From Cellulomonas timonensis (GTDB lineage: Bacteria; Actinomycetota; Actinomycetes; Actinomycetales; Cellulomonadaceae), in assembly GCF_900046455.1 (NCBI RefSeq), contig NZ_FCOT01000012.1, positions 310,001 through 374,000 of the forward strand: a stretch of 64,000 bases of DNA, given 5' to 3'. Below, one piece after another: positions 1 through 64,000 of the stretch. Made by a program: the position numbers and the translations under genes. Within the stretch, counting starts at the first letter, position 1, and every line of letters begins with the position of its first letter. The notes beneath the pieces were generated by a model. The model ran no database searches and was not told the DNA's origin. It worked only from the letters and a program-made list of their open reading frames with translations.

Positions 1-1167
1 GGCGTCGCCACGGGCGAACAGGTTGGGGCCGCCCACCGTCGGCACGGGGTCGCACGGGTCGAAGACGAACGTGGACGGCTCCGCACTGCCGTCCACGGCC
101 TCCGGAGCCAGCCCTCCGTCGGGGGCGAGATGCCAGGCCGTCGAGACCGTGTCGGGCGGCGGCCAGGCGTCGAGGTCGCGCCACGCGTTCTCGCTCATCA
201 CGAAGACGCGCACCCGGGGGCCGGTCGCGTCGTCGGTCTCGCCGGTCGCGTGGGCCACCAGGAACTCGACGCCGTCCGCTCCCAGCTGCTCGGCGCCGCG
301 TGCCGCCGAGCGCCCGTAGTCGACCTCGCCCAACGCCTGCCCGGGGACGCCGTGGCCCCACGGCCCGACGACCAGCCGCGAGCCGGGGTGCTGCGCGGTG
401 GTGAACTGCCGCAGGGTGAGGTCCCGGAAGAGGTCGTGCCAGCCGGCGACGAACAGCGTCGGCACGGCAGGTCGGGGAGGCAGCGCCCACTGCTGCCACC
501 ACGGGTCGCTTGCGGGGTGGGTCATCCAGTCCCGCCACGCGGGGAAGCGCCGCTTCAGCAGCGCTTGGTCCGCTAGCGGCGCCGTGCGGGCGGCGGCGTC
601 GGGATCGGCCGCGAGCGCCTCCCACTCGACGAGCTCGGCCGTCACGTCCTCGCCCCGCGCGGCAGCGCGCATCAGCTCACCGCGGGTCATCGCCGTCGCC
701 CAGTTGAGGGCCGAGCCCAACACCACCGCGCCACCCCGGTAGATGATCCCGACGGGGTCGCCCGGGCACACCCCCAAGTGCATCGCCCGCAGCGCCGGGT
801 GGCCGGTGGACGCCAGGTACAGCTGGGCCTGCGCCAGGTAGGAGCGCCCCCAGCCGACGACTGAGCCCGTCGACCACGGCTGCCGCGCGCACCACTCGAT
901 CACCGCGCGCGCGTCCTCGACATGCCCGCGCCACGGCACGAACGCGCCCTCCGACGCGCCGGTGCCGCGCAGGGCCACGACGACGACCGCGAGCCCGCGC
1001 GCCACGAGCTCCGACTCCCCCATCTCCTGCCGGGCGGCGTCGACCGGGTAGGGCGTGAGGGCCAGGACGACCGGCACGGGCTCGTCCGTCGCCGGTCGGT
1101 GGACCGTGGCGCGCAGGGTGGCGCCGTCGGGCAGCGTGATCGGCACGTGCTGCTCGACCTGGGTCAT
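1..1167 (-). CDS. CocE/NonD family hydrolase (partial, 3' end off window)
   Basis: This minus-strand gene starts at 1167 with MTQVEQH and stays open for 389 codons to the window edge, so its C-terminus is missing. Readable motifs fit the Xaa-Pro dipeptidyl-peptidase S15/CocE family: LRGTGASEG near residue 70, the nucleophile elbow GWGRSYLAQ (Ser near residue 109), GWHDLF, and GPWGHG near residue 260. The C-terminal jelly-roll domain begins before the cut (FVFDPCDP near residue 370). The family cleaves acyl, ester or X-Pro bonds; the substrate here cannot be told. A ribosome site AAGGAGCCCC lies just upstream, and its 12-nt block CGAAGGAGCCCC occurs twice in tandem. It is divergent from the LacI-family gene. 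Confidence 0.85.
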   Translation of the reverse strand, partial: MTQVEQHVPITLPDGATLRATVHRPATDEPVPVVLALTPYPVDAARQEMGESELVARGLAVVVVALRGTGASEGAFVPWRGHVEDARAVIEWCARQPWSTGSVVGWGRSYLAQAQLYLASTGHPALRAMHLGVCPGDPVGIIYRGGAVVLGSALNWATAMTRGELMRAAARGEDVTAELVEWEALAADPDAAARTAPLADQALLKRRFPAWRDWMTHPASDPWWQQWALPPRPAVPTLFVAGWHDLFRDLTLRQFTTAQHPGSRLVVGPWGHGVPGQALGEVDYGRSAARGAEQLGADGVEFLVAHATGETDDATGPRVRVFVMSENAWRDLDAWPPPDTVSTAWHLAPDGGLAPEAVDGSAEPSTFVFDPCDPVPTVGGPNLFARGDA

Positions 1168-1220
1168 GGGGCTCCTTCGCTCACGGGGGCTCCTTCGTCG
1201 AGGGCTCCGCGGAGGCGCCT

Positions 1221-1234
1221 GTCTATCGATACAC
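1221..1234. promoter_or_regulatory. Imperfect palindrome between hydrolase and lacI-type gene
   Basis: The block GTCTATCGATACAC centres on the palindrome TATCGATA (1224-1231) and has a central CG like many LacI-family operators. It lies in the divergent intergenic region, about 55 nt before the hydrolase start. It could be a site for the neighbouring LacI protein, but it differs from the strong palindrome upstream of the xylanase. This is inference only. Confidence 0.25.
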
Positions 1235-1355
1235 GGGCGGCACTGCAACGATGGCGCGCCTGACTCGCCCTGGTGGGAACGGCGTCACGGCTGCCACAGT
1301 TGCCCACCGAGGAGGCGCCACCGGCCCAGGCGTCCCCGACCCGAGGAGGCTCGAG

Positions 1356-2411
1356 GTGGAACCGCCGGTCGACAAGCGCAGACGCGTGCCCACCATGAGC
1401 GACGTGGCCCGGCTCGCGGGCGTGTCCACGATGACCGTCTCCAACGTCCTCAACAGCCGCTCCCGGGTGGGCGACAGCACCCGACTGCGGGTCCTGCAGG
1501 CGGTCGACGAGCTGGACTACGAGGTGAACCTCACCGCCCGCCGGCTCCGCGCCGGCCGCGTCGACACCGTGGCGCTGATCGTGCCGAGCTTCGACCACGC
1601 GTACTTCGCCGAGCTGGCCGCCGGCTTCGCGGCGGAGTTCGCCCGCCACGGCCGCCACCTGGTCGTCACGCAGTCCGGCGCCAGCCGGGAAGGCGAGCTG
1701 TCGGCGTTGTCGCAGGCGCGGCTCGGGCAGTACGACGGGGTCATCCTCAGCGCCGTGGGCCTCGCCTATGAGGAGGTCGACGCCCTGCGGAGCGCCCAAC
1801 CGCTGCTGCTGCTCGGCGAGCAGGCCGTCCCGCCCCGGTTCGACCACATCTGCATCGCGAATGTCGAGGGCGCGCGACTGGCGGTGCGGCATCTGCTGGA
1901 CCGCGGCGCGCGGAGGGTCGCCGTCGCCGGCGGGGTGGCCACGGGCCGCGCAGACGGCGCCGGGGCGCAGGACTCGATGTCGGGGCTGCGCACTCGCGGC
2001 TGGCGGGCGGCGCATAAGGAGGCCGGCGTGGTCCCGGACGGGCGTCTGCTGCTGGGCGACGCCCGATACGCCGCTGCCGACGCCCGCCGGGCTGTGGCCG
2101 GAGCGCTGGCGGACGGGCTCGAGTTCGACGCGGTCTTCGCGATCACCGACGAGATCGCGCACGGCGTCCTCGCCGCGTTGCACGACGCCGGGTTGCGCGT
2201 GCCGGAGGACGTCGCCGTGGTGGGCTTCGACGACCTGAGGATGAGCGAGTTCGCGACGCCGGGACTCTCGTCGGTCAACGTCCGCCGCGACTGGATCGTG
2301 CAGCATGCGGTCTCGGTGATCGAGCGCAGGATCGCTGGTGACGACGGGGAGCCCGTGCGGCTGACGGCGCCCGTGAGCCTGGTGGTGCGCGACTCCAGCA
2401 GGAGATCGTGA
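1356..2411 (+). CDS. LacI-family transcriptional regulator
   Basis: The protein has about 351 aa. The GTG at 1356 is chosen because GAGGAGG sits six bases upstream; an in-frame ATG at 1251 would add 35 residues with no family match. The N-terminal LacI helix-turn-helix lies at about residues 13-40 (MSDVARLAGVSTMTVSNVLN), followed by the hinge helix (ARRLRAGRVDTVALI) and a periplasmic-binding-protein-like sugar-sensing domain ending in VGFDDLRMSEFATPGLSSV. It lies head-to-tail before the secreted arabinoxylanase gene and very probably represses it until a xylo- or arabino-oligosaccharide is bound. The recognition-helix pair is Thr-Met, not the Tyr-Gln of E. coli LacI. The effector is unknown. 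Confidence 0.88.
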   Translation: MEPPVDKRRRVPTMSDVARLAGVSTMTVSNVLNSRSRVGDSTRLRVLQAVDELDYEVNLTARRLRAGRVDTVALIVPSFDHAYFAELAAGFAAEFARHGRHLVVTQSGASREGELSALSQARLGQYDGVILSAVGLAYEEVDALRSAQPLLLLGEQAVPPRFDHICIANVEGARLAVRHLLDRGARRVAVAGGVATGRADGAGAQDSMSGLRTRGWRAAHKEAGVVPDGRLLLGDARYAAADARRAVAGALADGLEFDAVFAITDEIAHGVLAALHDAGLRVPEDVAVVGFDDLRMSEFATPGLSSVNVRRDWIVQHAVSVIERRIAGDDGEPVRLTAPVSLVVRDSSRRS

Positions 2412-2481
2412 GTCCTCACCGCCCGGAAGACGCCCGCACGGAATCGTTTCGCATCTAGACCGGCGCCCACCCCGCTGCGAA

Positions 2482-2495
2482 TGTGAGCGCTCACA
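2482..2495. promoter_or_regulatory. LacI-type operator upstream of the xylanase
   Basis: TGTGAGCGCTCACA is a perfect 14-bp palindrome about 100 nt before the xylanase start. A further half-site, GCTCACAC, follows at 2499-2506. LacI-family operators are palindromes with a central CG, and the adjacent gene encodes a LacI protein, so this is the likely control site. The core equals that of the idealised symmetric lac operator. Confidence 0.75.
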
Positions 2496-2537
2496 CCCGC
2501 TCACACAGCCACGAGATCGTGGCCGTACTTCCCATGA

Positions 2538-5060
<2,523 letters not shown>

Positions 5061-5086
5061 TGCGCTGATCCGCCGCTCACACCCGG

Positions 5087-5120
5087 GATGCCCGATCGCC
5101 GATGGAGGCGGTCGGGCATC
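5087..5120 (+). terminator. Hairpin terminator after the xylanase
   Basis: Arms GATGCCCGATCGCC (5087-5100) and GGCGGTCGGGCATC (5107-5120) pair over 14 positions, one of them a G-U pair, around a 6-nt loop. It lies 26 nt after the xylanase stop. There is no U tract, which is common in high-GC actinobacteria. Confidence 0.75.
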
Positions 5121-5278
5121 TCGGTGTCCGCGGCGGGGGGATCCACGTCGCACCCACGCCGCGACGACGGGACTCAAGACCCGGGTGCGGGCGCCCGCGG
5201 ACCGGCACTGTTGTCCCGGCTGGAACGTCGCCTCCCCGCAGAGTCGTGGGGTCCCACTCGCGGAAAGAGGACCAGGGC

Positions 5279-6912
5279 ATGGTCGCGCTCCTCGCTGAGA
5301 ACCCGGTGCTGCTGCTCTTCGTGACCGCCGCTCTCGGGTTCGCGGTGGGCCGCGTGCACGTGCGGGGCGCGAGCCTGGGCGTGGCGGCGGTGCTGTTCGT
5401 CGGGCTGGTGATCGGGGCCCAGAACCCCGACCTGGTGATCCCGGAGTTCGCCCGCACCCTCGGCCTGGCGATCTTCGTCTACACGATCGGGCTCTCGAGC
5501 GGCGCGAGCTTCTTCGCGTCCTTCAACCGCAAGGGCCTGCGGGACAACGCGCTCGTGGTCGTGGTCCTCTCGTTCGCGGCGCTGCTCGTCTTCCTCGCCG
5601 CGGGGATCTTCGACCTCAAGCCCACGGTCGCGGCCGGGTTCTTCGCCGGGGCCACGACCAACACGCCCGCGCTGGCCGGGGTGATCGAGGCCGTGCGCGG
5701 CTCGGGCGAGGCGGCCGCGACCGAGCCCACGGTCGGGTACTCGATCGCGTACCCCATGGGGGTGCTCGGGCCGATCATCGCGATTGCGATCGCGCGTCGC
5801 CTCTTCCGGGTCGACTACCGCAAGGAGGCAGGCCGGCTCGCGTCGCTGCACCTGGTGCAGGAGGAGATCGCGTCGGTCACGGCCCGGGTGACCGCACCCG
5901 CCGCGATCGACCAGACGGTGCGGGACCTGCAGCGCGAGCTCGGGGTCCCCGTGGTGTTGAGCCGCATCCAGCGCGGCACGGAGACGATGCTCGCCGAGGG
6001 CGACGTGCGGCTGCGCGAGGGCGACCTCGTCTCGGTTGTGGGTGAGCCGGGGAACGTCGAGACGGCCGTCACCGCGATCGGTGAGCGCGACCCGCGGCAC
6101 CCCGCGCTCGACCGCAGCAGCTACGACTTCCGGCGCATCTTCGTCTCCCGCACCGATGTCGTCGGCCGCCGGCTGCGCGACCTGCGCCTGCCCGAGGACT
6201 ACGACGCGATCGTGACGCGGGTGCGGCGCGGCGACGTCGACGTGACCGCGACGGGCGACACCGTGCTCGAGCTCGGCGACCGGGTGCGCGTCGTCGCCGG
6301 ACGGGCGCGCATGAAGGCCGTGACCGAACGGCTCGGCGACTCGTACAAGCACCTCTCCGAGATCGACCTGCTCACGTTCGGCCTGGGCATGTCGCTGGGC
6401 CTGCTGCTGGGCGCGATCACGGTGCCGCTGCCCGGCGGTCTGACGTTCGAGCTGGGCTCCGCGGCGGGCCCGCTCATCGTCGGCCTGGTGCTCGGGGCCC
6501 TGCGCCGCACCGGGCCCATCGTGTGGACCATCCCGTACAGCGCCAACCTCACGCTGCGCCAGATCGGTTTGATGCTGTTCCTGGCGGCCGTGGGGCTGGG
6601 CTCGGGCTACACGTTCCGCACGATGTTCGCGGCGAACTCCGGGGTGACGCTGCTGCTGATCGGCGCAGTCATCTCGATCGTCGTCCCGATGCTCACGCTC
6701 GTGATCGGCTACCGGCTGCTGCGCATCCCCTTCGGGCAGCTCACCGGGATGGTCTCGGCGCAGCAGACGCAGCCCGCGGTGCTCGGCTACGCGCTCGAGG
6801 ACTCGGGAGACGAGGCGCCGAACGTCGGGTACGCGATGGTCTACCCCGTCGCGATGATCCCAAGATCCTGCTCGCCCAGGTGCTCCTGCTCGCGTTGGGT
6901 GGCCTCGGCTGA
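5279..6912 (+). CDS. AspT/YidE/YbjL-type transporter, frameshifted near the C-terminus
   Basis: The gene starts at ATG 5279 after GGAAAGAGG. About ten hydrophobic segments form two halves (roughly residues 5-180 and 365-540), separated by two TrkA-C-like regulatory domains (about 200-285 and 290-370). This is the aspartate:alanine exchanger/YidE layout, and the family is about 540-560 aa. After codon 527 the frame breaks at about 6859-6860: ATCCCAAGATC is read where the sense is restored by one extra G (ATCGCCAAGATC), giving IAKILLAQVLLLALGGLG and a stop at 6912, 544 aa in all. Without the correction the frame stays open to 8557, through a gene on the other strand and into the flavoprotein. 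Either a real 1-nt deletion or a sequencing error is possible. Confidence 0.82.
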
Positions 6913-6931
6913 CGCTGATCAGACTCGATGC

Positions 6932-7510
6932 TCACCGACGCGGTCGGGCGCGGACGTGCATCCGTTCGCCCTGGCGGCCGAACAGGTGGAGGACCTCGGC
7001 CGGGTGCGGCCCGGGGTTGCCGACGAAGTGCGGCAGGTTCGTGTCGAACTCGGCGACCTCCCCGGCGCTCAGGGTCAGGTCTTGGTCGCCGAGCAGGAGG
7101 CGCGCCTGGCCGGACAGCACGTACAGCCACTCGTAGCCCGGGTGGACCGACTGCTCGGGCGGGGCCGTCGGCCAGCCGGGCGCGATGATCTGCTTGTAGG
7201 CCTGCACCCCGCCGGGGCGCCTGGTCAGCGGGATGAACGTCGAGCCCCACGCCGAGAGCGGTTTCAGGTGGACCCGTGGATCACCCGTCGCGGGGGCGTT
7301 GACAAGATCGTCGAGGTGCACCTGGAGCGTCTCGGCCAGCGGCAGCAGCAGCTCCAGGGTGGGCCGCCGCAGCCCGGACTCGAGGCGCGACAGGGTGCTG
7401 ACCGAGATCCCCGTCGCCGCGGAGACGTCGGCCAGCGTCCGGTGGCGCGCGAGCCGCAGCGCCCGCAGCCGTGGTCCAACCGCCTGCAGGACGTCACGGT
7501 GGCTCGCCAT
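6932..7510 (-). CDS. XRE-family regulator with C-terminal cupin domain
   Basis: The protein has 192 aa and starts at 7510. Residues about 8-62 form an XRE helix-turn-helix (RTLADVSAATGISVSTLSRLESG). Residues about 110-185 form a cupin barrel (HPGYEWLYVLSGQARLLLGDQDLTLSAGE), the usual layout of small-molecule-sensing repressors. It is divergent from the flavoprotein gene, with a 66-nt gap holding a clean inverted repeat, so it probably controls that gene and itself. Its 3' end nearly touches the 3' end of the transporter gene. Confidence 0.88.
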   Translation of the reverse strand: MASHRDVLQAVGPRLRALRLARHRTLADVSAATGISVSTLSRLESGLRRPTLELLLPLAETLQVHLDDLVNAPATGDPRVHLKPLSAWGSTFIPLTRRPGGVQAYKQIIAPGWPTAPPEQSVHPGYEWLYVLSGQARLLLGDQDLTLSAGEVAEFDTNLPHFVGNPGPHPAEVLHLFGRQGERMHVRARPRR

Positions 7511-7519
7511 GGCCCCACT

Positions 7520-7534
7520 TTGCCGTATCGGCAA
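7520..7534. promoter_or_regulatory. Inverted repeat, likely XRE-cupin operator
   Basis: TTGCCG-TAT-CGGCAA is a perfect 6+6 bp inverted repeat. It lies 10 nt before the regulator start and 43 nt before the flavoprotein start, placed to control both divergent genes. Confidence 0.6.
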
Positions 7535-7576
7535 GATCTCTCGGCGAACCGGGCCCCGGGGCCGGACGCTGGAGGC

Positions 7577-8557
7577 ATGGACGACGAGACGTACGACGTG
7601 GTGGTCATCGGTGGCGGCGCAGCCGGGCTGAGCGGGGCCCTGGCCCTGGGCAGGGCGCGCCGATCGGTGCTGGTGGTCGACGCGGGCGAGCCGCGCAACG
7701 CTCCCGCCGGGCATGTGCACAACTACCTGGGGCGTGAGGGGACCCCGCCGGCCGAGCTGCTCGCGATCGGCCGCGGCGAGGTGCAGCAGTATGGCGTGCA
7801 GGTCCACGACGGCGCCGTGCAGGACACCACCCGGCTGCCCGACGGGAGCTTCCTCGTGATGCTGGTGGACCGGGCCGTCACCGCCCGACGGCTGCTCGTC
7901 ACCACCGGGCTCGTCGACGAGCTCCCCGACGTCGCTGGGATCGCCGAGGGCTGGGGCCGCACCGTGCTGCACTGCCCCTACTGCCACGGCTGGGAGGTGC
8001 AGGACCAGGCGCTCGGCATCCTGGCGACCGGCCCCCTCGCGGTGCACCAGGCCCTGATGTTCCGGCAGTGGAGCGACGACGTCGTGCTGTTCCAGCACAC
8101 CGCGCCGCAGCCGAGCGACGACGAGGCCGAGCAGCTCGCAGCCCGCGGCATCCGGGTGGTCGAGGGCGAGGTGGTCGGGTGGGAGCCCGACGGCGTCCGG
8201 CTCGCCGACGGAGAGCTGGTCCCGCGGCAGGCGCTGGTCGTCGCCACGACACTCCACGCCCGCGTCGACGCGCTGGTCTCGCTCGGCCTGACGACCACGG
8301 TCCTCGAGATGGGCGGGCAGGTGATCGGCAGCTACGTCGCGGCCGACCCCACCGGTCTGACGGCCGTGCCCGGCGTCTGGGTGGCCGGCAACGTCGCAGA
8401 TCCGCGAGCGCAGGTCGTCATGTCTGCCGCCGCGGGCCTCACCGCGGGCGCCGCCCTCAACGGCGACCTGATCGCCGAGGACACCCGTGCCGCCGTCGCG
8501 AAGCGTCGTGCCTCCGGCCAGGACTCCCAGGAGGCAAAGGGATCGGCGACCGGCTGA
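7577..8557 (+). CDS. NAD(P)/FAD-dependent oxidoreductase, thioredoxin-reductase-like
   Basis: The 326-aa protein begins with an FAD-binding Rossmann motif (YDVVVIGGGAAGLSG, residues 6-20). It carries the redox-active CPYC motif at residues 133-136 (LHCPYCHGWEV), and a C-terminal FAD/dimer segment (VPGVWVAGNVADPRAQVVMSAAAG) places it in the thioredoxin reductase-like flavoprotein group. Members use NAD(P)H to reduce a dithiol or peroxide partner; no thioredoxin gene is adjacent. GGAGG ends only one base before the ATG at 7577, unusually close, so the true start or a leaderless start needs experimental support. The divergent XRE-cupin gene probably regulates it. Confidence 0.88.
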   Translation: MDDETYDVVVIGGGAAGLSGALALGRARRSVLVVDAGEPRNAPAGHVHNYLGREGTPPAELLAIGRGEVQQYGVQVHDGAVQDTTRLPDGSFLVMLVDRAVTARRLLVTTGLVDELPDVAGIAEGWGRTVLHCPYCHGWEVQDQALGILATGPLAVHQALMFRQWSDDVVLFQHTAPQPSDDEAEQLAARGIRVVEGEVVGWEPDGVRLADGELVPRQALVVATTLHARVDALVSLGLTTTVLEMGGQVIGSYVAADPTGLTAVPGVWVAGNVADPRAQVVMSAAAGLTAGAALNGDLIAEDTRAAVAKRRASGQDSQEAKGSATG

Positions 8558-8604
8558 TCACCGCTCGTGTGAGGCGGCTCGTCGCGGAGGGGCGCAGGCC
8601 AGTG

Positions 8605-9297
8605 TCAGCCGCCGATGTCGACGATGCCGTTCTGGTACGCCCACACCACCGCCTGCAGGCGCGATTTCACGCCGAGCTTCGGCATGGACCGGGCCAGGTG
8701 CGACTTCACCGTCGACACCTCGAGGAACAGCTCGCGCGCGATCTCCTCGTTGGACATGCCCTGCGCCAGGAGCAGCAGGATGTCGAGCTCGCGCGGGGTC
8801 AGCAGCTCGCTCGCGCGTGCGGCCGTCACGGGCTGCGTGCGGCGTCGGTGCACGACCTCGCGGAGGACCCGCCGGGTCAGCCCGTTCGCGAGCATGCCGT
8901 GTCCGGCGGCCACCGAGCGGACCGCCTCGATGAGCGTCGCGGGCTCGGCGTCCTTGAGCAGGAAGCCCGACGCGCCGGCCTCGAGCGCCCCGAACAGGTA
9001 CTCGTCGACGTCGAAGGTCGTCAGGACGAGGACGGGTATCGGGTCCGCCACGTCCGGGCCGCACAGCTCGCGCGTGGCCGTGACGCCGTCCTTGCCGGGC
9101 ATGCGGATGTCCATGCACACCACGTCGGGCCGCAGCGCGAGGGCGAGTTCCACCGCGGTGGCCCCGTCGGCGGCCTCCCCGACCACCTCGATGCCTGGCT
9201 CAGTCGCGAGCATCGTGGACAGGCCGGCGCGGACGAGGGGCTGGTCGTCGGCCACCAGGACCCGCACGGTCGCGAGGGCGGGTCTGACGTCGGTCAT
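8605..9297 (-). CDS. NarL/LuxR-type response regulator
   Basis: The 230-aa protein starts at ATG 9297, overlapping the kinase stop by 4 nt (ATGA). The receiver domain is at about residues 12-125, with phospho-acceptor Asp63 (VVCMDIRMPGKDG), acidic pair Asp17/Asp18 and the Lys of FLLKD. The LuxR/NarL helix-turn-helix is at about 165-225 (LTPRELDILLLLAQGMSNEEIA). It is the partner of the adjacent histidine kinase. Its targets probably include this operon. Confidence 0.93.
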   Translation of the reverse strand: MTDVRPALATVRVLVADDQPLVRAGLSTMLATEPGIEVVGEAADGATAVELALALRPDVVCMDIRMPGKDGVTATRELCGPDVADPIPVLVLTTFDVDEYLFGALEAGASGFLLKDAEPATLIEAVRSVAAGHGMLANGLTRRVLREVVHRRRTQPVTAARASELLTPRELDILLLLAQGMSNEEIARELFLEVSTVKSHLARSMPKLGVKSRLQAVVWAYQNGIVDIGG

Positions 9298-10592
9298 GAG
9301 GCCTCCCCTGTGCTCGTCGTCTGCGCCGCGGGCGCCACTGCGACGGGGATCGCGAGCGCGACCTGCCACCCGCCGTCGTCGGTGGGCCCGTACCGGAGCG
9401 TGGCACCGGTCAGGTCCGCGCGCTCCCGCATCCCGACCAGACCGTAGCCGGGGCCGTGGTGCACCCGTGCCTCGCCAGGGCCCGGGGCGCCGTTGCGGAC
9501 CGCCACCTCGACGCGGCCCTCAGCCTGCGCGTCCACGCGCACCTCGCAGCGTGCGCCGGGCGCGTGTCGGGCGGCGTTCGCCAGGGCCTCCTGGACCACG
9601 CGGTACGCCGCGAGCTGCGCCAACGGCCCGACGGCGCCCGACGTGGCGAGCTCCGCCACAGGGCCGGACGTCTCCAGCGAGACCACCGACCCCGACTCGC
9701 TCGCCCGTGCGACGAGCTCGCCGATGCCGGCCAGCGTCTCCATCCGCACGGGCCCGGCCGGGCCGGACGGGTCGGACGGCGAGTCGGTGTCGCGCAGCAG
9801 CACCACTAAGTTGCGCAGGTCCCGCAGCATCGCCGTGCTCTGCTCGCGGACCTGCGCGACCGCCTGCTTGGCGCCGTCCGGGTCGACGTCGATCTGCCGG
9901 CCGATGGCGGCGGTCATCACCGCGATGCCCGAGAGGTGGTGCGCCGCGATGTCATGCAGCTCGCGCGCCATCGCCGTCCGCTCCCGCTCGACGGCCACCT
10001 GCACCAAGGCGTCACGCTCCCGGCTCTGCGCCTCCGCTGTGCCCGCGAGCGCCGCGTCGGCTTCTCGTCGGGCGCCGACGAGGGCTGCCAAGACGAGGGG
10101 AAGTCCCACGGCCGCGGCCCCTTGCAGGAGGCCCCCGACGATCGCCGCCGACTCCGCGCTGCCGCTCCGGAGCCCCGCGGCGGTGACGCCTGCCGCCACC
10201 AGGGCGCCGGCTCCGAGCAAGGTCGGCGCGAGCCGTCGGCCGGGCGCCGCGAGGGCCGCCCGGTACGTCGCGACGAGCACCGCCACGAGTCCGACCCCGA
10301 TGCCCTCGCCGAGGACCATGAGCGCGGGAAGCCCTGCGGCGACCGCCAGGAGCGTGGCGCGTGGGCGCCCCCGCAGCCCCCAGAGCACGACAGCCTGCAA
10401 GCCCAGCACCGCTGCCGACCCCCACCACGCCGCGTCGCCGAACCCCGGCACCCCACGGGCGGCCGACGGGTCGGACTGCTGCATGATCACGGAGGCGGCG
10501 AGAAGGCTCATCGACAGCACCCAGCAGGCCGCCGGGACGACGTACGCCGTCCGGCGGCCGTGCTGAGCGAGGCGCTCGATCATCCACGTCAC
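9294..10592 (-). CDS. Sensor histidine kinase (HisKA_3 / NarL partner type)
   Basis: The 432-aa protein starts at GTG 10592, overlapping the CPBP protease stop (GTGA). Five or six membrane segments fill residues about 18-175 with almost no extracellular loops, so it probably senses something within the membrane. A short coiled coil leads to the phospho-acceptor motif ARELHDIAAHHLSG with His213, then a HATPase_c domain (NAARHAP, GYGLVGMRERADLTG). Translation is coupled on both sides, giving the order protease-kinase-regulator. Confidence 0.92.
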   Translation of the reverse strand: MTWMIERLAQHGRRTAYVVPAACWVLSMSLLAASVIMQQSDPSAARGVPGFGDAAWWGSAAVLGLQAVVLWGLRGRPRATLLAVAAGLPALMVLGEGIGVGLVAVLVATYRAALAAPGRRLAPTLLGAGALVAAGVTAAGLRSGSAESAAIVGGLLQGAAAVGLPLVLAALVGARREADAALAGTAEAQSRERDALVQVAVERERTAMARELHDIAAHHLSGIAVMTAAIGRQIDVDPDGAKQAVAQVREQSTAMLRDLRNLVVLLRDTDSPSDPSGPAGPVRMETLAGIGELVARASESGSVVSLETSGPVAELATSGAVGPLAQLAAYRVVQEALANAARHAPGARCEVRVDAQAEGRVEVAVRNGAPGPGEARVHHGPGYGLVGMRERADLTGATLRYGPTDDGGWQVALAIPVAVAPAAQTTSTGEAS

Positions 10593-11530
10593 GATAGACG
10601 CGCCGCCACGGGCTGGTCGGCGATCTGGCCGTCGAGGCGATCGGGCTGGTAGCCGAGGCGCCCGCGGGTGCCGACGAGCACCACGATCGCGGCCGCGGTC
10701 GCCCCCACCAGCAGCGCGTGCTGCCCCACGTCACGGTGCATCGCGGGGAACATCTCGCCCCACACGACCCCTGCCGTGTTGTTGATGCTCACGTGCAGCA
10801 GCATCGCCATCGGCAGGCTCTGCCCGGTCCGGTTGAACACCCACGTCATCAGGACGTTGAACGCGACGCAGAAGGCGATGAGCTCGACAGGCCGGTACCA
10901 CGGCACGTCAGGCCAGCCGCCCCACTCCGTCAGGTACAGCGGGAGGTGCCACACGCCCCACATGACGCCGATGATGACCGCCGCCGAGGGGGCGCCCAGC
11001 AGGCGCTGCACGCGGACGAGCGCGAAGTCGCGCCAGCCCGGCTCCTCGGCGAGCCCGGTCGTGACCATCTGCATGATGAGCCCGATGACAAGGGGAACCA
11101 GGATGGTCAGGGACGGCAGCTGCGCCTCGCCGCCGGTGAACGCCAGCGCGGCCAGCACCATCGCGGCGGGGACGCCGACGAGGATGCCGACGTACCAGGT
11201 CCAGTTGACCTTCCACCGCCACAGCCGCCGGACCCATGCGCGCACCCCCGCACGGCCGTCCGCGACCGCGGTCACGAAGAGGGCCGCGCCGATGGGCCCG
11301 AGGTAGGCGCCGGGCAGCATGCCCAGAATCTGTCCGCCGCCCATCCCACCGGGGAACGCGAAGTCCCAGACGCCCAGGCCGTGCTGCGACAGGATGTACG
11401 GGATCCATGCGATCCAGCTGGCGAGGTTCGCCAGCACGAAGAACGACAGGATCGGGCGGCGCCGGACGACGTCGAGCGCGCCGCCGCGCCGGGGAGGTGC
11501 TGGTGCCTCAGCGGCTGTGATGACGCTCAT
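10589..11530 (-). CDS. CPBP family intramembrane metalloprotease (CAAX-like)
   Basis: The 313-aa protein starts at ATG 11530 (AGAGGA eight bases upstream). It has about eight membrane segments and all the conserved Abi/CPBP motifs: EEPGWRDFALVR (paired Glu and Arg), WHLPLYL (His), FNVLMTWVFNRT and LLHVSINN (His, Asn). These proteases act inside the membrane on prenylated or peptide substrates, or on regulatory membrane proteins. Being first in a tightly coupled operon with a membrane-embedded kinase and its regulator suggests it shapes, or is controlled by, that signal. This link is inference. Confidence 0.88.
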   Translation of the reverse strand: MSVITAAEAPAPPRRGGALDVVRRRPILSFFVLANLASWIAWIPYILSQHGLGVWDFAFPGGMGGGQILGMLPGAYLGPIGAALFVTAVADGRAGVRAWVRRLWRWKVNWTWYVGILVGVPAAMVLAALAFTGGEAQLPSLTILVPLVIGLIMQMVTTGLAEEPGWRDFALVRVQRLLGAPSAAVIIGVMWGVWHLPLYLTEWGGWPDVPWYRPVELIAFCVAFNVLMTWVFNRTGQSLPMAMLLHVSINNTAGVVWGEMFPAMHRDVGQHALLVGATAAAIVVLVGTRGRLGYQPDRLDGQIADQPVAARLS

Positions 11531-11707
11531 CGGAGGTTCCTCTCGTCGGAGTGTGTCGGTGACGTGACTCGACGCTAGGAATCGGGGGCCTGATGCCGCG
11601 CCGGGCGGAGGGTGGAACCTCGGCGGTTGCATCGGAAGGTGGAGGCGGCGGACGGGGCAGGTCGCGCCTGCTGCGGGCGCGCGCTGGCTCCTGCTTACCC
11701 TGTGCGC

Positions 11708-12370
11708 GTGTCCGCGCATCGTCCGTCCTCGCCCGCACCCTCGACGGCTCGGCGGTGGACCACCCGAATCGCCTTGCACGCCCTCGGGCTCGTGGTCGGT
11801 GTGGGCCTCGGGCTGTTCTTCGCGGTGATGATCCGCGACTACGCGCTGGTGTGGATGGTGCTGCTGCCCACCGGGCTGTGGGCGCTCGCCAACCGGTCCG
11901 GCGTCACGTCAGCGGCGGGCGGCTTCGACCTGTCCCGTGTGCCAGCCGGAGACCTCGTGGCGATGACGATCGGGGTGCTCCTCGCCATCCCCGCGACGTT
12001 CAACGCGCTCGACGGGTCGTGGTGGCGCACCGCAGCCCTCGTCACGATCCTCGGCGCCGTCGGCTTCGGGATGCTCGCCTACGCCGGCGCCATCCGCGAC
12101 GGCGCCACGATCCGCGCCGGCGAGGTCACGGACAGCCCCCGCGTCCTGCGTGCCGTTGACGTCGCGCTGCGCGGGGTCCGGACCAGCTCCGGGCTCGCGA
12201 ACATGTACCTCGCCGCGGTGGGGACGCTGCTCGCGTTCCCCACCGCGTCGGACTGGCTGCCGACAGTGGCAGTCGTGGTGACGGGGGCGCTGCACGCGGT
12301 GCTCGACGGGCGGGACATGCGGGCTGGCGAACGCGCTCACGAGCCTGGCCTACCCCTCGCCCTCCGCTAG
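11708..12370 (+). CDS. Hypothetical multi-pass membrane protein
   Basis: I do not recognise the family. With the GTG at 11708 the protein has 220 aa: an N-terminal Ser/Pro/Arg-rich stretch, then five or six hydrophobic segments (for example LHALGLVVGVGLGLFFAVMI, LVAMTIGVLLAIPATFNAL, VAVVVTGALHAVL). TACCCT at 11696-11701 lies six bases before this GTG, the spacing expected for a leaderless transcript, and no Shine-Dalgarno site is visible. It is divergent from the CPBP operon and followed by hipBA. No catalytic motif was seen. Confidence 0.65.
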   Translation: MSAHRPSSPAPSTARRWTTRIALHALGLVVGVGLGLFFAVMIRDYALVWMVLLPTGLWALANRSGVTSAAGGFDLSRVPAGDLVAMTIGVLLAIPATFNALDGSWWRTAALVTILGAVGFGMLAYAGAIRDGATIRAGEVTDSPRVLRAVDVALRGVRTSSGLANMYLAAVGTLLAFPTASDWLPTVAVVVTGALHAVLDGRDMRAGERAHEPGLPLALR

Positions 12371-12408
12371 ATGCTGGCCTCATGCCCTTCATCAAGACCG
12401 CTATGATC

Positions 12409-12453
12409 GGTCAATAATGACCTCTTGAACGAGATAAGTGGTCATCTATGACC
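12409..12453 (+). promoter_or_regulatory. Duplicated operator and promoter of hipBA
   Basis: Two copies of GGTCA-N4-TGACC occur at 12409-12422 and 12440-12453, centres 31 bp apart (about three helical turns). TTGAAC (12425-12430) and TATGAC (12447-12452), 16 bp apart, make a plausible sigma-A promoter, with the -10 inside the second copy. HipB proteins bind such palindromes to repress their own operon, so autoregulation is likely. The local sequence is AT-rich compared with its surroundings. Confidence 0.7.
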
Positions 12454-12467
12454 GGTGAGGAGCAGTG

Positions 12468-12776
12468 ATGGCGACCCGGACACCGATCGCGGTGACGCGG
12501 GCGATGGAGGAACTTGGGGAGTCGCTCGCCACATGGCGGCGGCTTCGAGAACTGACAGCGGCCGAGGTCGCCGACCGTGCCGGCATCGGGGTCAAAACCC
12601 TCCAACGCCTCGAGCACGGCGAGGGCGCCACGCTGGAGAGCGTGCTCAGGGTGGCCCGAGCCTTGGGGATGCTCGACCAGATCACCGCTGCCGCGGACCC
12701 GCTGTCGAGCGATGTCGGGCGGCTGCGCGCCGCTGAGAAACTCCCCACGCGCGTGCGCCGGAAGGAGCCTCGATGA
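12468..12776 (+). CDS. hipB: HipB-like antitoxin, XRE helix-turn-helix
   Basis: The protein has 102 aa from ATG 12468 (GAGGAG five bases upstream; a GTG one codon earlier has worse spacing). It is an XRE-type helix-turn-helix (LTAAEVADRAGIGVKTLQRLEHGEG, about residues 29-55) with a basic C-terminus. It overlaps the hipA start by 4 nt. It should bind DNA at the duplicated upstream palindrome and neutralise the HipA kinase. The assignment rests on this motif plus the HipA partner. Confidence 0.85.
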   Translation: MATRTPIAVTRAMEELGESLATWRRLRELTAAEVADRAGIGVKTLQRLEHGEGATLESVLRVARALGMLDQITAAADPLSSDVGRLRAAEKLPTRVRRKEPR

Positions 12777-14002
12777 CCGAGGTCACCGTGTGCGCCGCGA
12801 CGGCCGGACGCGACGTCGAAGCGGGGAATCTCTACACCCACCAGCGAGGCCGGACCGAATCGGCGACGTTCGTGTACGGCGCGGACTACGTCACACGCCC
12901 CGGCGCCTACGCGCTGGACCCGGGCCTGCCACTGAGCACCGCTCCAAGCCAGACCGCTGTCGGGCGCACGATGTTCGGCGCCATGACCGACTGCTCACCC
13001 GACCGGTGGGGCCGCACCCTGCTCGACCGCGCAGAAGCGCACGCTGCTCGCGAAGGAGGCCGGACGGCGCGCACGCTGCGTGAGGTCGACTACCTGTTGG
13101 GGGTCCGGGACGACCTCCGTCAGGGAGCACTGCGCTTCCGCCATGCCGACGGGCCATTCCTCGCCACCGAGGAGACGGGCGTCCCCGCGCTGACCGACCT
13201 CCCTGAGCTGCTCTCACTCGCGGATGCCGCCGAGCGGGACGACATCCGACTCCCAGACCTCCAGCGACTCCTGCGGGCTGGCAGCTCGCTGGGCGGCGCC
13301 CGGCCCAAGGCGCACGTCCGAGACGCGAACAACCGCATCGCCATCGCGAAGTTCCCCTCCGGCGCACACGACACCTGGAACGTCATGGCGTGGGAGAAGG
13401 TCACGCTCGACCTGGCCCGCGCGGCCGGCATCGAGGTCCCGGACTCGACACTGCTGAATCTGGCCGGGCGGCACGTGCTCGTCATCGACCGGTTCGACCG
13501 CCTGCCCGACGGTCAGCGTGTGGGCTATGTCAGCGCGATGACCATGCTCGAGGCTTCAGACGGCGACCAGCGGAGCTACCTCGAGATCGCCGAAGTCATC
13601 GAGCAGCACGCGGCGCGCGCGACCGACGACCTCGCCCAACTGTGGCGGCGGATCCTGTTCAACGTCATGGTGTCGAACACCGACGACCACCTGCGCAACC
13701 ACGGCTTCGTCAAGGCGTCCGGGACCTCATGGGCACTCGCGCCCGCGTTCGACCTGAACCCGGACCCCGCCCCGGGACCGAAGCACCTGTCGACCGCGAT
13801 CGACACGGCCGACGACACGGCAAGCATCGACCTCGTCATGTCCGTCGCCGACTACTTCCGACTCTCCCCCGCGGACGCAGACCGCATCCGGCGTGAGGTC
13901 GCCGACACGGTCGGCGCGTGGCGCGTTGTCGCAGCGCAGTGGCTGACTCCCAGCGAGATCGAGGCGATGGCGCCCGCGTTCTCGCAATCCGGGTACCACT
14001 GA
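12773..14002 (+). CDS. hipA: HipA-like serine/threonine kinase toxin
   Basis: The 409-aa protein is close to the family length. It has the HipA N-terminal domain (MFGAMTDCSPDRWGRTLL, residues 68-85), the Gly-rich loop SLGGARPK (172-179) with ATP-binding Lys193 (IAIAKFP), the catalytic loop SNTDDHLRNHGF (301-312) and the metal-binding FDLNP (326-330). HipA kinases of E. coli type phosphorylate glutamyl-tRNA synthetase and cause dormancy; the target here is unknown. All key residues are present, so the toxin looks intact. It is coupled to hipB, and its stop lies only 19 nt from the convergent helicase stop. Confidence 0.92.
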   Translation: MTEVTVCAATAGRDVEAGNLYTHQRGRTESATFVYGADYVTRPGAYALDPGLPLSTAPSQTAVGRTMFGAMTDCSPDRWGRTLLDRAEAHAAREGGRTARTLREVDYLLGVRDDLRQGALRFRHADGPFLATEETGVPALTDLPELLSLADAAERDDIRLPDLQRLLRAGSSLGGARPKAHVRDANNRIAIAKFPSGAHDTWNVMAWEKVTLDLARAAGIEVPDSTLLNLAGRHVLVIDRFDRLPDGQRVGYVSAMTMLEASDGDQRSYLEIAEVIEQHAARATDDLAQLWRRILFNVMVSNTDDHLRNHGFVKASGTSWALAPAFDLNPDPAPGPKHLSTAIDTADDTASIDLVMSVADYFRLSPADADRIRREVADTVGAWRVVAAQWLTPSEIEAMAPAFSQSGYH

Positions 14003-14021
14003 CCCATCGGGCGGCGGTGGC

Positions 14022-16172
14022 TCAGCCCATGCCCTCCGCGGCGAGCGCGTCAGTCAGCAACCCGACGAGGGTCTCGAGCTGGACGTCCGTGGACGACGGG
14101 AGGTCCTCGTCGGCCGCCCCATCCAGCGCCCGGGCGGCCAGGCCTGACTTGCTGTCGATGAGCTCGGCGATCTTGGAGTCGATGGTCTGCGCGGCGATGA
14201 TCCGCCACGCGGTGACGGGCTCGTCCTGGCCGATGCGGTGGATCCGGTCGATGGCCTGAGTCTGCTCGGCGTGGGTCCAGGACAACTCGGCCAGCACCAG
14301 GTTGGACGCGACCTGGAGGTTCAGCCCCACGCCAGCGGCCGTCAGGGAGCACACGACGATCGACACGTCAGGGTCCTCGACGAACGCCTTGATGTTCTTC
14401 TCGCGCGCCTTGGGCGTCTGGTCGCCGCGGATCGAGGCGTAGCGGATGCCGCGGTCGGCGAAGGTCTGCTCGGCCTGGTCCATCACGTCGACGTGCTTGG
14501 CGAAGAACACCACCTTGCCGACGTTGCGGGCGAGCTGCGCGGCGTAGTCGGCGGCCAGCCCGGCCTTGGCCTGGCCGATCCGGCGGACCATCGTGAACAC
14601 GTTCTCGCCGCTGGCCTTCGAACTGGAGTCCTTGAGCTCCCCTGCCGCGACCCGGCGAACGAGCTCGTGGTCGATCCCGTCCACGACGCCGTCGCGACTG
14701 CGCATCTCGATGGCGGACCGGTAGCGCTCGACCATGCGGCGGGTGAGCGCCACCTCGGCGGCCCGGATCGAGCGGCCGACGGCGCCGTCGAGCTCGACGG
14801 GCAGGTCCGCCACCCGGCGGGCAGGGATGTCGGCCACCACGTCGGCCTTGCGGCGGCGCACGATGCCCATGTTGATCACGCTGTCCCGCGCGGCGGAGTA
14901 GAAGCCCGGGTCGGCGGGGGTGAGCCCGGTCTCCTCCAGGGCGGTCTGCAGCGCGCCGAGTGGCTGTTTGTCGTCGATCCAGCCGAGGAACTGCCAGATC
15001 GCCCGGAAGTCTTCGATGTCGTTGATCAGCGGGGTGCCGGTCAGTGCCATCAGCAGCGGCCGCGCGGTGCGGGCGCGGATCCGCTCAGAAAGCGCGAGGA
15101 CGTGCTGGGAGCGCTGGGAGGTCTTGTTCTTGATGAAGTGCGCCTCGTCGACGACCATGCCGCGGAAGCCCAGGTTGCCGAGCCAGCCGACGTGCCTGTC
15201 CAGCAGCTCGTAGTTGACGATCACGACATCGGCGAAGCCGTCGACCTTGTCGCCGTCGCCGTGGACGACCGTGGCCCGACGGTGCGGCGTCCACAGCACC
15301 ACCTCATGCGCCCAGTTCGTCTTCACCACGTTGGGCACCACGACCAGCAGCGGGTACGCGTCAGCAGCCTGGGCCGCGAGCAGCGCCTGGGCGGTCTTAC
15401 CGAGACCGGGCTCGTCGGCCAGCAGGAACGTGCGATGGCCGCGGGTCGTGGCCGCGACGACCTGGGCCTGGTGCGGCATCAGCACCCGGCCGGGGGATGC
15501 GAACGCCGGGCGGGCGTCGGGCATCCGCATACAAGCAGGAGCGCCGGTGGCGGCCTTCTCGAATGACCTGAAGAGCGGCTCGAGCAGCTCCCAGCCGGCC
15601 AGGCGGCGGGCCCGCGTCGCGATCCGCTCAGCCGCGGCCTCGTAGTCGGGGGCCAGGAACGGGTTCGCCAACTGGCGTGAGATCACGGACCGAGGCACCA
15701 CTTGGGGCGCGGTGCTGATCGCCGGCGCTGTGGGCGGCGCGGGCGTGGGCTCCTCCTCCGGCGGCTCGAGGCCTCCAGCGCGCATCACCGTCGCCTTGAA
15801 CGCGCGCGCCGCGTCGGAGAGCCGGGCGTCCTCGGCGAGCAGCTCGAGCAGCGTCGTATCCCGGGCAGCGGTCTTGGCCAGCTGCGTCGCCACCCCGTCG
15901 AGGCGCTTGAGCTGCTCGGTGCGCTTTGACGCGGACAGTCCGGCGTCGGCCATCAGGCGGGCCCGCTCCTCGCGCACGAGCAGCGCCACCACCTGGAACT
16001 TCGTGCGCACCGCCGGACGCGTCGGCGGGCGCCGCACGGCACTGTCGACCTCGCGGGCGACCTCTGCGAGCACGGGGATGATCCCCTGCTCAGCGGGACG
16101 CGGGGCGCGGCGGCGCTGAGCGCTGGAGTCAGTGCGCGCACGACCGGACCCGCGTTGACCTGGTCGAGCCAC
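14022..16172 (-). CDS. SNF2-family DEAD/DEAH-box helicase
   Basis: The start is set at GTG 16172 because GAAGGAGGA lies directly upstream; frames reaching 16220 or 16280 lack such a site. The protein then has 716 aa. Residues 1 to about 225 have no motif I recognise. The SNF2 ATPase core follows, with Walker A DEPGLGKT (about 263-270), DEAH in VVDEAHFIKN (about 352-355), LTGTPLIN, and in the second lobe CSLTAAGVGLNLQ and QAIDRIHRIGQ. It would translocate on double-stranded DNA. No nuclease, methylase or other known partner is adjacent, so a role in repair or in phage defence cannot be decided. Confidence 0.88.
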   Translation of the reverse strand: MARPGQRGSGRARTDSSAQRRRAPRPAEQGIIPVLAEVAREVDSAVRRPPTRPAVRTKFQVVALLVREERARLMADAGLSASKRTEQLKRLDGVATQLAKTAARDTTLLELLAEDARLSDAARAFKATVMRAGGLEPPEEEPTPAPPTAPAISTAPQVVPRSVISRQLANPFLAPDYEAAAERIATRARRLAGWELLEPLFRSFEKAATGAPACMRMPDARPAFASPGRVLMPHQAQVVAATTRGHRTFLLADEPGLGKTAQALLAAQAADAYPLLVVVPNVVKTNWAHEVVLWTPHRRATVVHGDGDKVDGFADVVIVNYELLDRHVGWLGNLGFRGMVVDEAHFIKNKTSQRSQHVLALSERIRARTARPLLMALTGTPLINDIEDFRAIWQFLGWIDDKQPLGALQTALEETGLTPADPGFYSAARDSVINMGIVRRRKADVVADIPARRVADLPVELDGAVGRSIRAAEVALTRRMVERYRSAIEMRSRDGVVDGIDHELVRRVAAGELKDSSSKASGENVFTMVRRIGQAKAGLAADYAAQLARNVGKVVFFAKHVDVMDQAEQTFADRGIRYASIRGDQTPKAREKNIKAFVEDPDVSIVVCSLTAAGVGLNLQVASNLVLAELSWTHAEQTQAIDRIHRIGQDEPVTAWRIIAAQTIDSKIAELIDSKSGLAARALDGAADEDLPSSTDVQLETLVGLLTDALAAEGMG

Positions 16173-16485
16173 ATCTCCTCCTTCGTACCTCTGCACCGCG
16201 ACTGCGGCGCAGCGCGTCATGCCATCACCGCCCGGGACTGATCGGGCGCCGGGATCACCGCGCAGCATCCTCGCCAACACCGCCTGCGGGCCTGCGCTCG
16301 CCGACGGTGACAGGCGTCATCCATCCGGCCATGCCCGTGGGCGCCCGCAGTAGACCCGCTCACACGCCACGACCGTGCAGCCATGACGTGAGACAACCTG
16401 CCGACACGCCGGCGGTGCCGAGACGACGCCCCTTCGGCCGCCGTGTCCGAGTCACCGACACCTGCGCTGACTTGCACGGACACTG
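16173..16485. other. Gene-free region between helicase and tRNA-Arg
   Basis: About 310 nt. I see no convincing coding sequence. GTGTC-N9-GACAC (16442-16460) lies 26 nt beyond the tRNA 3' end and could be a weak terminator. The helicase promoter must also lie here, but no clear -10/-35 pair was found. Confidence 0.4.
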
Positions 16486-16558
16486 TGCGCCTGGGCAGAT
16501 TCGAACTGCCGACACCCGCTTTAGGAGAGCGGTGCTCTATCCCCTGAGCTACAGGCGC
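16486..16558 (-). tRNA. tRNA-Arg (anticodon CCT)
   Basis: The minus strand reads GCGCCTG (acceptor), TA, GCTC...GAGC (D arm), CCGCT-CTCCTAA-AGCGG (anticodon arm, anticodon CCT), GTGTC (variable), GGCAG-TTCGAAT-CTGCC (T arm) and CAGGCGC, with discriminator A. All stems pair, giving 73 nt; CCA is not encoded. It decodes AGG, a rare codon in this G+C range. tRNA 3' ends are common integration sites; here that end faces the helicase and hipBA. Confidence 0.95.
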
Positions 16559-16668
16559 GCGGGACTTGGGAGAACCTGGTCGGACACCCGATCGCGTGGC
16601 GTCCGGTGTCCCCATCAGGGCTCTTGTCGGTCCCGTGCGTCGCCGATCGGGCCACAGGGCTCGGCTCG

Positions 16669-16693
16669 GCGCACCGCTAGGGTACCGGTGCGC
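16669..16693. repeat. Inverted repeat upstream of tRNA-Arg
   Basis: GCGCACCG (16669-16676) and CGGTGCGC (16686-16693) are perfect 8-bp arms around the 9-nt spacer CTAGGGTAC. On the minus strand TACCCT in the spacer resembles a -10 box facing the tRNA, about 120 nt away. It could be a protein-binding site or a hairpin. No other gene-like feature lies between the tRNA and 16838. Confidence 0.4.
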
Positions 16694-16838
16694 GTGTCGG
16701 GGATGCACCAGTGCTAGACGTGTCGGTCGTCCAGTTCGGGTGCGTCAGGCGGCGAGCCGCAGGCGGTGGCTGCGATCGCGGTGGCGGTGGTACGAGGCAA
16801 CGACGCCGTCAGGCGCCCTCGCAGAAAGAAGGCCCACG

Positions 16839-17126
16839 GTGACGATCAAGGTCATCGCGCGAAGTGTCGTCCGGCCCCACAGCCTCCCTGAGGCCCTCCG
16901 CCTCTACGAGGCCCTGGTCAAGGAGACGGTCCAGGAGCCGGGGTGCCACTCCTACGAGCTCTTCCAGGACATCGACGACCCTCATCGACTGACGCTGATC
17001 GAGGAGTGGGAGGACCTGAACGCGTTGGACCTCCACACGAAGACGCCGCACTTCGTCGACCTGGTCGGTCAGCTCGCGGAGCACGAGGACGAGTTGCCCG
17101 TCCACAGGTACACCCGGGTGTTCTAG
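16839..17126 (+). CDS. ABM-domain monooxygenase-like protein
   Basis: The 95-aa protein starts at GTG 16839, with AGAAGG six bases upstream. It is one antibiotic-biosynthesis-monooxygenase (ABM, ferredoxin-like) domain of normal length, with the typical run VKETVQEPGCHSYELFQD...HRLTLIEEWEDLNALDLH and the usual H-F near the end (TPHFVDL). YgiN-like members oxidise quinols or act in small-molecule metabolism. Convergent with the glycerate kinase; no operon partner. Confidence 0.85.
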   Translation: MTIKVIARSVVRPHSLPEALRLYEALVKETVQEPGCHSYELFQDIDDPHRLTLIEEWEDLNALDLHTKTPHFVDLVGQLAEHEDELPVHRYTRVF

Positions 17127-17157
17127 GAAGAGAGCGCTGTGCCGATCCTCCCCGCGT

Positions 17158-18294
17158 TCACGGCAGGAGCTCGGCGGCGAGGTGGCGCGCGAGGCGTCTG
17201 AGCAGCGGCCCGGCGTTCGCCATGGACCGCTCGCGGTCGGGCTCGATGTCCTGCAGGGCGAAGATGCGATCGATGCCCGCGCCACGCGCAGCGTCCTCGG
17301 GGATGGCGCGTCGCCCGCAGACGCCCACCACGGGGACTTCCCTGCGCCGGGCGGCCCGTGCCACGCCGACGGGTGTCTTGCCGTGAAGCGTCTGGCTGTC
17401 GATCGACCCCTCGCCTGTCACCACCAGGCTCGCGCCGTCGAGGTGGCGGTCGAGGCCCACGAGGTCGAGGACGAGGTCGACGCCGGATTCCATGCGGGCC
17501 CCGAGGGCCGCCATCGCCGCGACGCCCACTCCCCCGGCGGCCCCGGCGCCCGGGGAGTCCGCGTGGTCATGTCCTGTCGCGTCGGCGAGCACCCGCGCCC
17601 AACGCTCGAGCCCGCGCTCGAGCCGCACCGCGGCCTCCCCTGTCGCGCCCTTCTGCGGCCCGTAGACCGCGACGGCGCCGTCGACGCCCAGCAGCGGGTT
17701 GCGCACGTCGCTCGCCAGGATGATCTGCGCCTCGGCCAGCGCGGGGTGCAGCCCGGACAGGTCGAGTCCGCCGAGGTCGTCGAGGGCGCCGCCGCCGCGT
17801 GGCAGCGGTTTGCCGTCGCGGGTGCGCAGCACGGCGCCGAGAGCCTCGAGCATCCCGGCGCCGCCGTCCGAGCTGGCGCTGCCCCCGATCGCCAGGACGA
17901 TCTCTCGCCGCCCGGCGTCAAGCGCCGCGCGCAGTACCTCCCCCACCCCGTGGCTCGACGCGGTCATCGGCTCGAGCCGCCCGGCGGGCAGGCGCACGAA
18001 CCCGCAGGCGTCTGCCAGCTCGACCACGGCCACGGCTCCCCGGGTCGCGTAGGCCGTGGCCACGGGCAGCCCGGTGGGCCCGGAGGCGATCACCGGCGCC
18101 AGGGCGAACCCGGCGGCGGTGATCGCCTCGATGGTCCCGTCCCCGCCGTCGGCGACGGGTACGGCGACCACCTGGGTCTGAGGTGAGGCGTCGTGGATGC
18201 CCTGGGCCACCGAGAGCCCCACCTCAGTCGCCGTGAGCGTGCCCTTGAACTTGTCGCACGCGACGACGACCGGGCCCACCCCGGCCGCCGTCAC
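17158..18294 (-). CDS. Glycerate 2-kinase (GarK/GlxK family)
   Basis: The 378-aa protein starts at GTG 18294, overlapping the isomerase stop (GTGA). Family motifs are VVVACDKFKGTLTATEV, VPVADGGDGTIEAI, IGGSASSDGGAGML and VYGPQKGATG. It phosphorylates D-glycerate with ATP to 2-phosphoglycerate, which enters glycolysis. It is the last gene of the minus-strand sugar-acid operon and completes the path from tartronate semialdehyde. Confidence 0.92.
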   Translation of the reverse strand: MTAAGVGPVVVACDKFKGTLTATEVGLSVAQGIHDASPQTQVVAVPVADGGDGTIEAITAAGFALAPVIASGPTGLPVATAYATRGAVAVVELADACGFVRLPAGRLEPMTASSHGVGEVLRAALDAGRREIVLAIGGSASSDGGAGMLEALGAVLRTRDGKPLPRGGGALDDLGGLDLSGLHPALAEAQIILASDVRNPLLGVDGAVAVYGPQKGATGEAAVRLERGLERWARVLADATGHDHADSPGAGAAGGVGVAAMAALGARMESGVDLVLDLVGLDRHLDGASLVVTGEGSIDSQTLHGKTPVGVARAARRREVPVVGVCGRRAIPEDAARGAGIDRIFALQDIEPDRERSMANAGPLLRRLARHLAAELLP

Positions 18295-19136
18295 ACCGTG
18301 ACGGTGGTGAGCCAACCGAGCGTCTCCTCCGTCGTCGTGCTGGGGACGTACTCCAGCGCCAGCCAGCCGTCGTACCCGGCGGCCCGCAGTGCCGTGAGGT
18401 GGCGCTGCAGCGGCATCGTCCCGGTGCCGGGCTCATGCCGTCCGGGTGTGTCGGCGATCTGCACGTGGGCGATCTCCGCGCCGTGGCGCGCGATCACCTG
18501 GTCCAGGTCGTCTCCGTTGACCGCGAGGTGGTAGAGGTCGCACAGGAAGCCGATGTTCGCCACGTCGTGCCGCGCACGGGCGCGCGCCACGACGTCGAGC
18601 ACGTCCTGGGCTGTGCGCAGCGGGTAGCCGGCCGACCCGGAGACGGGCTCGACGAGCACCGTCCCGCCGATCGCGGCGACGGCCCGGGCCGCCACCCCGA
18701 GGTTCTCGATCGCGACCTCGTCCTGCTCGGCGATCGACGCTCCTTCGACGCGGTTGCCGTACAGCGCGTTGTACGCGCGGCAGCCGAGCGCCTCGCCGAT
18801 GGCCACCACGACGGCGACGTTGCGGCGGAACTCCTCGGCCCGGGCCGGGTCGGACAGCACACCGCGCTCGCCGCCGGGCATGTCCCCGGCGAAGAAGTTC
18901 AGCCCGATGAGCTGCACGTCGGCATCCCGGACCGCCGCGACGAAGGCGTCGACCTCGCTGGCCGCCGGCTCCGCCTCGGCGAAGGGCCACCAGAACTCGA
19001 CGGCGCGGAAGCCCGCGCGCCGCGCGGCCGCCGGCCTCTCCAGCAGGGGCAGCTCCTTGAACATGATCGAGCAGTTGGCGGCGAGACGGCCGGGCACCGC
19101 GACGCCGTCGGCCGCCGGGTGCTCAGCGGAGCTCAC
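18291..19136 (-). CDS. Hydroxypyruvate isomerase family protein
   Basis: The 281-aa protein is an AP-endonuclease-2-like TIM barrel. It starts at GTG 19136, 14 nt inside the preceding reductase gene. The N-terminal RLAANCSIMFKELPLLERPA and AVEFWWPF, the central YNALYGNR, and the metal-site segments LVEPVS and IGFLCDLYHLAVNGD match hydroxypyruvate isomerase (Hyi). It would interconvert hydroxypyruvate and tartronate semialdehyde, feeding the reductase next to it. TIM-barrel isomerases are hard to separate by sequence, so a related keto-aldose isomerase is possible. Confidence 0.85.
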   Translation of the reverse strand: MSSAEHPAADGVAVPGRLAANCSIMFKELPLLERPAAARRAGFRAVEFWWPFAEAEPAASEVDAFVAAVRDADVQLIGLNFFAGDMPGGERGVLSDPARAEEFRRNVAVVVAIGEALGCRAYNALYGNRVEGASIAEQDEVAIENLGVAARAVAAIGGTVLVEPVSGSAGYPLRTAQDVLDVVARARARHDVANIGFLCDLYHLAVNGDDLDQVIARHGAEIAHVQIADTPGRHEPGTGTMPLQRHLTALRAAGYDGWLALEYVPSTTTEETLGWLTTVTV

Positions 19137-20007
19137 GGCCGGACATCCTCTCGACGCCGCGCAGCAGCGCGGAGTGGTCCAGGCCGCCGTCGCCGTTCGC
19201 GCGCGCGGAGCCCATGAGCTGGGCGACCAGCGCGCCGACGGGGATGGCCACGCCTGCCTCGCGGGCCGCCGAGGTGACGATGCCCAGGTCCTTGTGGTGC
19301 AGGTCGATGCGGAAGCCGGGCGCGAACTCCCGGTCGAGCATCCCCTGCGCCTTGAGGTCGAGGATGCGGTTGCCGGCGAGCCCGCCGGCCAGCACCTCGA
19401 CAGCCGCCTGGGTGTCCACCCCGTAGGCCTCGAGGAACACGATCGCCTCCGCGACGAGCTGGATCGTCCCCCCGACGATGAGCTGGTTCGCGGCCTTGAC
19501 GGTCTGCCCCGAGCCGTTCGGCCCGACGTGCACGATCGTGCGGCCCACGGCCTCGAGGAGCGGGCGCACCTCCGCGACGTCGGCGTCCTCGCCGCCGAGC
19601 ATGATCGACAGCGTGCCGTCGATCGCGCCCCGCTCGCCGCCGGAGACGGGCGCGTCCAGAGGCCGCAGCCCCCGGGCACGGCACTCCTGCGCCACCCGCA
19701 CCGCCACATCCGGCCGGATGGAGCTCATGTCGATGTGGATCACACCGGCGGTCGCGTGCTCCAGCACACCGCCGGGGCCCAGGACGACCTCCTCGACCTG
19801 CGGGGAGTCAGGCAGCATCGTGATGACCACGTCGGCCCCCGCCACCGCCTCCGCGATGCTCGCGGCGCGTCGGCCGCCTCCTTCTTCCAGGGCCGCCATG
19901 CGGGCGTCGCCGTGGTCGTAGCCGACCACCACGTGCCCGGCCGCCACCAGGTTGCGGGCCATGGGCAGGCCCATGATCCCCAGTCCGATCACTGCGAGGT
20001 GGGACAT
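19123..20007 (-). CDS. garR: 2-hydroxy-3-oxopropionate (tartronate semialdehyde) reductase
   Basis: The 294-aa protein starts at ATG 20007. It has the NAD(P)-binding N-terminus LAVIGLGIMGLPMARNL, the substrate signature PLDAPVSGGERGAIDGTL and catalytic-Lys helix GQTVKAANQLIVGG of the beta-hydroxyacid dehydrogenase family, GarR/GlxR branch. It reduces tartronate semialdehyde to D-glycerate. Its neighbours, an aldolase before it and an isomerase and glycerate kinase after it, support this over 3-hydroxyisobutyrate dehydrogenase. Confidence 0.9.
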   Translation of the reverse strand: MSHLAVIGLGIMGLPMARNLVAAGHVVVGYDHGDARMAALEEGGGRRAASIAEAVAGADVVITMLPDSPQVEEVVLGPGGVLEHATAGVIHIDMSSIRPDVAVRVAQECRARGLRPLDAPVSGGERGAIDGTLSIMLGGEDADVAEVRPLLEAVGRTIVHVGPNGSGQTVKAANQLIVGGTIQLVAEAIVFLEAYGVDTQAAVEVLAGGLAGNRILDLKAQGMLDREFAPGFRIDLHHKDLGIVTSAAREAGVAIPVGALVAQLMGSARANGDGGLDHSALLRGVERMSGRELR

Positions 20008-20029
20008 CCTCGTTCCTCTCCATCGATGA

Positions 20030-20054
20030 GCCCCTCGGGGTTTCCCGTCGGGGC
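20030..20054 (-). other. Small intercistronic hairpin before garR
   Basis: GCCCC (20030-20034) pairs with GGGGC (20050-20054) in the 71-nt gap between the aldolase and garR. It may be an mRNA processing or attenuation element. Weak evidence. Confidence 0.3.
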
Positions 20055-20078
20055 GTGCTGCGGGTGTGACGGCTCGCG

Positions 20079-20864
20079 TCAGGGAGCGTCGAGCGCTCGT
20101 GCGGCCTTGAGGTGCTGCGCGGCTGCCGCCTCCAGGTGGACGATGTCCGAGGCGACGCTGGCGAAGGTGAAGCCCTGCTGGAGTCGCCGTGCGGCGATCT
20201 CGCCGGACGCGCAGTGGATCCCGGCGGCGACGCCCGCGTCGGCGGCGGCCGCCAGGACCCGGAGCAGTGCGCCCTCGAAGACCTCGCTGGTCAGCGGGTC
20301 TCCCGGGTAGCGGGCGCCGAGGACCAGCGACAGGTCCGACGGGCCGACGTACACCCCGTCGATGCCCTGCGTCTGGCAGATCTCCTCGACGTTCTCCAGC
20401 CCGGGCGCCGTCTCGATCATCGCGAGGCAGAGCATGTCGCGATCGCGGTCGACGGTGGCCCCGTGGGCGCCGAGCGTCGAGCGGATCGGGCCGTAGGACC
20501 TGTTGCCGCGCGGTGGGTACCGGCAGGCGTCGGCCGCACGGCGGGCGCTGGCGGCGTCGTCGACGAGCGGGACGATCACCCCGACGGCCCCAGCGTCGAG
20601 CGCCCGCCCGATCTGGGTCGCGGAGTTCTCCGGCACCCGGACGAGCCCGACGCAGCCGGGCGAGCCGTCGATCGCGGTGAGCGCGTGCAGCATGTCGTTG
20701 TAGCCGCCGAACCCGTGCTGCGCGTCGACGCACACGTAGTCGTAGCCGACCCGGGACAGCCGCTCAGCGGCCACACCGGAGCCCAGCATGGACCAGTACC
20801 CGACGACCGTCTCTCGTGCGCGCATGCGCTCGGCGAATGCGGCGCTCGCAGTCTGGGGGGTCAT
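20079..20864 (-). CDS. HpcH/HpaI-family aldolase (2-keto-3-deoxy-sugar-acid aldolase)
   Basis: The 261-aa protein starts at ATG 20864, overlapping the permease stop (ATGA). The class II HpaI signature is clear: YDYVCVDAQHGFGGYND, GAVGVIVPLVDDAASARRA, MIETAPGLENVEEI and GIDGVYVGPSDLSLVLGA (metal ligands Glu and Asp). Relatives split 2-keto-3-deoxy-glucarate or 2-keto-3-deoxy-L-rhamnonate into pyruvate and an aldehyde. With garR next to it, the glucarate/galactarate-type reaction giving tartronate semialdehyde is the best guess. Confidence 0.88.
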   Translation of the reverse strand: MTPQTASAAFAERMRARETVVGYWSMLGSGVAAERLSRVGYDYVCVDAQHGFGGYNDMLHALTAIDGSPGCVGLVRVPENSATQIGRALDAGAVGVIVPLVDDAASARRAADACRYPPRGNRSYGPIRSTLGAHGATVDRDRDMLCLAMIETAPGLENVEEICQTQGIDGVYVGPSDLSLVLGARYPGDPLTSEVFEGALLRVLAAAADAGVAAGIHCASGEIAARRLQQGFTFASVASDIVHLEAAAAQHLKAARALDAP

Positions 20865-21739
20865 CCCTTCACCGCCCCTGCGGACAGGCCCGTGACCAGG
20901 TACTTCTGGACGTAGGCGAAGAGCAGGATGACGGGGAGCACGGCGATGAGCCCACCGGCGGCGAGCGAGCCGTAGTCGACGCCGAACTCGCCGAGCATGT
21001 AGCTCAGCCCGACGGGGACGGTGAACTTGCTCTGCTCGTTGATGAACATCACGGCGAACAGGAAGTTGTTCCAGGCGCCGATGAACGCATAGGCGCCCAC
21101 GGCGACCATTCCTGGCACGAGCAACGGGAAGATGACCCGCCGGAACCCGGCGAACCGGCTGCAGCCGTCGACCCAGGCCGCCTCCTCGAGGGAGATGGGG
21201 ATGTTCTTGATGAAGCCGGCCATGAGCAGCATGGACAGTGGCAGGTGGAACACCGTGTCGGCGATGACCAGGGCCCACAGGCTGTTCATCAGGCCCATGC
21301 CCTGGAAGATCTTGAAGAGCGGGATGAGCATCATCGCGCCGGGGATGAACTGCGTGGACAGCATGAGCAGCTGGAACGCGTTCTTCCCGCGGAACGAGTA
21401 GCGCGAGAGCGCGTAGCCGCACATCACCGCGATGATCGTGGAGACGACGACAGCGAGCACGGCGACGATCATCGAGTTCAAGAAGAACTGGCTGAAGTTC
21501 CCGTTGACCCAGACGTACTTGAGGTTCTCCGTGGTGAACGGCTTGGGCAGCAGCGAGGACGATCCGCGCTCGCGGAACGCGAACATCACCATCCAGTAGA
21601 ACGGCAGGAGGGTGAAGAGCATGTACAGGCTCAGGGGCCCGTGGATCCGCCAGACGACTCGGCGGCGGCGTGCACGGGGACGCTGGGGGTCGGCCGGCGC
21701 CACCGCGGGTGCGGGCGCGGGCGCGGTGATGGCGCTCAT
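20861..21739 (-). CDS. Carbohydrate ABC transporter permease (MalG type)
   Basis: The 292-aa protein starts at ATG 21739. Six membrane helices follow an Ala/Pro/Arg-rich cytoplasmic tail. The EAA loop (SLEEAAWVDGCSRFAGFRRVIFP split by one helix turn) binds the shared ATPase. No ATPase gene is in the cluster, so a multi-substrate MsiK-like ATPase elsewhere probably powers it, as is usual in actinobacteria. Overlaps both neighbours by 4 nt. Confidence 0.92.
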   Translation of the reverse strand: MSAITAPAPAPAVAPADPQRPRARRRRVVWRIHGPLSLYMLFTLLPFYWMVMFAFRERGSSSLLPKPFTTENLKYVWVNGNFSQFFLNSMIVAVLAVVVSTIIAVMCGYALSRYSFRGKNAFQLLMLSTQFIPGAMMLIPLFKIFQGMGLMNSLWALVIADTVFHLPLSMLLMAGFIKNIPISLEEAAWVDGCSRFAGFRRVIFPLLVPGMVAVGAYAFIGAWNNFLFAVMFINEQSKFTVPVGLSYMLGEFGVDYGSLAAGGLIAVLPVILLFAYVQKYLVTGLSAGAVKG

Positions 21740-22650
21740 GACTGGTCCTCCCCCATCTTGGTGAGCTTCATGTAGACGACGCAGGCGACGGTGAGGATGG
21801 CGAACGCGACGACGGTGAGCGCCGACCCGTATCCGAACTCCTTGGTCTTGAGCGCTGTCTGCGCCACATACAGCGGCAGCGTGGTGGTGGACCCGGCGGG
21901 GCCGCCGCCGGTCAAGGTCAGCAGCAGGTCCACGTTGTTGAACTCCCAGATCGCGCGCAGCAGCGTCGCGACCACGAGCCCGTTCTTGATGTGGGGAAGC
22001 GTGATGCTCCAGAAGCGGCGCGCTCTGCCGGCGCCGTCGACGTGCGCGGCCTCGTACAGCTCGCCCGGGACGGACTGGAGGTCGGCGAGGATCATGATCG
22101 CGAAGAAGGGAATGCCCTTCCACATCTCCGCGATGACGGCCGCCCAGAAGGCGCCGGTCGAGCTGGACAGCAGTGACGTGCCGTAGTCGACGACGCCCAT
22201 GTCGGCCAGGTATCTGGTGATGCCGGTGGTGGGGTTGAAGATCAGCATCCAGATGGTCGTCGTGAGGATTCCGGCGACGGCCCACGGGGCGAACACCATG
22301 GCGCGCGCGAGGCCGCGCCCCCGGAACTGCTCATTGACGATGAGGGCCAGCGCGACACCGAAGACCAACTGCAGGGAGACCTCGGTGACGACCCATTTGC
22401 CGGTGAACGCGAGGCTCTTCCAGAAGACCGGGTCGTCGAGGATCTGGCGGAAGTTGGCCAGCCCGACGAATCCGTCGTCCCAGGGCGTCAGGACGTTCTG
22501 CTGCTGGAACGCCGAGTAGATGACGTTCCCCACGGGGTAGACGAGGAACACCGCCACCAGCACGAGGGCGGGGCCGACGAGGAGATAGGGCGTGCGTGGT
22601 GTTCGGGTGGGGCGCACGGGTGGTGGACCCGTGACCGTGCTGTGTGACAT
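21736..22650 (-). CDS. Carbohydrate ABC transporter permease (MalF type)
   Basis: The 304-aa protein starts at ATG 22650 (AAGGAA seven bases upstream). It has six membrane segments, beginning PYLLVGPALVLVAVFLVYP, and the EAA loop GELYEAAHVDGAGRARRFW. It pairs with the following MalG-type permease (4-nt overlap) and the upstream binding protein to import the substrate of the sugar-acid pathway. Confidence 0.92.
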   Translation of the reverse strand: MSHSTVTGPPPVRPTRTPRTPYLLVGPALVLVAVFLVYPVGNVIYSAFQQQNVLTPWDDGFVGLANFRQILDDPVFWKSLAFTGKWVVTEVSLQLVFGVALALIVNEQFRGRGLARAMVFAPWAVAGILTTTIWMLIFNPTTGITRYLADMGVVDYGTSLLSSSTGAFWAAVIAEMWKGIPFFAIMILADLQSVPGELYEAAHVDGAGRARRFWSITLPHIKNGLVVATLLRAIWEFNNVDLLLTLTGGGPAGSTTTLPLYVAQTALKTKEFGYGSALTVVAFAILTVACVVYMKLTKMGEDQS

Positions 22651-22721
22651 GACGGCTTCCTTGCTGTCGGTTCGAGGGGGACCGGTCCGGCGCACGGGCG
22701 CGGGCCGGACCGGTCCTCTCG

Positions 22722-24050
22722 TCAGTTGGTCGTGCGGGCCTCGAACGCCTCACGCGAGGCCTCGAACGCCTCGGCGAGCTCGGCGCAGAACTCCTCGACG
22801 GACAGGTCGCCCTGCAGCGCCATCTGCCACTTGGGCAGGCTGTCCGTGGTGGTGATCGCGGTGAACTCGGGCAGGTAGTACGGGTGCTCGAGCGGCACAG
22901 TCGCGGACTCGGCCATCGCCTGCTGCGAGACGGCGATCGGCTGGGAGTCGGCGACCCAGGCCTCGGTGGCCACGGCGTTGTTGCCGGGGATGTACCCCGA
23001 CTCGCGCGCCCAGTAGGAGTTGCCCTCCTCCTCCATCATGAACTTCAGGAACTCCCACGACTCCTCGGGGTGCTGGGACTTCTCGAACATCGCGAAGCCG
23101 AGGACGAGGCTGCTCTGCACCCGCACGCCGTTGTCCGCGGGGAAGGCGACGACGGACGCGACCTTGTCCTCGCCGAGGGCGGCGACGTGGTCGGGGTAGG
23201 AGCCGATCGAGTGGGAGAGCATGGCTGTCGAGCCGGCGGCGAACTGCGCCACCATCACCTTGAAGTCGGCCGTCAGGTCGCTCTGCGCGGTGGTCGTCTT
23301 GTACAGGCCCGCGTAGTCCTTCGCGGCGGCGACGACCTCGGGGTTGCGGAAGACGGACGTGCCGTCCTCGTTGAAGTAGGCGCCGACGCCCGCCTGGGGC
23401 AGCACCATCCCGGCGAACTGGGACCAGTAGCCGGTGCCCCCGCGGATCGTGTAGCCGAACTGGCCGGTGTCCTTCTGGGTGAGCTTCTCAGCCGCCTCGT
23501 AGAAGTCATCCCAGGTCTTCGGGGCTCCGAGGCCGGCCGCGTCGGCCAGGTCGGGCCGGTACCAGATCACGTCGGTCAGGGCGCTGCTGGGCGTCAGGTA
23601 GAGCACCCCGTCGGCGGCGGCCGACTTGGCGGACTGGATCATCGAGGCGGACATCGACTCGTCGAACCCGTCGGCGGCCATCCGGTCGTCCAGTGGCGCG
23701 AGGGCCTTCTGGGCGACCAGGGCTGACAGGTCGGACGCCTTCGGGGTGAGCAGGTCCGGCGTCGTGCCGGTCGCGATCGCGGTCTCGATCTTCTCCATGT
23801 ACGAGTCGGTCGGCAGGCCGACGTACTCGATGCGGATGTCCGGGTGCTCCGCCTCGAACATCTCGATCAGCTTGTTGAGACGCTCAGTGCGGGCGGTGCG
23901 CGCATCGGTGTCCCACAACGTGAGGGTGACGGGCCCGCCGTCGGCTCCGGCTTCCTCGTCGGCGCTCGCGCACGCGCCCAGTCCCAGCGTGAGTGCCAAC
24001 GCGGCTCCCACGGCAATGCTGCGTCGCCGCTTCTGGCTGACGAACTGCAT
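22722..24050 (-). CDS. Sugar-type ABC transporter substrate-binding lipoprotein
   Basis: The 442-aa protein starts at ATG 24050 (GGGAG six bases upstream). A lipoprotein signal peptide ends at lipobox LGAC with Cys27. The mature part is a family 1 extracellular solute-binding protein (VTLTLWDTDARTARTERL, WDDFYEAAEKLT, ESWEFLKFMMEEEG). It captures the transported compound outside the membrane. First gene of the operon; its promoter lies in the 118-nt gap shared with the divergent GntR gene. Confidence 0.93.
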   Translation of the reverse strand: MQFVSQKRRRSIAVGAALALTLGLGACASADEEAGADGGPVTLTLWDTDARTARTERLNKLIEMFEAEHPDIRIEYVGLPTDSYMEKIETAIATGTTPDLLTPKASDLSALVAQKALAPLDDRMAADGFDESMSASMIQSAKSAAADGVLYLTPSSALTDVIWYRPDLADAAGLGAPKTWDDFYEAAEKLTQKDTGQFGYTIRGGTGYWSQFAGMVLPQAGVGAYFNEDGTSVFRNPEVVAAAKDYAGLYKTTTAQSDLTADFKVMVAQFAAGSTAMLSHSIGSYPDHVAALGEDKVASVVAFPADNGVRVQSSLVLGFAMFEKSQHPEESWEFLKFMMEEEGNSYWARESGYIPGNNAVATEAWVADSQPIAVSQQAMAESATVPLEHPYYLPEFTAITTTDSLPKWQMALQGDLSVEEFCAELAEAFEASREAFEARTTN

Positions 24051-24128
24051 GAGTAGCTCCCTTGCTACGGCCAATGAAGGTGTCCCCACGACGCGAAAAC
24101 AGGGGGCGTCGGACGGGGTCATGCATCT

Positions 24129-24148
24129 TGTATATCAGATACCGTACA
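24129..24148. promoter_or_regulatory. Candidate GntR operator
   Basis: TGTATATCAGATACCGTACA has outer arms TGTA/TACA and inner arms GTAT-N5-ATAC. It lies between the divergent transporter operon and the GntR gene. FCD-type GntR proteins bind short AT-rich palindromes of this kind, so control of both directions is plausible. The symmetry is incomplete. Confidence 0.5.
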
Positions 24149-24168
24149 GATGGGCTACGCTCTGAACC

Positions 24169-24825
24169 GTGAGCACACCATCACCAGCCATCACCACCTA
24201 CCGGCCCATGCCGTCCAGGACGGCATGGGTAGCCGGAGAGATCCGACGAGGGATCCTGTCCGGGCACTTCGCCGCAGGCAGCCCTCTGGCCGAGGTCGAG
24301 CTCGCCACCCTCTACGGGGTGTCGAAGACCCCCGTCCGGGAGGCCCTGAAGACGCTCGCCGGGCAGGGCCTGGTCAGCTTCAGCGAGTTCAAGGGCGCCG
24401 CCGTCACAGTCGTCGATCGCGCCCTGGTCAAGGACGTGTTCGAGGTCCGCATGCTCCTCGAGCCGACCGCCGTCGCCGCGACGGTCCGCGCGCGCGCCGA
24501 CGTCACCGAGGCGGGCGAGCTCCTGCGGCGCGCGGCCGAGGCGACGACACACGAAGAGCGCAGCGACCTCAACCGCGCCTTCCACCGGACGCTGTACGCC
24601 GGCTGCGGCAACATCCAGCTCATCGACATCCTCGACGGGCTGCGGGAGCGCACCGCCCTCATCTCCGTGACGCTGTGGCAGTCCGACCCGAGCTGGGCGA
24701 CCGAGGCCACCGAGCACGCCGCGCTCTGGGAGGCGGCCACCGCAGGCGACGCCACCAAGGTCGAGCGGCTGACGCGCGAGCACATCGAGCAGTTCGCCAC
24801 CCGCTGCATCGCCCGCTTCGAGTAG
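24169..24825 (+). CDS. GntR-family regulator, FCD subfamily
   Basis: The 218-aa protein starts at GTG 24169. TACGCT at 24156-24161 lies seven bases before the GTG, so it may be leaderless. The winged helix-turn-helix is at residues about 15-80 (SPLAEVELATLYGVSKTPVREALKTL). The all-helical FCD sensor domain is at about 90-215, with its metal-binding positions in VFEVRMLLEP, FHRTLYAGCGN and EHAALWEAATAGD. It probably senses the sugar acid or an intermediate and controls both the transporter operon and the dehydratase. Confidence 0.9.
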   Translation: MSTPSPAITTYRPMPSRTAWVAGEIRRGILSGHFAAGSPLAEVELATLYGVSKTPVREALKTLAGQGLVSFSEFKGAAVTVVDRALVKDVFEVRMLLEPTAVAATVRARADVTEAGELLRRAAEATTHEERSDLNRAFHRTLYAGCGNIQLIDILDGLRERTALISVTLWQSDPSWATEATEHAALWEAATAGDATKVERLTREHIEQFATRCIARFE

Positions 24826-24872
24826 CACACGACGGGCGCGCCACCCGCGCCCGACAGATTGAGAGGACGTCG

Positions 24873-26027
24873 ATGACGACGAACGAGCCCCTGGCGATCA
24901 CGGGCCTGCACACCTACATGCAGCGCGTCGGCAACCGGCCGCGGCTGCTGGTCCGGATCGACACCGACGCGGGCATCAGCGGGTGGGGCGAGGCGTACAA
25001 CCACGGCCCCGACCGCGCTCTCCCCCCGCTGCTGGACTACCTGTTCGACATCATCAAGGGCGCCGACGCCCGCCGCGTCGAGCACATCTCGGCAGTCCTC
25101 ATCCGCAGCACGCGGTTCCCCCCGGGCGCCCTGGGGCTGGCGGCCATCGCCGCGATCGACCACGCCCTGTGGGACATCGCGGGCAAGGCCGCGAACCTGC
25201 CGGTGTACATGCTGCTGGGCGGCAACGTCCGCGACCGCGTCCCGGTGTACTGCGGCCTGTACGACGCCCCGGACCCCGACGAGTGCCTGGACCGCGCGCA
25301 GGCGATGCACGAGGCCTTCGGGTTCACCGCCTTCAAGCTCAGCCCCTACCGGCGCCAGCCGCACGACACCCGGTGGGGAACCCTGTGCCGCGAGGTCGCC
25401 GACTACTTCGGCGAGCTGCGCTCGCGCGCCCCCCAGGACTGGGAGTTCGCGTTCGACGCCCACGCCAAGGTCTTCGAGCCGATCCGCGCCCTGCAGCTCG
25501 CGGACGCGCTCGCGCCGTTCGACCCGCTGTTCCTCGAGGAGCCGCTCCGCCCGGAGCACATCCCCGCCTGGGGCAGGCTGCGCGCGCAGATGCGTATCCC
25601 GCTCGCCACCGGGGAGTCGCTCTACTCCCCCTACGAGTTCCTCGCCCTGCTGAGCGCGGGCGGCGTCGACATCGCCCAGCCGGACATCTGCGTGGTCGGC
25701 GGGCTCACCCAGATGCGCAAGATCGCCACGATCGCCGACGCCCACTACGTCCCGATCGCGCCGCACAACCCGATGGGCCCGCTCGCGACGGCGCACAACG
25801 TGCACTTCGCGGCGGCGACCACGAACTTCGCCTACCTGGAGTACAAGCCCGACACCACCACGTGGTGCCCCGACCCGTACCTGCCGACCGACGGCCACCT
25901 CGACCTGCGCCCGGACCGGCCCGGGTGGGGCGTCGAGATCGACGAGGAGGCGCTCGCGCACGACGACTACGTGCACTGGGAGCGCCGCCTGCCCGTGCGG
26001 CCAGACGGGTCCGTCGCGTTCGTGTGA
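24873..26027 (+). CDS. Mandelate racemase/muconate lactonizing family dehydratase, DgoD-like
   Basis: The 384-aa protein starts at ATG 24873 (GAGAGGA five bases upstream), 47 nt after the GntR stop. This enolase-superfamily enzyme shows the galactonate-dehydratase-type active site: Asp195 with His197 (FAFDAHAKV), Glu222 or Glu223 (FLEEPL), Glu248 (ATGESLY) as metal ligands, and general-base His298 (IAPHNPMGPLATA). It should dehydrate an acid sugar to a 2-keto-3-deoxy acid, the substrate of the HpaI-type aldolase. The exact sugar acid is not readable from the sequence. Confidence 0.88.
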   Translation: MTTNEPLAITGLHTYMQRVGNRPRLLVRIDTDAGISGWGEAYNHGPDRALPPLLDYLFDIIKGADARRVEHISAVLIRSTRFPPGALGLAAIAAIDHALWDIAGKAANLPVYMLLGGNVRDRVPVYCGLYDAPDPDECLDRAQAMHEAFGFTAFKLSPYRRQPHDTRWGTLCREVADYFGELRSRAPQDWEFAFDAHAKVFEPIRALQLADALAPFDPLFLEEPLRPEHIPAWGRLRAQMRIPLATGESLYSPYEFLALLSAGGVDIAQPDICVVGGLTQMRKIATIADAHYVPIAPHNPMGPLATAHNVHFAAATTNFAYLEYKPDTTTWCPDPYLPTDGHLDLRPDRPGWGVEIDEEALAHDDYVHWERRLPVRPDGSVAFV

Positions 26028-26097
26028 GCGCGTCGGCGGCCACCGCCATCTGGGGCGGATGGCCGCCGCGCGCCCGCGACACTTCACCCGATCGGCT

Positions 26098-26143
26098 GTC
26101 AACTAATGATTGACGTCACGCCCTTCGTCAAGTCATAGTTGAC
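26098..26143 (+). promoter_or_regulatory. Two GTCAA-N7-TTGAC operators and promoter
   Basis: GTCAA-N7-TTGAC occurs at 26098-26114 and 26127-26143, centres 29 bp apart, inside a larger imperfect inverted repeat (26097-26144). TTGACG (26110-26115), an 18-nt spacer and CATAGT (26134-26139) form a promoter overlapping both sites, and the second site ends 2 nt before the start codon. Binding would block the promoter, so autorepression by the downstream HTH protein is likely. Confidence 0.7.
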
Positions 26144-26145
26144 AC

Positions 26146-26748
26146 ATGACCTCCGACGACACGCCCACCCAGCCCGGCGGAGACTCCCTCCGCGACCACC
26201 TCGCCCGCGCCCTACACGACGTCGACCCCACCCTGCGCGATCGCCTCACGCATGACGCCGACGCGCACCTCGAGCTCGTCGCGCTGGCCCGCGCCGCGCG
26301 CTCGGAGACCGACGTGCTGCTCGCCGCCGCCGTCCAGTCCGCGCGCGGCGCCGGCTGCACCTGGGAGCAGGTCGGCGCCGTGCTCGGCATGACCCGCCAG
26401 GCCGCCCAGCAGCGCTACGGGCAGCCGGACGCCTCCACGGCAGCAGCAGCCAGCGGCGGCTCGAAGGAGCGGCTCATCCTGCGCCCGCTGTCCGCGTTCA
26501 ACGAGATGTCAGTCCTCGCGCGCGCCGGCCGCTATGGCTGGCACTCGGTCGCCTACGGCCCGCTCTTCCACGTGCTCGAACGGGACGACCGCCAGTGGGA
26601 GCACACTCGGACCTTCGGCTCCCTGCCGGACGGCGGCGGCTGGCTGCCCGTCGGATCGGGCTGGGCGTGGTGGAGCTACTGGGCCCGCCCCACCGACCTC
26701 CCCGCCCTGCCCGGCGACCCGACGGCCAGCGAGCTGGTGCGGGGCTGA
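26146..26748 (+). CDS. HTH protein of unknown family, probable autorepressor
   Basis: The 200-aa protein probably starts leaderless at ATG 26146, six bases after CATAGT. Residues about 30-65 are helical and acidic. Residues about 65-92 (CTWEQVGAVLGMTRQAAQQR) are a sigma-like helix-turn-helix. The C-terminal half (about 105-195) is Trp- and Gly-rich (YGWHSVAYGPLFHVLE, WAWWSYWARP) and may be a ligand- or partner-binding domain. No family name is claimed. It stands alone, and two operators overlap its promoter. Confidence 0.7.
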   Translation: MTSDDTPTQPGGDSLRDHLARALHDVDPTLRDRLTHDADAHLELVALARAARSETDVLLAAAVQSARGAGCTWEQVGAVLGMTRQAAQQRYGQPDASTAAAASGGSKERLILRPLSAFNEMSVLARAGRYGWHSVAYGPLFHVLERDDRQWEHTRTFGSLPDGGGWLPVGSGWAWWSYWARPTDLPALPGDPTASELVRG

Positions 26749-26875
26749 CCTCCTCGCCAGCCGGTCCGCACGTGAGCTGGCGCTGGGCGATGCGCTGGGC
26801 CGCCCGCCGCCTGCGCGTGCGCTGACCACGGCACCGCCGGCAGGACGTCAGGCCCAGGCCATCACCGCGCCGGGA

Positions 26876-27763
26876 TCAGGCCTGGTCGACGCGGTCGAGG
26901 AACTGCAGCATCGCGGCGGCGAGGGCCTGCGGCGCCTCGAGGGCGACATAGTGGCCGACCCCGTCCAGCAGCACGGACTCCACGTCGCCGGTGGAGACCT
27001 GGCGGACAGTCCCCTCGGTGAACGGGCCCCCGAACCCGCCGACGGCGAGGATCGGGAGGTCCAGCGGCTGGGCGGCCGCGAGCGCCCGGAGCTCGTCGCC
27101 CTCGGCGAGCATCGACCGGTACAGGCCTGCGGCGCCGTCCCAACCGCGGGGCCGGGAGTAGGCGCGGGCGAACTCGGTGACGTCGTCGTCGGTGACGGCG
27201 CCATCGACGGCGGTCATCGACGGGAACGCCCAGTCGCCCAGGAGCGCGCGCTCGCGACCGGCGAAGAGCAGCTCGGCGATACCGGGCGCGGCGAGGACGC
27301 CGATGTGCCAGGACCCGCCGTGGGTGACGTCCGCGAACCCCTCGAGCCCGAATCCCGCGAGGCCCATCTCGATGGCGGTGAGGCTGGCGACGTCAGCGGG
27401 GCGCCCGGCGGCGAGGCGGAAGGCCGCGCCGCCGCTGATGTCCTGGGCGACGAGGTGCACCGGGCCGACGTCGAGGTGGCGGATGAGCTGGCGCAGATCC
27501 TCCGACGCGGTGGCGCTGTTGTGGTCATCCCCGGCGGGGGCGGAGTCACCGAACCCGCGCAGGTCGACGGCGAACACCCGATGGCGTGAGGCGAGGAGCG
27601 GGATGAGCCGGTGGAACGCCCACCACGTCTCCGGGAAGCCGTGGACCAGCAGGATCGGCGAGCCGGACTCCCCCGCCGACACGTAGTGGAGGCTGGTCCC
27701 GTTCACCCTTGCGGTGTGGTGGACGACGCCCGCGAGGGTGCGACCGGAGGCTGTGCTGGGCAT
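26876..27763 (-). CDS. Alpha/beta hydrolase, epoxide-hydrolase-like
   Basis: The 295-aa protein starts at ATG 27763 (GGGGAG upstream; an in-frame ATG at 27802 lies in the operator). It has the oxyanion motif HGFPETW (residues 41-47). The nucleophile elbow reads VAQDISGGA, placing Asp108 rather than Ser as nucleophile, as in epoxide hydrolases and haloalkane dehalogenases. VDLRGFGDS and the C-terminal His (VGHYVALEAPQ) complete the fold. It is divergent from a MarR gene, with two MarR-type palindromes between them, so it is probably induced by an aromatic or reactive compound. Confidence 0.86.
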   Translation of the reverse strand: MPSTASGRTLAGVVHHTARVNGTSLHYVSAGESGSPILLVHGFPETWWAFHRLIPLLASRHRVFAVDLRGFGDSAPAGDDHNSATASEDLRQLIRHLDVGPVHLVAQDISGGAAFRLAAGRPADVASLTAIEMGLAGFGLEGFADVTHGGSWHIGVLAAPGIAELLFAGRERALLGDWAFPSMTAVDGAVTDDDVTEFARAYSRPRGWDGAAGLYRSMLAEGDELRALAAAQPLDLPILAVGGFGGPFTEGTVRQVSTGDVESVLLDGVGHYVALEAPQALAAAMLQFLDRVDQA

Positions 27764-27782
27764 GACGCCACTCCCCTGGGTT

Positions 27783-27824
27783 TGGACAACCTGGTTGTCC
27801 AACTCTAGACAACCTGGTTGTCCA
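27783..27824. promoter_or_regulatory. Duplicated MarR operator
   Basis: TGGACAACCTGGTTGTCCA (27783-27801) is a perfect 19-bp palindrome. TAGACAACCTGGTTGTCCA (27806-27824) repeats it with one end base changed; centres are 23 bp apart. The sites fill the gap between the hydrolase and the divergent MarR gene and fit the size and symmetry of MarR operators. Confidence 0.85.
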
Positions 27825-27850
27825 CGTCAACGAGCCCGTAGCCTGGCGTC

Positions 27851-28318
27851 GTGTCTCGATCGGGTCCCGACCTCGCCCTGCTGCTCCTCGGCGCGTACCG
27901 CCGGTTGGTGGACGACGCAGTCGTGGAGCTCGTCGCCCGGGGATACGCGGATGTGCGCCCCGTGCACGACTTCGCGATGCGGGCCATCCTCTCCGGCGCC
28001 GACAGCGCCTCCGAGCTCGGACGCCGCATGTCCGTGTCCAAACAGGCCGCGGCGAAGACCATCGCGACCCTGCTCGAACGCGGCTACATCTCCCGAGAGG
28101 CCGATCCGCACGACGCCCGGCGCAAGCGCATCGAGGTCACCCCGTTAGGGCTCGAGGTCATGCGCCAGGGCGAGGCGATCTTCGACGAGCTGCGGCGAGG
28201 CTGGGAAGACCGGATCGGCAGCAGCGGGCTCGCCGAGCTGGAGAGGCAGCTCACGGAACTCGTCGGGGACGCGCGCATCCAGGTGGACGCCCCGGGATGG
28301 GTCGCGGACGAGGACTAG
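27851..28318 (+). CDS. MarR-family transcriptional regulator
   Basis: The 155-aa protein starts at GTG 27851. TAGCCT (27839-27844) ends six bases before it, so translation is probably leaderless. The winged helix-turn-helix spans about residues 35-105 (SASELGRRMSVSKQAAAKTIATL, wing with the DPHDARRKRIEVT motif). MarR dimers bind palindromes of about 18 bp and release on ligand binding. The two 19-bp palindromes before it indicate control of itself and the hydrolase. Confidence 0.92.
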   Translation: MSRSGPDLALLLLGAYRRLVDDAVVELVARGYADVRPVHDFAMRAILSGADSASELGRRMSVSKQAAAKTIATLLERGYISREADPHDARRKRIEVTPLGLEVMRQGEAIFDELRRGWEDRIGSSGLAELERQLTELVGDARIQVDAPGWVADED

Positions 28319-28352
28319 AACAGGCCGGCGCCACGTTGAGAGGACATCGACG

Positions 28353-28565
28353 ATGACCACCTGGAGGCCTGGCATGACCACAGCACCTTCGCCCACCACC
28401 TCCGTGGCAGACCCCCGCGAGGACATCGAGGTCGGCGTCCTCCTGGCGAACGGGCGCCTGGCCGGCCGCTCCTTCTGCGACCGCGCCGAGGCGGAGGCCT
28501 GGGCCCGCACCGAGGAGGGCGAGCAGGTCGTGGAGTTCAACCACGTCTGCGAGTGCGACATGTGA
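28353..28565 (+). CDS. Small hypothetical acidic protein with Cys-rich end
   Basis: The protein has 70 aa from ATG 28353, or 63 aa from ATG 28374; GGAGG six bases before 28374 makes the shorter form more likely. It is acidic (EDIEVGVLLANGR, AEAEAWARTEEGEQ) and ends HVCECDM, with a further Cys at FCDRA. It follows the MarR gene by 34 nt on the same strand and may be co-transcribed. I recognise no family. The Cys residues could bind metal, which is speculation. Confidence 0.55.
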   Translation: MTTWRPGMTTAPSPTTSVADPREDIEVGVLLANGRLAGRSFCDRAEAEAWARTEEGEQVVEFNHVCECDM

Positions 28566-28699
28566 GGACCCGTCGCGCAGGGGCGGGAGTCGCGGCTGGC
28601 GCCGCGATGGCAGTCCTGGTCCCTACTGCCCTCCAGCTCACTGGTGACAGTGCGCGACCGGCCCCCGCCACGACCCCCGCTGACTGCGAGCGCGGGTTC

Positions 28700-29410
<711 letters not shown>

Positions 29411-29455
29411 CGGGGAGCCTTCCTGAGCAGGGACAGACGGGCGGACGGGTGTGGG

Positions 29456-29497
29456 GTCAGGCGACACGTGGTCAGGCGACACGTGGTCAGGCGACAC
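29456..29497. repeat. 15-bp tandem repeat carrying the permease stop codon
   Basis: GTCAGGCGACACGTG is repeated at 29456-29470 and 29471-29485, with a third 12-nt partial copy at 29486-29497. The third copy is the 3' end of the permease gene (RSVA-stop), so the stop region has been duplicated into the gap before the ATPase gene. Confidence 0.8.
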
Positions 29498-30959
29498 TGC
29501 GCAGCGCCTCCGCCGGCCGCATCCGCGCCGCGCGCCAGCCGCCCAGGCCACCGGCGACCAGCCCGCCGAGCACCGCGAGCGCCACCGCGGCCAGCACAGC
29601 CGTCCCGGTCACGGGCGCCTGCAGGGTCACGGCGATGGCCGAGGCCGTCTGCCCCATCGGGCCGCCCATGCCGCCGCCCATGCCGCCGCCGCCCATGCCG
29701 CCCGGGCCGCCGCCTGCGCCGCCACTGGCGGTGAGGCTCGCGGACAGCTCGGGGGCGATGAGGTTGATGGCCAGCACCGCGCCGAGCCCGAGCACCAGGC
29801 CGACGATCCCGCCGAGGAGCCCCTGGGCCACGGACTCGCCCATCACCTGGCCGACGACGCGGCGGCTGCGCCAGCCCAGCGCCTTGAGGGTGCCGAACTC
29901 GCGGATCCTGCGCCCGACGCCGGACAGGGTGAACAGGATGGCCAGCGCGAACGCCGCGACCAGCACCACGACGGCGAGCCACGTGCCGAGCGTGCCGGCG
30001 AGGTCGGAGGCGCTGGACAGCGACCCGGAGACGCTGCTGGCCAGATCGGCGGCGGTGGCGACGGTCGCGTCGGGCAGCGCGTTCTCGATCGCGGACTGCA
30101 CGGCGGTGATGACGTCGGCGGAGTCGGCCTGCACGTACAGGGCGCTGACCTGCCCGGCCTGGTTGGCGAGCGTCTGGGCCGTGTCGAGCGGGATGTACAC
30201 GTTGGCGGCGGTGGTCGCCGAGGACGACGTCGAGGACACGATGCCGACGACGGTGAAGTCCGTGCCGCCGAGAGTGACGGTCCCGTCCACGGCGATCTCG
30301 TTGCTGGTGGCGTAGGCCGAGTCGACGAGGGCGACGGTGGCCCCGGAGTCGGACTCGTCGAGCGCGCGGCCGTCGTCGAGGATGGCCGAGGTGAGCGGGC
30401 CGACGGCGTCGTTCGCCAGGTCGATGCCCTCGACGTCGATGCTGTCGATGCTGAACGAGCCCCCACCGGGCTGGCCGCCCGACTCGTCGGCGCCGCCCTC
30501 GGGCCGCTCGCCGGGCGCCGGCATGGAGGACATGTCGGGGACCTCGCCGGAGAAGCTGGTGCTGCTCAGGCTCAGCGAGCCGGCCACGGACGCGACCCCG
30601 TCGATGACTGCGACGTCGTCGACGGCCGAGGCGTCCATCGTCGAGGAGCCGCGGGCGACCTCGAGCCGGTCCTGGGCGAACGTCGCGCCACCGGAGCCGT
30701 TGTCGGCGCCCTGCTCGAACTCGAACTGCTGGGGTCCTCCCCCGCCCTCGCCGTCGGGCATCTGCGGCGCATTGGTCACGGTGATGTCCGTGCCGACGCC
30801 GTACACCGAGGCGAGCACCTCGTCCTGGGCCTTGCCGATGCCCGCGGTCACGCTGGTCACGGTGATGACCAGGGCGATCGCCAGGCCGAGCCCGAGGGCC
30901 ACGAGCCAGGTCTGCTTGCGGCGCTGCCGCAGCTCCCGGCGCAGGTAGGTGAGGAACAT
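29487..30959 (-). CDS. ABC transporter permease, MacB/FtsX type
   Basis: The 490-aa protein has one N-terminal helix (about residues 17-40), a large extracytoplasmic MacB-PCD-like domain (about 45-325) and three C-terminal helices with the FtsX signature (SGVGRRIREFGTLKALGWRSRRVVGQ). A Gly/Met-rich loop (GGPGGMGGGGMGGGMGGP) near residue 425 lies between the last two helices and may bind metal or simply be flexible. It works with the downstream ATPase. The gene starts at ATG 30959. Confidence 0.9.
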   Translation of the reverse strand: MFLTYLRRELRQRRKQTWLVALGLGLAIALVITVTSVTAGIGKAQDEVLASVYGVGTDITVTNAPQMPDGEGGGGPQQFEFEQGADNGSGGATFAQDRLEVARGSSTMDASAVDDVAVIDGVASVAGSLSLSSTSFSGEVPDMSSMPAPGERPEGGADESGGQPGGGSFSIDSIDVEGIDLANDAVGPLTSAILDDGRALDESDSGATVALVDSAYATSNEIAVDGTVTLGGTDFTVVGIVSSTSSSATTAANVYIPLDTAQTLANQAGQVSALYVQADSADVITAVQSAIENALPDATVATAADLASSVSGSLSSASDLAGTLGTWLAVVVLVAAFALAILFTLSGVGRRIREFGTLKALGWRSRRVVGQVMGESVAQGLLGGIVGLVLGLGAVLAINLIAPELSASLTASGGAGGGPGGMGGGGMGGGMGGPMGQTASAIAVTLQAPVTGTAVLAAVALAVLGGLVAGGLGGWRAARMRPAEALRSVA

Positions 30960-31085
30960 CGACGCTCCCGTCAGGTCCAGAGGGGTCGCCGCTCAAGCGG
31001 CTGCCTCACCTTCGGGCAGCAGTCTGGGGCCGTCCCTAGGAGAACCTGTGAGCCACCTGTTCGATCAGGCGCCATGCGGTGTGCG

Positions 31086-32315
31086 TCATGAGCACAGCGC
31101 GGTGTCGACCAACTCCGCGAGGTGCGCGGTGGTGTCGGCCTGCCCGACGTCGAGTGCGGTGACGGCCACCGTCACGGCTCGGCCGCTGTCGGTGACGCCG
31201 CCCTCGGTCAGGTAGCCGGCGATCGCGCCTCCGTGGCCCCAGGCGACGTCGCCGCAGCTCAGCGCGGTGGAGGTCAGGCCCAGTCCGTAGCCGAAGCCCT
31301 CGGGGAGCCCGTCGGGCGTGATGACCGTCTTCATCTGCGCCAGCTCGGCGGGCTGCAGGACCTTGCCGCCGAGCAGCGCGCTGAAGAACGCATTGAGGTC
31401 GCTGGGGGTGGAGACGACGTCGCCCGACGCCCAGGCTTGCGACGAGTCGAGGTTGGTGACATCGACCAGCTCCTCGTCTGCCGTCGCGGCGAAGTACCCG
31501 TGGGGGTGCGGGCCGCGGATGCCCCGCTCGCCGCGATCGGGCACGTAGGTGCTGCGCAGGCCCAGGGGCTCGATGATCCGCTCGGTGATGGCCTCGGCCA
31601 GCGGCCGCCCGGTGGCCTTCTGCACGATGAGGCCCGCGAGCAGGTAGTTCGTGTTGCTGTAGGCGAAGGCCTTGCCTCCCCCTGACGTCGGCATCGCCAG
31701 GGCCAGGTCGAGCAGCTCGTGGGGCTCGACGTACCAGTCGGTGATCGCCGCCAGGTCCGGGACGCCGTCCTGGAGGAACGGGGGGCCGTCCGTGTAGCTG
31801 CGGATCCCGCTGGTGTGCTGCAGCAGGTCGCGCACCGTGATGTCGTGGCCGTCGACGCCGTCTCCCCTGACGAGGCCGGGCAGGTAGGCCTCGATGGGCT
31901 CGTCGAGCCCGATGAGGCCCTCGCCGACGAGTTGCAGCACGGTGGCCGCGACGAACGTCTTGCTGTTGCTGCCGATGCGGACCTGCCCGTCCACCGGCAC
32001 ACGGGCGCCGGTGGCGAGGTCGCCCACGCCTGCGACCAGGTCGCGGTCCCGCCCCTTGCGGTCGGTGACGCTGGCCAGCGCCGCGGGGACGCCGTCCTCC
32101 CAGACGAGCCGGTCGAGCCCGTGCTGGACGACATCCGCCCGGGGCTTCCCCTGGCCGTGCGGGCGCTCTTTGTCACCGGCGAACGCGGCGCCGGGGACGG
32201 CGAGGGCGGCCCCGACGGCGAATGCGCTCACCAGCGCGAGCGCCGACGCGCGCGTGGGACGACGTGGGCCGCGCTGCTGCGGGACTGACTGCTGCGGATC
32301 TGGCTGCTGGGGCAT
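31086..32315 (-). CDS. Secreted serine hydrolase, beta-lactamase/S12 family
   Basis: The 409-aa protein starts at ATG 32315 (AGGAG five bases upstream). A Sec signal peptide ends near AAFAGDKE (about residue 47). It has the class C/DD-peptidase motifs: SNSK with Ser116 and Lys119, YSN in AFAYSNTNYLL, and HGG (WGHGGAIAG) in place of KTG, typical of S12 esterases and D-Ala-D-Ala carboxypeptidase R61 relatives. It could trim peptidoglycan or hydrolyse esters. It lies downstream of metI but behind a 210-nt gap, so it is probably separately expressed. Confidence 0.9.
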   Translation of the reverse strand: MPQQPDPQQSVPQQRGPRRPTRASALALVSAFAVGAALAVPGAAFAGDKERPHGQGKPRADVVQHGLDRLVWEDGVPAALASVTDRKGRDRDLVAGVGDLATGARVPVDGQVRIGSNSKTFVAATVLQLVGEGLIGLDEPIEAYLPGLVRGDGVDGHDITVRDLLQHTSGIRSYTDGPPFLQDGVPDLAAITDWYVEPHELLDLALAMPTSGGGKAFAYSNTNYLLAGLIVQKATGRPLAEAITERIIEPLGLRSTYVPDRGERGIRGPHPHGYFAATADEELVDVTNLDSSQAWASGDVVSTPSDLNAFFSALLGGKVLQPAELAQMKTVITPDGLPEGFGYGLGLTSTALSCGDVAWGHGGAIAGYLTEGGVTDSGRAVTVAVTALDVGQADTTAHLAELVDTALCS

Positions 32316-32451
32316 GAGGTCTCCTGGGGTGGCCGTGCTGACAGTGGCGTTTCGTGCCTGTTCAGCATGGTTCGGGAGACCGGGCGCCACCATGACGCCC
32401 CCTGCCCTTCCCGAGTCGGGCTAGCCCCACCTCCGCCTTACCGCTAGCGCC

Positions 32452-32479
32452 ACCTGCCGGGCCGGCGGGCGGCGCAGGT
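32452..32479 (-). terminator. Possible terminator after metI
   Basis: ACCTGC (32452-32457) pairs with GCAGGT (32474-32479) around a GC-rich loop, 47 nt past the metI stop. Short arms and a large loop make this weak. Confidence 0.3.
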
Positions 32480-32525
32480 CGGTGATGTCGCCGGGACGGC
32501 GTGACGGGCTGGGCCCGCCGGGCGG

Positions 32526-33188
32526 TCATCGACGCAGCACACGCCTCGCCAACGTGTTGCCCAGCCACTGGGCGAGCTGCACGATCACCACGATCACCAC
32601 GACCGTGATGAACGTGACCTGCCAGTTGAAGCGCTGGTAGCCGTACACGATCGCGAAGTCGCCGAGCCCGCCGCCGCCGATCGCGCCCACCATCGCGGAC
32701 ATGTCCACGATGCCCACGAACAGGAAGGTGTAACCGAGGATCAGGGGCCCCAGGGCCTCGGGCACGAGCACCGTGGCCACGATCCGCAGCCGCGAGGCGC
32801 CCATCGCGCGCGCCGCCTCGATCACCCCCGGATCGAGCGCCACAAGGTTCTGCTCGACGATGCGCGAGGTGGCGAACGTGGCCATCAGCGTCATCGGGAA
32901 GATGGCCGCCTGGGTGCCGATCGTGGTGCCCACCACGGCGAGGGTCAGCGGCCCGATCGCCGTGATGAAGATGATGAACGGGATGGGCCGCACGATGTTG
33001 ACCAGCACGTTGAGCACCGTGAAGCCGGGGCCGCTGGCGAACAGGTTGCCCTTGCGGGTCGTGTAGAGCGCGAGCCCGAGCAGCAGCCCGGCGAACCCGC
33101 CGACCAGCAGCGTCACGGACACCATGTAGAGCGTCTCGCCCAGGGACTCCCACAGGATGGGGAGCAGGACGTCCCAGCCGAGCGTCAC
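32526..33188 (-). CDS. metI: Methionine ABC transporter permease MetI
   Basis: The 220-aa protein starts at GTG 33188, overlapping the metN stop (GTGA). It has five hydrophobic segments and the MetI EAA-like loop GVIEAARAMGASRLRIV, with the family C-terminal GGGGLGDFAIVYGYQRFN. It forms the membrane channel for D- and L-methionine with MetN and MetQ. Confidence 0.93.
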   Translation of the reverse strand: MTLGWDVLLPILWESLGETLYMVSVTLLVGGFAGLLLGLALYTTRKGNLFASGPGFTVLNVLVNIVRPIPFIIFITAIGPLTLAVVGTTIGTQAAIFPMTLMATFATSRIVEQNLVALDPGVIEAARAMGASRLRIVATVLVPEALGPLILGYTFLFVGIVDMSAMVGAIGGGGLGDFAIVYGYQRFNWQVTFITVVVIVVIVQLAQWLGNTLARRVLRR

Positions 33189-34216
33189 CGTGCCTCCGTC
33201 AGCTCGACCACGTCGGTGGTGCGGCGCAGCGACGCCAGCAGCCTGTCGATCGCGGGATCGTCGCCCACCAGCTCGAGCGTGAGACTGCCGAACGGCCGCT
33301 CGTCGATCTCGGAGATGCCGCCGTAGATGATCGAGCCGTCCACGCCGTGCTCGCGCAGCTCACGGGTGAGCTGCGTGCCTGAGCCGCCGTCGTCGCGGAC
33401 CCCGACGGTGACGATCCGCCCCTGGTGCCGGTGCCGCAGCCGCGCGAGGACCTCGGCGTCGGGCCGGTCGTGCAGCGCCGTCGCCACGAACCTGCGGGTG
33501 GCGTCGGCCTGCGGCTCGGAGAACACCGAGTAGACGTCGCCGACCTCGACCACGCGGCCGTGCTCCATCACGGCGACCCGGTCGCAGGTGCTGCGCACCA
33601 CGTCCATCTCATGCGTGATGACCACGACGGTGACGCCCTGCTCACGGTTGACGCGGCGCAGCAGCGCGAGCACATCGCGGCTCGTCTCGGGGTCGAGCGC
33701 ACTGGTGGCCTCGTCGGCCAGCAGCACTGCGGGCGCGGCAGCGAGCGCGCGAGCGATGCCGACGCGCTGCTTCTGCCCGCCGGAGAGCTGGGAGGGGAAC
33801 TGCCGCGCCTTGTCGCTCAGCCCCACGAACTCGAGCAGCTCGGCCACGCGGGCCACCCGCCGCTCCTTGGACCAGCCGGCCACCCGCAGCGGATAGCCGA
33901 CGTTCCCGGCGACGGTGCGCGAGGCGAGCAGGTTGAAGTGCTGGAACACCATGCCGATGCCTGCGCGGACCTTGCGCAGGTCACCCTCCCCCAGGGCGCT
34001 GACCTCGTGCCCGTCGACGACCACCCGCCCAGAGGTGACGGGCTCGAGGGCGTTGATGAGCCGCACCAGGGTGCTCTTGCCGGCGCCCGAATAGCCGATG
34101 ACGCCGAAGATCTCCCCCCGCCGGATCTCGAGGCTGACGTCGTCGACGGCGCGCACGGCGCTGGGGCCGCTGCCGAACACCTTCGTCGCGTGCTCGAACG
34201 TGATCATCGCGCTCAT
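33185..34216 (-). CDS. metN: Methionine ABC transporter ATP-binding protein MetN
   Basis: The 343-aa protein has Walker A GYSGAGKST, signature LSGGQKQRVGIARAL, Walker B VLLADEATSALDPETS and, after about residue 265, the C-terminal NIL ligand-binding domain (LTLELVGDDPAIDRLLASL) that lets methionine inhibit transport. It starts at ATG 34216. It is separated from metQ by a strong hairpin and coupled to metI. Confidence 0.94.
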   Translation of the reverse strand: MSAMITFEHATKVFGSGPSAVRAVDDVSLEIRRGEIFGVIGYSGAGKSTLVRLINALEPVTSGRVVVDGHEVSALGEGDLRKVRAGIGMVFQHFNLLASRTVAGNVGYPLRVAGWSKERRVARVAELLEFVGLSDKARQFPSQLSGGQKQRVGIARALAAAPAVLLADEATSALDPETSRDVLALLRRVNREQGVTVVVITHEMDVVRSTCDRVAVMEHGRVVEVGDVYSVFSEPQADATRRFVATALHDRPDAEVLARLRHRHQGRIVTVGVRDDGGSGTQLTRELREHGVDGSIIYGGISEIDERPFGSLTLELVGDDPAIDRLLASLRRTTDVVELTEAR

Positions 34217-34252
34217 GCGCTGAGTCCTCCTGGGGGGTGGAGTGCGAGGGGA

Positions 34253-34290
34253 CAGTCTGACGGGGGTCGCTGTGGACCCCCGTCAGACTG
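34253..34290 (-). terminator. Perfect 16-bp intercistronic hairpin between metQ and metN
   Basis: CAGTCTGACGGGGGTC (34253-34268) pairs perfectly with GACCCCCGTCAGACTG (34275-34290) around the loop GCTGTG. It starts 7 nt after the metQ stop. It may partly terminate transcription or shield the metQ 3' end, giving more binding protein than ATPase, as is common in such operons. Confidence 0.8.
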
Positions 34291-34297
34291 CGCCAGG

Positions 34298-35185
34298 TCA
34301 GCCCTGTGCGGCGACGGCCTTCTGGATGTCCACCAGGTAGCCCTGCAGCTCGGAGCCGCCCTGGCTGGTGATGACGGCGGTGCCGCCCGACGCGGCGAGC
34401 AGCGCCTCCTGCACCTCGGCGCCCTGGTACAGCTCGACGAGCTTGAGGTAGGTGGCGTTGTCCTTGTCCTCGGCGCGCGCGACCCAGATGTTGATGTACG
34501 GGCGGGCCCCCGGGCTCTCGGCCTTGTCCTGGTAGAGCGCGTCAGCCGGCGAGAGCCCGGCGTCGGCCACGAAGTCGTTGTTGATGATCGACGCCGCGAC
34601 GCTGTTCAGCGCCACAGCCGTCTGCGCCGCGTCGACGGGGGTGACGGTGACGGTGGACTCGTCGGCGATGACGTCGGCGGGGATGGACACCGAGCTGCCG
34701 CCGTTCTTGAGCTTCACGAGCCCGGCGTCCTGCAGCACGAGCAGGGCGCGCGCCTGGTTGGTGGGGTCGTTGGGGATGGCGACCTCGCTGCCCTCGGGGA
34801 TGTCCTCGATCGAGGTGTGCTTCTTGGAGTACAGGCCCAGCGGGTAGACGGCGGTGGCGCCGATGGGCGTCAGGTCGTCATCCGTGCCCACGTTGTACTG
34901 GGCCAGGTACTGCAGGTGCTGGAACTGGTTGAGGTCGAGCTGCCCCTGCGACAGCGCCGGGTTGGGCTGCGTGTAGTCGGTGAAGTTGACGAGCTCGACC
35001 TCGATGCCCTCCTCGGCGGCCGCCTCCGTGAAGACCGTCCAGTGGTCCTCACTGGCGCCGACGACGCCGATACGGACGGCCTCCGCATCGCCGGCGTCGG
35101 AGCCCGCGTCGCTCGTGCCGGAGCACGCGGCGAGCAGGGCGACCGCCGAAGCTGCGGCAAGGGTGCGGACGAGGGTGCGGAGCAT
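34298..35185 (-). CDS. metQ: Methionine-binding lipoprotein MetQ
   Basis: The 295-aa protein starts at ATG 35185. The lipobox LLAAC gives lipid-anchored Cys21. The mature NLPA-family domain has the typical VELVNFTDYTQPNPALSQGQLDLNQFQH and VAIPNDPTNQARALLVLQDAGLV. It captures methionine outside the cell for MetNI. First gene of the met operon. Confidence 0.94.
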   Translation of the reverse strand: MLRTLVRTLAAASAVALLAACSGTSDAGSDAGDAEAVRIGVVGASEDHWTVFTEAAAEEGIEVELVNFTDYTQPNPALSQGQLDLNQFQHLQYLAQYNVGTDDDLTPIGATAVYPLGLYSKKHTSIEDIPEGSEVAIPNDPTNQARALLVLQDAGLVKLKNGGSSVSIPADVIADESTVTVTPVDAAQTAVALNSVAASIINNDFVADAGLSPADALYQDKAESPGARPYINIWVARAEDKDNATYLKLVELYQGAEVQEALLAASGGTAVITSQGGSELQGYLVDIQKAVAAQG

Positions 35186-35633
35186 GGGGATGTTCCTTCC
35201 GGTGGGTGCAGCCCGAGGCTCGCCACGGTGGGTGACGGCCCGGCGATGCGGGGAGGTGCGGGAGCGGTGCTAGCCCTCGGCGCAGACGTCACACCTGCGA
35301 GGCAGAGGGAGGGTGCGGCACGCCCTCAGAGGGGCGGCGGGGCCGAGCGGAGAGTCGCTGGCGTCAGCGGCACGCGGCGAGGGGCAGACAACACATCATC
35401 GCGACGTGGCCCATGGCCAGTCGTGACGCGTGCGTTCCTCGCGGGGTGCTCATGGCGAGGATGGTGCTCCTCCGCCGCCGTGACGTCCACTCCGTGGCGA
35501 GACCGTCTCACACAGTGGGACGCCCGGGGGATTTGAGGCAATCGTCACTCTTCCCAGACTTTCCCGACTGGGCGTTGATATCATGCCGACATAGCGTCGG
35601 TAACCCAGCCGCGCATCCGACGAAAGGCCCCCG
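35186..35633. other. 448-nt divergent intergenic region, metQ / FtsX operon
   Basis: No coding sequence I would support. The minus strand should hold a metQ leader, but I do not find the conserved SAM-I or SAM-IV core in it. The GC-rich part 35300-35350 has imperfect hairpins (around GAGGGTGCGGCACGCCCTC). The 35530-35600 end is AT-richer, with the direct repeat TTCCC(A)GACT and a candidate promoter for the plus-strand operon. Confidence 0.45.
35579..35600 (+). promoter_or_regulatory. -10 box and inverted repeat before the FtsX-ATPase-TetR operon
   Basis: TATCAT (35579-35584) is a good -10 box. CCGAC-N5-GTCGG (35586-35600) lies over the expected start of transcription and is a candidate operator for the TetR protein at the end of the operon. 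No clear -35 was seen. Confidence 0.45.
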
Positions 35634-36764
35634 ATGTTCCTCGCACTCCGCGAGCTCCATTTCGCGCGATCGCGCTTCAGCCTGATGGGAGGCGTCGTCG
35701 CACTCATCGCCGTGCTGATGGTGATGCTCTCCGGGCTCTCCTCCGGACTGGTGAACGACGGCGTCTCCGGGCTCAAGGCCCAGCCCGTCGACGCCTTCGC
35801 CTTCGCCGAGGGCACCAAGACCGACTCCGCCTTCTCGCGGAGCATCATCGACGTGTCGCAGGTCGACGTCTGGGCAGACCGCCCCGACGTGGCAGCCGCC
35901 GAGCCGCTCGGCTCCATGCTCGTCAACGCGCACAGCTCCACCGACGTCCCCGTGGACCTCGCGCTGTTCGGCGTCGAGCCCGGCTCGTTCCTCGAGCCCG
36001 CGGTGGCCGAGGGCCAGCGCCTCGGCGACCCCCACGGCATCGTCGTGAGCCAGACCGTCCTGGACGACGGGCTCGCGGTCGGCGACACCCTCACCATCGA
36101 CCGCGTCGGCACGGAGCTGACGATCATCGGCAGCACCGGCAACCAGCACACGTTCGGCCACGTCGACGTCGCCTACCTGCCGCTCACCACCTGGCAGGAG
36201 GTCCACTCCGGAGCCTCCGCCGGCGAGGAGGTCCGGGCCGACGCGTACACCGAGGCCAGCGCCGTCGCGCTGCAGGCCGCCGACGGCCGGGCCATCGACC
36301 TCGCGGCTGGCGACGCCGCCGCCGGGACGTCCAGCAAGACCCTCGTCGAGTCGTTCGGCGCCTCCCCCGGCTACTCGGCCGAGACCTCGACGCTGATGCT
36401 CATCCAGGTGTTCCTGTACGCGATCTCGGCGCTCGTCGTCGGCGCGTTCTTCACCGTCTGGACCATCCAGCGCCGCCACGAGCTCTCCGTGCTGCGCGCC
36501 ATGGGCGCCTCCACCGGCTACCTCCTGCGGGACGGCCTGGCGCAGGCGCTCATCGTGCTGCTGGCCTCCACGCTCGTTGGCGTGGCCATCGGCGTGGGCA
36601 GCGGGGCGCTGCTCGCCAGCACCCCGATGCCCTTCGCCCTGGAGGCGCCGGCCATCGGGCTCGCCTTCATCCTGCTCATCGGCCTGGGACTGATCGGCGC
36701 CGCGTTCGCGATCGCCCGCATCGCCAAGGTCGACCCGCTCAAGGCACTCGGAGGACAGCGATGA
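35634..36764 (+). CDS. FtsX-like ABC transporter permease
   Basis: The 376-aa protein starts at ATG 35634 (GAAAGG upstream). It has one N-terminal helix (about residues 15-40), an extracytoplasmic domain (about 45-245) and three C-terminal helices with the FtsX motif WTIQRRHELSVLRAMGAS. The layout resembles DevC-type permeases. It forms a transporter with the following ATPase (4-nt overlap). Cargo unknown; a TetR in the operon suggests drug or lipid export. Confidence 0.9.
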   Translation: MFLALRELHFARSRFSLMGGVVALIAVLMVMLSGLSSGLVNDGVSGLKAQPVDAFAFAEGTKTDSAFSRSIIDVSQVDVWADRPDVAAAEPLGSMLVNAHSSTDVPVDLALFGVEPGSFLEPAVAEGQRLGDPHGIVVSQTVLDDGLAVGDTLTIDRVGTELTIIGSTGNQHTFGHVDVAYLPLTTWQEVHSGASAGEEVRADAYTEASAVALQAADGRAIDLAAGDAAAGTSSKTLVESFGASPGYSAETSTLMLIQVFLYAISALVVGAFFTVWTIQRRHELSVLRAMGASTGYLLRDGLAQALIVLLASTLVGVAIGVGSGALLASTPMPFALEAPAIGLAFILLIGLGLIGAAFAIARIAKVDPLKALGGQR

Positions 36765-37510
36765 CCAGCACAGACACCCGCGCCTCGGGCGGCGCCAGCG
36801 ACCTCACGGGCGCGCAGCACGGCCTCAAGCTGGGCGACGTGACGCTCACCCTCGGCGACGGCGACGGCACCGTCACCGCACTCGACCGCGTGTCGCTGAC
36901 CGTCGCCCCCGGCGAGCTCGTCGCCGTGGTGGGGCCGTCCGGCTCCGGCAAGTCGAGCTTGCTCGCCGTGGCCGGCGCCCTCACCACGCCCGACTCGGGC
37001 TCGGTGCTGATCGACGGCCAGGACCTGGTGGCCATGCGGGACCGCGAGCGGACCCGGTTCCGCCTGGAGCACATCGGCTTCGTGTTCCAGTCCGGGAACC
37101 TGGTGCCCGCACTCACCGCCGAGGACCAGCTGCGCCTCGCGCTCCACATGCGGGGCGGCAAGCCCGCGCGCGACCCGCGCGAGCTGCTCGCGGAGGTCGG
37201 CCTGGCGGACAAGCGCGGGCGACGCCCGCATGAGCTCTCCGGCGGTGAGCGGCAGCGCGTCGGCATCGCCCGCGCCCTGGTGTGCGGCCCGTCGCTGCTG
37301 CTGGTCGACGAGCCGACATCCGCCCTGGACCGCGCGCGCAGCCAGGAGATCGTCGAGCTGCTGGCCCGCGAGACACGCCAAGCCGGGGTCGCGACTGTGA
37401 TGGTCACGCACGACCATGACATCCTGCTTCACTGCGACCGCGTGCTCGAGATGGTCGACGGCGCCCTCTCGACGGCATCCACCCGGGTGTCCGAGGGGCT
37501 GGACGACTGA
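36761..37510 (+). CDS. ABC transporter ATP-binding protein (LolD/DevA type)
   Basis: The 249-aa protein starts at ATG 36761. Walker A is GPSGSGKSS, Q-loop VFQSGNLVP, signature LSGGERQRVGIARAL, Walker B LLLVDEPTSALD and H-loop VTHDHD. Residues 1 to about 18 are a Ser/Thr/Ala-rich lead. It energises the FtsX-like permease before it and is followed by the TetR gene after 17 nt. Confidence 0.92.
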   Translation: MTSTDTRASGGASDLTGAQHGLKLGDVTLTLGDGDGTVTALDRVSLTVAPGELVAVVGPSGSGKSSLLAVAGALTTPDSGSVLIDGQDLVAMRDRERTRFRLEHIGFVFQSGNLVPALTAEDQLRLALHMRGGKPARDPRELLAEVGLADKRGRRPHELSGGERQRVGIARALVCGPSLLLVDEPTSALDRARSQEIVELLARETRQAGVATVMVTHDHDILLHCDRVLEMVDGALSTASTRVSEGLDD

Positions 37511-37527
37511 CCGAACGAGGAGGGCCC

Positions 37528-38118
37528 GTGCCGAAGATCCAGGCGGCGACGGTGGCAGAGCACCGCGCGGCCCAGCACCGGGCCCTCCTCGACGCCGCGC
37601 ACGCGCTCCTCATGGAACGGCCGGACCAGCCGCCCACCCTCGCCGCCGTGGGCGCCCGGGCCGGGCTCGCCCGCTCCAGCGTCTACCAGTACTTCGCGTC
37701 CCGTGACGACCTGCTCGGCGCGCTCGTCACCGAGGTATTCCCCCGCTGGTCGGCCACAGTGCAGCAGGCCATGGACGCCGCGGGCGACCCCGGCGACCGG
37801 GTCCTCGCCTACGTCCGCGCCAACCTGGACCTGGTCGCCGCGGGCGAGCACGCCGTGGCGCGGGCCCTCACCGAGATCGCGCCCGGCGACGCCCTGGCCC
37901 GCAGCAGCAGGGAGATGCACGACGCGCTGCTGCTCCCCCTGGTCGCCGCGCTCACCGACCTCGGGACGCCCGAGCCGCGGGTGACCGCCGAGCTGGTCAA
38001 TGGCGTGGTGCTCACCGCCAGCCGCCTGATCGAGGCCGGCCACGAGGCATCGGACGCCGATGAGCGCGCCCGCGAGCTCCTCGAGCCGTTCGTGCGGAGC
38101 TGGCTCCCCCGCCTCTGA
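37528..38118 (+). CDS. TetR-family transcriptional regulator
   Basis: The 196-aa protein starts at GTG 37528 with GAGGAGGG just upstream. The N-terminal helix-turn-helix is at residues about 12-60 (PTLAAVGARAGLARSSVYQYFASRDDLLGALV); the rest is helical ligand-binding domain. As last gene of the FtsX-ATPase operon it probably represses it. The inverted repeat at 35586-35600 is a possible binding site. Confidence 0.92.
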   Translation: MPKIQAATVAEHRAAQHRALLDAAHALLMERPDQPPTLAAVGARAGLARSSVYQYFASRDDLLGALVTEVFPRWSATVQQAMDAAGDPGDRVLAYVRANLDLVAAGEHAVARALTEIAPGDALARSSREMHDALLLPLVAALTDLGTPEPRVTAELVNGVVLTASRLIEAGHEASDADERARELLEPFVRSWLPRL

Positions 38119-38164
38119 CCGGCACGCCCGCGCCTGTCCAGGTCGTGCGTGGCAGGATCGCGGG

Positions 38165-38623
38165 ATGACCACGGACCAGGCATCGCAGACCACCCCCACC
38201 CCCGCGGCCACTCCCGCCGAGCTCTGGGTCGAGCGCACCGGGCGGCGCACCTACACCGGGCGCAACTCGCGCGGCGCCGAGGTGCTGATCGGTCCCGTCG
38301 AGGCCGGCGCCGTCTTCACCCCCGGGGAGCTGTTGAAGATCGCGCTCGCCGGATGCACCGGGATGAGCGCGGACACCGCGCTGGCCCACCGCCTGGGCGA
38401 CGACGTCGCGGTGACCGTGGAGGTCGAGGGGCCCAGCGACCCCGACGAGGACCGCTACCCCGTGCTGACCGAGCGCCTGGTGGTGGACCTCAGCAGCCTT
38501 GACGCGGCGCAGCGCGAGCGCCTGCTGACGGTGGTGCACCGCGCCGTCGACAACCACTGCACGGTGGGCCGCACGCTCACCCACGGGGCCACGATCGAGC
38601 TCACTGTGGAGGGCGAGCGATGA
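38165..38623 (+). CDS. OsmC/Ohr family protein
   Basis: The 152-aa protein starts at ATG 38165; CAGGAT ending six bases before may be a leaderless -10. It has the two Cys of thiol peroxidases, in LAGCTGMSADTAL and DNHCTVGRTL, and normal family length. OsmC/Ohr proteins reduce organic hydroperoxides. The stop overlaps the next gene by 4 nt. Confidence 0.88.
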   Translation: MTTDQASQTTPTPAATPAELWVERTGRRTYTGRNSRGAEVLIGPVEAGAVFTPGELLKIALAGCTGMSADTALAHRLGDDVAVTVEVEGPSDPDEDRYPVLTERLVVDLSSLDAAQRERLLTVVHRAVDNHCTVGRTLTHGATIELTVEGER

Positions 38624-39411
38624 GCCCGGCCCTCGCGCGCCGCAAGCCGCCCCGGGAGCGCGCCGAGGTCGTCCCGGCTGGGCAGGACACCGATGGTCCG
38701 CACCTGCGCCGGACCCCGCTGCTCGACGCGGCCCTCGACAAGGCGGTGACGATCCCCTCGGCGACGATCCACGCGCACGTCGAGAGCCTGCGCCGCCGCA
38801 ACCCGCACGCGTCCCCGCAGCAGATCGTCTGGCTGCTGGAGCGCGAGTACATGCGCGTCGTGCAGGCCACCGGGGGCGCCGTGGGCGTGGCGGCAGCCGC
38901 CCCGGCCGTCGGCACCGGCGTGGCGATGGCCCTGACGGCCAGCGACGTGGCGACGTTCTTCGCCGCGTCGGCGGCGTTCTCCCTGGCCGTGGCCAGCGTG
39001 CACGGCATCGAGGTGCAGGACGCCGAGCGGCGTCGCGCGCTGCTCCTCGCCACGGTGCTGGGCGAGAGCGGCGCGAAGATCGTCACGGACTCCGCGCAGA
39101 TCGGCTCGGCGCACTTCGCCCGCGCCCTGCTCACCCGCATGCCGACGTCGACGATCCGCAAGGTCAACTCGACGCTCACGCGGCGCCTGGTCCGGTCGCA
39201 GGCGGCCCGGCAGGGTGGGCTTGCCTTCGGTCGGCTGCTCCCCTTCGGCATCGGCGCCGCGGTGGGCGTCGCGGGCGCCCGTGCGCTCGGCAAGCCCGTG
39301 GTGCAGGGCGCCCGGCTGGCCTTCGGCCCCGCCCCTGAGCACTTCCCCCAGGTCATCGAGGGTGTCGGCGGCCTCGTGGTCCCCGGCCAGATCGGGAACG
39401 GGCAAGGCTGA
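38620..39411 (+). CDS. Hypothetical hydrophobic protein, possibly EcsC-like
   Basis: The 263-aa protein starts at ATG 38620, overlapping osmC (ATGA). The N-terminus is basic. Three Ala/Gly-rich amphipathic or membrane segments follow: TGGAVGVAAAAPAVGTGVAM, DVATFFAASAAFSLAVA and the end segment FGRLLPFGIGAAVGVAGARA. Between them is a charged helix (HGIEVQDAERRRALLLATVLGE). The pattern recalls EcsC-family proteins, but I cannot confirm this. Tight coupling to OsmC suggests a linked stress role. Confidence 0.7.
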   Translation: MSPALARRKPPRERAEVVPAGQDTDGPHLRRTPLLDAALDKAVTIPSATIHAHVESLRRRNPHASPQQIVWLLEREYMRVVQATGGAVGVAAAAPAVGTGVAMALTASDVATFFAASAAFSLAVASVHGIEVQDAERRRALLLATVLGESGAKIVTDSAQIGSAHFARALLTRMPTSTIRKVNSTLTRRLVRSQAARQGGLAFGRLLPFGIGAAVGVAGARALGKPVVQGARLAFGPAPEHFPQVIEGVGGLVVPGQIGNGQG

Positions 39412-39456
39412 GGGCGGGCGCCTCGTCTGAGCTGTCGCTCAGCCGGCCGCCCGCCC
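39412..39456. terminator. Bidirectional terminator
   Basis: Outer arms GGGCGGGC (39412-39419) and GCCCGCCC (39449-39456) enclose a second perfect stem CTGAGC-TGTC-GCTCAG (39427-39442). It lies between the convergent hydrophobic-protein gene and the aldo/keto reductase gene, and can serve both. Confidence 0.75.
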
Positions 39457-39481
39457 CCAGGCGCAAGTCAGAGGCGTCCGC

Positions 39482-40474
39482 TCACCAGCGGTCGTGGACG
39501 TGTGCGCGCACCGACGTGTCGTAGACCCGCTCGAGCTCGGCAGCGGTGACCTCGTCCAGCGGCGCCAGGGTTGCGGCCGCCGCGTTGCCCCGCGCCTGCT
39601 CGGCGTTGCGCGCCCCCGGGATCACCACGGAGACGCCCTCCTGGTCCAGGATCCAGCGCAGGGCGAGCTGTGCGGTGGTGGCGCCGTCGGGGGTGCGCGC
39701 GGCGACCTCGCGCGCCGCCAGGACGCCCACCTCGAACGGCACCCCGGCGAACGTCTCGCCCACGTCGAAGGACTCGCCGTGGCGGTTGAACGTGCGGTGG
39801 TCGGTGGCGGCGAACGTCGTGCTCTCGTCGTACTTGCCGGACAGCAGGCCGCTCGCGAGCGGCACCCGGGCGATGATCCCGACGCCAGCCTCGACGGCGG
39901 CGGGGAGCACCGCCTCGAGGGGCTTGCGGCGGAAGACGTTGAGGATGATCTGCACGGACGCGACGTTCGGGCGGGCGATGGCGGCCAATGCCTCGTCGAC
40001 CGTCTCCACCGACACCCCGTAGGCGGCGATGGCCTTGTCCGCGACGAGCTCGTCCAGCGCGTCGTACACGCTGTCGCGGTGGAAGACCTCGGTGGGCGGG
40101 CAGTGGAGCTGCACCAGGTCGAGCGTGTCCACCCCGAGGTTCTGGCGGGAGCGGTCGGCCCAGCCGCGGAACGCGTCGAGCGTGTACGCGTCGGCCACAT
40201 GCGGGTCCGCGCGTCGGCCCATCTTGGTGGCGACGGTCAGCCCCTGGGCCTGGTCGCCCCGCTCGGCGAGGAACCGGCCGATCAGCCGCTCGCTGCGACC
40301 GTCGCCGTACACGTCGGCGGTGTCGAGGAAGGTCACCCCGCTGGCGACCGCCGCGTCGAGCACCGCGAAGGCGTCGTCGTCGGCCACCTCGCCCCAGTCC
40401 CCGCCCAGCTGCCAGCAGCCCAGGCCCACAACCCCGACCGACCTGCCCGTCCGTCCCAGCACACGCGTCTCCAT
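39482..40474 (-). CDS. Aldo/keto reductase
   Basis: The 330-aa protein starts at ATG 40474. The catalytic tetrad is readable: Asp and Tyr in FLDTADVYGDG, Lys in VATKMG, His in VQLHCPP. NADP-binding elements include VIPGARNAEQARGN near the end. It reduces aldehydes or ketones; the substrate is unknown. TAGCGT seven bases before the ATG suggests a leaderless start. Confidence 0.92.
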   Translation of the reverse strand: METRVLGRTGRSVGVVGLGCWQLGGDWGEVADDDAFAVLDAAVASGVTFLDTADVYGDGRSERLIGRFLAERGDQAQGLTVATKMGRRADPHVADAYTLDAFRGWADRSRQNLGVDTLDLVQLHCPPTEVFHRDSVYDALDELVADKAIAAYGVSVETVDEALAAIARPNVASVQIILNVFRRKPLEAVLPAAVEAGVGIIARVPLASGLLSGKYDESTTFAATDHRTFNRHGESFDVGETFAGVPFEVGVLAAREVAARTPDGATTAQLALRWILDQEGVSVVIPGARNAEQARGNAAAATLAPLDEVTAAELERVYDTSVRAHVHDRW

Positions 40475-40529
40475 GTCCGTGACGCTACCGTGAGGAGGAC
40501 GCGATCCAGCACACGCCGGGAGGCCTGGC

Positions 40530-41087
40530 ATGTCGTCTCCACAGGTCAGGCCTTCGCGGGTCAGCGACAACGTCGCCGCCCGCCGGGCTGGGGGCGCAGG
40601 GCGCCTGGTGTCGGTCACCCGACTGCTCCCGATCCCCGCCGCCGAGGCGTTCGCCCTGCTGACGGACCTGCGGAGCCACGCGCGCTGGATCCCGATGACG
40701 CGGGTGCACGTGCCGCCCGGCCCGCCTCGGCTGGGCGCGCTCGTGACGGCAGTGTCCGGCCCCCTCACCCGACGCGGCGCGCCGGGGCTGGTCGACCGGA
40801 TGCGGATCGACCGCCTGGACCCGCCCGATCCGGCGGCCGGGACGCCGGGGGTCGCGGTGTTCGCCAAACTCGGCCCGGTGCTGCTCGGCGAGTCTCGGAT
40901 GGAGGTGGCGCCCGCGGGCCCCCGCCACAGCCGGGTCACGTGGTCCGAACGGGCGTGGCTGGCCGGCCCTGTCCCCGCCGCCGCCCTGGTGGCGCCCGTG
41001 CTGCGCGGCATGCTGGCCCTCGCGCTCGCCCGCGTGGCCCGCGAGCTCCGGAGGCGGGCGTCGCCCTCGCCGGGACCGGGGCGATGA
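40530..41087 (+). CDS. SRPBCC-family protein (polyketide cyclase/START-like)
   Basis: The 185-aa protein starts at ATG 40530 with GGGAGG six bases upstream. The central part (TRLLPIPAAEAFALLTDLRSHARWIPMTRV ... RMRIDRLDPP ... SRVTWSERAWLAG) matches the START-like fold that binds hydrophobic ligands. It overlaps the next gene by 4 nt. No catalytic role can be assigned. Confidence 0.8.
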   Translation: MSSPQVRPSRVSDNVAARRAGGAGRLVSVTRLLPIPAAEAFALLTDLRSHARWIPMTRVHVPPGPPRLGALVTAVSGPLTRRGAPGLVDRMRIDRLDPPDPAAGTPGVAVFAKLGPVLLGESRMEVAPAGPRHSRVTWSERAWLAGPVPAAALVAPVLRGMLALALARVARELRRRASPSPGPGR

Positions 41088-41560
41088 CGCACCCGCGGAT
41101 GTACGACGAGCACGACCCATGCCTCGCGCAGGTGCGGCTCCTCGCCGCCGGCTTCCCCGAGTCGTCCGAGGTGGAGTCGTGGGGCCGCCCCACATTCCGC
41201 GCCGGGCGCAGGATCTTCGCGGCCTTCGGCACGCAGGTGAGCCCGCACGGCCTCGTGCTGCGCCCCGACGAGGACGAGCGCGCCGCCCTGCTGGGCGACC
41301 CGCGCTTCTCCGTGCCGCCGTACTACGGGCCGGCGGGCTGGCTGGCGCTGGACCTGGACGCCGAGCCTTTGGACTGGGACGAGGTCGCCGAGCTGCTCGA
41401 CGACTCCTACCGCCAGGTGGCGCTGCGCCGCATGCTGCGAGCGCTCGACGGGCGCCCCGCAAGCCCGCGCAACGAATCGCCGCCACAAGCGCATTCGACG
41501 CAACGATTGCCACCCATGGCACAACGCGACCTGTCGATTCCGCCTCCAGGCGGCTCGTAG
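41084..41560 (+). CDS. MmcQ/YjbR family protein
   Basis: The 158-aa protein starts at ATG 41084 (ATGA overlap). Residues about 8-120 match the MmcQ/YjbR DNA-binding-like fold (RLLAAGFPESSEVESWGRPTFRAGRRIFAAFG; YYGPAGWLALDLD). The last 35 or so residues are Pro/Ser/Gln-rich and unusual; the DNA here also carries the likely promoter and Lrp sites of the next operon, so the true biological C-terminus may be less constrained. Function unknown. Confidence 0.8.
   Translation: MTHPRMYDEHDPCLAQVRLLAAGFPESSEVESWGRPTFRAGRRIFAAFGTQVSPHGLVLRPDEDERAALLGDPRFSVPPYYGPAGWLALDLDAEPLDWDEVAELLDDSYRQVALRRMLRALDGRPASPRNESPPQAHSTQRLPPMAQRDLSIPPPGGS
41469..41510 (+). promoter_or_regulatory. Candidate Lrp-type sites before the arginine operon
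   Basis: GCAACGAATCGC (41469-41480) and GCAACGATTGC (41500-41510, perfect GCAA/TTGC palindrome) lie in an AT-rich patch 110-150 nt before the guanidine hydrolase gene. A GCAAC/GTTGC inverted repeat also precedes the nearby Lrp gene, so shared control by that protein is plausible. Confidence 0.4.
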
Positions 41561-41622
41561 GCTCGATACGACCTTGTCCCGATGACGCGACGCCACCCTC
41601 CTGCCCTCCTGAAGGAGCACCC

Positions 41623-42477
41623 ATGCCCGTGAGCCCGGTCACCGAGCACTCCACGCCCCGCACCGCCACCCCGCGCCGCTACCTCATGTGCGAGCCGGTG
41701 CACTACACCGTCTCCTACGAGATCAACCCGTGGATGGACTCGACCCGGCACACCGACACCGACCTCGCCCTGCGCCAGTGGCGCACGCTGCGCGACGTGT
41801 ACCTCGACCTCGGCCACACCGTCGAGACGATCGACCCGATCCCCGGCCTGCCCGACATGGTCTACGCCGCCAACGGCGCCCTCATCGTCGACGGCATCGT
41901 CTACTCGGCCCGGTTCCGCCACCCGGAGCGCGGCCCCGAGGGCCCGGCGTACCAGAAGTGGTTCGCGGACCGGGGCTTCGTCACGCACACCGCCGCCGAG
42001 GTCAACGAGGGCGAGGGCGACATCCTCCCCGTGGGCGACCTGATCCTGGCCGGCACCGGCTTCCGCACCGACCGCTCCGCCCACGCCGAGCTCGCGCAGG
42101 TCACCGGCCACCGGGTGGTGTCCCTGGAGCTCGTCGACGCGCGCTACTACCACCTCGACACCGCGCTGGCCGTGCTGCAGAGCGACCCCGCCGACCCGCA
42201 GATCGCCTACTACCCGCCGGCGTTCTCCGCCGAGTCCCAGGCGACGCTCCGCGAGCTGTTCCCCGACGCGCTGCACGCCACCGACCGGGACGCCGCCGCG
42301 CTGGGGCTCAACGCGGTCAGCGACGGGAAGCACGTGGTCGTGGCGCCCGGGGCCGTGGACCTGGCGCCCGCGCTGCGCGAACGGGGCTACACGACCATCC
42401 CGGTGGACACCAGCGAGCTGCTCAAGGGCGGCGGCGGCGCCAAGTGCTGCACGCTCGAGATCCGCGACGTGCCATGA
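41623..42477 (+). CDS. DDAH/arginine-dihydrolase-type guanidine hydrolase
   Basis: The 284-aa protein starts at ATG 41623 with GAAGGAG five bases upstream. It is a pentein-fold guanidine-modifying enzyme: substrate loop HYTVSYEINPWMD, catalytic His177 (DARYYHLDTAL) and nucleophile Cys275 or Cys276 near the end (GGAKCCTLEI). Annotators usually call it dimethylargininase. The segment MVYAANGALI carries Asn84 where dimethylargininases have an acidic pair; Asn here is the hallmark I recall for arginine dihydrolases (arginine to ornithine, ammonia and CO2). Translational coupling to ornithine aminotransferase favours ornithine as product. The dihydrolase reading is inference. Confidence 0.85.
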   Translation: MPVSPVTEHSTPRTATPRRYLMCEPVHYTVSYEINPWMDSTRHTDTDLALRQWRTLRDVYLDLGHTVETIDPIPGLPDMVYAANGALIVDGIVYSARFRHPERGPEGPAYQKWFADRGFVTHTAAEVNEGEGDILPVGDLILAGTGFRTDRSAHAELAQVTGHRVVSLELVDARYYHLDTALAVLQSDPADPQIAYYPPAFSAESQATLRELFPDALHATDRDAAALGLNAVSDGKHVVVAPGAVDLAPALRERGYTTIPVDTSELLKGGGGAKCCTLEIRDVP

Positions 42478-43703
42478 CCGCCACCGCGGGCCCCCACGTG
42501 GGAGCCGACGCCCGGCGCAGCCGGCTGGCCTCGAACTACGCCCCGCTGCCCGTGAGCCTGACCTGGGCCTCCGGCGCCTGGGCCCGCGACGTGCACGGAC
42601 ACGCGTACATCGACATGCTCGCGGGGTACTCGTCGCTGAACTTCGGCCACCGGCACCCCGCACTGGTCGCCGCCGCGCATGACCAGCTCGACCGGCTCAC
42701 GTTGTCCTCCCGCGCCTTCGGCCACGACCTCCTCGAGCCGTTCGCCGACGCGCTCGCGCGCCTCGCCGCGCCCGCGATGCGGGGGGACGAGCCGCTGGTG
42801 CTGCCGATGAACACCGGGGCCGAGGCCGTGGAGACCGCCATCAAGGCGGCCCGCAAGTGGGGGTACGACGTGCGCGGCGTGACGCCCGAGCGGGCCACGA
42901 TCATCGTCGCGGACGGCAACTTCCACGGCCGCACCACCACGATCGTGTCGTTCTCCACGGACCCGCAGGCCCGGGACGGCTTCGGCCCGTTCACCCCGGG
43001 CTTCAGGGTCGTGCCCTACGCGGACGCCGAGGCCCTGGCGGCGGCCATCGACGAGACGACCGTCGCGGTGCTGCTCGAGCCCGTGCAGGGCGAGCAGGGC
43101 GTCGTCGTGCCGCCCGCCGACTACCTGCCGGCAGTCCGCGCGATCTGCGACGACACCGGCGTGCTGCTCATCGCCGACGAGATCCAGTCGGGGCTCGGCC
43201 GCACCGGGACGACGTTCGCCTGCGAGCTGTGGGACGTGCAGCCCGACCTCATGACGCTGGGCAAGGCGCTCGGCGGGGGGATCGTGCCGGTCAGCGCCGT
43301 CGTGGGCCGCGAGGACGTCCTGGACGTGCTCGCCCCCGGCACCCACGGCTCCACGTTCGGCGGCAACCCGCTGGCGTGCGCGGTCGGGCTGGCCGTCGTC
43401 GAGCTGCTCAGCACGGGGACGATGCAGGCCCGCGCCCGGACCCTCGGCGCCCACATGCACGCCCGCCTCGCCACGATGGCCAGCGCCGGGTTGATCGAGC
43501 GCAGCCGCGGAGTCGGCCTGTGGGCGGGCATCGACGTGGACCCCGCCCACCTGACCGGCCGCGAGCTGTGCGAGCGCCTGCTCGAGCGCGGCGTGCTCGC
43601 CAAGGACACCCACGGCTCGACGATCCGCCCGGCCCCGCCGATCACGATCGACGAGCAGGACCTCGACCTGGCCCTGGACCGGCTGGGCCAGGCCCTGTGC
43701 TGA
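42474..43703 (+). CDS. rocD: Ornithine aminotransferase
   Basis: The 409-aa class III aminotransferase starts at ATG 42474, overlapping the guanidine hydrolase stop. It has NTGAEAVETAIKAARKWGY, FHGRTTTIVSFS, LLEPVQGEQGVVVPP, LLIADEIQSGLGRTG and the PLP-Lys motif MTLGKALGGGIVPVSAV. It converts ornithine and 2-oxoglutarate to glutamate semialdehyde and glutamate. Together with the upstream gene it makes a two-step arginine (or methylarginine plus downstream) catabolic unit. Confidence 0.94.
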   Translation: MTATAGPHVGADARRSRLASNYAPLPVSLTWASGAWARDVHGHAYIDMLAGYSSLNFGHRHPALVAAAHDQLDRLTLSSRAFGHDLLEPFADALARLAAPAMRGDEPLVLPMNTGAEAVETAIKAARKWGYDVRGVTPERATIIVADGNFHGRTTTIVSFSTDPQARDGFGPFTPGFRVVPYADAEALAAAIDETTVAVLLEPVQGEQGVVVPPADYLPAVRAICDDTGVLLIADEIQSGLGRTGTTFACELWDVQPDLMTLGKALGGGIVPVSAVVGREDVLDVLAPGTHGSTFGGNPLACAVGLAVVELLSTGTMQARARTLGAHMHARLATMASAGLIERSRGVGLWAGIDVDPAHLTGRELCERLLERGVLAKDTHGSTIRPAPPITIDEQDLDLALDRLGQALC

Positions 43704-43710
43704 GGCGCCC

Positions 43711-43722
43711 GCTCAGCTGAGC
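43711..43722. terminator. Palindrome between convergent rocD and CAP-type gene
   Basis: GCTCAGCTGAGC is a perfect 12-bp palindrome over the stop codon of the minus-strand gene, 8 nt past the rocD stop. As RNA it can pair only with a minimal loop, so a terminator role is uncertain. Confidence 0.3.
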
Positions 43723-44942
43723 TTGATCGCGGTGAACAGGCGGCCGTCCCGCACCACGGCGCCGATCGACATGCGGCTGATGTCGCTCTTCAGCATCCAC
43801 GTGTTGTGGGACGAGGAGTTGGCGTAGGCGTTGATCATCGCGCTGGAGCTGGCGGGCTGCACCCAGCCGACGATCGAGTCGTTGCCGCCGTGCCAGATGC
43901 GCCACTCGCTGGCCATCGCGGTGGCGTGCGCGCTCAGCGTCGACGAGCCCGAGATGCTGAGCGCGGGCAGCCCGTTGTTCGCGCGGTGCGCGTTGAGCGC
44001 GTCCCCGATCGACTGGATGCCGTAGGCCTCGATGCCGGCGACCTGCGCCGCGGCCGGGGCCCCGGCAGCGGCTCCCGCCGATGCGGCGGCCGGGGCTGCC
44101 GCACGGCTGCTGCGGGGCGTGGCCTTCGAGCTCGCGGCGCGAGTCTTCCGCTCGGCGGCGGCCGCGGCCTCGGCCGCTGCCACCCGCTCGGCCTCGAGCC
44201 GGGCGTCCTCGGCGGCCTGCCACTGCGCCTGCGCCTCCACGACCGCCTGCTGCGGGGCCGCCAGGGCCGCGACGGACCCGCGCACGTCGACAGGGCTCGT
44301 CCCCTGGCCCAGTGCTGCCGCCTTCGCGGCGGCGGTGTCCATCGCCTCCTGCAGCGCGGCACGGGGCACGTCCCCGGCCTGCGCGTTCGCGTCGAGCACC
44401 GCCTGGGCCTGGGCATGCGCCGCCAACGCGGCGTCGCCCTGTGCGGCGAGGGCGGAGGCGACACCGGCCCGCGCGACCGCGGCACGGCTCTGCTGGAAGA
44501 ACTGGGCGTCCGCCCGCTGCTCGGACACGACGCGTGCCACGCGGTCCTGGACCCTGGCCAGCTCGGCGGCCCGCGACTCCTGCTGCAACCGCACGACGGT
44601 CCCACCCGCGATCGCCGCGATGATCACCACGACGCTGAGGCTCACCACCACCGTGGTCGGGCGGCCCGGGCGCGCTGCGGACCTCGCGGCGCGGCGCGGA
44701 CGTGACGTGTCGGTCTGCGGCGGCGCCGCAGGCGGCTCCGCCGACGGGACGAAGAGGCCGGCGAGGTCGGGCAGCAGCAGCGCGGCCGTCTCAGGCGGCA
44801 GCGGCTCCAGCTGGGGCGGGGGGACGAACGACGCCGGGCGGGACTCGACGGGCGGCGCGCTGACCTGCGCGAGCCCGCTCCCCTGCCGCTGCGTCGGCAC
44901 TGTCTCGAGCCGCCGCTGATGCTTGTGCCGGACTGTCGCCAT
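43713..44942 (-). CDS. Membrane-anchored coiled-coil protein with CAP-like domain
   Basis: The 409-aa protein starts at ATG 44942 (GAGGGG eight bases upstream). A basic/Pro-rich cytoplasmic stretch (1-95) is followed by one helix (about 96-117), then an Ala/Gln/Glu-rich coiled coil (about 118-310, containing ERVAAAEAAAAAERK), and a C-terminal CAP/SCP-like domain (about 318-409; LNAHRANNGLPALS, ATAMASEWRIWHGG, SHNTWMLKSDISRMSIGAV). It would span or contact the cell wall. The CAP metal-binding residues are only partly kept. Role unknown. Confidence 0.8.
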   Translation of the reverse strand: MATVRHKHQRRLETVPTQRQGSGLAQVSAPPVESRPASFVPPPQLEPLPPETAALLLPDLAGLFVPSAEPPAAPPQTDTSRPRRAARSAARPGRPTTVVVSLSVVVIIAAIAGGTVVRLQQESRAAELARVQDRVARVVSEQRADAQFFQQSRAAVARAGVASALAAQGDAALAAHAQAQAVLDANAQAGDVPRAALQEAMDTAAAKAAALGQGTSPVDVRGSVAALAAPQQAVVEAQAQWQAAEDARLEAERVAAAEAAAAAERKTRAASSKATPRSSRAAAPAAASAGAAAGAPAAAQVAGIEAYGIQSIGDALNAHRANNGLPALSISGSSTLSAHATAMASEWRIWHGGNDSIVGWVQPASSSAMINAYANSSSHNTWMLKSDISRMSIGAVVRDGRLFTAIKLS

Positions 44943-45025
44943 TAGTGAGCCCCCTCGTGTCGTGCACGACTTTCCTCGACCCCGAGAGCATCGGCAACCG
45001 GGAGAAACTTCTGAAGTCGCTGGGA

Positions 45026-45046
45026 GCAACCTGTGCCGCGTGTTGC
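45026..45046 (+). promoter_or_regulatory. Inverted repeat before the Lrp gene
   Basis: GCAAC-N11-GTTGC lies 43-63 nt before the Lrp start, in the gap shared with the CAP-type gene. It resembles the GCAA/TTGC element before the arginine operon and may be an autoregulatory Lrp site. Confidence 0.4.
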
Positions 45047-45088
45047 GGGCGCCGATGCGCCGCAGGGGATCTGGGCCATCATGAGCGG

Positions 45089-45577
45089 GTGCACCACGAC
45101 TCCGGAACACGGGTTGACGCCCTCGACGCCCTGGACGAGGCGATCCTGCGCGAGCTCTCACTGGACGCCCGCGCGAGCTATGCCGAGATCGGCGCCGTCG
45201 TGTCGCTGTCCGCGCCGGCCGTCAAGCGGCGGGTGGACCGGCTCCGGGCTCGCGGCGTCGTCCGGGGCTTCACCGTCCGATTGGACCCGGCCGCGCTCGG
45301 CTGGTCCACCGAGGCGTTCATCGAGCTCTTCTGCCACGGCTCCACCAGCCCGGCGACCATGCAGACGGCCGTCGAGCGGTACCCCGAGGTCGTCTCCGCC
45401 AGCACCGTCACCGGCGACGTGGACCTCATGGTGCAGGTGCGGGCCCGCGACATGCGCCACCTGGAGCGCGTCGTCGAGCGGCTCGCCGCCGAGCCCTTCG
45501 TCGCCCGCACGCGCTCCACCATCGTGCTCTCGGCACTCGTGCGCCGCCCCGAGGTGCCGCCCGCCCTGGCCGACTGA
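45089..45577 (+). CDS. Lrp/AsnC-family transcriptional regulator
   Basis: The 162-aa protein starts at GTG 45089; CATCAT ending six bases before suggests a leaderless transcript. The helix-turn-helix is at residues about 12-60 (LDEAILRELSLDARASYAEIGAVVSLSAPAVKRRVDRL) and the C-terminal RAM/effector domain follows (VTGDVDLMVQVRARDMRHLERV). Its position near the arginine-to-glutamate-semialdehyde genes suggests it responds to arginine or ornithine and controls them. Confidence 0.9.
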   Translation: MHHDSGTRVDALDALDEAILRELSLDARASYAEIGAVVSLSAPAVKRRVDRLRARGVVRGFTVRLDPAALGWSTEAFIELFCHGSTSPATMQTAVERYPEVVSASTVTGDVDLMVQVRARDMRHLERVVERLAAEPFVARTRSTIVLSALVRRPEVPPALAD

Positions 45578-45583
45578 CCCGCC

Positions 45584-45597
45584 GGGCCCTGTGGCCC
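45584..45597. terminator. Short hairpin between convergent lrp and usp genes
   Basis: GGGCC-CTGT-GGCCC fits a tight tetraloop hairpin in the 27-nt gap between two stop codons. A weak bidirectional terminator is likely. Confidence 0.5.
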
Positions 45598-45604
45598 CGC
45601 GCGG

Positions 45605-46555
45605 TCAGCTCGAGGCGTCCGGCTCGTCCACGTCCTTGCAGCGGTTCGTCACGACCATCACCGGGCACTGCGCATGGTGCAGCACCGCCTGGCTGGTCGA
45701 GCCCAGCAGCAGCCCGGCGAACCCGCCGCGGCCCCGCGAGCCGACCACCACGAGGTCGCTCGCCGAGGAGAACTCCGTGAGCAGCTCGGCGCCCGTCCCG
45801 TCCAGCACGACCCGTCGCACCTGCACATCGGGGTGATCGCGCAGCGCGCGGTCCACCACCACGTTCAGCCCCTCGGTGGCGTCGGCGAGCAGCTGCTCGT
45901 GGTCGATCGTCGCGGGCATCCAGGCGAGGATCCCGGCGCCGGCGCCCACGGGCACCCCGGCCACCGCGACGAGCTCGGCCTCCCAGGCGCGCGCCTCGAC
46001 GATGGCCCGCCGCAGCGCGAGGTCGGCCTGCGGCGACCCGTCGATGCCGACCACGACGCGCCGCAGCGGCCGCACCTGCGGCAGCGGCGAGTCCTCGGCC
46101 ACCGGCTTGCCGTCAGCGCCGCGCAGCGGCACCACGACAGTCGGGCAGTAGGCGTGGGCCGGCAGCGCCGAGGACACCGTCCCCAACAACCGGTCAGCGA
46201 ATCCGCCACGGCCGCGCGTGCCGACAACGGCGAGGCTCACCTCGCGGGACATCTCGACCAGCACGCCCGTGGCGTCACCGGTGGCAACCGTCGCGGTCAC
46301 GTCGAGGGGGCCGCCGACGAGCGCACGCTCCTTGGCCTCCAGCAGCACTGCCTTCGCGCCCTCGAGGATCGCGGTGTCGTCCAACGCCGCGTACCCGCCG
46401 TCGAGGGACGCCGCCGTGAACGACGGCACCGAGTAGGAGCAGACGATCCGCAGCGCCTGCCCGCGGGCCCGCGCCTCGGCGGCAGCCCAGTCCAGGGCGT
46501 GCAGGCTCGCCGCTGAGCCGTCCACCCCCACCATCACCGTGGCCTCGTGCTTCAT
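45605..46555 (-). CDS. Universal stress protein, tandem UspA domains
   Basis: The 316-aa protein starts at ATG 46555 (AGGAGG upstream). Two UspA domains (about 1-147 and 163-300) each start V(M/V)VG(V/I)DGS and end with the ATP-binding pattern G-x2-G-x9-G (GTRGRGGFADRLLGTVSS and GSRGRGGFAGLLLGSTSQ). Both sites look intact for ATP. In actinobacteria such proteins act in hypoxia and stationary-phase survival. Confidence 0.94.
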   Translation of the reverse strand: MKHEATVMVGVDGSAASLHALDWAAAEARARGQALRIVCSYSVPSFTAASLDGGYAALDDTAILEGAKAVLLEAKERALVGGPLDVTATVATGDATGVLVEMSREVSLAVVGTRGRGGFADRLLGTVSSALPAHAYCPTVVVPLRGADGKPVAEDSPLPQVRPLRRVVVGIDGSPQADLALRRAIVEARAWEAELVAVAGVPVGAGAGILAWMPATIDHEQLLADATEGLNVVVDRALRDHPDVQVRRVVLDGTGAELLTEFSSASDLVVVGSRGRGGFAGLLLGSTSQAVLHHAQCPVMVVTNRCKDVDEPDASS

Positions 46556-46660
46556 GGGTCCAGCCTCCTATGGCTCACGCGGCCAGTGTGCCCCAGACCA
46601 TGCCCTCAGCGCACCTTCCGCGGGGGGATCCTGGAGTTGCTCTTGAGGGAACCTTGACGC

Positions 46661-47167
46661 TCAGGCGACCAGGTAGGCCGACCACGCCGGCTCCATGGCG
46701 AGGACCCCCGCCACCAGGGCCGAGGGGCCGCGCGGGGTGCGCGGCACGTAGCCGAGCTCCCACCCCAGCTCGGCCAGCAGCCGGTCGGCCTTGCGGTGGT
46801 TGCACCGGGCGCAGGCGGCGACCACGTTGGCCCACTCGTGCAGCCCTCCGCGCGATCGGGGGTGCACATGGTCCACGGTGTCGGCCGAGCCCCCGCAGTA
46901 CGCGCAACAGTAGGAGTCGCGCTGCAGCACCGTGCGGCGGGTGGGCGGCTGCGGGCGCCGCACGGGAACGTGCACGTAGCGGGTCAGGCACAGCACCACC
47001 GGGGCGGGGAGAACCGTGCGCTCGGAGTGCAGCAGCCGGCCGTCCGACTCCAGGATCGTGGCCTTCCCGGACATCACCAGGCTGACGGCCCGCCGCAGGC
47101 TCACCACGCACAAGGGCTCCATGCTGGCGTTCAGCAGCAGCGTCCGGCGCGGTACGGGCATCAGCAC
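46661..47167 (-). CDS. HNH endonuclease
   Basis: The GTG at 47167 is favoured over the ATG at 47161 because AGGAG lies five bases before it; the protein has 168 aa. An N-terminal part (RRTLLLNASMEPLCVVSLRRAV) is typical of the common actinobacterial HNH group. The HNH core is CAYCGGSADTVDHVHPRSRG with a second Cys pair in CARCNHRKADR, forming a zinc-supported beta-beta-alpha nuclease. Probably a housekeeping gene rather than mobile, since nothing mobile is adjacent. Confidence 0.9.
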   Translation of the reverse strand: MLMPVPRRTLLLNASMEPLCVVSLRRAVSLVMSGKATILESDGRLLHSERTVLPAPVVLCLTRYVHVPVRRPQPPTRRTVLQRDSYCCAYCGGSADTVDHVHPRSRGGLHEWANVVAACARCNHRKADRLLAELGWELGYVPRTPRGPSALVAGVLAMEPAWSAYLVA

Positions 47168-47297
47168 GGCGACTCCTAGGCCCGGAGAGGGGCCCGGCTG
47201 GCTGCCGGTGCCCCGGGGGGAGGTGCAAGCGCGACCAGCGTACGCGGCTGCCCTTCGCACACCCAGTCTTTCCGCGCCACCGACCGGGTGGAGACGC

Positions 47298-47333
47298 CGA
47301 AGGCCCCGGCGACCTGAGTCACCGGGGCCTTCG
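47298..47333. terminator. Strong hairpin terminator after the NlpC/P60 gene
   Basis: CGAAGGCCCCGG (47298-47309) and CCGGGGCCTTCG (47322-47333) are perfect 12-bp arms, with inner GAC/GTC pairing. It lies 11 nt beyond the NlpC/P60 stop on the minus strand. Confidence 0.85.
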
Positions 47334-47344
47334 TGCAGAACTGG

Positions 47345-48112
47345 TCAGCCGACGCGGAGGAAGACCGGCGCGCTCTGCCAGATCGAGCGGAACTGGACCG
47401 TCTTGCCCGGGCGGGGCGAGTCGATCTGCTGGTCGCCACCGGCGTAGATCGAGATGTGGCCGGGGCTCCAGATCAGGTCGCCGGCCTTCGCCTCGTCACG
47501 CGAGATGACCGTCGCGGCGGCCTTGATGCCAGCGGAGGTGCGGGGCAGCGAGATGCCGAGCTGCCCGTAGACGTAAGACACGAAGCCCGAGCAGTCGAAG
47601 CCGTCGGGGGTGGCGCCGCCGGAGACGTACGGGACGCCGACGTACAGCGCCGCGATCTCGAGGACCGCGTTGCCGGAGACCGACTGCGGGACGGCGCTGG
47701 CAGCGACCGCTGCGCGCTCCGTTGTGCGCGAGGCGGTCTGGGTGGCGGCGGCGCGAGTGGCGGCACGCGTGGGGGCGACAACCGGCTCGACGGCCTCGAC
47801 GGCCGGGGCGTCGAACGACCAGGCGGCGTCCACGGGGGCGGTGACGACCGGGGCGGTCTCGAGGACCGCGCGGGCCGAGGCGGTGAGGGCCGAGGTGTCG
47901 ACGGCGGGGAGCGAACCGGCGGCAGTGCCCGAGTTCGCGGCGGTGGCGCTGGTGCCCAGCATGGTGACGACGAGGCCAGAGGTGGCGGCGACGACAGCGG
48001 TCCGGCGTCCGACGACGCCTATGGACTCGGTGGCTGCATGGGCGAGATCGGTCAGTGGTGTCACGGGACGTCGCGCTGCACGATGGCGTGCGCGGTTCGA
48101 GCTCACGGTCAC
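47345..48112 (-). CDS. NlpC/P60 cell-wall endopeptidase
   Basis: The 255-aa protein starts at GTG 48112, with AGGAGAGG six bases upstream. A signal sequence or membrane anchor lies at about residues 36-58, followed by an Ala/Thr/Val-rich spacer, then the NlpC/P60 domain at about 145-255 with catalytic Cys174 (DGFDCSGFV) and His219 (SPGHISIYAGG). It hydrolyses peptidoglycan stem-peptide bonds in division or growth. A ydaO-type riboswitch lies directly before it, so expression should follow c-di-AMP. Confidence 0.93.
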   Translation of the reverse strand: MTVSSNRARHRAARRPVTPLTDLAHAATESIGVVGRRTAVVAATSGLVVTMLGTSATAANSGTAAGSLPAVDTSALTASARAVLETAPVVTAPVDAAWSFDAPAVEAVEPVVAPTRAATRAAATQTASRTTERAAVAASAVPQSVSGNAVLEIAALYVGVPYVSGGATPDGFDCSGFVSYVYGQLGISLPRTSAGIKAAATVISRDEAKAGDLIWSPGHISIYAGGDQQIDSPRPGKTVQFRSIWQSAPVFLRVG

Positions 48113-48129
48113 GAAGTGCCTCTCCTGTC

Positions 48130-48284
48130 GCCTACGAGGTGAGCTGTCGGGTTCGGGTGGGAGAACACCCGGCCGGTGGATGAGTTTCCATCCCTCGGCT
48201 TCACCCCAAGGGCGCCAGAGTTCAGCGCCCACTACGTGGGTCCCCCGCCCCTGCCGGCGAAGTTGTACGGACCTCGTGCGGCGG
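48130..48284 (-). promoter_or_regulatory. ydaO-type (c-di-AMP) riboswitch
   Basis: The minus-strand leader contains the conserved blocks in order: ACGAGG of P1, GGGGGACCCA (48237-48246), TTGGGGTGAAGCC (48197-48209), a GGAAACTC segment, and the 3' end ACAGCTCACCTCGTAGGC (48130-48147), whose CCTCGT pairs with the 5' ACGAGG. This is the actinobacterial ydaO pattern found before cell-wall hydrolase and rpf genes. The 3' P1 strand ends 4 nt before the ribosome site. Binding of c-di-AMP is expected to turn the gene off. Ends are approximate. Confidence 0.88.
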
Positions 48285-48410
48285 CAGGGTTCGGCGTTCC
48301 GCTCGAGGGCTTCAAAGGGAGGAGGGTTCCTTGAAGCAGGACTGAACGTACAGCAGACCTGCTGCCGTGTCACGCTCCGGTCACGATCTGCTGAACGCCG
48401 CAAATACCGC

Positions 48411-48436
48411 GGCCCCGTGCGACATCGCACGGGGCC
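48411..48436. terminator. Hairpin terminator after dtxR-type gene
   Basis: GGCCCCGTGCG (48411-48421) and CGCACGGGGCC (48426-48436) form a perfect 11-bp stem with loop ACAT. It lies 160 nt past the DtxR-family stop and before the NlpC/P60 leader, insulating the two minus-strand units. With the riboswitch it accounts for the gene-free stretch 48113-48595. Confidence 0.8.
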
Positions 48437-48595
48437 GTCAGATGGAGCGGCGCTGACCTGCGCCGATGTCGGGAACCTGGAGCGCCGCCCGACTGGTCGG
48501 GCCGTGGCGATCCTCACCCGGACGTGACGGCCGCGTCACACGGACATCACGCCCGATGGCCCGTCCGGGGGCCGCTCCGGGGTGTGCTCAGGGGC

Positions 48596-49285
48596 CTACT
48601 CGACGCGCACAAAGACGTGCCGGGCGACCTCGTCGGGCAGGTCCAGCACCGTCTCGGCGTCGGGGCGGCCCACCGTGACGACGCCCGGGCCGCGCTCCAT
48701 GTTGATCTCCCCGCCGGGGACGACCCCCGCCTGCGCGAGCCGCGCGAGCAGCTCCACGTCGGTCTGCAGGGGCTCGCCGAGCCGCGCGACGACGGCCCTG
48801 CCGCTGCCGCTGCCGGGGGCGGCCAACGACGCGACCCCGTCGAGGAAGCCCACCGAGGTGCTCTCCTCGCCCAGCTCCGCCAGTCCGGGGATCGGGTTGC
48901 CGTAGGGGTCGAAGTGCGGGTGGTCGAGCAGCGCCGCGAGCCGGCGCTCGACGCGCTCGCTCATGACGTGCTCCCAGCGGCAGGCCTCCTCGTGCACGAA
49001 CTCCCAGTCGAGTCCGATCACGTCGGTGAGCAGGCGCTCGGCGAGGCGGTGCTTGCGCATCACGCGCACCGCCTTGCCCATGCCCGCCTCGGTGAGCTCG
49101 AGGTGACGGTCCCCGCTCACGACCAGCAGGCCGTCGCGCTCCATCCGGGCGACCGTCTGCGACACGGTGGGCCCGCTGTGCCCGAGCCGCTCGGCGATCC
49201 GGGCCCGCAGAGGGGTGATGCCCTCTTCGGTGAGCTCGTAGATCGTCTTCAGGTACATCTCGGTCGTGTCGATCAGGTCGCTCAC
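48596..49285 (-). CDS. DtxR/IdeR/MntR-family metal-dependent regulator
   Basis: The 229-aa protein starts at GTG 49285 (GGGAG upstream). It has the N-terminal winged helix (DTTEMYLKTIYELTEEGI, LGHSGPTVSQTVARMERDGL), a dimerisation domain with the metal-ligand segment CRWEHVMSERVERRL and HPHFDPYGNPIP, and a C-terminal SH3-like domain (about 150-229). It represses iron- or manganese-uptake genes when metal is bound. Divergent from serC across a CCTAGG inverted repeat. Confidence 0.93.
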   Translation of the reverse strand: MSDLIDTTEMYLKTIYELTEEGITPLRARIAERLGHSGPTVSQTVARMERDGLLVVSGDRHLELTEAGMGKAVRVMRKHRLAERLLTDVIGLDWEFVHEEACRWEHVMSERVERRLAALLDHPHFDPYGNPIPGLAELGEESTSVGFLDGVASLAAPGSGSGRAVVARLGEPLQTDVELLARLAQAGVVPGGEINMERGPGVVTVGRPDAETVLDLPDEVARHVFVRVE

Positions 49286-49316
49286 GGCACTCCCTCTCAT
49301 TCGCAAGTCTCGCGAC

Positions 49317-51794
<2,478 letters not shown>

Positions 51795-51833
51795 CCCTGG
51801 GGGCCTCGCGAGGCCCAGCGGCCACGGCGGTGA

Positions 51834-53162
51834 TCAGACCGCCGTCGACGTGGTCGTCGTCTCCTGCGCGCGGACCTCGGCGACCGCCGTCTGCGGGGTG
51901 CTCACCGGGGGGTGGCGCACATCGAGGTGCGGGCGGCTGCGGACCCGGTAGCGGACCTCGAGCCGCCAGTGCCGCTTGACCCACAGCGCCGCGCCGGACG
52001 CGACCAGCAGCGCGGTGATCGAGCCGATGCCGATGGCCCACCGGGCGCCGAACTCCTCGGCCACCCACCCGACGATGGGCGACCCGACGGGCGTGGCCCC
52101 GAGGAAGACGATCATGTACAGCGACATGACGCGCCCGCGCACCGCGGGGTCGGTGCTCATCTGGATGGTGGTGTTGGCCGCTGTCATCATGGTCAGCGAC
52201 GCGAAGCCGACGGGGATGCAGGCCAGCGCGTAGCTGGTGTAGGTGGGCATGAGCGCCATCGCGCCGCTCGCGATGCCGAAGGCGAAGGCGGAGCCGATCA
52301 CCAGCCGCACGCGTGGGCGCTCGCGCCGCGCGGCCATCAGGGCGCCCGCGAGCGAGCCGATGGCCAGCACCGAGCCGAGGATGCCGTACTCGCTGGCCCC
52401 GCGGCCGAACTCGGTGCGGGCCATCATGGCGCTGGTGAGCTGGAAGTTGAGGCCGAAGGTCGACACGACGCTCACCACGACCATGATCACCAAGATGTCG
52501 CTGCGCCGGCGCACGTAGGCGATGCCCTCGCGGATCTGCCCCTTGGCGCGCGCCACGGACGGGAGCCGGTGCAGCTCGGCGGAGCGCATCTGGGTGAGCG
52601 CGAAGATCGTCGCGACGAAGGTGACGCCGTTGATCATGAAGACCCAGCCGGTGCCGACCCACGCGATGAGCAGCCCGGCCAGGCCGGGGCCCACGAGCCG
52701 CGCCGCGTTGAAGGACGCGCTGTTCAGGCCCACCGCGTTGGACAGGCCGGCGGCCGGCACCATCTCGGCGACGAAGGTCTGGCGCACAGGGCCGTCGATG
52801 GCGGACACGCAGCCGAGGGCCGCCGCGAAGAGGTAGACGTGCCACAGCTCGGCGTGGCCGCCCAGGACGAGCACGCCGAGGCCGAGCGCGAGCACCGCCT
52901 GCGCCGCCTGCGTGCCGATCAGCAGCTTGCGGCGGTCGACCCGGTCGGCGAGCACGCCGGCCCACGCGGACAGCAGGAGGGTCGGGGCGAACTGCAGCGC
53001 TGTGGTGACGCCGACAGCCACGCCGGAGTCGTCACTGAGGACTGTGAGGACCAGCCAGTCCTGGGCGACGCGCTGCATCCACGTGCCGATGTTGGCGACC
53101 AGTGCGCCGAAGAACCAGAGCCGATAGTTGAAGTGCTTGAGCGAGGCGAACATCTGGCTCAT
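51834..53162 (-). CDS. MFS transporter, enterobactin-exporter-like (MFS_3)
   Basis: The 442-aa protein starts at ATG 53162, overlapping the MarR stop (ATGA). Twelve membrane segments, motif A-type loop LADRVDRRKLLIG and NAARLVGPGLAGLLI place it in the MFS_3/EntS-like group of exporters. The C-terminal tail is hydrophilic and Thr-rich. MarR coupling suggests induced drug or metabolite efflux. Confidence 0.92.
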   Translation of the reverse strand: MSQMFASLKHFNYRLWFFGALVANIGTWMQRVAQDWLVLTVLSDDSGVAVGVTTALQFAPTLLLSAWAGVLADRVDRRKLLIGTQAAQAVLALGLGVLVLGGHAELWHVYLFAAALGCVSAIDGPVRQTFVAEMVPAAGLSNAVGLNSASFNAARLVGPGLAGLLIAWVGTGWVFMINGVTFVATIFALTQMRSAELHRLPSVARAKGQIREGIAYVRRRSDILVIMVVVSVVSTFGLNFQLTSAMMARTEFGRGASEYGILGSVLAIGSLAGALMAARRERPRVRLVIGSAFAFGIASGAMALMPTYTSYALACIPVGFASLTMMTAANTTIQMSTDPAVRGRVMSLYMIVFLGATPVGSPIVGWVAEEFGARWAIGIGSITALLVASGAALWVKRHWRLEVRYRVRSRPHLDVRHPPVSTPQTAVAEVRAQETTTTSTAV

Positions 53163-53698
53163 TCGGCGACGAGCCTCCGCAGCAGGACAGTGGCCTCGGC
53201 CAGGGTGGCGCGCTCGGCGGGGGTGAACGACGCGAGCCGCTTGGTGAGCCACTCGTCGCGGCGACGGCGGGTCTCGCGGACCTCGGCGGAGCCGGCGTCG
53301 CTGAGGCTCACCACGACCTGGCGGCGGTCGGTGGGGTGCTCCCCCTTCTCGACGAGTCCGAGCTCGACCAGGGAGTTCACCGTGCGGGTCATGGACGGCG
53401 GCTGGACGTGCTGGCGCTCGGCGAGGGCGCCGGGCGCCAGCGGGCCGTCCTGGTGCAGCCACGCGAGGACGGAGAACTGGGAGTCGGAGAGGTCGGCGGC
53501 GCCCCGCTCGGCCTTGACGCGGCGCGCGGTGCGGAAGACCGCGACCCGCATATCGCGGGCGAGCTCGTTCGGGCGCGCCTGCTTCGCTGTGACAGGGCTC
53601 GCTGTGACAGGGCTGGCGGCGACAGGGCTCGCGGCGGGGTTCGCGCCGGGGTTCGACGCCCCCCGGCCGGGCATGTCAGCAGGCGGAGCACAGGTCAT
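53159..53698 (-). CDS. MarR-family regulator with repetitive N-terminus
   Basis: The 179-aa protein starts at ATG 53698; TAAGGT six bases before suggests a leaderless start. Residues about 15-38 are a low-complexity ASPVA/ASPVT repeat encoded by tandem 15-bp DNA repeats (about 53585-53635). The winged helix-turn-helix lies at about 70-140 (LAPGALAERQHVQPPSMTRTVNSL, wing HPTDRRQVVVSL). It is coupled to the MFS exporter and probably represses both from the palindrome before it. Confidence 0.92.
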   Translation of the reverse strand: MTCAPPADMPGRGASNPGANPAASPVAASPVTASPVTAKQARPNELARDMRVAVFRTARRVKAERGAADLSDSQFSVLAWLHQDGPLAPGALAERQHVQPPSMTRTVNSLVELGLVEKGEHPTDRRQVVVSLSDAGSAEVRETRRRRDEWLTKRLASFTPAERATLAEATVLLRRLVAE

Positions 53699-53701
53699 GC
53701 C

Positions 53702-53729
53702 GTTACCTTAACTCATTACTTCAGGTAAC
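53702..53729. promoter_or_regulatory. MarR operator with overlapping palindromes
   Basis: GTTACCT (53702-53708) and AGGTAAC (53723-53729) are perfect 7-bp arms; inside, TTAC-N5-GTAA (53716-53728) forms a second palindrome. The site begins 4 nt before the MarR start and overlaps its -10, fitting autorepression. Confidence 0.65.
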
Positions 53730-53781
53730 GAAACCTGCCAGGGCCCATCCGCCCGGCCCCACCCGCCCCTACGCTGGCCAG

Positions 53782-54294
53782 ATGTCCGGATCGCGCCGTC
53801 GCGCCGCCCTGCTCGTCGCCCTGGGCGCCTATCTCGCGCTCGTGGCCCGCATGACGCTGCGCCCCGAGCCCGCCGAGCCCGAGACGTTCGACCTGGTGCG
53901 GACGGTCATCGCCTGGCTCGCCGAGCGCGGCGCGCCCATCACCTACAACGGTGTGGAGGCGGTGTCGAACGTGCTCATGTTCGTGCCGTTCGGGGTGCTT
54001 GTCGGGCTGCTCCTGGACTGGCGGAGGCGGTGGGCAGTGGTGATCGGCGCGGCCTGCGCCACGTCCGCCGGCATCGAGCTCGCGCAGCGCGCCTTCCTGC
54101 CGAGCCGGGTGCCCACCGTCCAGGACGTCGTGCTCAACACCAGCGGCGCCGCCGTGGGCCTCGCCCTGCTCGCCGCGGCCTTCGCCGCCCTCGCCGCGCG
54201 GGCCGGCAGACGCCGCGAGCCGGGCCCCTCCCCCCAAGGGGTGGACCCGGCTCGCGAGCAGGAGACGCAGATCAGAGGCCGAGGGCTTCCTTGA
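53782..54294 (+). CDS. VanZ-like membrane protein
   Basis: The 170-aa protein starts at ATG 53782; TACGCT (53770-53775) ends six bases before it, the leaderless pattern. Four helices and the VanZ signature ITYNGVEAVSNVLMFVPFGVLVGLLL and TSAGIELAQRAFLPSRVPTVQDVVLNTSG are clear. VanZ relatives confer low teicoplanin resistance or have unknown envelope roles. The last 25 or so codons cover a terminator and overlap the 3' end of the convergent permease gene. Confidence 0.9.
   Translation: MSGSRRRAALLVALGAYLALVARMTLRPEPAEPETFDLVRTVIAWLAERGAPITYNGVEAVSNVLMFVPFGVLVGLLLDWRRRWAVVIGAACATSAGIELAQRAFLPSRVPTVQDVVLNTSGAAVGLALLAAAFAALAARAGRRREPGPSPQGVDPAREQETQIRGRGLP
54214..54256. terminator. Bidirectional terminator inside the 3' end of the VanZ gene
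   Basis: CGCGAGCCGGG (54214-54224) and CCCGGCTCGCG (54246-54256) are perfect 11-bp arms with inner CCCCT/AGGGG pairing. It lies 15 nt past the NCS2 permease stop on the minus strand and within the VanZ coding end on the plus strand. Confidence 0.75.
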
Positions 54295-55750
54295 TCGGGG
54301 TGAGCGTGAAGTACGCGAGGAACAACAGGCTCGCGACCCACATCAGCGGGTGGATCTGACGGATCTTGCCGACGGCGATCTTGATGATGACGAAGGCGAT
54401 GAAGCCCGCGCCGATGCCCGCGGTGATCGAGTACGTGAACGGCATCATGATCATCGTGAAGAACGCCGGGATCGCGATCTCGTAGTTCTTCCAGTCGATG
54501 CCGGTGACCTGCATGACCATGAGGAAGCCGACGACGACCAGCGCGGGGGCGGCGGCCTCGGACGGGACCATGTCGACCAGCGGGGCCAGGAACGTCGCGA
54601 GCAGGAACGCGATACCCGTCACGACCGAGGCCAGGCCGGTGCGCGCGCCGTCGCCGACGCCCGCGCTCGACTCCACGAAGCTGGTGTTGGAGGAGACGCC
54701 CGCGGCGCCACCCGCCACGGCGGCGAACGAGTCGACGATCAGGATCTGCTTGGTCTTGGGCGGGTTGCCGTCCTCGTCGAGCAGGCCGGCCTCGCCACCG
54801 ACGGCCACCATGGTGCCCATCGTGTCGAAGAAGTCCGCGAGCAGGATCGAGAAGACCAGCAGGATGACCGCGACGATGCCGATCTTGCCGAAGGCGCCGA
54901 ACAGCGAGAACTGCCCGAGCAGGCCGAAGTCCGGGACGCTGACGAACGTGTCGGGGATCGACGGGGCGTTGAGCTCCCAGCCGGAGGGGTTGGAGCCGTC
55001 GGCGTTCTGCGGGCCGACCTTCGCGATCGCCTCGACGATCACGGCCAGCACCGTGGAGCTGAGGATCGCGATGAGGATCGCGCCCTTGACCTTGCGCACC
55101 ATCAGCACGATGGCGATGACCAGGCCGACGACGAAGACGAAGACGGGCCAGCCACTCAGCGAGCCGCCGATGCCGAGCTCCAGCGGGGTCGACTCCGCGG
55201 AGCGGACGAAGCCCGCGTTGATGAGGCCGAGGAACGCGATGAACAGGCCGATGCCGACGCTGATGGCGGTCTTCAGCGGTGCGGGCACGGCCTTGAAGAC
55301 GGCCTCACGGAATCCGGTGAGCACGAGCACGAGGATGATGAGGCCCTCGAGCACCACGATGCCCATCGCGTCGGCCCACGTCATGTCCGGGAGCATGGCG
55401 ATGGAGAACGCCACGACGGCGTTCAGGCCCAGGCCTGCGGCGAGGGCGAGCGGGAAGTTCGCGACCACGCCCATGAGGATGGTGAGCACGCCGGCGACCA
55501 GCGCCGTGGCCGCGGCGATCATCGCCAGATTAGGCTCGTCGCCCCCACCCAGGTACTGGCCGGTGCCGTCCTGGACGAGTCCGAGGATGATCGGGTTGAG
55601 GACGATGATGTAGCTCATCGTGAAGAACGTGACCAGGCCGCCGCGAATCTCGGTGCCAATGGTGGAGCCACGCTCGGTGATCTTGAAGAAGCGGTCGAGG
55701 GCGCCCTGCGGGGGTGACGCCTTCACGACATCGGGGGAGGTTGTCGCCAT
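54272..55750 (-). CDS. NCS2 family purine permease (AzgA-like)
   Basis: The 492-aa protein starts at ATG 55750. About 12-14 membrane segments are present, with STIGTEIRGGLVTFFTMSYIIVLNP, FPLALAAGLGLNAVVAF and VSSNTSFVESSAGVGDGARTGLASV, the last being the AzgA/NCS2 substrate-site motif. It should import adenine, guanine or hypoxanthine with protons. Convergent overlap with the VanZ gene is 23 nt. Confidence 0.93.
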   Translation of the reverse strand: MATTSPDVVKASPPQGALDRFFKITERGSTIGTEIRGGLVTFFTMSYIIVLNPIILGLVQDGTGQYLGGGDEPNLAMIAAATALVAGVLTILMGVVANFPLALAAGLGLNAVVAFSIAMLPDMTWADAMGIVVLEGLIILVLVLTGFREAVFKAVPAPLKTAISVGIGLFIAFLGLINAGFVRSAESTPLELGIGGSLSGWPVFVFVVGLVIAIVLMVRKVKGAILIAILSSTVLAVIVEAIAKVGPQNADGSNPSGWELNAPSIPDTFVSVPDFGLLGQFSLFGAFGKIGIVAVILLVFSILLADFFDTMGTMVAVGGEAGLLDEDGNPPKTKQILIVDSFAAVAGGAAGVSSNTSFVESSAGVGDGARTGLASVVTGIAFLLATFLAPLVDMVPSEAAAPALVVVGFLMVMQVTGIDWKNYEIAIPAFFTMIMMPFTYSITAGIGAGFIAFVIIKIAVGKIRQIHPLMWVASLLFLAYFTLTPIKEALGL

Positions 55751-55849
55751 GGCGCGAATAGTCGCAGATCGAACTGAGGAGATCGTGCGTGCGTCCATCG
55801 CCTGAACACTCCACCGCTTGCGCGCGCGTGGAGGCTGTGCGATAAGGCC

Positions 55850-56677
55850 TCAGCCGAGGAAGACCTGGGCGCACAGCATGCCGCGCGGGCCGTCGACGCA
55901 GCCGATGCCGATCGACGTGTAGGACGCGCGCATGATGTTCTCGCGGTGGCCCGGCGATCCCATCCATCCCGCGGTCATGTCCGCCGGCGTCCGGTATCCC
56001 AGCGCGAGGTTCTCCCCGGCGGTGCGGCCACCGCATGCGGACAGGATCGGGCCCAGCGGATCGTGCTCGAACCGCCCCTCCGCGACGAGGAGCGACGCGC
56101 GCTGCATCGCTTGTGACGTTGCGCACTCCGACGTCGCCAGCACCGCGAGACCACCTGCGGCGCGCTGCTCGTTGGTCTGGGCGACGAGGCTCGCGGCGAA
56201 CTCCCCCGCTGGGTCGGCGGGGGCCTCGGCGCCGGGCGCCGGAGGCTCGGCGGCCTGCGCGGTGTCGGAGGGCGGCGCTGCGGCGGCGGGCGGCGGCGCG
56301 GCGGCATCGGTCGGCGCGGCTGACGCCGTCTGCGCCGGGTCGGCGGGCGCAGTGTCGGCCGTCGTCGGATCACCCGACGCGTTCGCGGCGCTGACCCGCG
56401 GCGTCGCGTCACGGGACCCGCTGCGCGAGACTCCGGGGGCCCGCTCGACGAGCGCCGTGACCCGGTCCGGGAAGCCCGCCAGCGTCACCGAGCCCGACTC
56501 GTCACGCAGTGCCGGGGCCGCGACGGCCACCGCCGCGCCGAGCACCAGGACGCCGGCGACCCCGACCACCCGGCGGAGCCTGCGCACGCGCTTGGCCCGA
56601 CGGTCCCGCCACGCGCGGAGGTCGCGGCGGCGCGGCGTCGCGTCCCCAGCCGTGGCGTCCGCACCCGTCGAGTTCAT
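55850..56677 (-). CDS. Membrane-anchored CAP/SCP domain protein
   Basis: The 275-aa form starts at ATG 56677; TAACGT seven bases before hints at a leaderless start (an ATG at 56725 would add 16 aa). A basic cytoplasmic segment and one helix (about 35-58, VVGVAGVLVLGAAVAVAAPA) are followed by a long Pro/Ala linker (about 90-160), then a CAP domain (about 165-275) with VAQTNEQRAAGGLAVL, GRFEHDPL, GENLALGYRTP and SPGHRENIMRASYTSIGIGC. The conserved His and Glu are kept. It is exported; exact role unknown. Confidence 0.88.
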   Translation of the reverse strand: MNSTGADATAGDATPRRRDLRAWRDRRAKRVRRLRRVVGVAGVLVLGAAVAVAAPALRDESGSVTLAGFPDRVTALVERAPGVSRSGSRDATPRVSAANASGDPTTADTAPADPAQTASAAPTDAAAPPPAAAAPPSDTAQAAEPPAPGAEAPADPAGEFAASLVAQTNEQRAAGGLAVLATSECATSQAMQRASLLVAEGRFEHDPLGPILSACGGRTAGENLALGYRTPADMTAGWMGSPGHRENIMRASYTSIGIGCVDGPRGMLCAQVFLG

Positions 56678-56752
56678 CTGCGGCACGTTATCCGATCGTG
56701 ACCCACGGATGGCCGAGCGGCGCATGTGAAAGCTCTCATCACACGCGTCGGG

Positions 56753-57247
56753 TCAGCCGCCCAGCACCAGCATCGAGAACCGCCCCGGCCCGTACCCCTT
56801 CACGTCCACGTCCAGGTCGAGGCGCCGCACGTACGTCAGCACCCACTGCGACACGTCGCTCGGCAGCGACTCGCCCGGCGCGTAGACCGTGTCGAGCTTC
56901 AGGTGCGGAAGCCCCTCACCGTTGAACAGCGAGGCGAGCACGTTGAGGATCTCGCTCGCGTTGTCCAGCAGGTTGTCCGGCAGCGCGCCCGCGCCGATCG
57001 CGCGCTCGGCGCCCGATGACGGGATCAGCGCAATGGCCGCCCCGCACCGCGCCGCGAGGTCGAGATCCATGATCACGAGCGCGCTGAGCTGCAGGCGACG
57101 ATCGACGTACACCCCGACGAGGGCGCCGAACTCGTCCGCCGGGTCCACCATCCCGCCGCCCGTCAGCACCTGCACGTCACGGCCGAGGAGCTCGGCGATG
57201 AGGTCGCGGACCTCCTTGGCGGCGGGCAGTGGCGTCAGGTCGCTCAT
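56753..57247 (-). CDS. CheC/CheX-like chemotaxis phosphatase (putative)
   Basis: The 164-aa protein starts at ATG 57247, overlapping the cheY stop (ATGA). It has no clear name but contains one CheC-type E-x2-N helix (DNLLDNASEILNVLASLFN, about residues 92-110) inside an alpha/beta fold. CheC/CheX proteins dephosphorylate CheY-P. Coupling to a CheY supports this role. It is the last gene of the cluster and quite different from the CheX at 57695. Confidence 0.65.
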   Translation of the reverse strand: MSDLTPLPAAKEVRDLIAELLGRDVQVLTGGGMVDPADEFGALVGVYVDRRLQLSALVIMDLDLAARCGAAIALIPSSGAERAIGAGALPDNLLDNASEILNVLASLFNGEGLPHLKLDTVYAPGESLPSDVSQWVLTYVRRLDLDVDVKGYGPGRFSMLVLGG

Positions 57248-57606
57248 GCGAGCACCGGCTCGATCACGTCGCGGAAGGACTCCGCGGTGAACGGCTTCGC
57301 AATGAGGAACAGCGCCCCGGCCTGCTCGGCCGACTGGCGCATCTCCGGGGACCCCTCCGACGTCACGAAGCCGAACGGCGTGGAGAACCCGGCAGCGCGC
57401 AGCTCGCGCAGCAGCTCGATGCCCGTCATCTCTGGCATGTTCCAGTCCGAGAGCACGAGGTCTGGCTCATCGGCCCGGACCGCCGCCAACGCCTCGGCGC
57501 CGTCAGCCGCCTCAGTGACAGACCAGTCGTAGCCCGCCTGGCGCAGCGTGCGGATCACGATCTGCCGCATCACGCGGCTGTCGTCTGCGACGAGGACTCG
57601 CAGCAT
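57244..57606 (-). CDS. CheY-like response regulator
   Basis: The 120-aa single receiver domain has Asp8 and Asp9, phospho-acceptor Asp54 (VLSDWNMPEMTG), Thr/Ser in FVTSEG and the Lys of FLIAKPF. There is no output domain, so it should act by protein contact, as CheY does on the flagellar motor. It starts at ATG 57606 after GGAGAGG and is coupled to the CheC-like gene. Confidence 0.92.
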   Translation of the reverse strand: MLRVLVADDSRVMRQIVIRTLRQAGYDWSVTEAADGAEALAAVRADEPDLVLSDWNMPEMTGIELLRELRAAGFSTPFGFVTSEGSPEMRQSAEQAGALFLIAKPFTAESFRDVIEPVLA

Positions 57607-57624
57607 GGTGTTCCTCTCCCTTGG

Positions 57625-57642
57625 GGTGCGCTGTCACGCACC
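57625..57642 (-). other. Intercistronic hairpin between cheX and cheY
   Basis: GGTGCG-CTGTCA-CGCACC is a perfect 6-bp stem in the 88-nt gap between two minus-strand chemotaxis genes, just before the cheY ribosome site. It may attenuate or process the message. Confidence 0.45.
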
Positions 57643-57694
57643 GGATCTCCTGGCTGTCGGAACTCTGTCCTGTCAACACTCTGTCGAGGGCCGC

Positions 57695-58174
57695 CTACTC
57701 GGCGGCGGTGACCACGATGTTGAGCGGCCGGCCGCGCCACGCCATGCGCAGCTCATGCAGCACGTTGCCCGCCATCGGCGGGGCGCTGGGCGCCACCTGC
57801 GGGAGCCCGAGGCGCCCCACCTCGGTCAACAGGGTCTTCACATTCCCCCCGACGACGTTCGCCACCTCGCCGAACGCGTCGACGACGTCGCCGTCGTCCA
57901 CCGGCTCGTCGGGCGACATGCCCAGCAGCGCGCGGCTCAGGTCATGCGCGGTGGCGCGCTCGGTGGTCAACGCCACGCGCCCCGTCCACGGCCCGGTGAG
58001 GTCGACCCACGCCTCCAACGGGTCGTCCAGCGCCGGGAACACCCCCGCCCACAGGACCAGCGCGCTGGGGTCGTCGTCGATCATCGCCGAGAACACCTGC
58101 TCCGCGATGGACTGCACCTGCGAGCCGTCGAACGTGCGGCGCTGGCCCTCTCCGCTGACCTGCACGATGCTCAT
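57695..58174 (-). CDS. cheX: CheX-family phosphatase
   Basis: The 159-aa protein starts at ATG 58174, overlapping the preceding cheY stop. The CheX active helix VVDAFGEVANVVGGNVKTLL (about residues 98-117) has the E-x2-N motif. It dephosphorylates CheY-P to reset signalling, replacing CheZ in most non-enteric bacteria. Confidence 0.85.
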   Translation of the reverse strand: MSIVQVSGEGQRRTFDGSQVQSIAEQVFSAMIDDDPSALVLWAGVFPALDDPLEAWVDLTGPWTGRVALTTERATAHDLSRALLGMSPDEPVDDGDVVDAFGEVANVVGGNVKTLLTEVGRLGLPQVAPSAPPMAGNVLHELRMAWRGRPLNIVVTAAE

Positions 58175-58554
58175 CGGGCGCCTCCCACCGGGAGCAGGCC
58201 GAGCAGCGCGAGCTTCTCCTCGAACTCCAGCGGCGTGAACGGCTTCACCAGGTACTCGTGGGCGCCCGCCGCGAGCGCACGCACGATCTGGCCCTGCTCG
58301 CTCTCGGTGGTCACCATCATCAGCGTGATCCCCCGCCACTCGCGGTTCGCGCGGACCTGGGTGACGAAGGTGAGGCCGTCCATGACGGGCATGTTCCAGT
58401 CGACGCACGCGAGGTCGACCTCGAGTCCGCCTACGAGCAGGTCGAGGGCCTGCTGGCCGTCGGCTGCCTCCGCCACCTCGAACCCGAGCGGCTCCAAGAT
58501 GCGGGTGACGATGCGCCGCATCGTCCGCGAGTCGTCGATCACCAGTGCTCTCAT
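58171..58554 (-). CDS. cheY: CheY-like response regulator
   Basis: The 127-aa protein starts at ATG 58554 with AGGAG seven bases upstream (an ATG 15 codons earlier lies inside cheR and lacks such a site). The receiver has Asp7 and Asp8, Asp52 (CVDWNMPVMDG), Thr in MVTTES and Lys in YLVKPF. It is coupled to cheR before it and cheX after it, so it is the better candidate for the motor-binding CheY of the two. Confidence 0.92.
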   Translation of the reverse strand: MRALVIDDSRTMRRIVTRILEPLGFEVAEAADGQQALDLLVGGLEVDLACVDWNMPVMDGLTFVTQVRANREWRGITLMMVTTESEQGQIVRALAAGAHEYLVKPFTPLEFEEKLALLGLLPVGGAR

Positions 58555-59426
58555 CGGGGGGCTCCTGATCCGAAGGGGGTCGGGACTGTGGCCGGCCACG
58601 GCGGCGGGTCACTTGCGGCGCCACGCGGCCGGTACACCGAGCCCCTGCCGAGGGGCAGGCGCTCCCAGTCGTCGTCGACGCCGATGGTGGTCTCCGCCGC
58701 GCCCAGCACCAGGAACCCGCCTGGCCGCAGGACCCGGTGCATCCGCGCCAGGATCTGCTGCTTGGTGGCCACGTCGAAGTAGATGAGGACGTTGCGCAAG
58801 AAGACGAGGTCGAACCCCTGCCCGGCGGGTGAGGCGTCCAGCAGGTTGTGCCGCAGGAACCTGACGGACGCGCGCAGCTCGTCGCTGATGCGCCACTCGG
58901 CGCCGTCGGCCTGGAAGTGGCGGGCGCGCATCGCCGCGGGCAGTCCGCGGTCCACCTCGAGCTGGGAGTAGCGTCCGGCGCGCGCGCGGGCCAGCACCTG
59001 CTCCGACAGGTCGGTGGCCAGGATGTCGGCCTCCGTCTGCGGCGGCAGCGCGTCCTGCAGCGTCATCGCGATGGAGTACGGCTCCTGGCCGGTGGAGCAC
59101 GCCGCCGACCACACCCGCAGCCGCCGCGGGGCGAGCTCGGCGGTCAGCGCCGGGACGATGTGCTGGTGCAGCGCCACGAACGGCGCGCCGTCGCGGAACC
59201 AGGACGTCTCGTTGGTGGTGAGCGCCTCCACCACCAGGTCGCGCTCATGCTCGGAGGGCGCCGCGCGCACCGCCCGCACGAACTCGTCGATCCCGAGGCC
59301 CGCCCGGCGCGCGAGCGGGGCCAGGCGGCTCTCGACCAGGTACTCCTTGCCGGCCTCGAGCTGGATGGCGCTGCGACGCCGGACGAGGTCCGCGACGAAC
59401 TCGAAGGAGTCGGTGGTCAGCGTCAT
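58551..59426 (-). CDS. cheR: CheR chemotaxis receptor methyltransferase
   Basis: The 291-aa protein starts at ATG 59426, overlapping the cheB stop. It has the N-terminal CheR helix domain, LTTNETSWFRD, the SAM-binding loop SAACSTGQEPYSIAM, and FDLVFLRNVLIYFD near residue 210. It methylates glutamates of the receptors encoded upstream, countered by CheB. Confidence 0.94.
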   Translation of the reverse strand: MTLTTDSFEFVADLVRRRSAIQLEAGKEYLVESRLAPLARRAGLGIDEFVRAVRAAPSEHERDLVVEALTTNETSWFRDGAPFVALHQHIVPALTAELAPRRLRVWSAACSTGQEPYSIAMTLQDALPPQTEADILATDLSEQVLARARAGRYSQLEVDRGLPAAMRARHFQADGAEWRISDELRASVRFLRHNLLDASPAGQGFDLVFLRNVLIYFDVATKQQILARMHRVLRPGGFLVLGAAETTIGVDDDWERLPLGRGSVYRPRGAASDPPPWPATVPTPFGSGAPR

Positions 59427-60574
59427 GACGCCTCGCCGTGCAATGTCGCGAGGCCGCGCAGGCCCGCTGGGCGTGCCGTGGCCCGTGACACGGTGGACTC
59501 GATCACCTGCGCCATCTCGTCGAGCGGCACGATCCGGTGGGCCAGGCCCGCGGCGGCCACGACCCCCGGCATCCCCCACACGACGCTGGTCGCCTTGTCC
59601 TGGACGACCACAGTGCCGCCGGCGGTCACCACGTCCTCGCAGCCGGTCCGCCCGTCGGAGCCCATGCCGGTCAGGACGACCCCCAGGAGGTCGCCCCGCA
59701 GCACCTGCACGGCGGATCGGAACAACACGTCGACAGACGGCCGGCAGAAGTTCACCGGCGGCGCCTGGGTGAGCGTGGTGCGCAGGGCGGAGCCCGCGCG
59801 GCGCAGCTCGAGGTGGTGGTTGCCGGGGGCCACGTACACGTGCCCGGGCAGCACGTCCTCATCGCCATGGCACTCGACGACGGTGGAGGGCCCGAGCCGG
59901 TCCAGCCGCGCGGCGAGCTGGCGGGTGAACACCGGTGGCATGTGCTGCACGACGAGCACCGGGACGGGCAGCGGCTTGGACAGCGCGCCCAGCAACCGCG
60001 ACAACGCCTCGGGGCCGCCCGTCGAGGAGCCCAGCACCACCGCGCGCACCGGATGGCGTGACTGGTCGGCGCGGGCCTGGGCGGGCTCGCCCTCGTGCCG
60101 GGCGGAGGGGGACGGCCCGGCGGCCGACGGCGAGGCGGGCTCGGCTCGGCGGCGCTGCTCGATCGACGGACCAGCCAGCGCATGGATCTTGGGCAGGAGC
60201 TGCCCGGCCACCCGCTGCAACGACTCCTGGACGCTGCCGCTGCCGCTGGGCTTGGTCACATAGTCGCTGGCCCCCGCGACCAGCGCGTCGAGGGTCGCCG
60301 AGGCGCCCTTCTCCGTCAACGTGGAGAACATGACGATGGGCATCCGATGGCCCGCGCGGCGCAGCTCGCGCACCGCCTCGATGCCGTTCATCTCCGGCAT
60401 CTCGACGTCCATGGTGATGATGTCCGGCGCGAGCTGGGCGGCCTTGGCCAGGGCGAGACGGCCGTTGGAGGCGCTGCCCACGACCTCGACCGACGCGTCG
60501 GTGGACAACGCCTCGGCCACGAGGCGGCGGATGACGACCGAGTCGTCGACCACCAGCACCCGGATGCGGGTCAT
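59423..60574 (-). CDS. cheB: CheB receptor methylesterase/deamidase
   Basis: The 383-aa protein starts at ATG 60574. The receiver domain has Asp10, Asp11 and phospho-acceptor Asp56. A Ser/Pro/Ala-rich linker (about 140-175) leads to the methylesterase domain with catalytic Ser184 (GSSTGG), His211 (VQHMPP) and the Asp of GMGSDG. It removes receptor methyl groups and is activated by phosphorylation from CheA, which is not in the window. Confidence 0.95.
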   Translation of the reverse strand: MTRIRVLVVDDSVVIRRLVAEALSTDASVEVVGSASNGRLALAKAAQLAPDIITMDVEMPEMNGIEAVRELRRAGHRMPIVMFSTLTEKGASATLDALVAGASDYVTKPSGSGSVQESLQRVAGQLLPKIHALAGPSIEQRRRAEPASPSAAGPSPSARHEGEPAQARADQSRHPVRAVVLGSSTGGPEALSRLLGALSKPLPVPVLVVQHMPPVFTRQLAARLDRLGPSTVVECHGDEDVLPGHVYVAPGNHHLELRRAGSALRTTLTQAPPVNFCRPSVDVLFRSAVQVLRGDLLGVVLTGMGSDGRTGCEDVVTAGGTVVVQDKATSVVWGMPGVVAAAGLAHRIVPLDEMAQVIESTVSRATARPAGLRGLATLHGEAS

Positions 60575-60645
60575 GTGAGCTCCTGCCTGGCGCCCGGAGC
60601 AGGCGCATGTCGTGCTGATCGGCTGGCGCGGACAGATCCTGAGCG

Positions 60646-60669
60646 GTGCGCCACAGTGATCCGGCGCAC
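60646..60669 (-). terminator. Hairpin after the receptor gene
   Basis: GTGCGCC (60646-60652) pairs with GGCGCAC (60663-60669) around a 10-nt loop, 25 nt past the receptor stop. It may partly terminate before cheB. Confidence 0.45.
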
Positions 60670-60694
60670 GCCTACCCGCGCACGCCGTCTGATG

Positions 60695-62290
60695 TCAGTA
60701 GGTGAAGGCGGCCACCCGCGCCCGAAGGTCCGCCGAGTTCGTCGCCAGGACCTCGACCGAGCCCTCCATCCGCGCGACCACGCCCGAGGTCTGCGCCGCC
60801 TCCCCCGCGACGGCCGTGATGCGCTCGGCGATCTCCCCCGTGCCCGCCGCGGCCTCCGTGACGCCGCGCGACATCTCGCCGGTCGTGGCGGTCTGCTCCT
60901 CCACCGCCGAGGCGATGGTGATCTGGTAGCCGCTGATCCGGGCGATCACCTGGGAGATCTCCTCGATCGCGGCCACCGCCGACGCGGTGTGCTCCTGGTT
61001 GGCCCGCGCCCGGCCCGCGATGTCGTCCGCCGCGCGCGCCGACTCCAGCGCCAGGTCCTTGACCTCGCCCGCCACCACGGCGAACCCCTTGCCGGCGGCG
61101 CCGGCCCGGGCGGCCTCGATGGTCGCGTTGAGGGCCAGCAGGTTCGTCTGCCGCGCGATCGCCGTGATCGACGTGACCACGGCGCCGATCTCGGCGGAGC
61201 TGGCCCCGAGGGCGTCCACGGTGGCCGCGGCGGCCCGGGCCTGCGCGACGCCCTCCGACGCGATCTTCGCGGCCTCGTTCGCGTTCTGCGCGATCTCCCG
61301 GATCGAGTCGCCGAGCTGCTCGGCCCCGGCCGCGACGGCCTGCACGTTGCGGCTGACCTGCTCCGCCGCAGCAGCCACGACGCCGGCCTGTGCGGACGTG
61401 TCATGCGAGCCCGCGCGCACCCGCCCCGCGGCCCCGGCCAGGTCGTGCGCCGCGCCGGACACCTCGCCCGCGGTGGCGCTGACGCCCTCCAGCGTCGCGC
61501 GCACCGAGGTTTGCGCCTGCGTCAGCGCCTTGGCCATGCGCCCCAGCTCGTCCTCGGAGCGTTGCGTGGCGGTCACGGTGAAGTCGCCCTCGGCCATCGC
61601 CTCGAGCGCGTGGTGCACCTCCTGCACCGACCGGCGGATGGATCGGGCGATGACCAGCCCGAGCGCCACGACGAGCACCAGTGCCGCCGACAGACTCGCG
61701 ATGAGGATCACCACGGCGCGCTGCGCCTTCGCGTCGGCGCTCTCGGCGACCTCGTAGAAGTAGGCGTTGGTCTCGTCCGCGACCCGTCCGAGCGCCGCGG
61801 TGTACGTGTCCACCAGCGGCTGGCTGGAGTCCTCCACGAGCGTCGAGTAGTAGACGCGGTCGTCCTTGAGCGCGGTGGGGATGAGCACCCCGTCGCGCAG
61901 CTTGACCCACTTGGCGTAGGTCGTCTTGAACGTCTCCCACGCCTCGCCGCTGTCGAAGGCCTGCTCGTACTCAACGATGGCCTCGCTCAACGCCGCGTCG
62001 TTCTCGACCTGCTTCGCCAGCCAGGCGTCGGTCATCCGCTCGTTGTCAAAGGCGGCGATCTCCGCGGCGATGACCCGCGCGGCGAGCTGCCCCTGCTCGA
62101 CCTCGCTGCGCGTGAAGACCATCTCCTCCTGCAAGCGCGCGAGCTCCTGCGTGTCCGCTGCGATCGAGCGCATCGCGACGGCCGCGTAGGCGCCGGCGGC
62201 CAGGGCCACCACCGCGAGCAGCAGGATGGCGCTGAGGATCTTCGTCCGCACCGATAGTGCCGTGAGCCAGGCGACCCTCATGACACGCAT
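60695..62290 (-). CDS. Methyl-accepting chemotaxis protein
   Basis: The 531-aa protein starts at ATG 62290 (GGAG six bases upstream). It has a first helix (about 18-40), a helical extracytoplasmic sensor domain (about 41-192, four-helix-bundle-like), a second helix (about 193-213), HAMP (about 214-265) and the signalling coiled coil with hairpin tip [20 protein letters not shown] and [15 protein letters not shown]. It senses an unknown ligand and signals through CheA/CheW. It is a paralogue of the receptor just upstream. Confidence 0.94.
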
Positions 62291-62406
62291 GCCCCGCTCC
62301 TTCGTGGGAGATCCTTCGTACGGGGCCCATCGGCGGCCGCGAGGGATGAGTGAGGCTCGGGAAGGGTGGAAACCCCGGCGTCAGGAGGTGAAAAACACCC
62401 GGCGCC

Positions 62407-63990
62407 CTAGTACGTGAACGTCTCCACGCGGGCGTGCAGATCGGCGGACATCCGCGCGAGCTCCTCCACCGCCGCGCGCATCTGGCCGACCACCACGGCG
62501 TTCGACTCCGCGGCAGAGGCCACGCCCGAGATGGTCGCGCTGATCTCCTCCGAGCCGGCCGCGGCCTCGCCGACCCCGCGCGACATCTCGTTGGTGGTGG
62601 CCGTCTGCTCCTCCACCGCCGACGCGATGGTGAGCTGGAAGTCGTTGATGGTCGCGATGACCTGGGCGATCTCGGCGATCGCTCCGACGGCCGTCGAGGT
62701 GTCGACCTGGATGGCCTCGACCCGGCGGGCGATGTCCTCGGTGGCCCGCGCGGTCTCGGAGGCCAGCTCCTTCACCTCGCCCGCCACCACGGCGAACCCC
62801 TTGCCCGCGGCGCCGGCCCGGGCCGCCTCGATCGTGGCGTTCAGCGCCAGCAGGTTGGTCTGCTCCGCGATCGAGGTGATGACCTTGACCACGTTGCCGA
62901 TCTGCTGGCTCGAGGTGCCCAGCTTCGCGACCTGGTCGTTCGTCGACTCGGCGACGCCCGTGGCGGCCGACGCCACCTTCGCCGCCTCGTTGGCGTTCTG
63001 GGCGATCTCCCGGATCGAGGCCCCCATCTGCTCCGAGCCAGCGGCGACCGCCTGCACGTTGCGGCTCACCTGCGCGGACGCCGCCGCGACGACGCCCGCC
63101 CGCTCGGAGGTCTCCTGGGACCCGGCGGCCACCTGCACCGTCGCGGCCGACAGCTCCTCGGTGGCCGCGGCGACCGCCTGGGCGGTCCTGGCGACCTCGG
63201 TCAGGGCGCCCCGCACGGAGTCCTGGGCCACGCGCAGCGCGCTGGCCATCCTCCCGATCTCGTCGCGCGAGGACACCGGGCTGCGGACGGTGAAGTCGCC
63301 GTCCGCCATCGCCTCGAGGGAGGCCTGCACGCTCGCCGCGGAGCGCCGGATCCAGCCCGCGGTGAGTGTCCCCAGCACGATCGACAGCGCGAGCCCGACA
63401 GCCAGGCTCACCACCAGGATCACCTTCGCGGTCCGCGCCTCGGCCTGCCCCTGCGCGGCGACGTCGTCGAAGTACCAGGTGATGTCCATCTGCAGGTCGG
63501 CGAGCGACGCCTCGAAGGCCATCGTCAGCGCCTGGCTCCGGGTCTCGAGCAGCATGTTGTACTTCGCGAGGTCGTTCGCCAGGCCGGCGGGGACCAGCTC
63601 GGTGTCACGCACCCCCAGCCACGTCGCGTAGTCGTCCCTGAACACCTGCCACACGTCGTAGTTGGCGCCGCCCTTGGCCTCGAAGCCCTTCATCGCGGCG
63701 TTCATCGCCGCGTCGTTCTTGTCCTGCTCGCCCTTCAGGCTGGCCGCCAGCGACACGTCGGCTGCCGCGATCTGCGCGACCAGGAGCTGGGCGCGGACCT
63801 CGCCCTCCGCCACCTGCGCCACCCGCGCGACGACCTCCCGCTGCACCGTCGCGAGCTCCGCGGACCGGTCCGCGACCTTGCCGAGGGAGACGAAGGCGAA
63901 CACACCCGTCCCGGCGGCGGCCGCGCCCAGCAGCAGGATGCAGCTGAGGATCTTGGTGCGCACCGACCGGTCGACGAACCACGACCGCAT
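62407..63990 (-). CDS. Methyl-accepting chemotaxis protein
   Basis: The 527-aa protein starts at ATG 63990, 10 nt from the window end, so its promoter and any upstream partner are not seen. The layout matches its neighbour: helix (about 14-38), four-helix-type sensor domain, second helix (about 190-212), HAMP, and signalling tip [20 protein letters not shown]. The signalling halves of the two receptors are near-identical while the sensor domains differ, the usual result of duplication and ligand divergence. Confidence 0.94.
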
Positions 63991-64000
63991 GCCCCGTCGT

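Follow-up and report, generated by a model that had tools for sequence, protein, structure and literature searches.

The P0001 gene of Cellulomonas timonensis encodes a protein that is probably a self-repressor of the ClpC2 kind. Its helix-turn-helix (HTH) domain would act on twin operator sites at the gene's own promoter, and its DUF2812-like C-terminal domain would sense a ligand or a membrane partner. The operator layout is already published for ClpC2; the novelty is the swapped DUF2812 sensor. An earlier note on this DNA had described two GTCAA-N7-TTGAC sites, 29 bp apart, around TTGACG and CATAGT and ending 2 nt from the ATG, and this arrangement was recovered exactly in the sequence and in the promoter scan. 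The note had called the locus a compact autoregulated switch of a new type. Putative self-repression of the gene is well supported by sequence comparison, in which the twin stays with the gene in different genera and even in a second phylum. The new type is upheld only in part: the operator, its layout, and the leaderless start are published for ClpC2 (Taylor et al., 2023; PMC10030653), and RelI homologues fused to DUF2812 had already been mentioned in 2026 (PMC13284704).

Operator and Promoter of the P0001 Gene

P0001 (200 aa) is encoded at positions 26146..26748 (plus strand, stop codon included) of the window, that is, the whole stretch of 64,000 nucleotides analyzed here, and is predicted to be leaderless. 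Both operator sites are exact matches to GTCAA-N7-TTGAC on the plus strand: site 1 (GTCAACTAATGATTGAC) at 26098..26114 and site 2 (GTCAAGTCATAGTTGAC) at 26127..26143. Their start-to-start spacing is 29, and a gap of 2 nt separates site 2 from the ATG at 26146. The promoter scan found a single promoter-like site in the region 25950-26900, consisting of TTGACG (26110..26115, plus strand), a spacer of 18 nt, and CATAGT (26134..26139, plus strand), with 9/12 versus 0.0 in shuffles. The right half of site 1 supplies bases 1-5 of the -35, and the -10 lies within site 2, at site positions 8-13. The distance from the last T of the -10 to the A of the ATG is 7 nt, which suits a leaderless start. A start at the ATG would exclude a ribosome-binding site, since site 2 ends just 2 nt upstream of it.

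With one mismatch allowed, the operator pattern has 3 matches in the window versus 0.48 expected from shuffles, of which 3/100 reached 3. Exact matches in the 4.06-Mb Cellulomonas genome are limited to sites 1 and 2, and the reversed control pattern has 1 match. One-mismatch sites in the same genome number 41 versus 35 for the control; therefore, no wider regulon is claimed, and it is the exact pair that stands out. This genome contains one full-length member of the P0001 family and one partial match. No ORF was found between the operator and the ATG of P0001, so a RelS toxin gene directly upstream is absent.

A distant second HTH paralogue was found in the same genome (L002; G000:C12:938695-939090), with a one-mismatch site ~30 nt before its likely start. 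The ORF following it presumably encodes a PEP-utilising, rifampin-phosphotransferase-like protein.

Conservation of the Operator among Relatives

Relatives were gathered by protein similarity, not by the site, and the best 80 of 358 related stretches (genome contigs) were analyzed. They belong mainly to Streptomyces, Cellulomonas, Aeromicrobium, Cryobacterium, and Rhodococcus, and two of them are copies in one assembly. These relatives are mutually dependent, so that the counts given here overstate the number of events. Among these best 80, an exact twin was found in 73 loci, one exact site in 5, and none in 2. The twin spacing is 28 in 44 loci, 29 in 21, and 27 in 8. The gap between the last exact site and a start codon is 2 nt in 49 loci and 3 nt in 28, which makes 77 of the 78 site-bearing loci. 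The half-sites are fixed, and the central N7 and the flanks are variable. Of six relatives from another search (L003-L008), five have the twin and one has a single site.

The two sites of a twin differ at positions 8-9, where TA would begin a -10. Among distinct twins of the P0001 family, TA is present in 21/72 of the second sites versus 0/72 of the first ones; in ClpC2-like genes, these numbers are 51/52 and 1/52. Site 2 of the window has CA, not TA, at these positions. The presence of A alone at position 9 in the P0001 family (51/72 in site 2 versus 41/72 in site 1, p 0.12) is not significant; this per-twin count replaced a count of distinct single sites (34/38 versus 27/55).

HTH Domain and Comparison with ClpC2

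The only segment of P0001 that aligns with ClpC2-like proteins is formed by residues 47-97 (26284..26436, plus strand); in one hhalign comparison with 50 such proteins, it had prob 97.7 and E 2.2e-12. This segment also matches RelI. The solved chain nearest to P0001 is the RelI antitoxin (PDB 9sdc, E 8e-16), followed by ClpC2 residues 4-72 (8ada, E 0.008). In Pfam, Sigma70_r4_2 matched weakly in 8/47 family members (best E 6e-4) and not in P0001 itself. The full-length AlphaFold2 model is uncertain (pTM 0.48). It had zero Foldseek matches at E <= 0.001 and a best VIA-align Z of 4.5, and neither RelI (9sdc) nor 8ada was present among the fold-search matches listed, though both were found by sequence search.

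ClpC2 (Rv2667 and its actinobacterial homologues) is described as a self-repressor and a cyclomarin sponge in the available part of Taylor et al., 2023 (PMC10030653), from which the following is also taken. The ClpC2 operator, CGTCAAC-n5-GTTGACG, often occurs twice, lies over the -35 and -10, and ends 1-2 nt before the ORF; the leaderless transcript was inferred there, not mapped. Self-repression was demonstrated by EMSA and a reporter, cyclomarin A releases it, and dimerisation of the N-terminal domain matters for high affinity. The DNA contact was assigned to the C-terminal domain on the basis of an R185A/R189A mutant with weaker DNA binding; C-terminal arginine mutants also repress less. 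The crystallized pieces comprise residues 4-72 and 94-252, and the 72-residue sequence of 8ada stops just before the recognition helix; thus, the presumed reading helix is contained in neither structure. In the available part of another paper (PMC12913811), the autoregulation of ClpC2 is repeated with the DNA-binding part left unnamed. No link of the operators across the family was found in the literature on ClpC2, Clp N-terminal autorepressors, and DUF2812, which consisted mostly of non-subscription papers.

P0001 and ClpC2 share the HTH region and a GTCAAC-n5-GTTGAC twin over the -35 and -10 close to the ORF (2-3 nt here). In contrast, the Clp_N sensor of ClpC2 binds cyclomarin A, whereas P0001 has a divergent DUF2812 and no Clp_N, and in many of its relatives the operon starts with a membrane gene. 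Because the Clp_N domain is absent, binding of cyclomarin and derepression by it are not expected for P0001. The C-terminal DNA-contact model of ClpC2 would not carry over either.

Recognition Helix and Operator Type

The recognition helix of P0001, predicted in the AlphaFold2 model and used in a residue-operator table, comprises residues 84-91, RQAAQQRY (26395..26418, plus strand). Q88 is the residue that differs between the operator types. The table was obtained from 177 loci found by protein similarity, which yielded 129 distinct motif-fitting HTHs, the others being uncounted. For HTHs with Q after QAA, GTCAA/TTGAC was found within 900 nt upstream in 99/101, including 95 directly before the start codon. 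For those with F or Y after QAA, a site was found in 8/10; all 8 have at least one GTAAA-type half, and none is plain GTCAA/TTGAC. Plain sites were found for 7/16 HTHs with H in this position and for neither of those with R and L (one each). The F/Y rule was suggested by L013, L014, L021, and L248 themselves, L024 and L030 had been seen before tabulation, and the only new cases, L253 and L254, are hybrids. Since the F/Y proteins, which are either RelI-like or fused to DUF3887, are mutually related, the operator shift may be a single evolutionary change. On this evidence the operator type follows the HTH type, and residue 88 is a candidate for the cause. A search with the GTAAA twin alone found it in 2/394 genomes (control, 0), in both cases at QAAF/QAAY-type genes.

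In L014/L250, L013, L248, L253, and L254, which encode HTH-DUF3887 proteins, the ATG is separated by 2 nt from sites that are either GTAAA-N7-TTTAC or hybrids. The DUF3887 label comes from a Curtobacterium annotation and was given to the other proteins by likeness.

Proteins Encoded behind Twin Operators

A search for the twin by itself matched 106/394 class genomes (control, 0). From this search, 71 twins were examined (30 loci as returned and 40 picked from the list), and the HTH was called within 1.1 kb downstream by a profile built from the P0001 family (E <= 1e-4). The family HTH was found behind 66 of the 71 twins and was absent within this distance from 5. According to labels assigned by profile or motif, the partner domains at the 66 twins are Clp_N (55), DUF2812-like (6, the window included), and ClpX zinc finger (2); the remaining 3 proteins are short or broken. 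Pfam confirmed Clp_N in 50/50 ClpC2-like proteins scanned and zf-C4_ClpX, at 53 bits, in L043, the sole zinc-finger protein scanned. The zinc-finger protein has the same HTH as the P0001 family (prob 96.5).

Six plasmid records matched P0001. The plasmid-borne homologues of Deinococcus sp. QL22 and D. ficus, which belong to another phylum, are ~43% identical to P0001 over 96% and 89%, and have three and two exact sites, respectively; in Deinococcus sp. QL22, the last site contains TATAAT. Two Streptomyces plasmids have exact twins, and a third one has one exact and one mismatched site. The sixth record, a Curtobacterium HTH-DUF3887 protein, matched by its HTH only and has no GTCAA site. The operator thus travels with the gene into Deinococcus, which argues against a host regulator as its reader.

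The tblastn search of P0001 against phage records gave zero matches. Among 34 viral contigs with the twin, the family HTH was found within 1.1 kb in 10 and was absent within this distance in 24. In nine of the 34, only 2-3 nt separate the twin from the start of an ORF (76-121 aa) that encodes the HTH and nothing else; these ORFs represent four kinds, with several near-copies. Since the same twin precedes proteins with unrelated C-termini and HTH-only ORFs, the comparison points to the HTH, not the C-terminal domain, as the part that contacts the operator.

On a Streptomyces plasmid (L246), genes annotated for a class III lanthipeptide lie at ~2 kb from an HTH-DUF2812 pair.

C-Terminal Domain and Leader Membrane Gene

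The earlier note had read P0001 as an HTH followed by a C-terminal domain rich in Trp and Gly, and the models and alignments agree on these two separate parts. The same note knew no family for the C-terminal domain. P0001 indeed has zero matches above the cut-off in Pfam and NCBIfam, with nothing at all in the latter; profile comparison, on the other hand, places the C-terminus with DUF2812. The structure prediction and profile check suggested for residues 105-200 gave a confident model when this part was modelled alone (pLDDT 91.1, pTM 0.83), zero Foldseek matches at E <= 0.001 (best VIA-align Z 4.3), and a divergent DUF2812. A well-known repressor family, which would speak against the note, was not returned; the relative is one characterised repressor with a different sensor.

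The Trp-rich domain was assigned from the model and hhalign to residues 107-186 (26464..26703, plus strand). Against nine DUF2812 domains, it had prob 92.8 and E 4e-7 over ~70 columns, and against the DUF2812 of L144 alone, E 3.9e-7 (hhalign). Pfam DUF2812 matched weakly in 4/47 family members (best E 0.038, below the cut-off) and not in P0001. By these profiles, the C-terminus of P0001 is a divergent DUF2812 without a close solved fold. The domain is conserved in the P0001 family, and its profile is unrelated to the ClpC2-like proteins (prob 0.3); Pfam Clp_N is absent in the family.

Domains of PF11193 were found at 12 places, corresponding to 10 intact ORFs, one broken, and one unread. In 10/10 of the intact ORFs, two hydrophobic helices follow DUF2812 in the same chain. 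In contrast, P0001 has its domain fused to the HTH and ends shortly after it, with no membrane helices in the same chain, and in its family the membrane part is either encoded separately or lacking. Among the best 80 of 358, a small ORF lies between the operator and the HTH gene in 50/77 relatives; two hydrophobic segments were found in 47 of these 50 leaders, so that a two-helix membrane gene comes first in 47/77. The HTH gene is the first one, without a leader, in 27/77, as in the window, and the operator and the C-terminal domain are kept there. Pfam gave only matches below the cut-off for five leader proteins. The membrane part is thus fused in the DUF2812 family and encoded by a neighbouring gene in the HTH family, which suggests joint action. 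A gene tree of 85 rows (L068 and L107 excluded) gave 4 changes of the leader gene, of which at least 3 were forced; this number was discarded, as L065, whose second site has one mismatch, had wrongly been scored as having a leader. The tblastn search of the DUF2812 protein against plasmids gave zero matches.

Short leader ORFs without hydrophobic segments were observed in L106, L114, and L084; L106 and L114 retain ends similar to the ends of longer leaders, as though an in-frame deletion had removed the membrane part. The DUF2812 gene of L144 follows one for a PadR regulator (77.7 bits in Pfam). The Bacillus cereus pair BC4206-BC4207 (PadR and a membrane protein, enterocin AS-48 resistance) was considered as a possible link to DUF2812 and rejected, as BC4207 has four membrane segments according to the available part of its description (PMC2774856).

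Comparison with RelS-RelI

In the available part of a 2026 paper (PMC13284704), RelI homologues fused to DUF2812 are mentioned and called typically stand-alone. In contrast, most HTH-DUF2812 genes in the sample analyzed here are not stand-alone. The same part of that paper describes RelI (Rv2664) as sequestering the RelS toxin, with a toxin-first gene order, and for RelS-RelI of Mycobacterium tuberculosis reports no inverted repeats upstream and doubts DNA binding (PMC13284704). The RelI HTH is the closest to that of P0001 in the PDB, yet a C-terminal domain is lacking in RelI.

A RelS-like ORF precedes the HTH in five loci that were inspected (L281, L283-L286); three of these RelS calls were made by eye. 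For L281 and L284, the ORF was compared with the RelS chain of 9sdc and matched it at E 2.6e-25 and 2.7e-30, respectively. The RelS-RelI-like operon of L249/L281 has an exact GTAAA-type twin just before a 78-aa ORF, whose start codon abuts site 2. One exact GTCAA site and one mismatched site were found in each of L283-L285, and two mismatched ones in L286. The HTH locus of L287, perhaps from a mycobacterial host, has no site and, by eye, no RelS-like ORF in front.

Proposed Mechanism and Alternatives

According to the proposed mechanism, an HTH dimer of P0001 would bind each GTCAA-N7-TTGAC palindrome. As the twin sites cover the -35 and -10 of the predicted leaderless promoter, bound P0001 would shut off its own transcription. 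The DUF2812-like domain would be the sensor, responding to a ligand or, in relatives, to the two-helix membrane protein encoded next to it. Binding of the ligand or partner would weaken the DNA contact, and P0001 would then be made in bulk, together with the membrane partner where present. By analogy with ClpC2 and cyclomarin, and speculatively, release could be caused by a hydrophobic or peptide antibiotic or by membrane damage. Repression draws its support from the comparison and from the ClpC2 experiments, and release is the more conjectural half. Points against the mechanism are the C-terminal DNA contact reported for ClpC2, the presence of TA in only 21/72 second sites, the twins with no family HTH gene nearby (5/71, and 24/34 viral contigs), and the loci with one exact site or none (5 and 2 of the best 80).

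A RelI-like antitoxin role for P0001, with the leader membrane ORF of its relatives as the toxin and the window copy as an orphan after toxin loss, appears unlikely. RelI is its best solved relative (E 8e-16), the leader-first order is as in RelS-RelI, the leader overlaps the start of the HTH gene in 5/6 relatives inspected for overlap, and an operator of this kind also occurs in the RelS-RelI-like operons of the sample. However, the leaders resemble two-helix membrane proteins (47/50), not RelS, the operator and C-terminal domain persist in the 27/77 relatives without a leader (among the best 80 of 358), and the C-terminal domain conserved in the P0001 family is absent from RelI. The two helices in the same chain of all 10 intact DUF2812 ORFs suggest a working partner instead. 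It is very unlikely that the C-terminal domain reads the operator, as proposed for ClpC2 from the arginine mutants with weaker DNA binding and repression (available part of PMC10030653): the same operator is found before HTH-only proteins and before proteins whose C-terminal or partner domains are unrelated, and the presumed reading helix is missing from both ClpC2 structures.

Reading of the sites by another host regulator, the HTH protein having some other role, seems slightly more improbable still. The sites do overlap a promoter usable by any repressor, and 5 of the 71 twins examined precede other genes. Nevertheless, the genome has one full-length and one partial family member and no other exact site, the operators accompany the gene into Deinococcus, and the operator type changes with the HTH type. 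HTH regulators can also activate, but activation of its own promoter by P0001 is scarcely to be expected, because the sites sit on the -35 and -10 themselves and ClpC2 represses on the same layout (available part of PMC10030653).

Beyond self-repression by P0001, we consider, with slightly more doubt than belief, that one HTH head, an operator code, and interchangeable partners form a system of leaderless self-repression through several sites that extends from Actinobacteria to Deinococcus plasmids and viral contigs, and in which the DUF2812 of the window would sense an antibiotic or membrane damage. In such a code, QAAQ would read GTCAA/TTGAC, and QAAF and QAAY would read GTAAA/TTTAC or hybrids. 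The partners would include ClpC-like and ClpX-like decoys, DUF2812, DUF3887, and the RelS toxin, and in relatives DUF2812 would sense together with the two-helix membrane partner. If so, the published DNA-binding site of ClpC2 is misassigned, and operons of the RelS-RelI type have an operator. The ClpC2 paper, in its available part (PMC10030653), presents a sponge with a DNA surface in the drug-binding domain, whereas the picture here is one head and operator with swapped sensors. Two questions thereby become accessible to direct testing: where ClpC2 contacts DNA, and whether pairs of the RelS-RelI type are self-regulated. Searching whole genomes for twin sites placed 2-3 nt ahead of a start codon is also a cheap way to find more sensors of stress or antibiotics.

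Additional Loci with the Operator

In L043 (1501-1922) and L048, the twin operator is followed by an HTH fused to a ClpX C4 zinc finger; such proteins could be the ClpX equivalent of ClpC2 and serve as decoys for a compound directed at ClpX. Twin operators of L180 and L181 adjoin ORFs that resemble FAD-binding monooxygenases (for L181, 49 bits to Pfam FAD_binding_3) and are possible targets in trans. On the other side of the L181 twin is an ORF that we take to resemble the swivel domain of rifampin phosphotransferase. In L050, a twin was found 2 nt before the GTG of an ORF judged by eye to be methyltransferase-like, and a second twin in this genome precedes a family HTH gene. Three successive operator sites at 28-bp spacing were found in L163 and L243, the ClpC2-like ORF being broken in L163. 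An HTH protein beginning with MADHATHDAQ, probably from Streptomyces hosts, lacks the conserved site in L015 and L031; in L009, L012, L016-L019, L023, L025, L026, and L029, it has one conserved GTCAA-N7-TTGAC further upstream.
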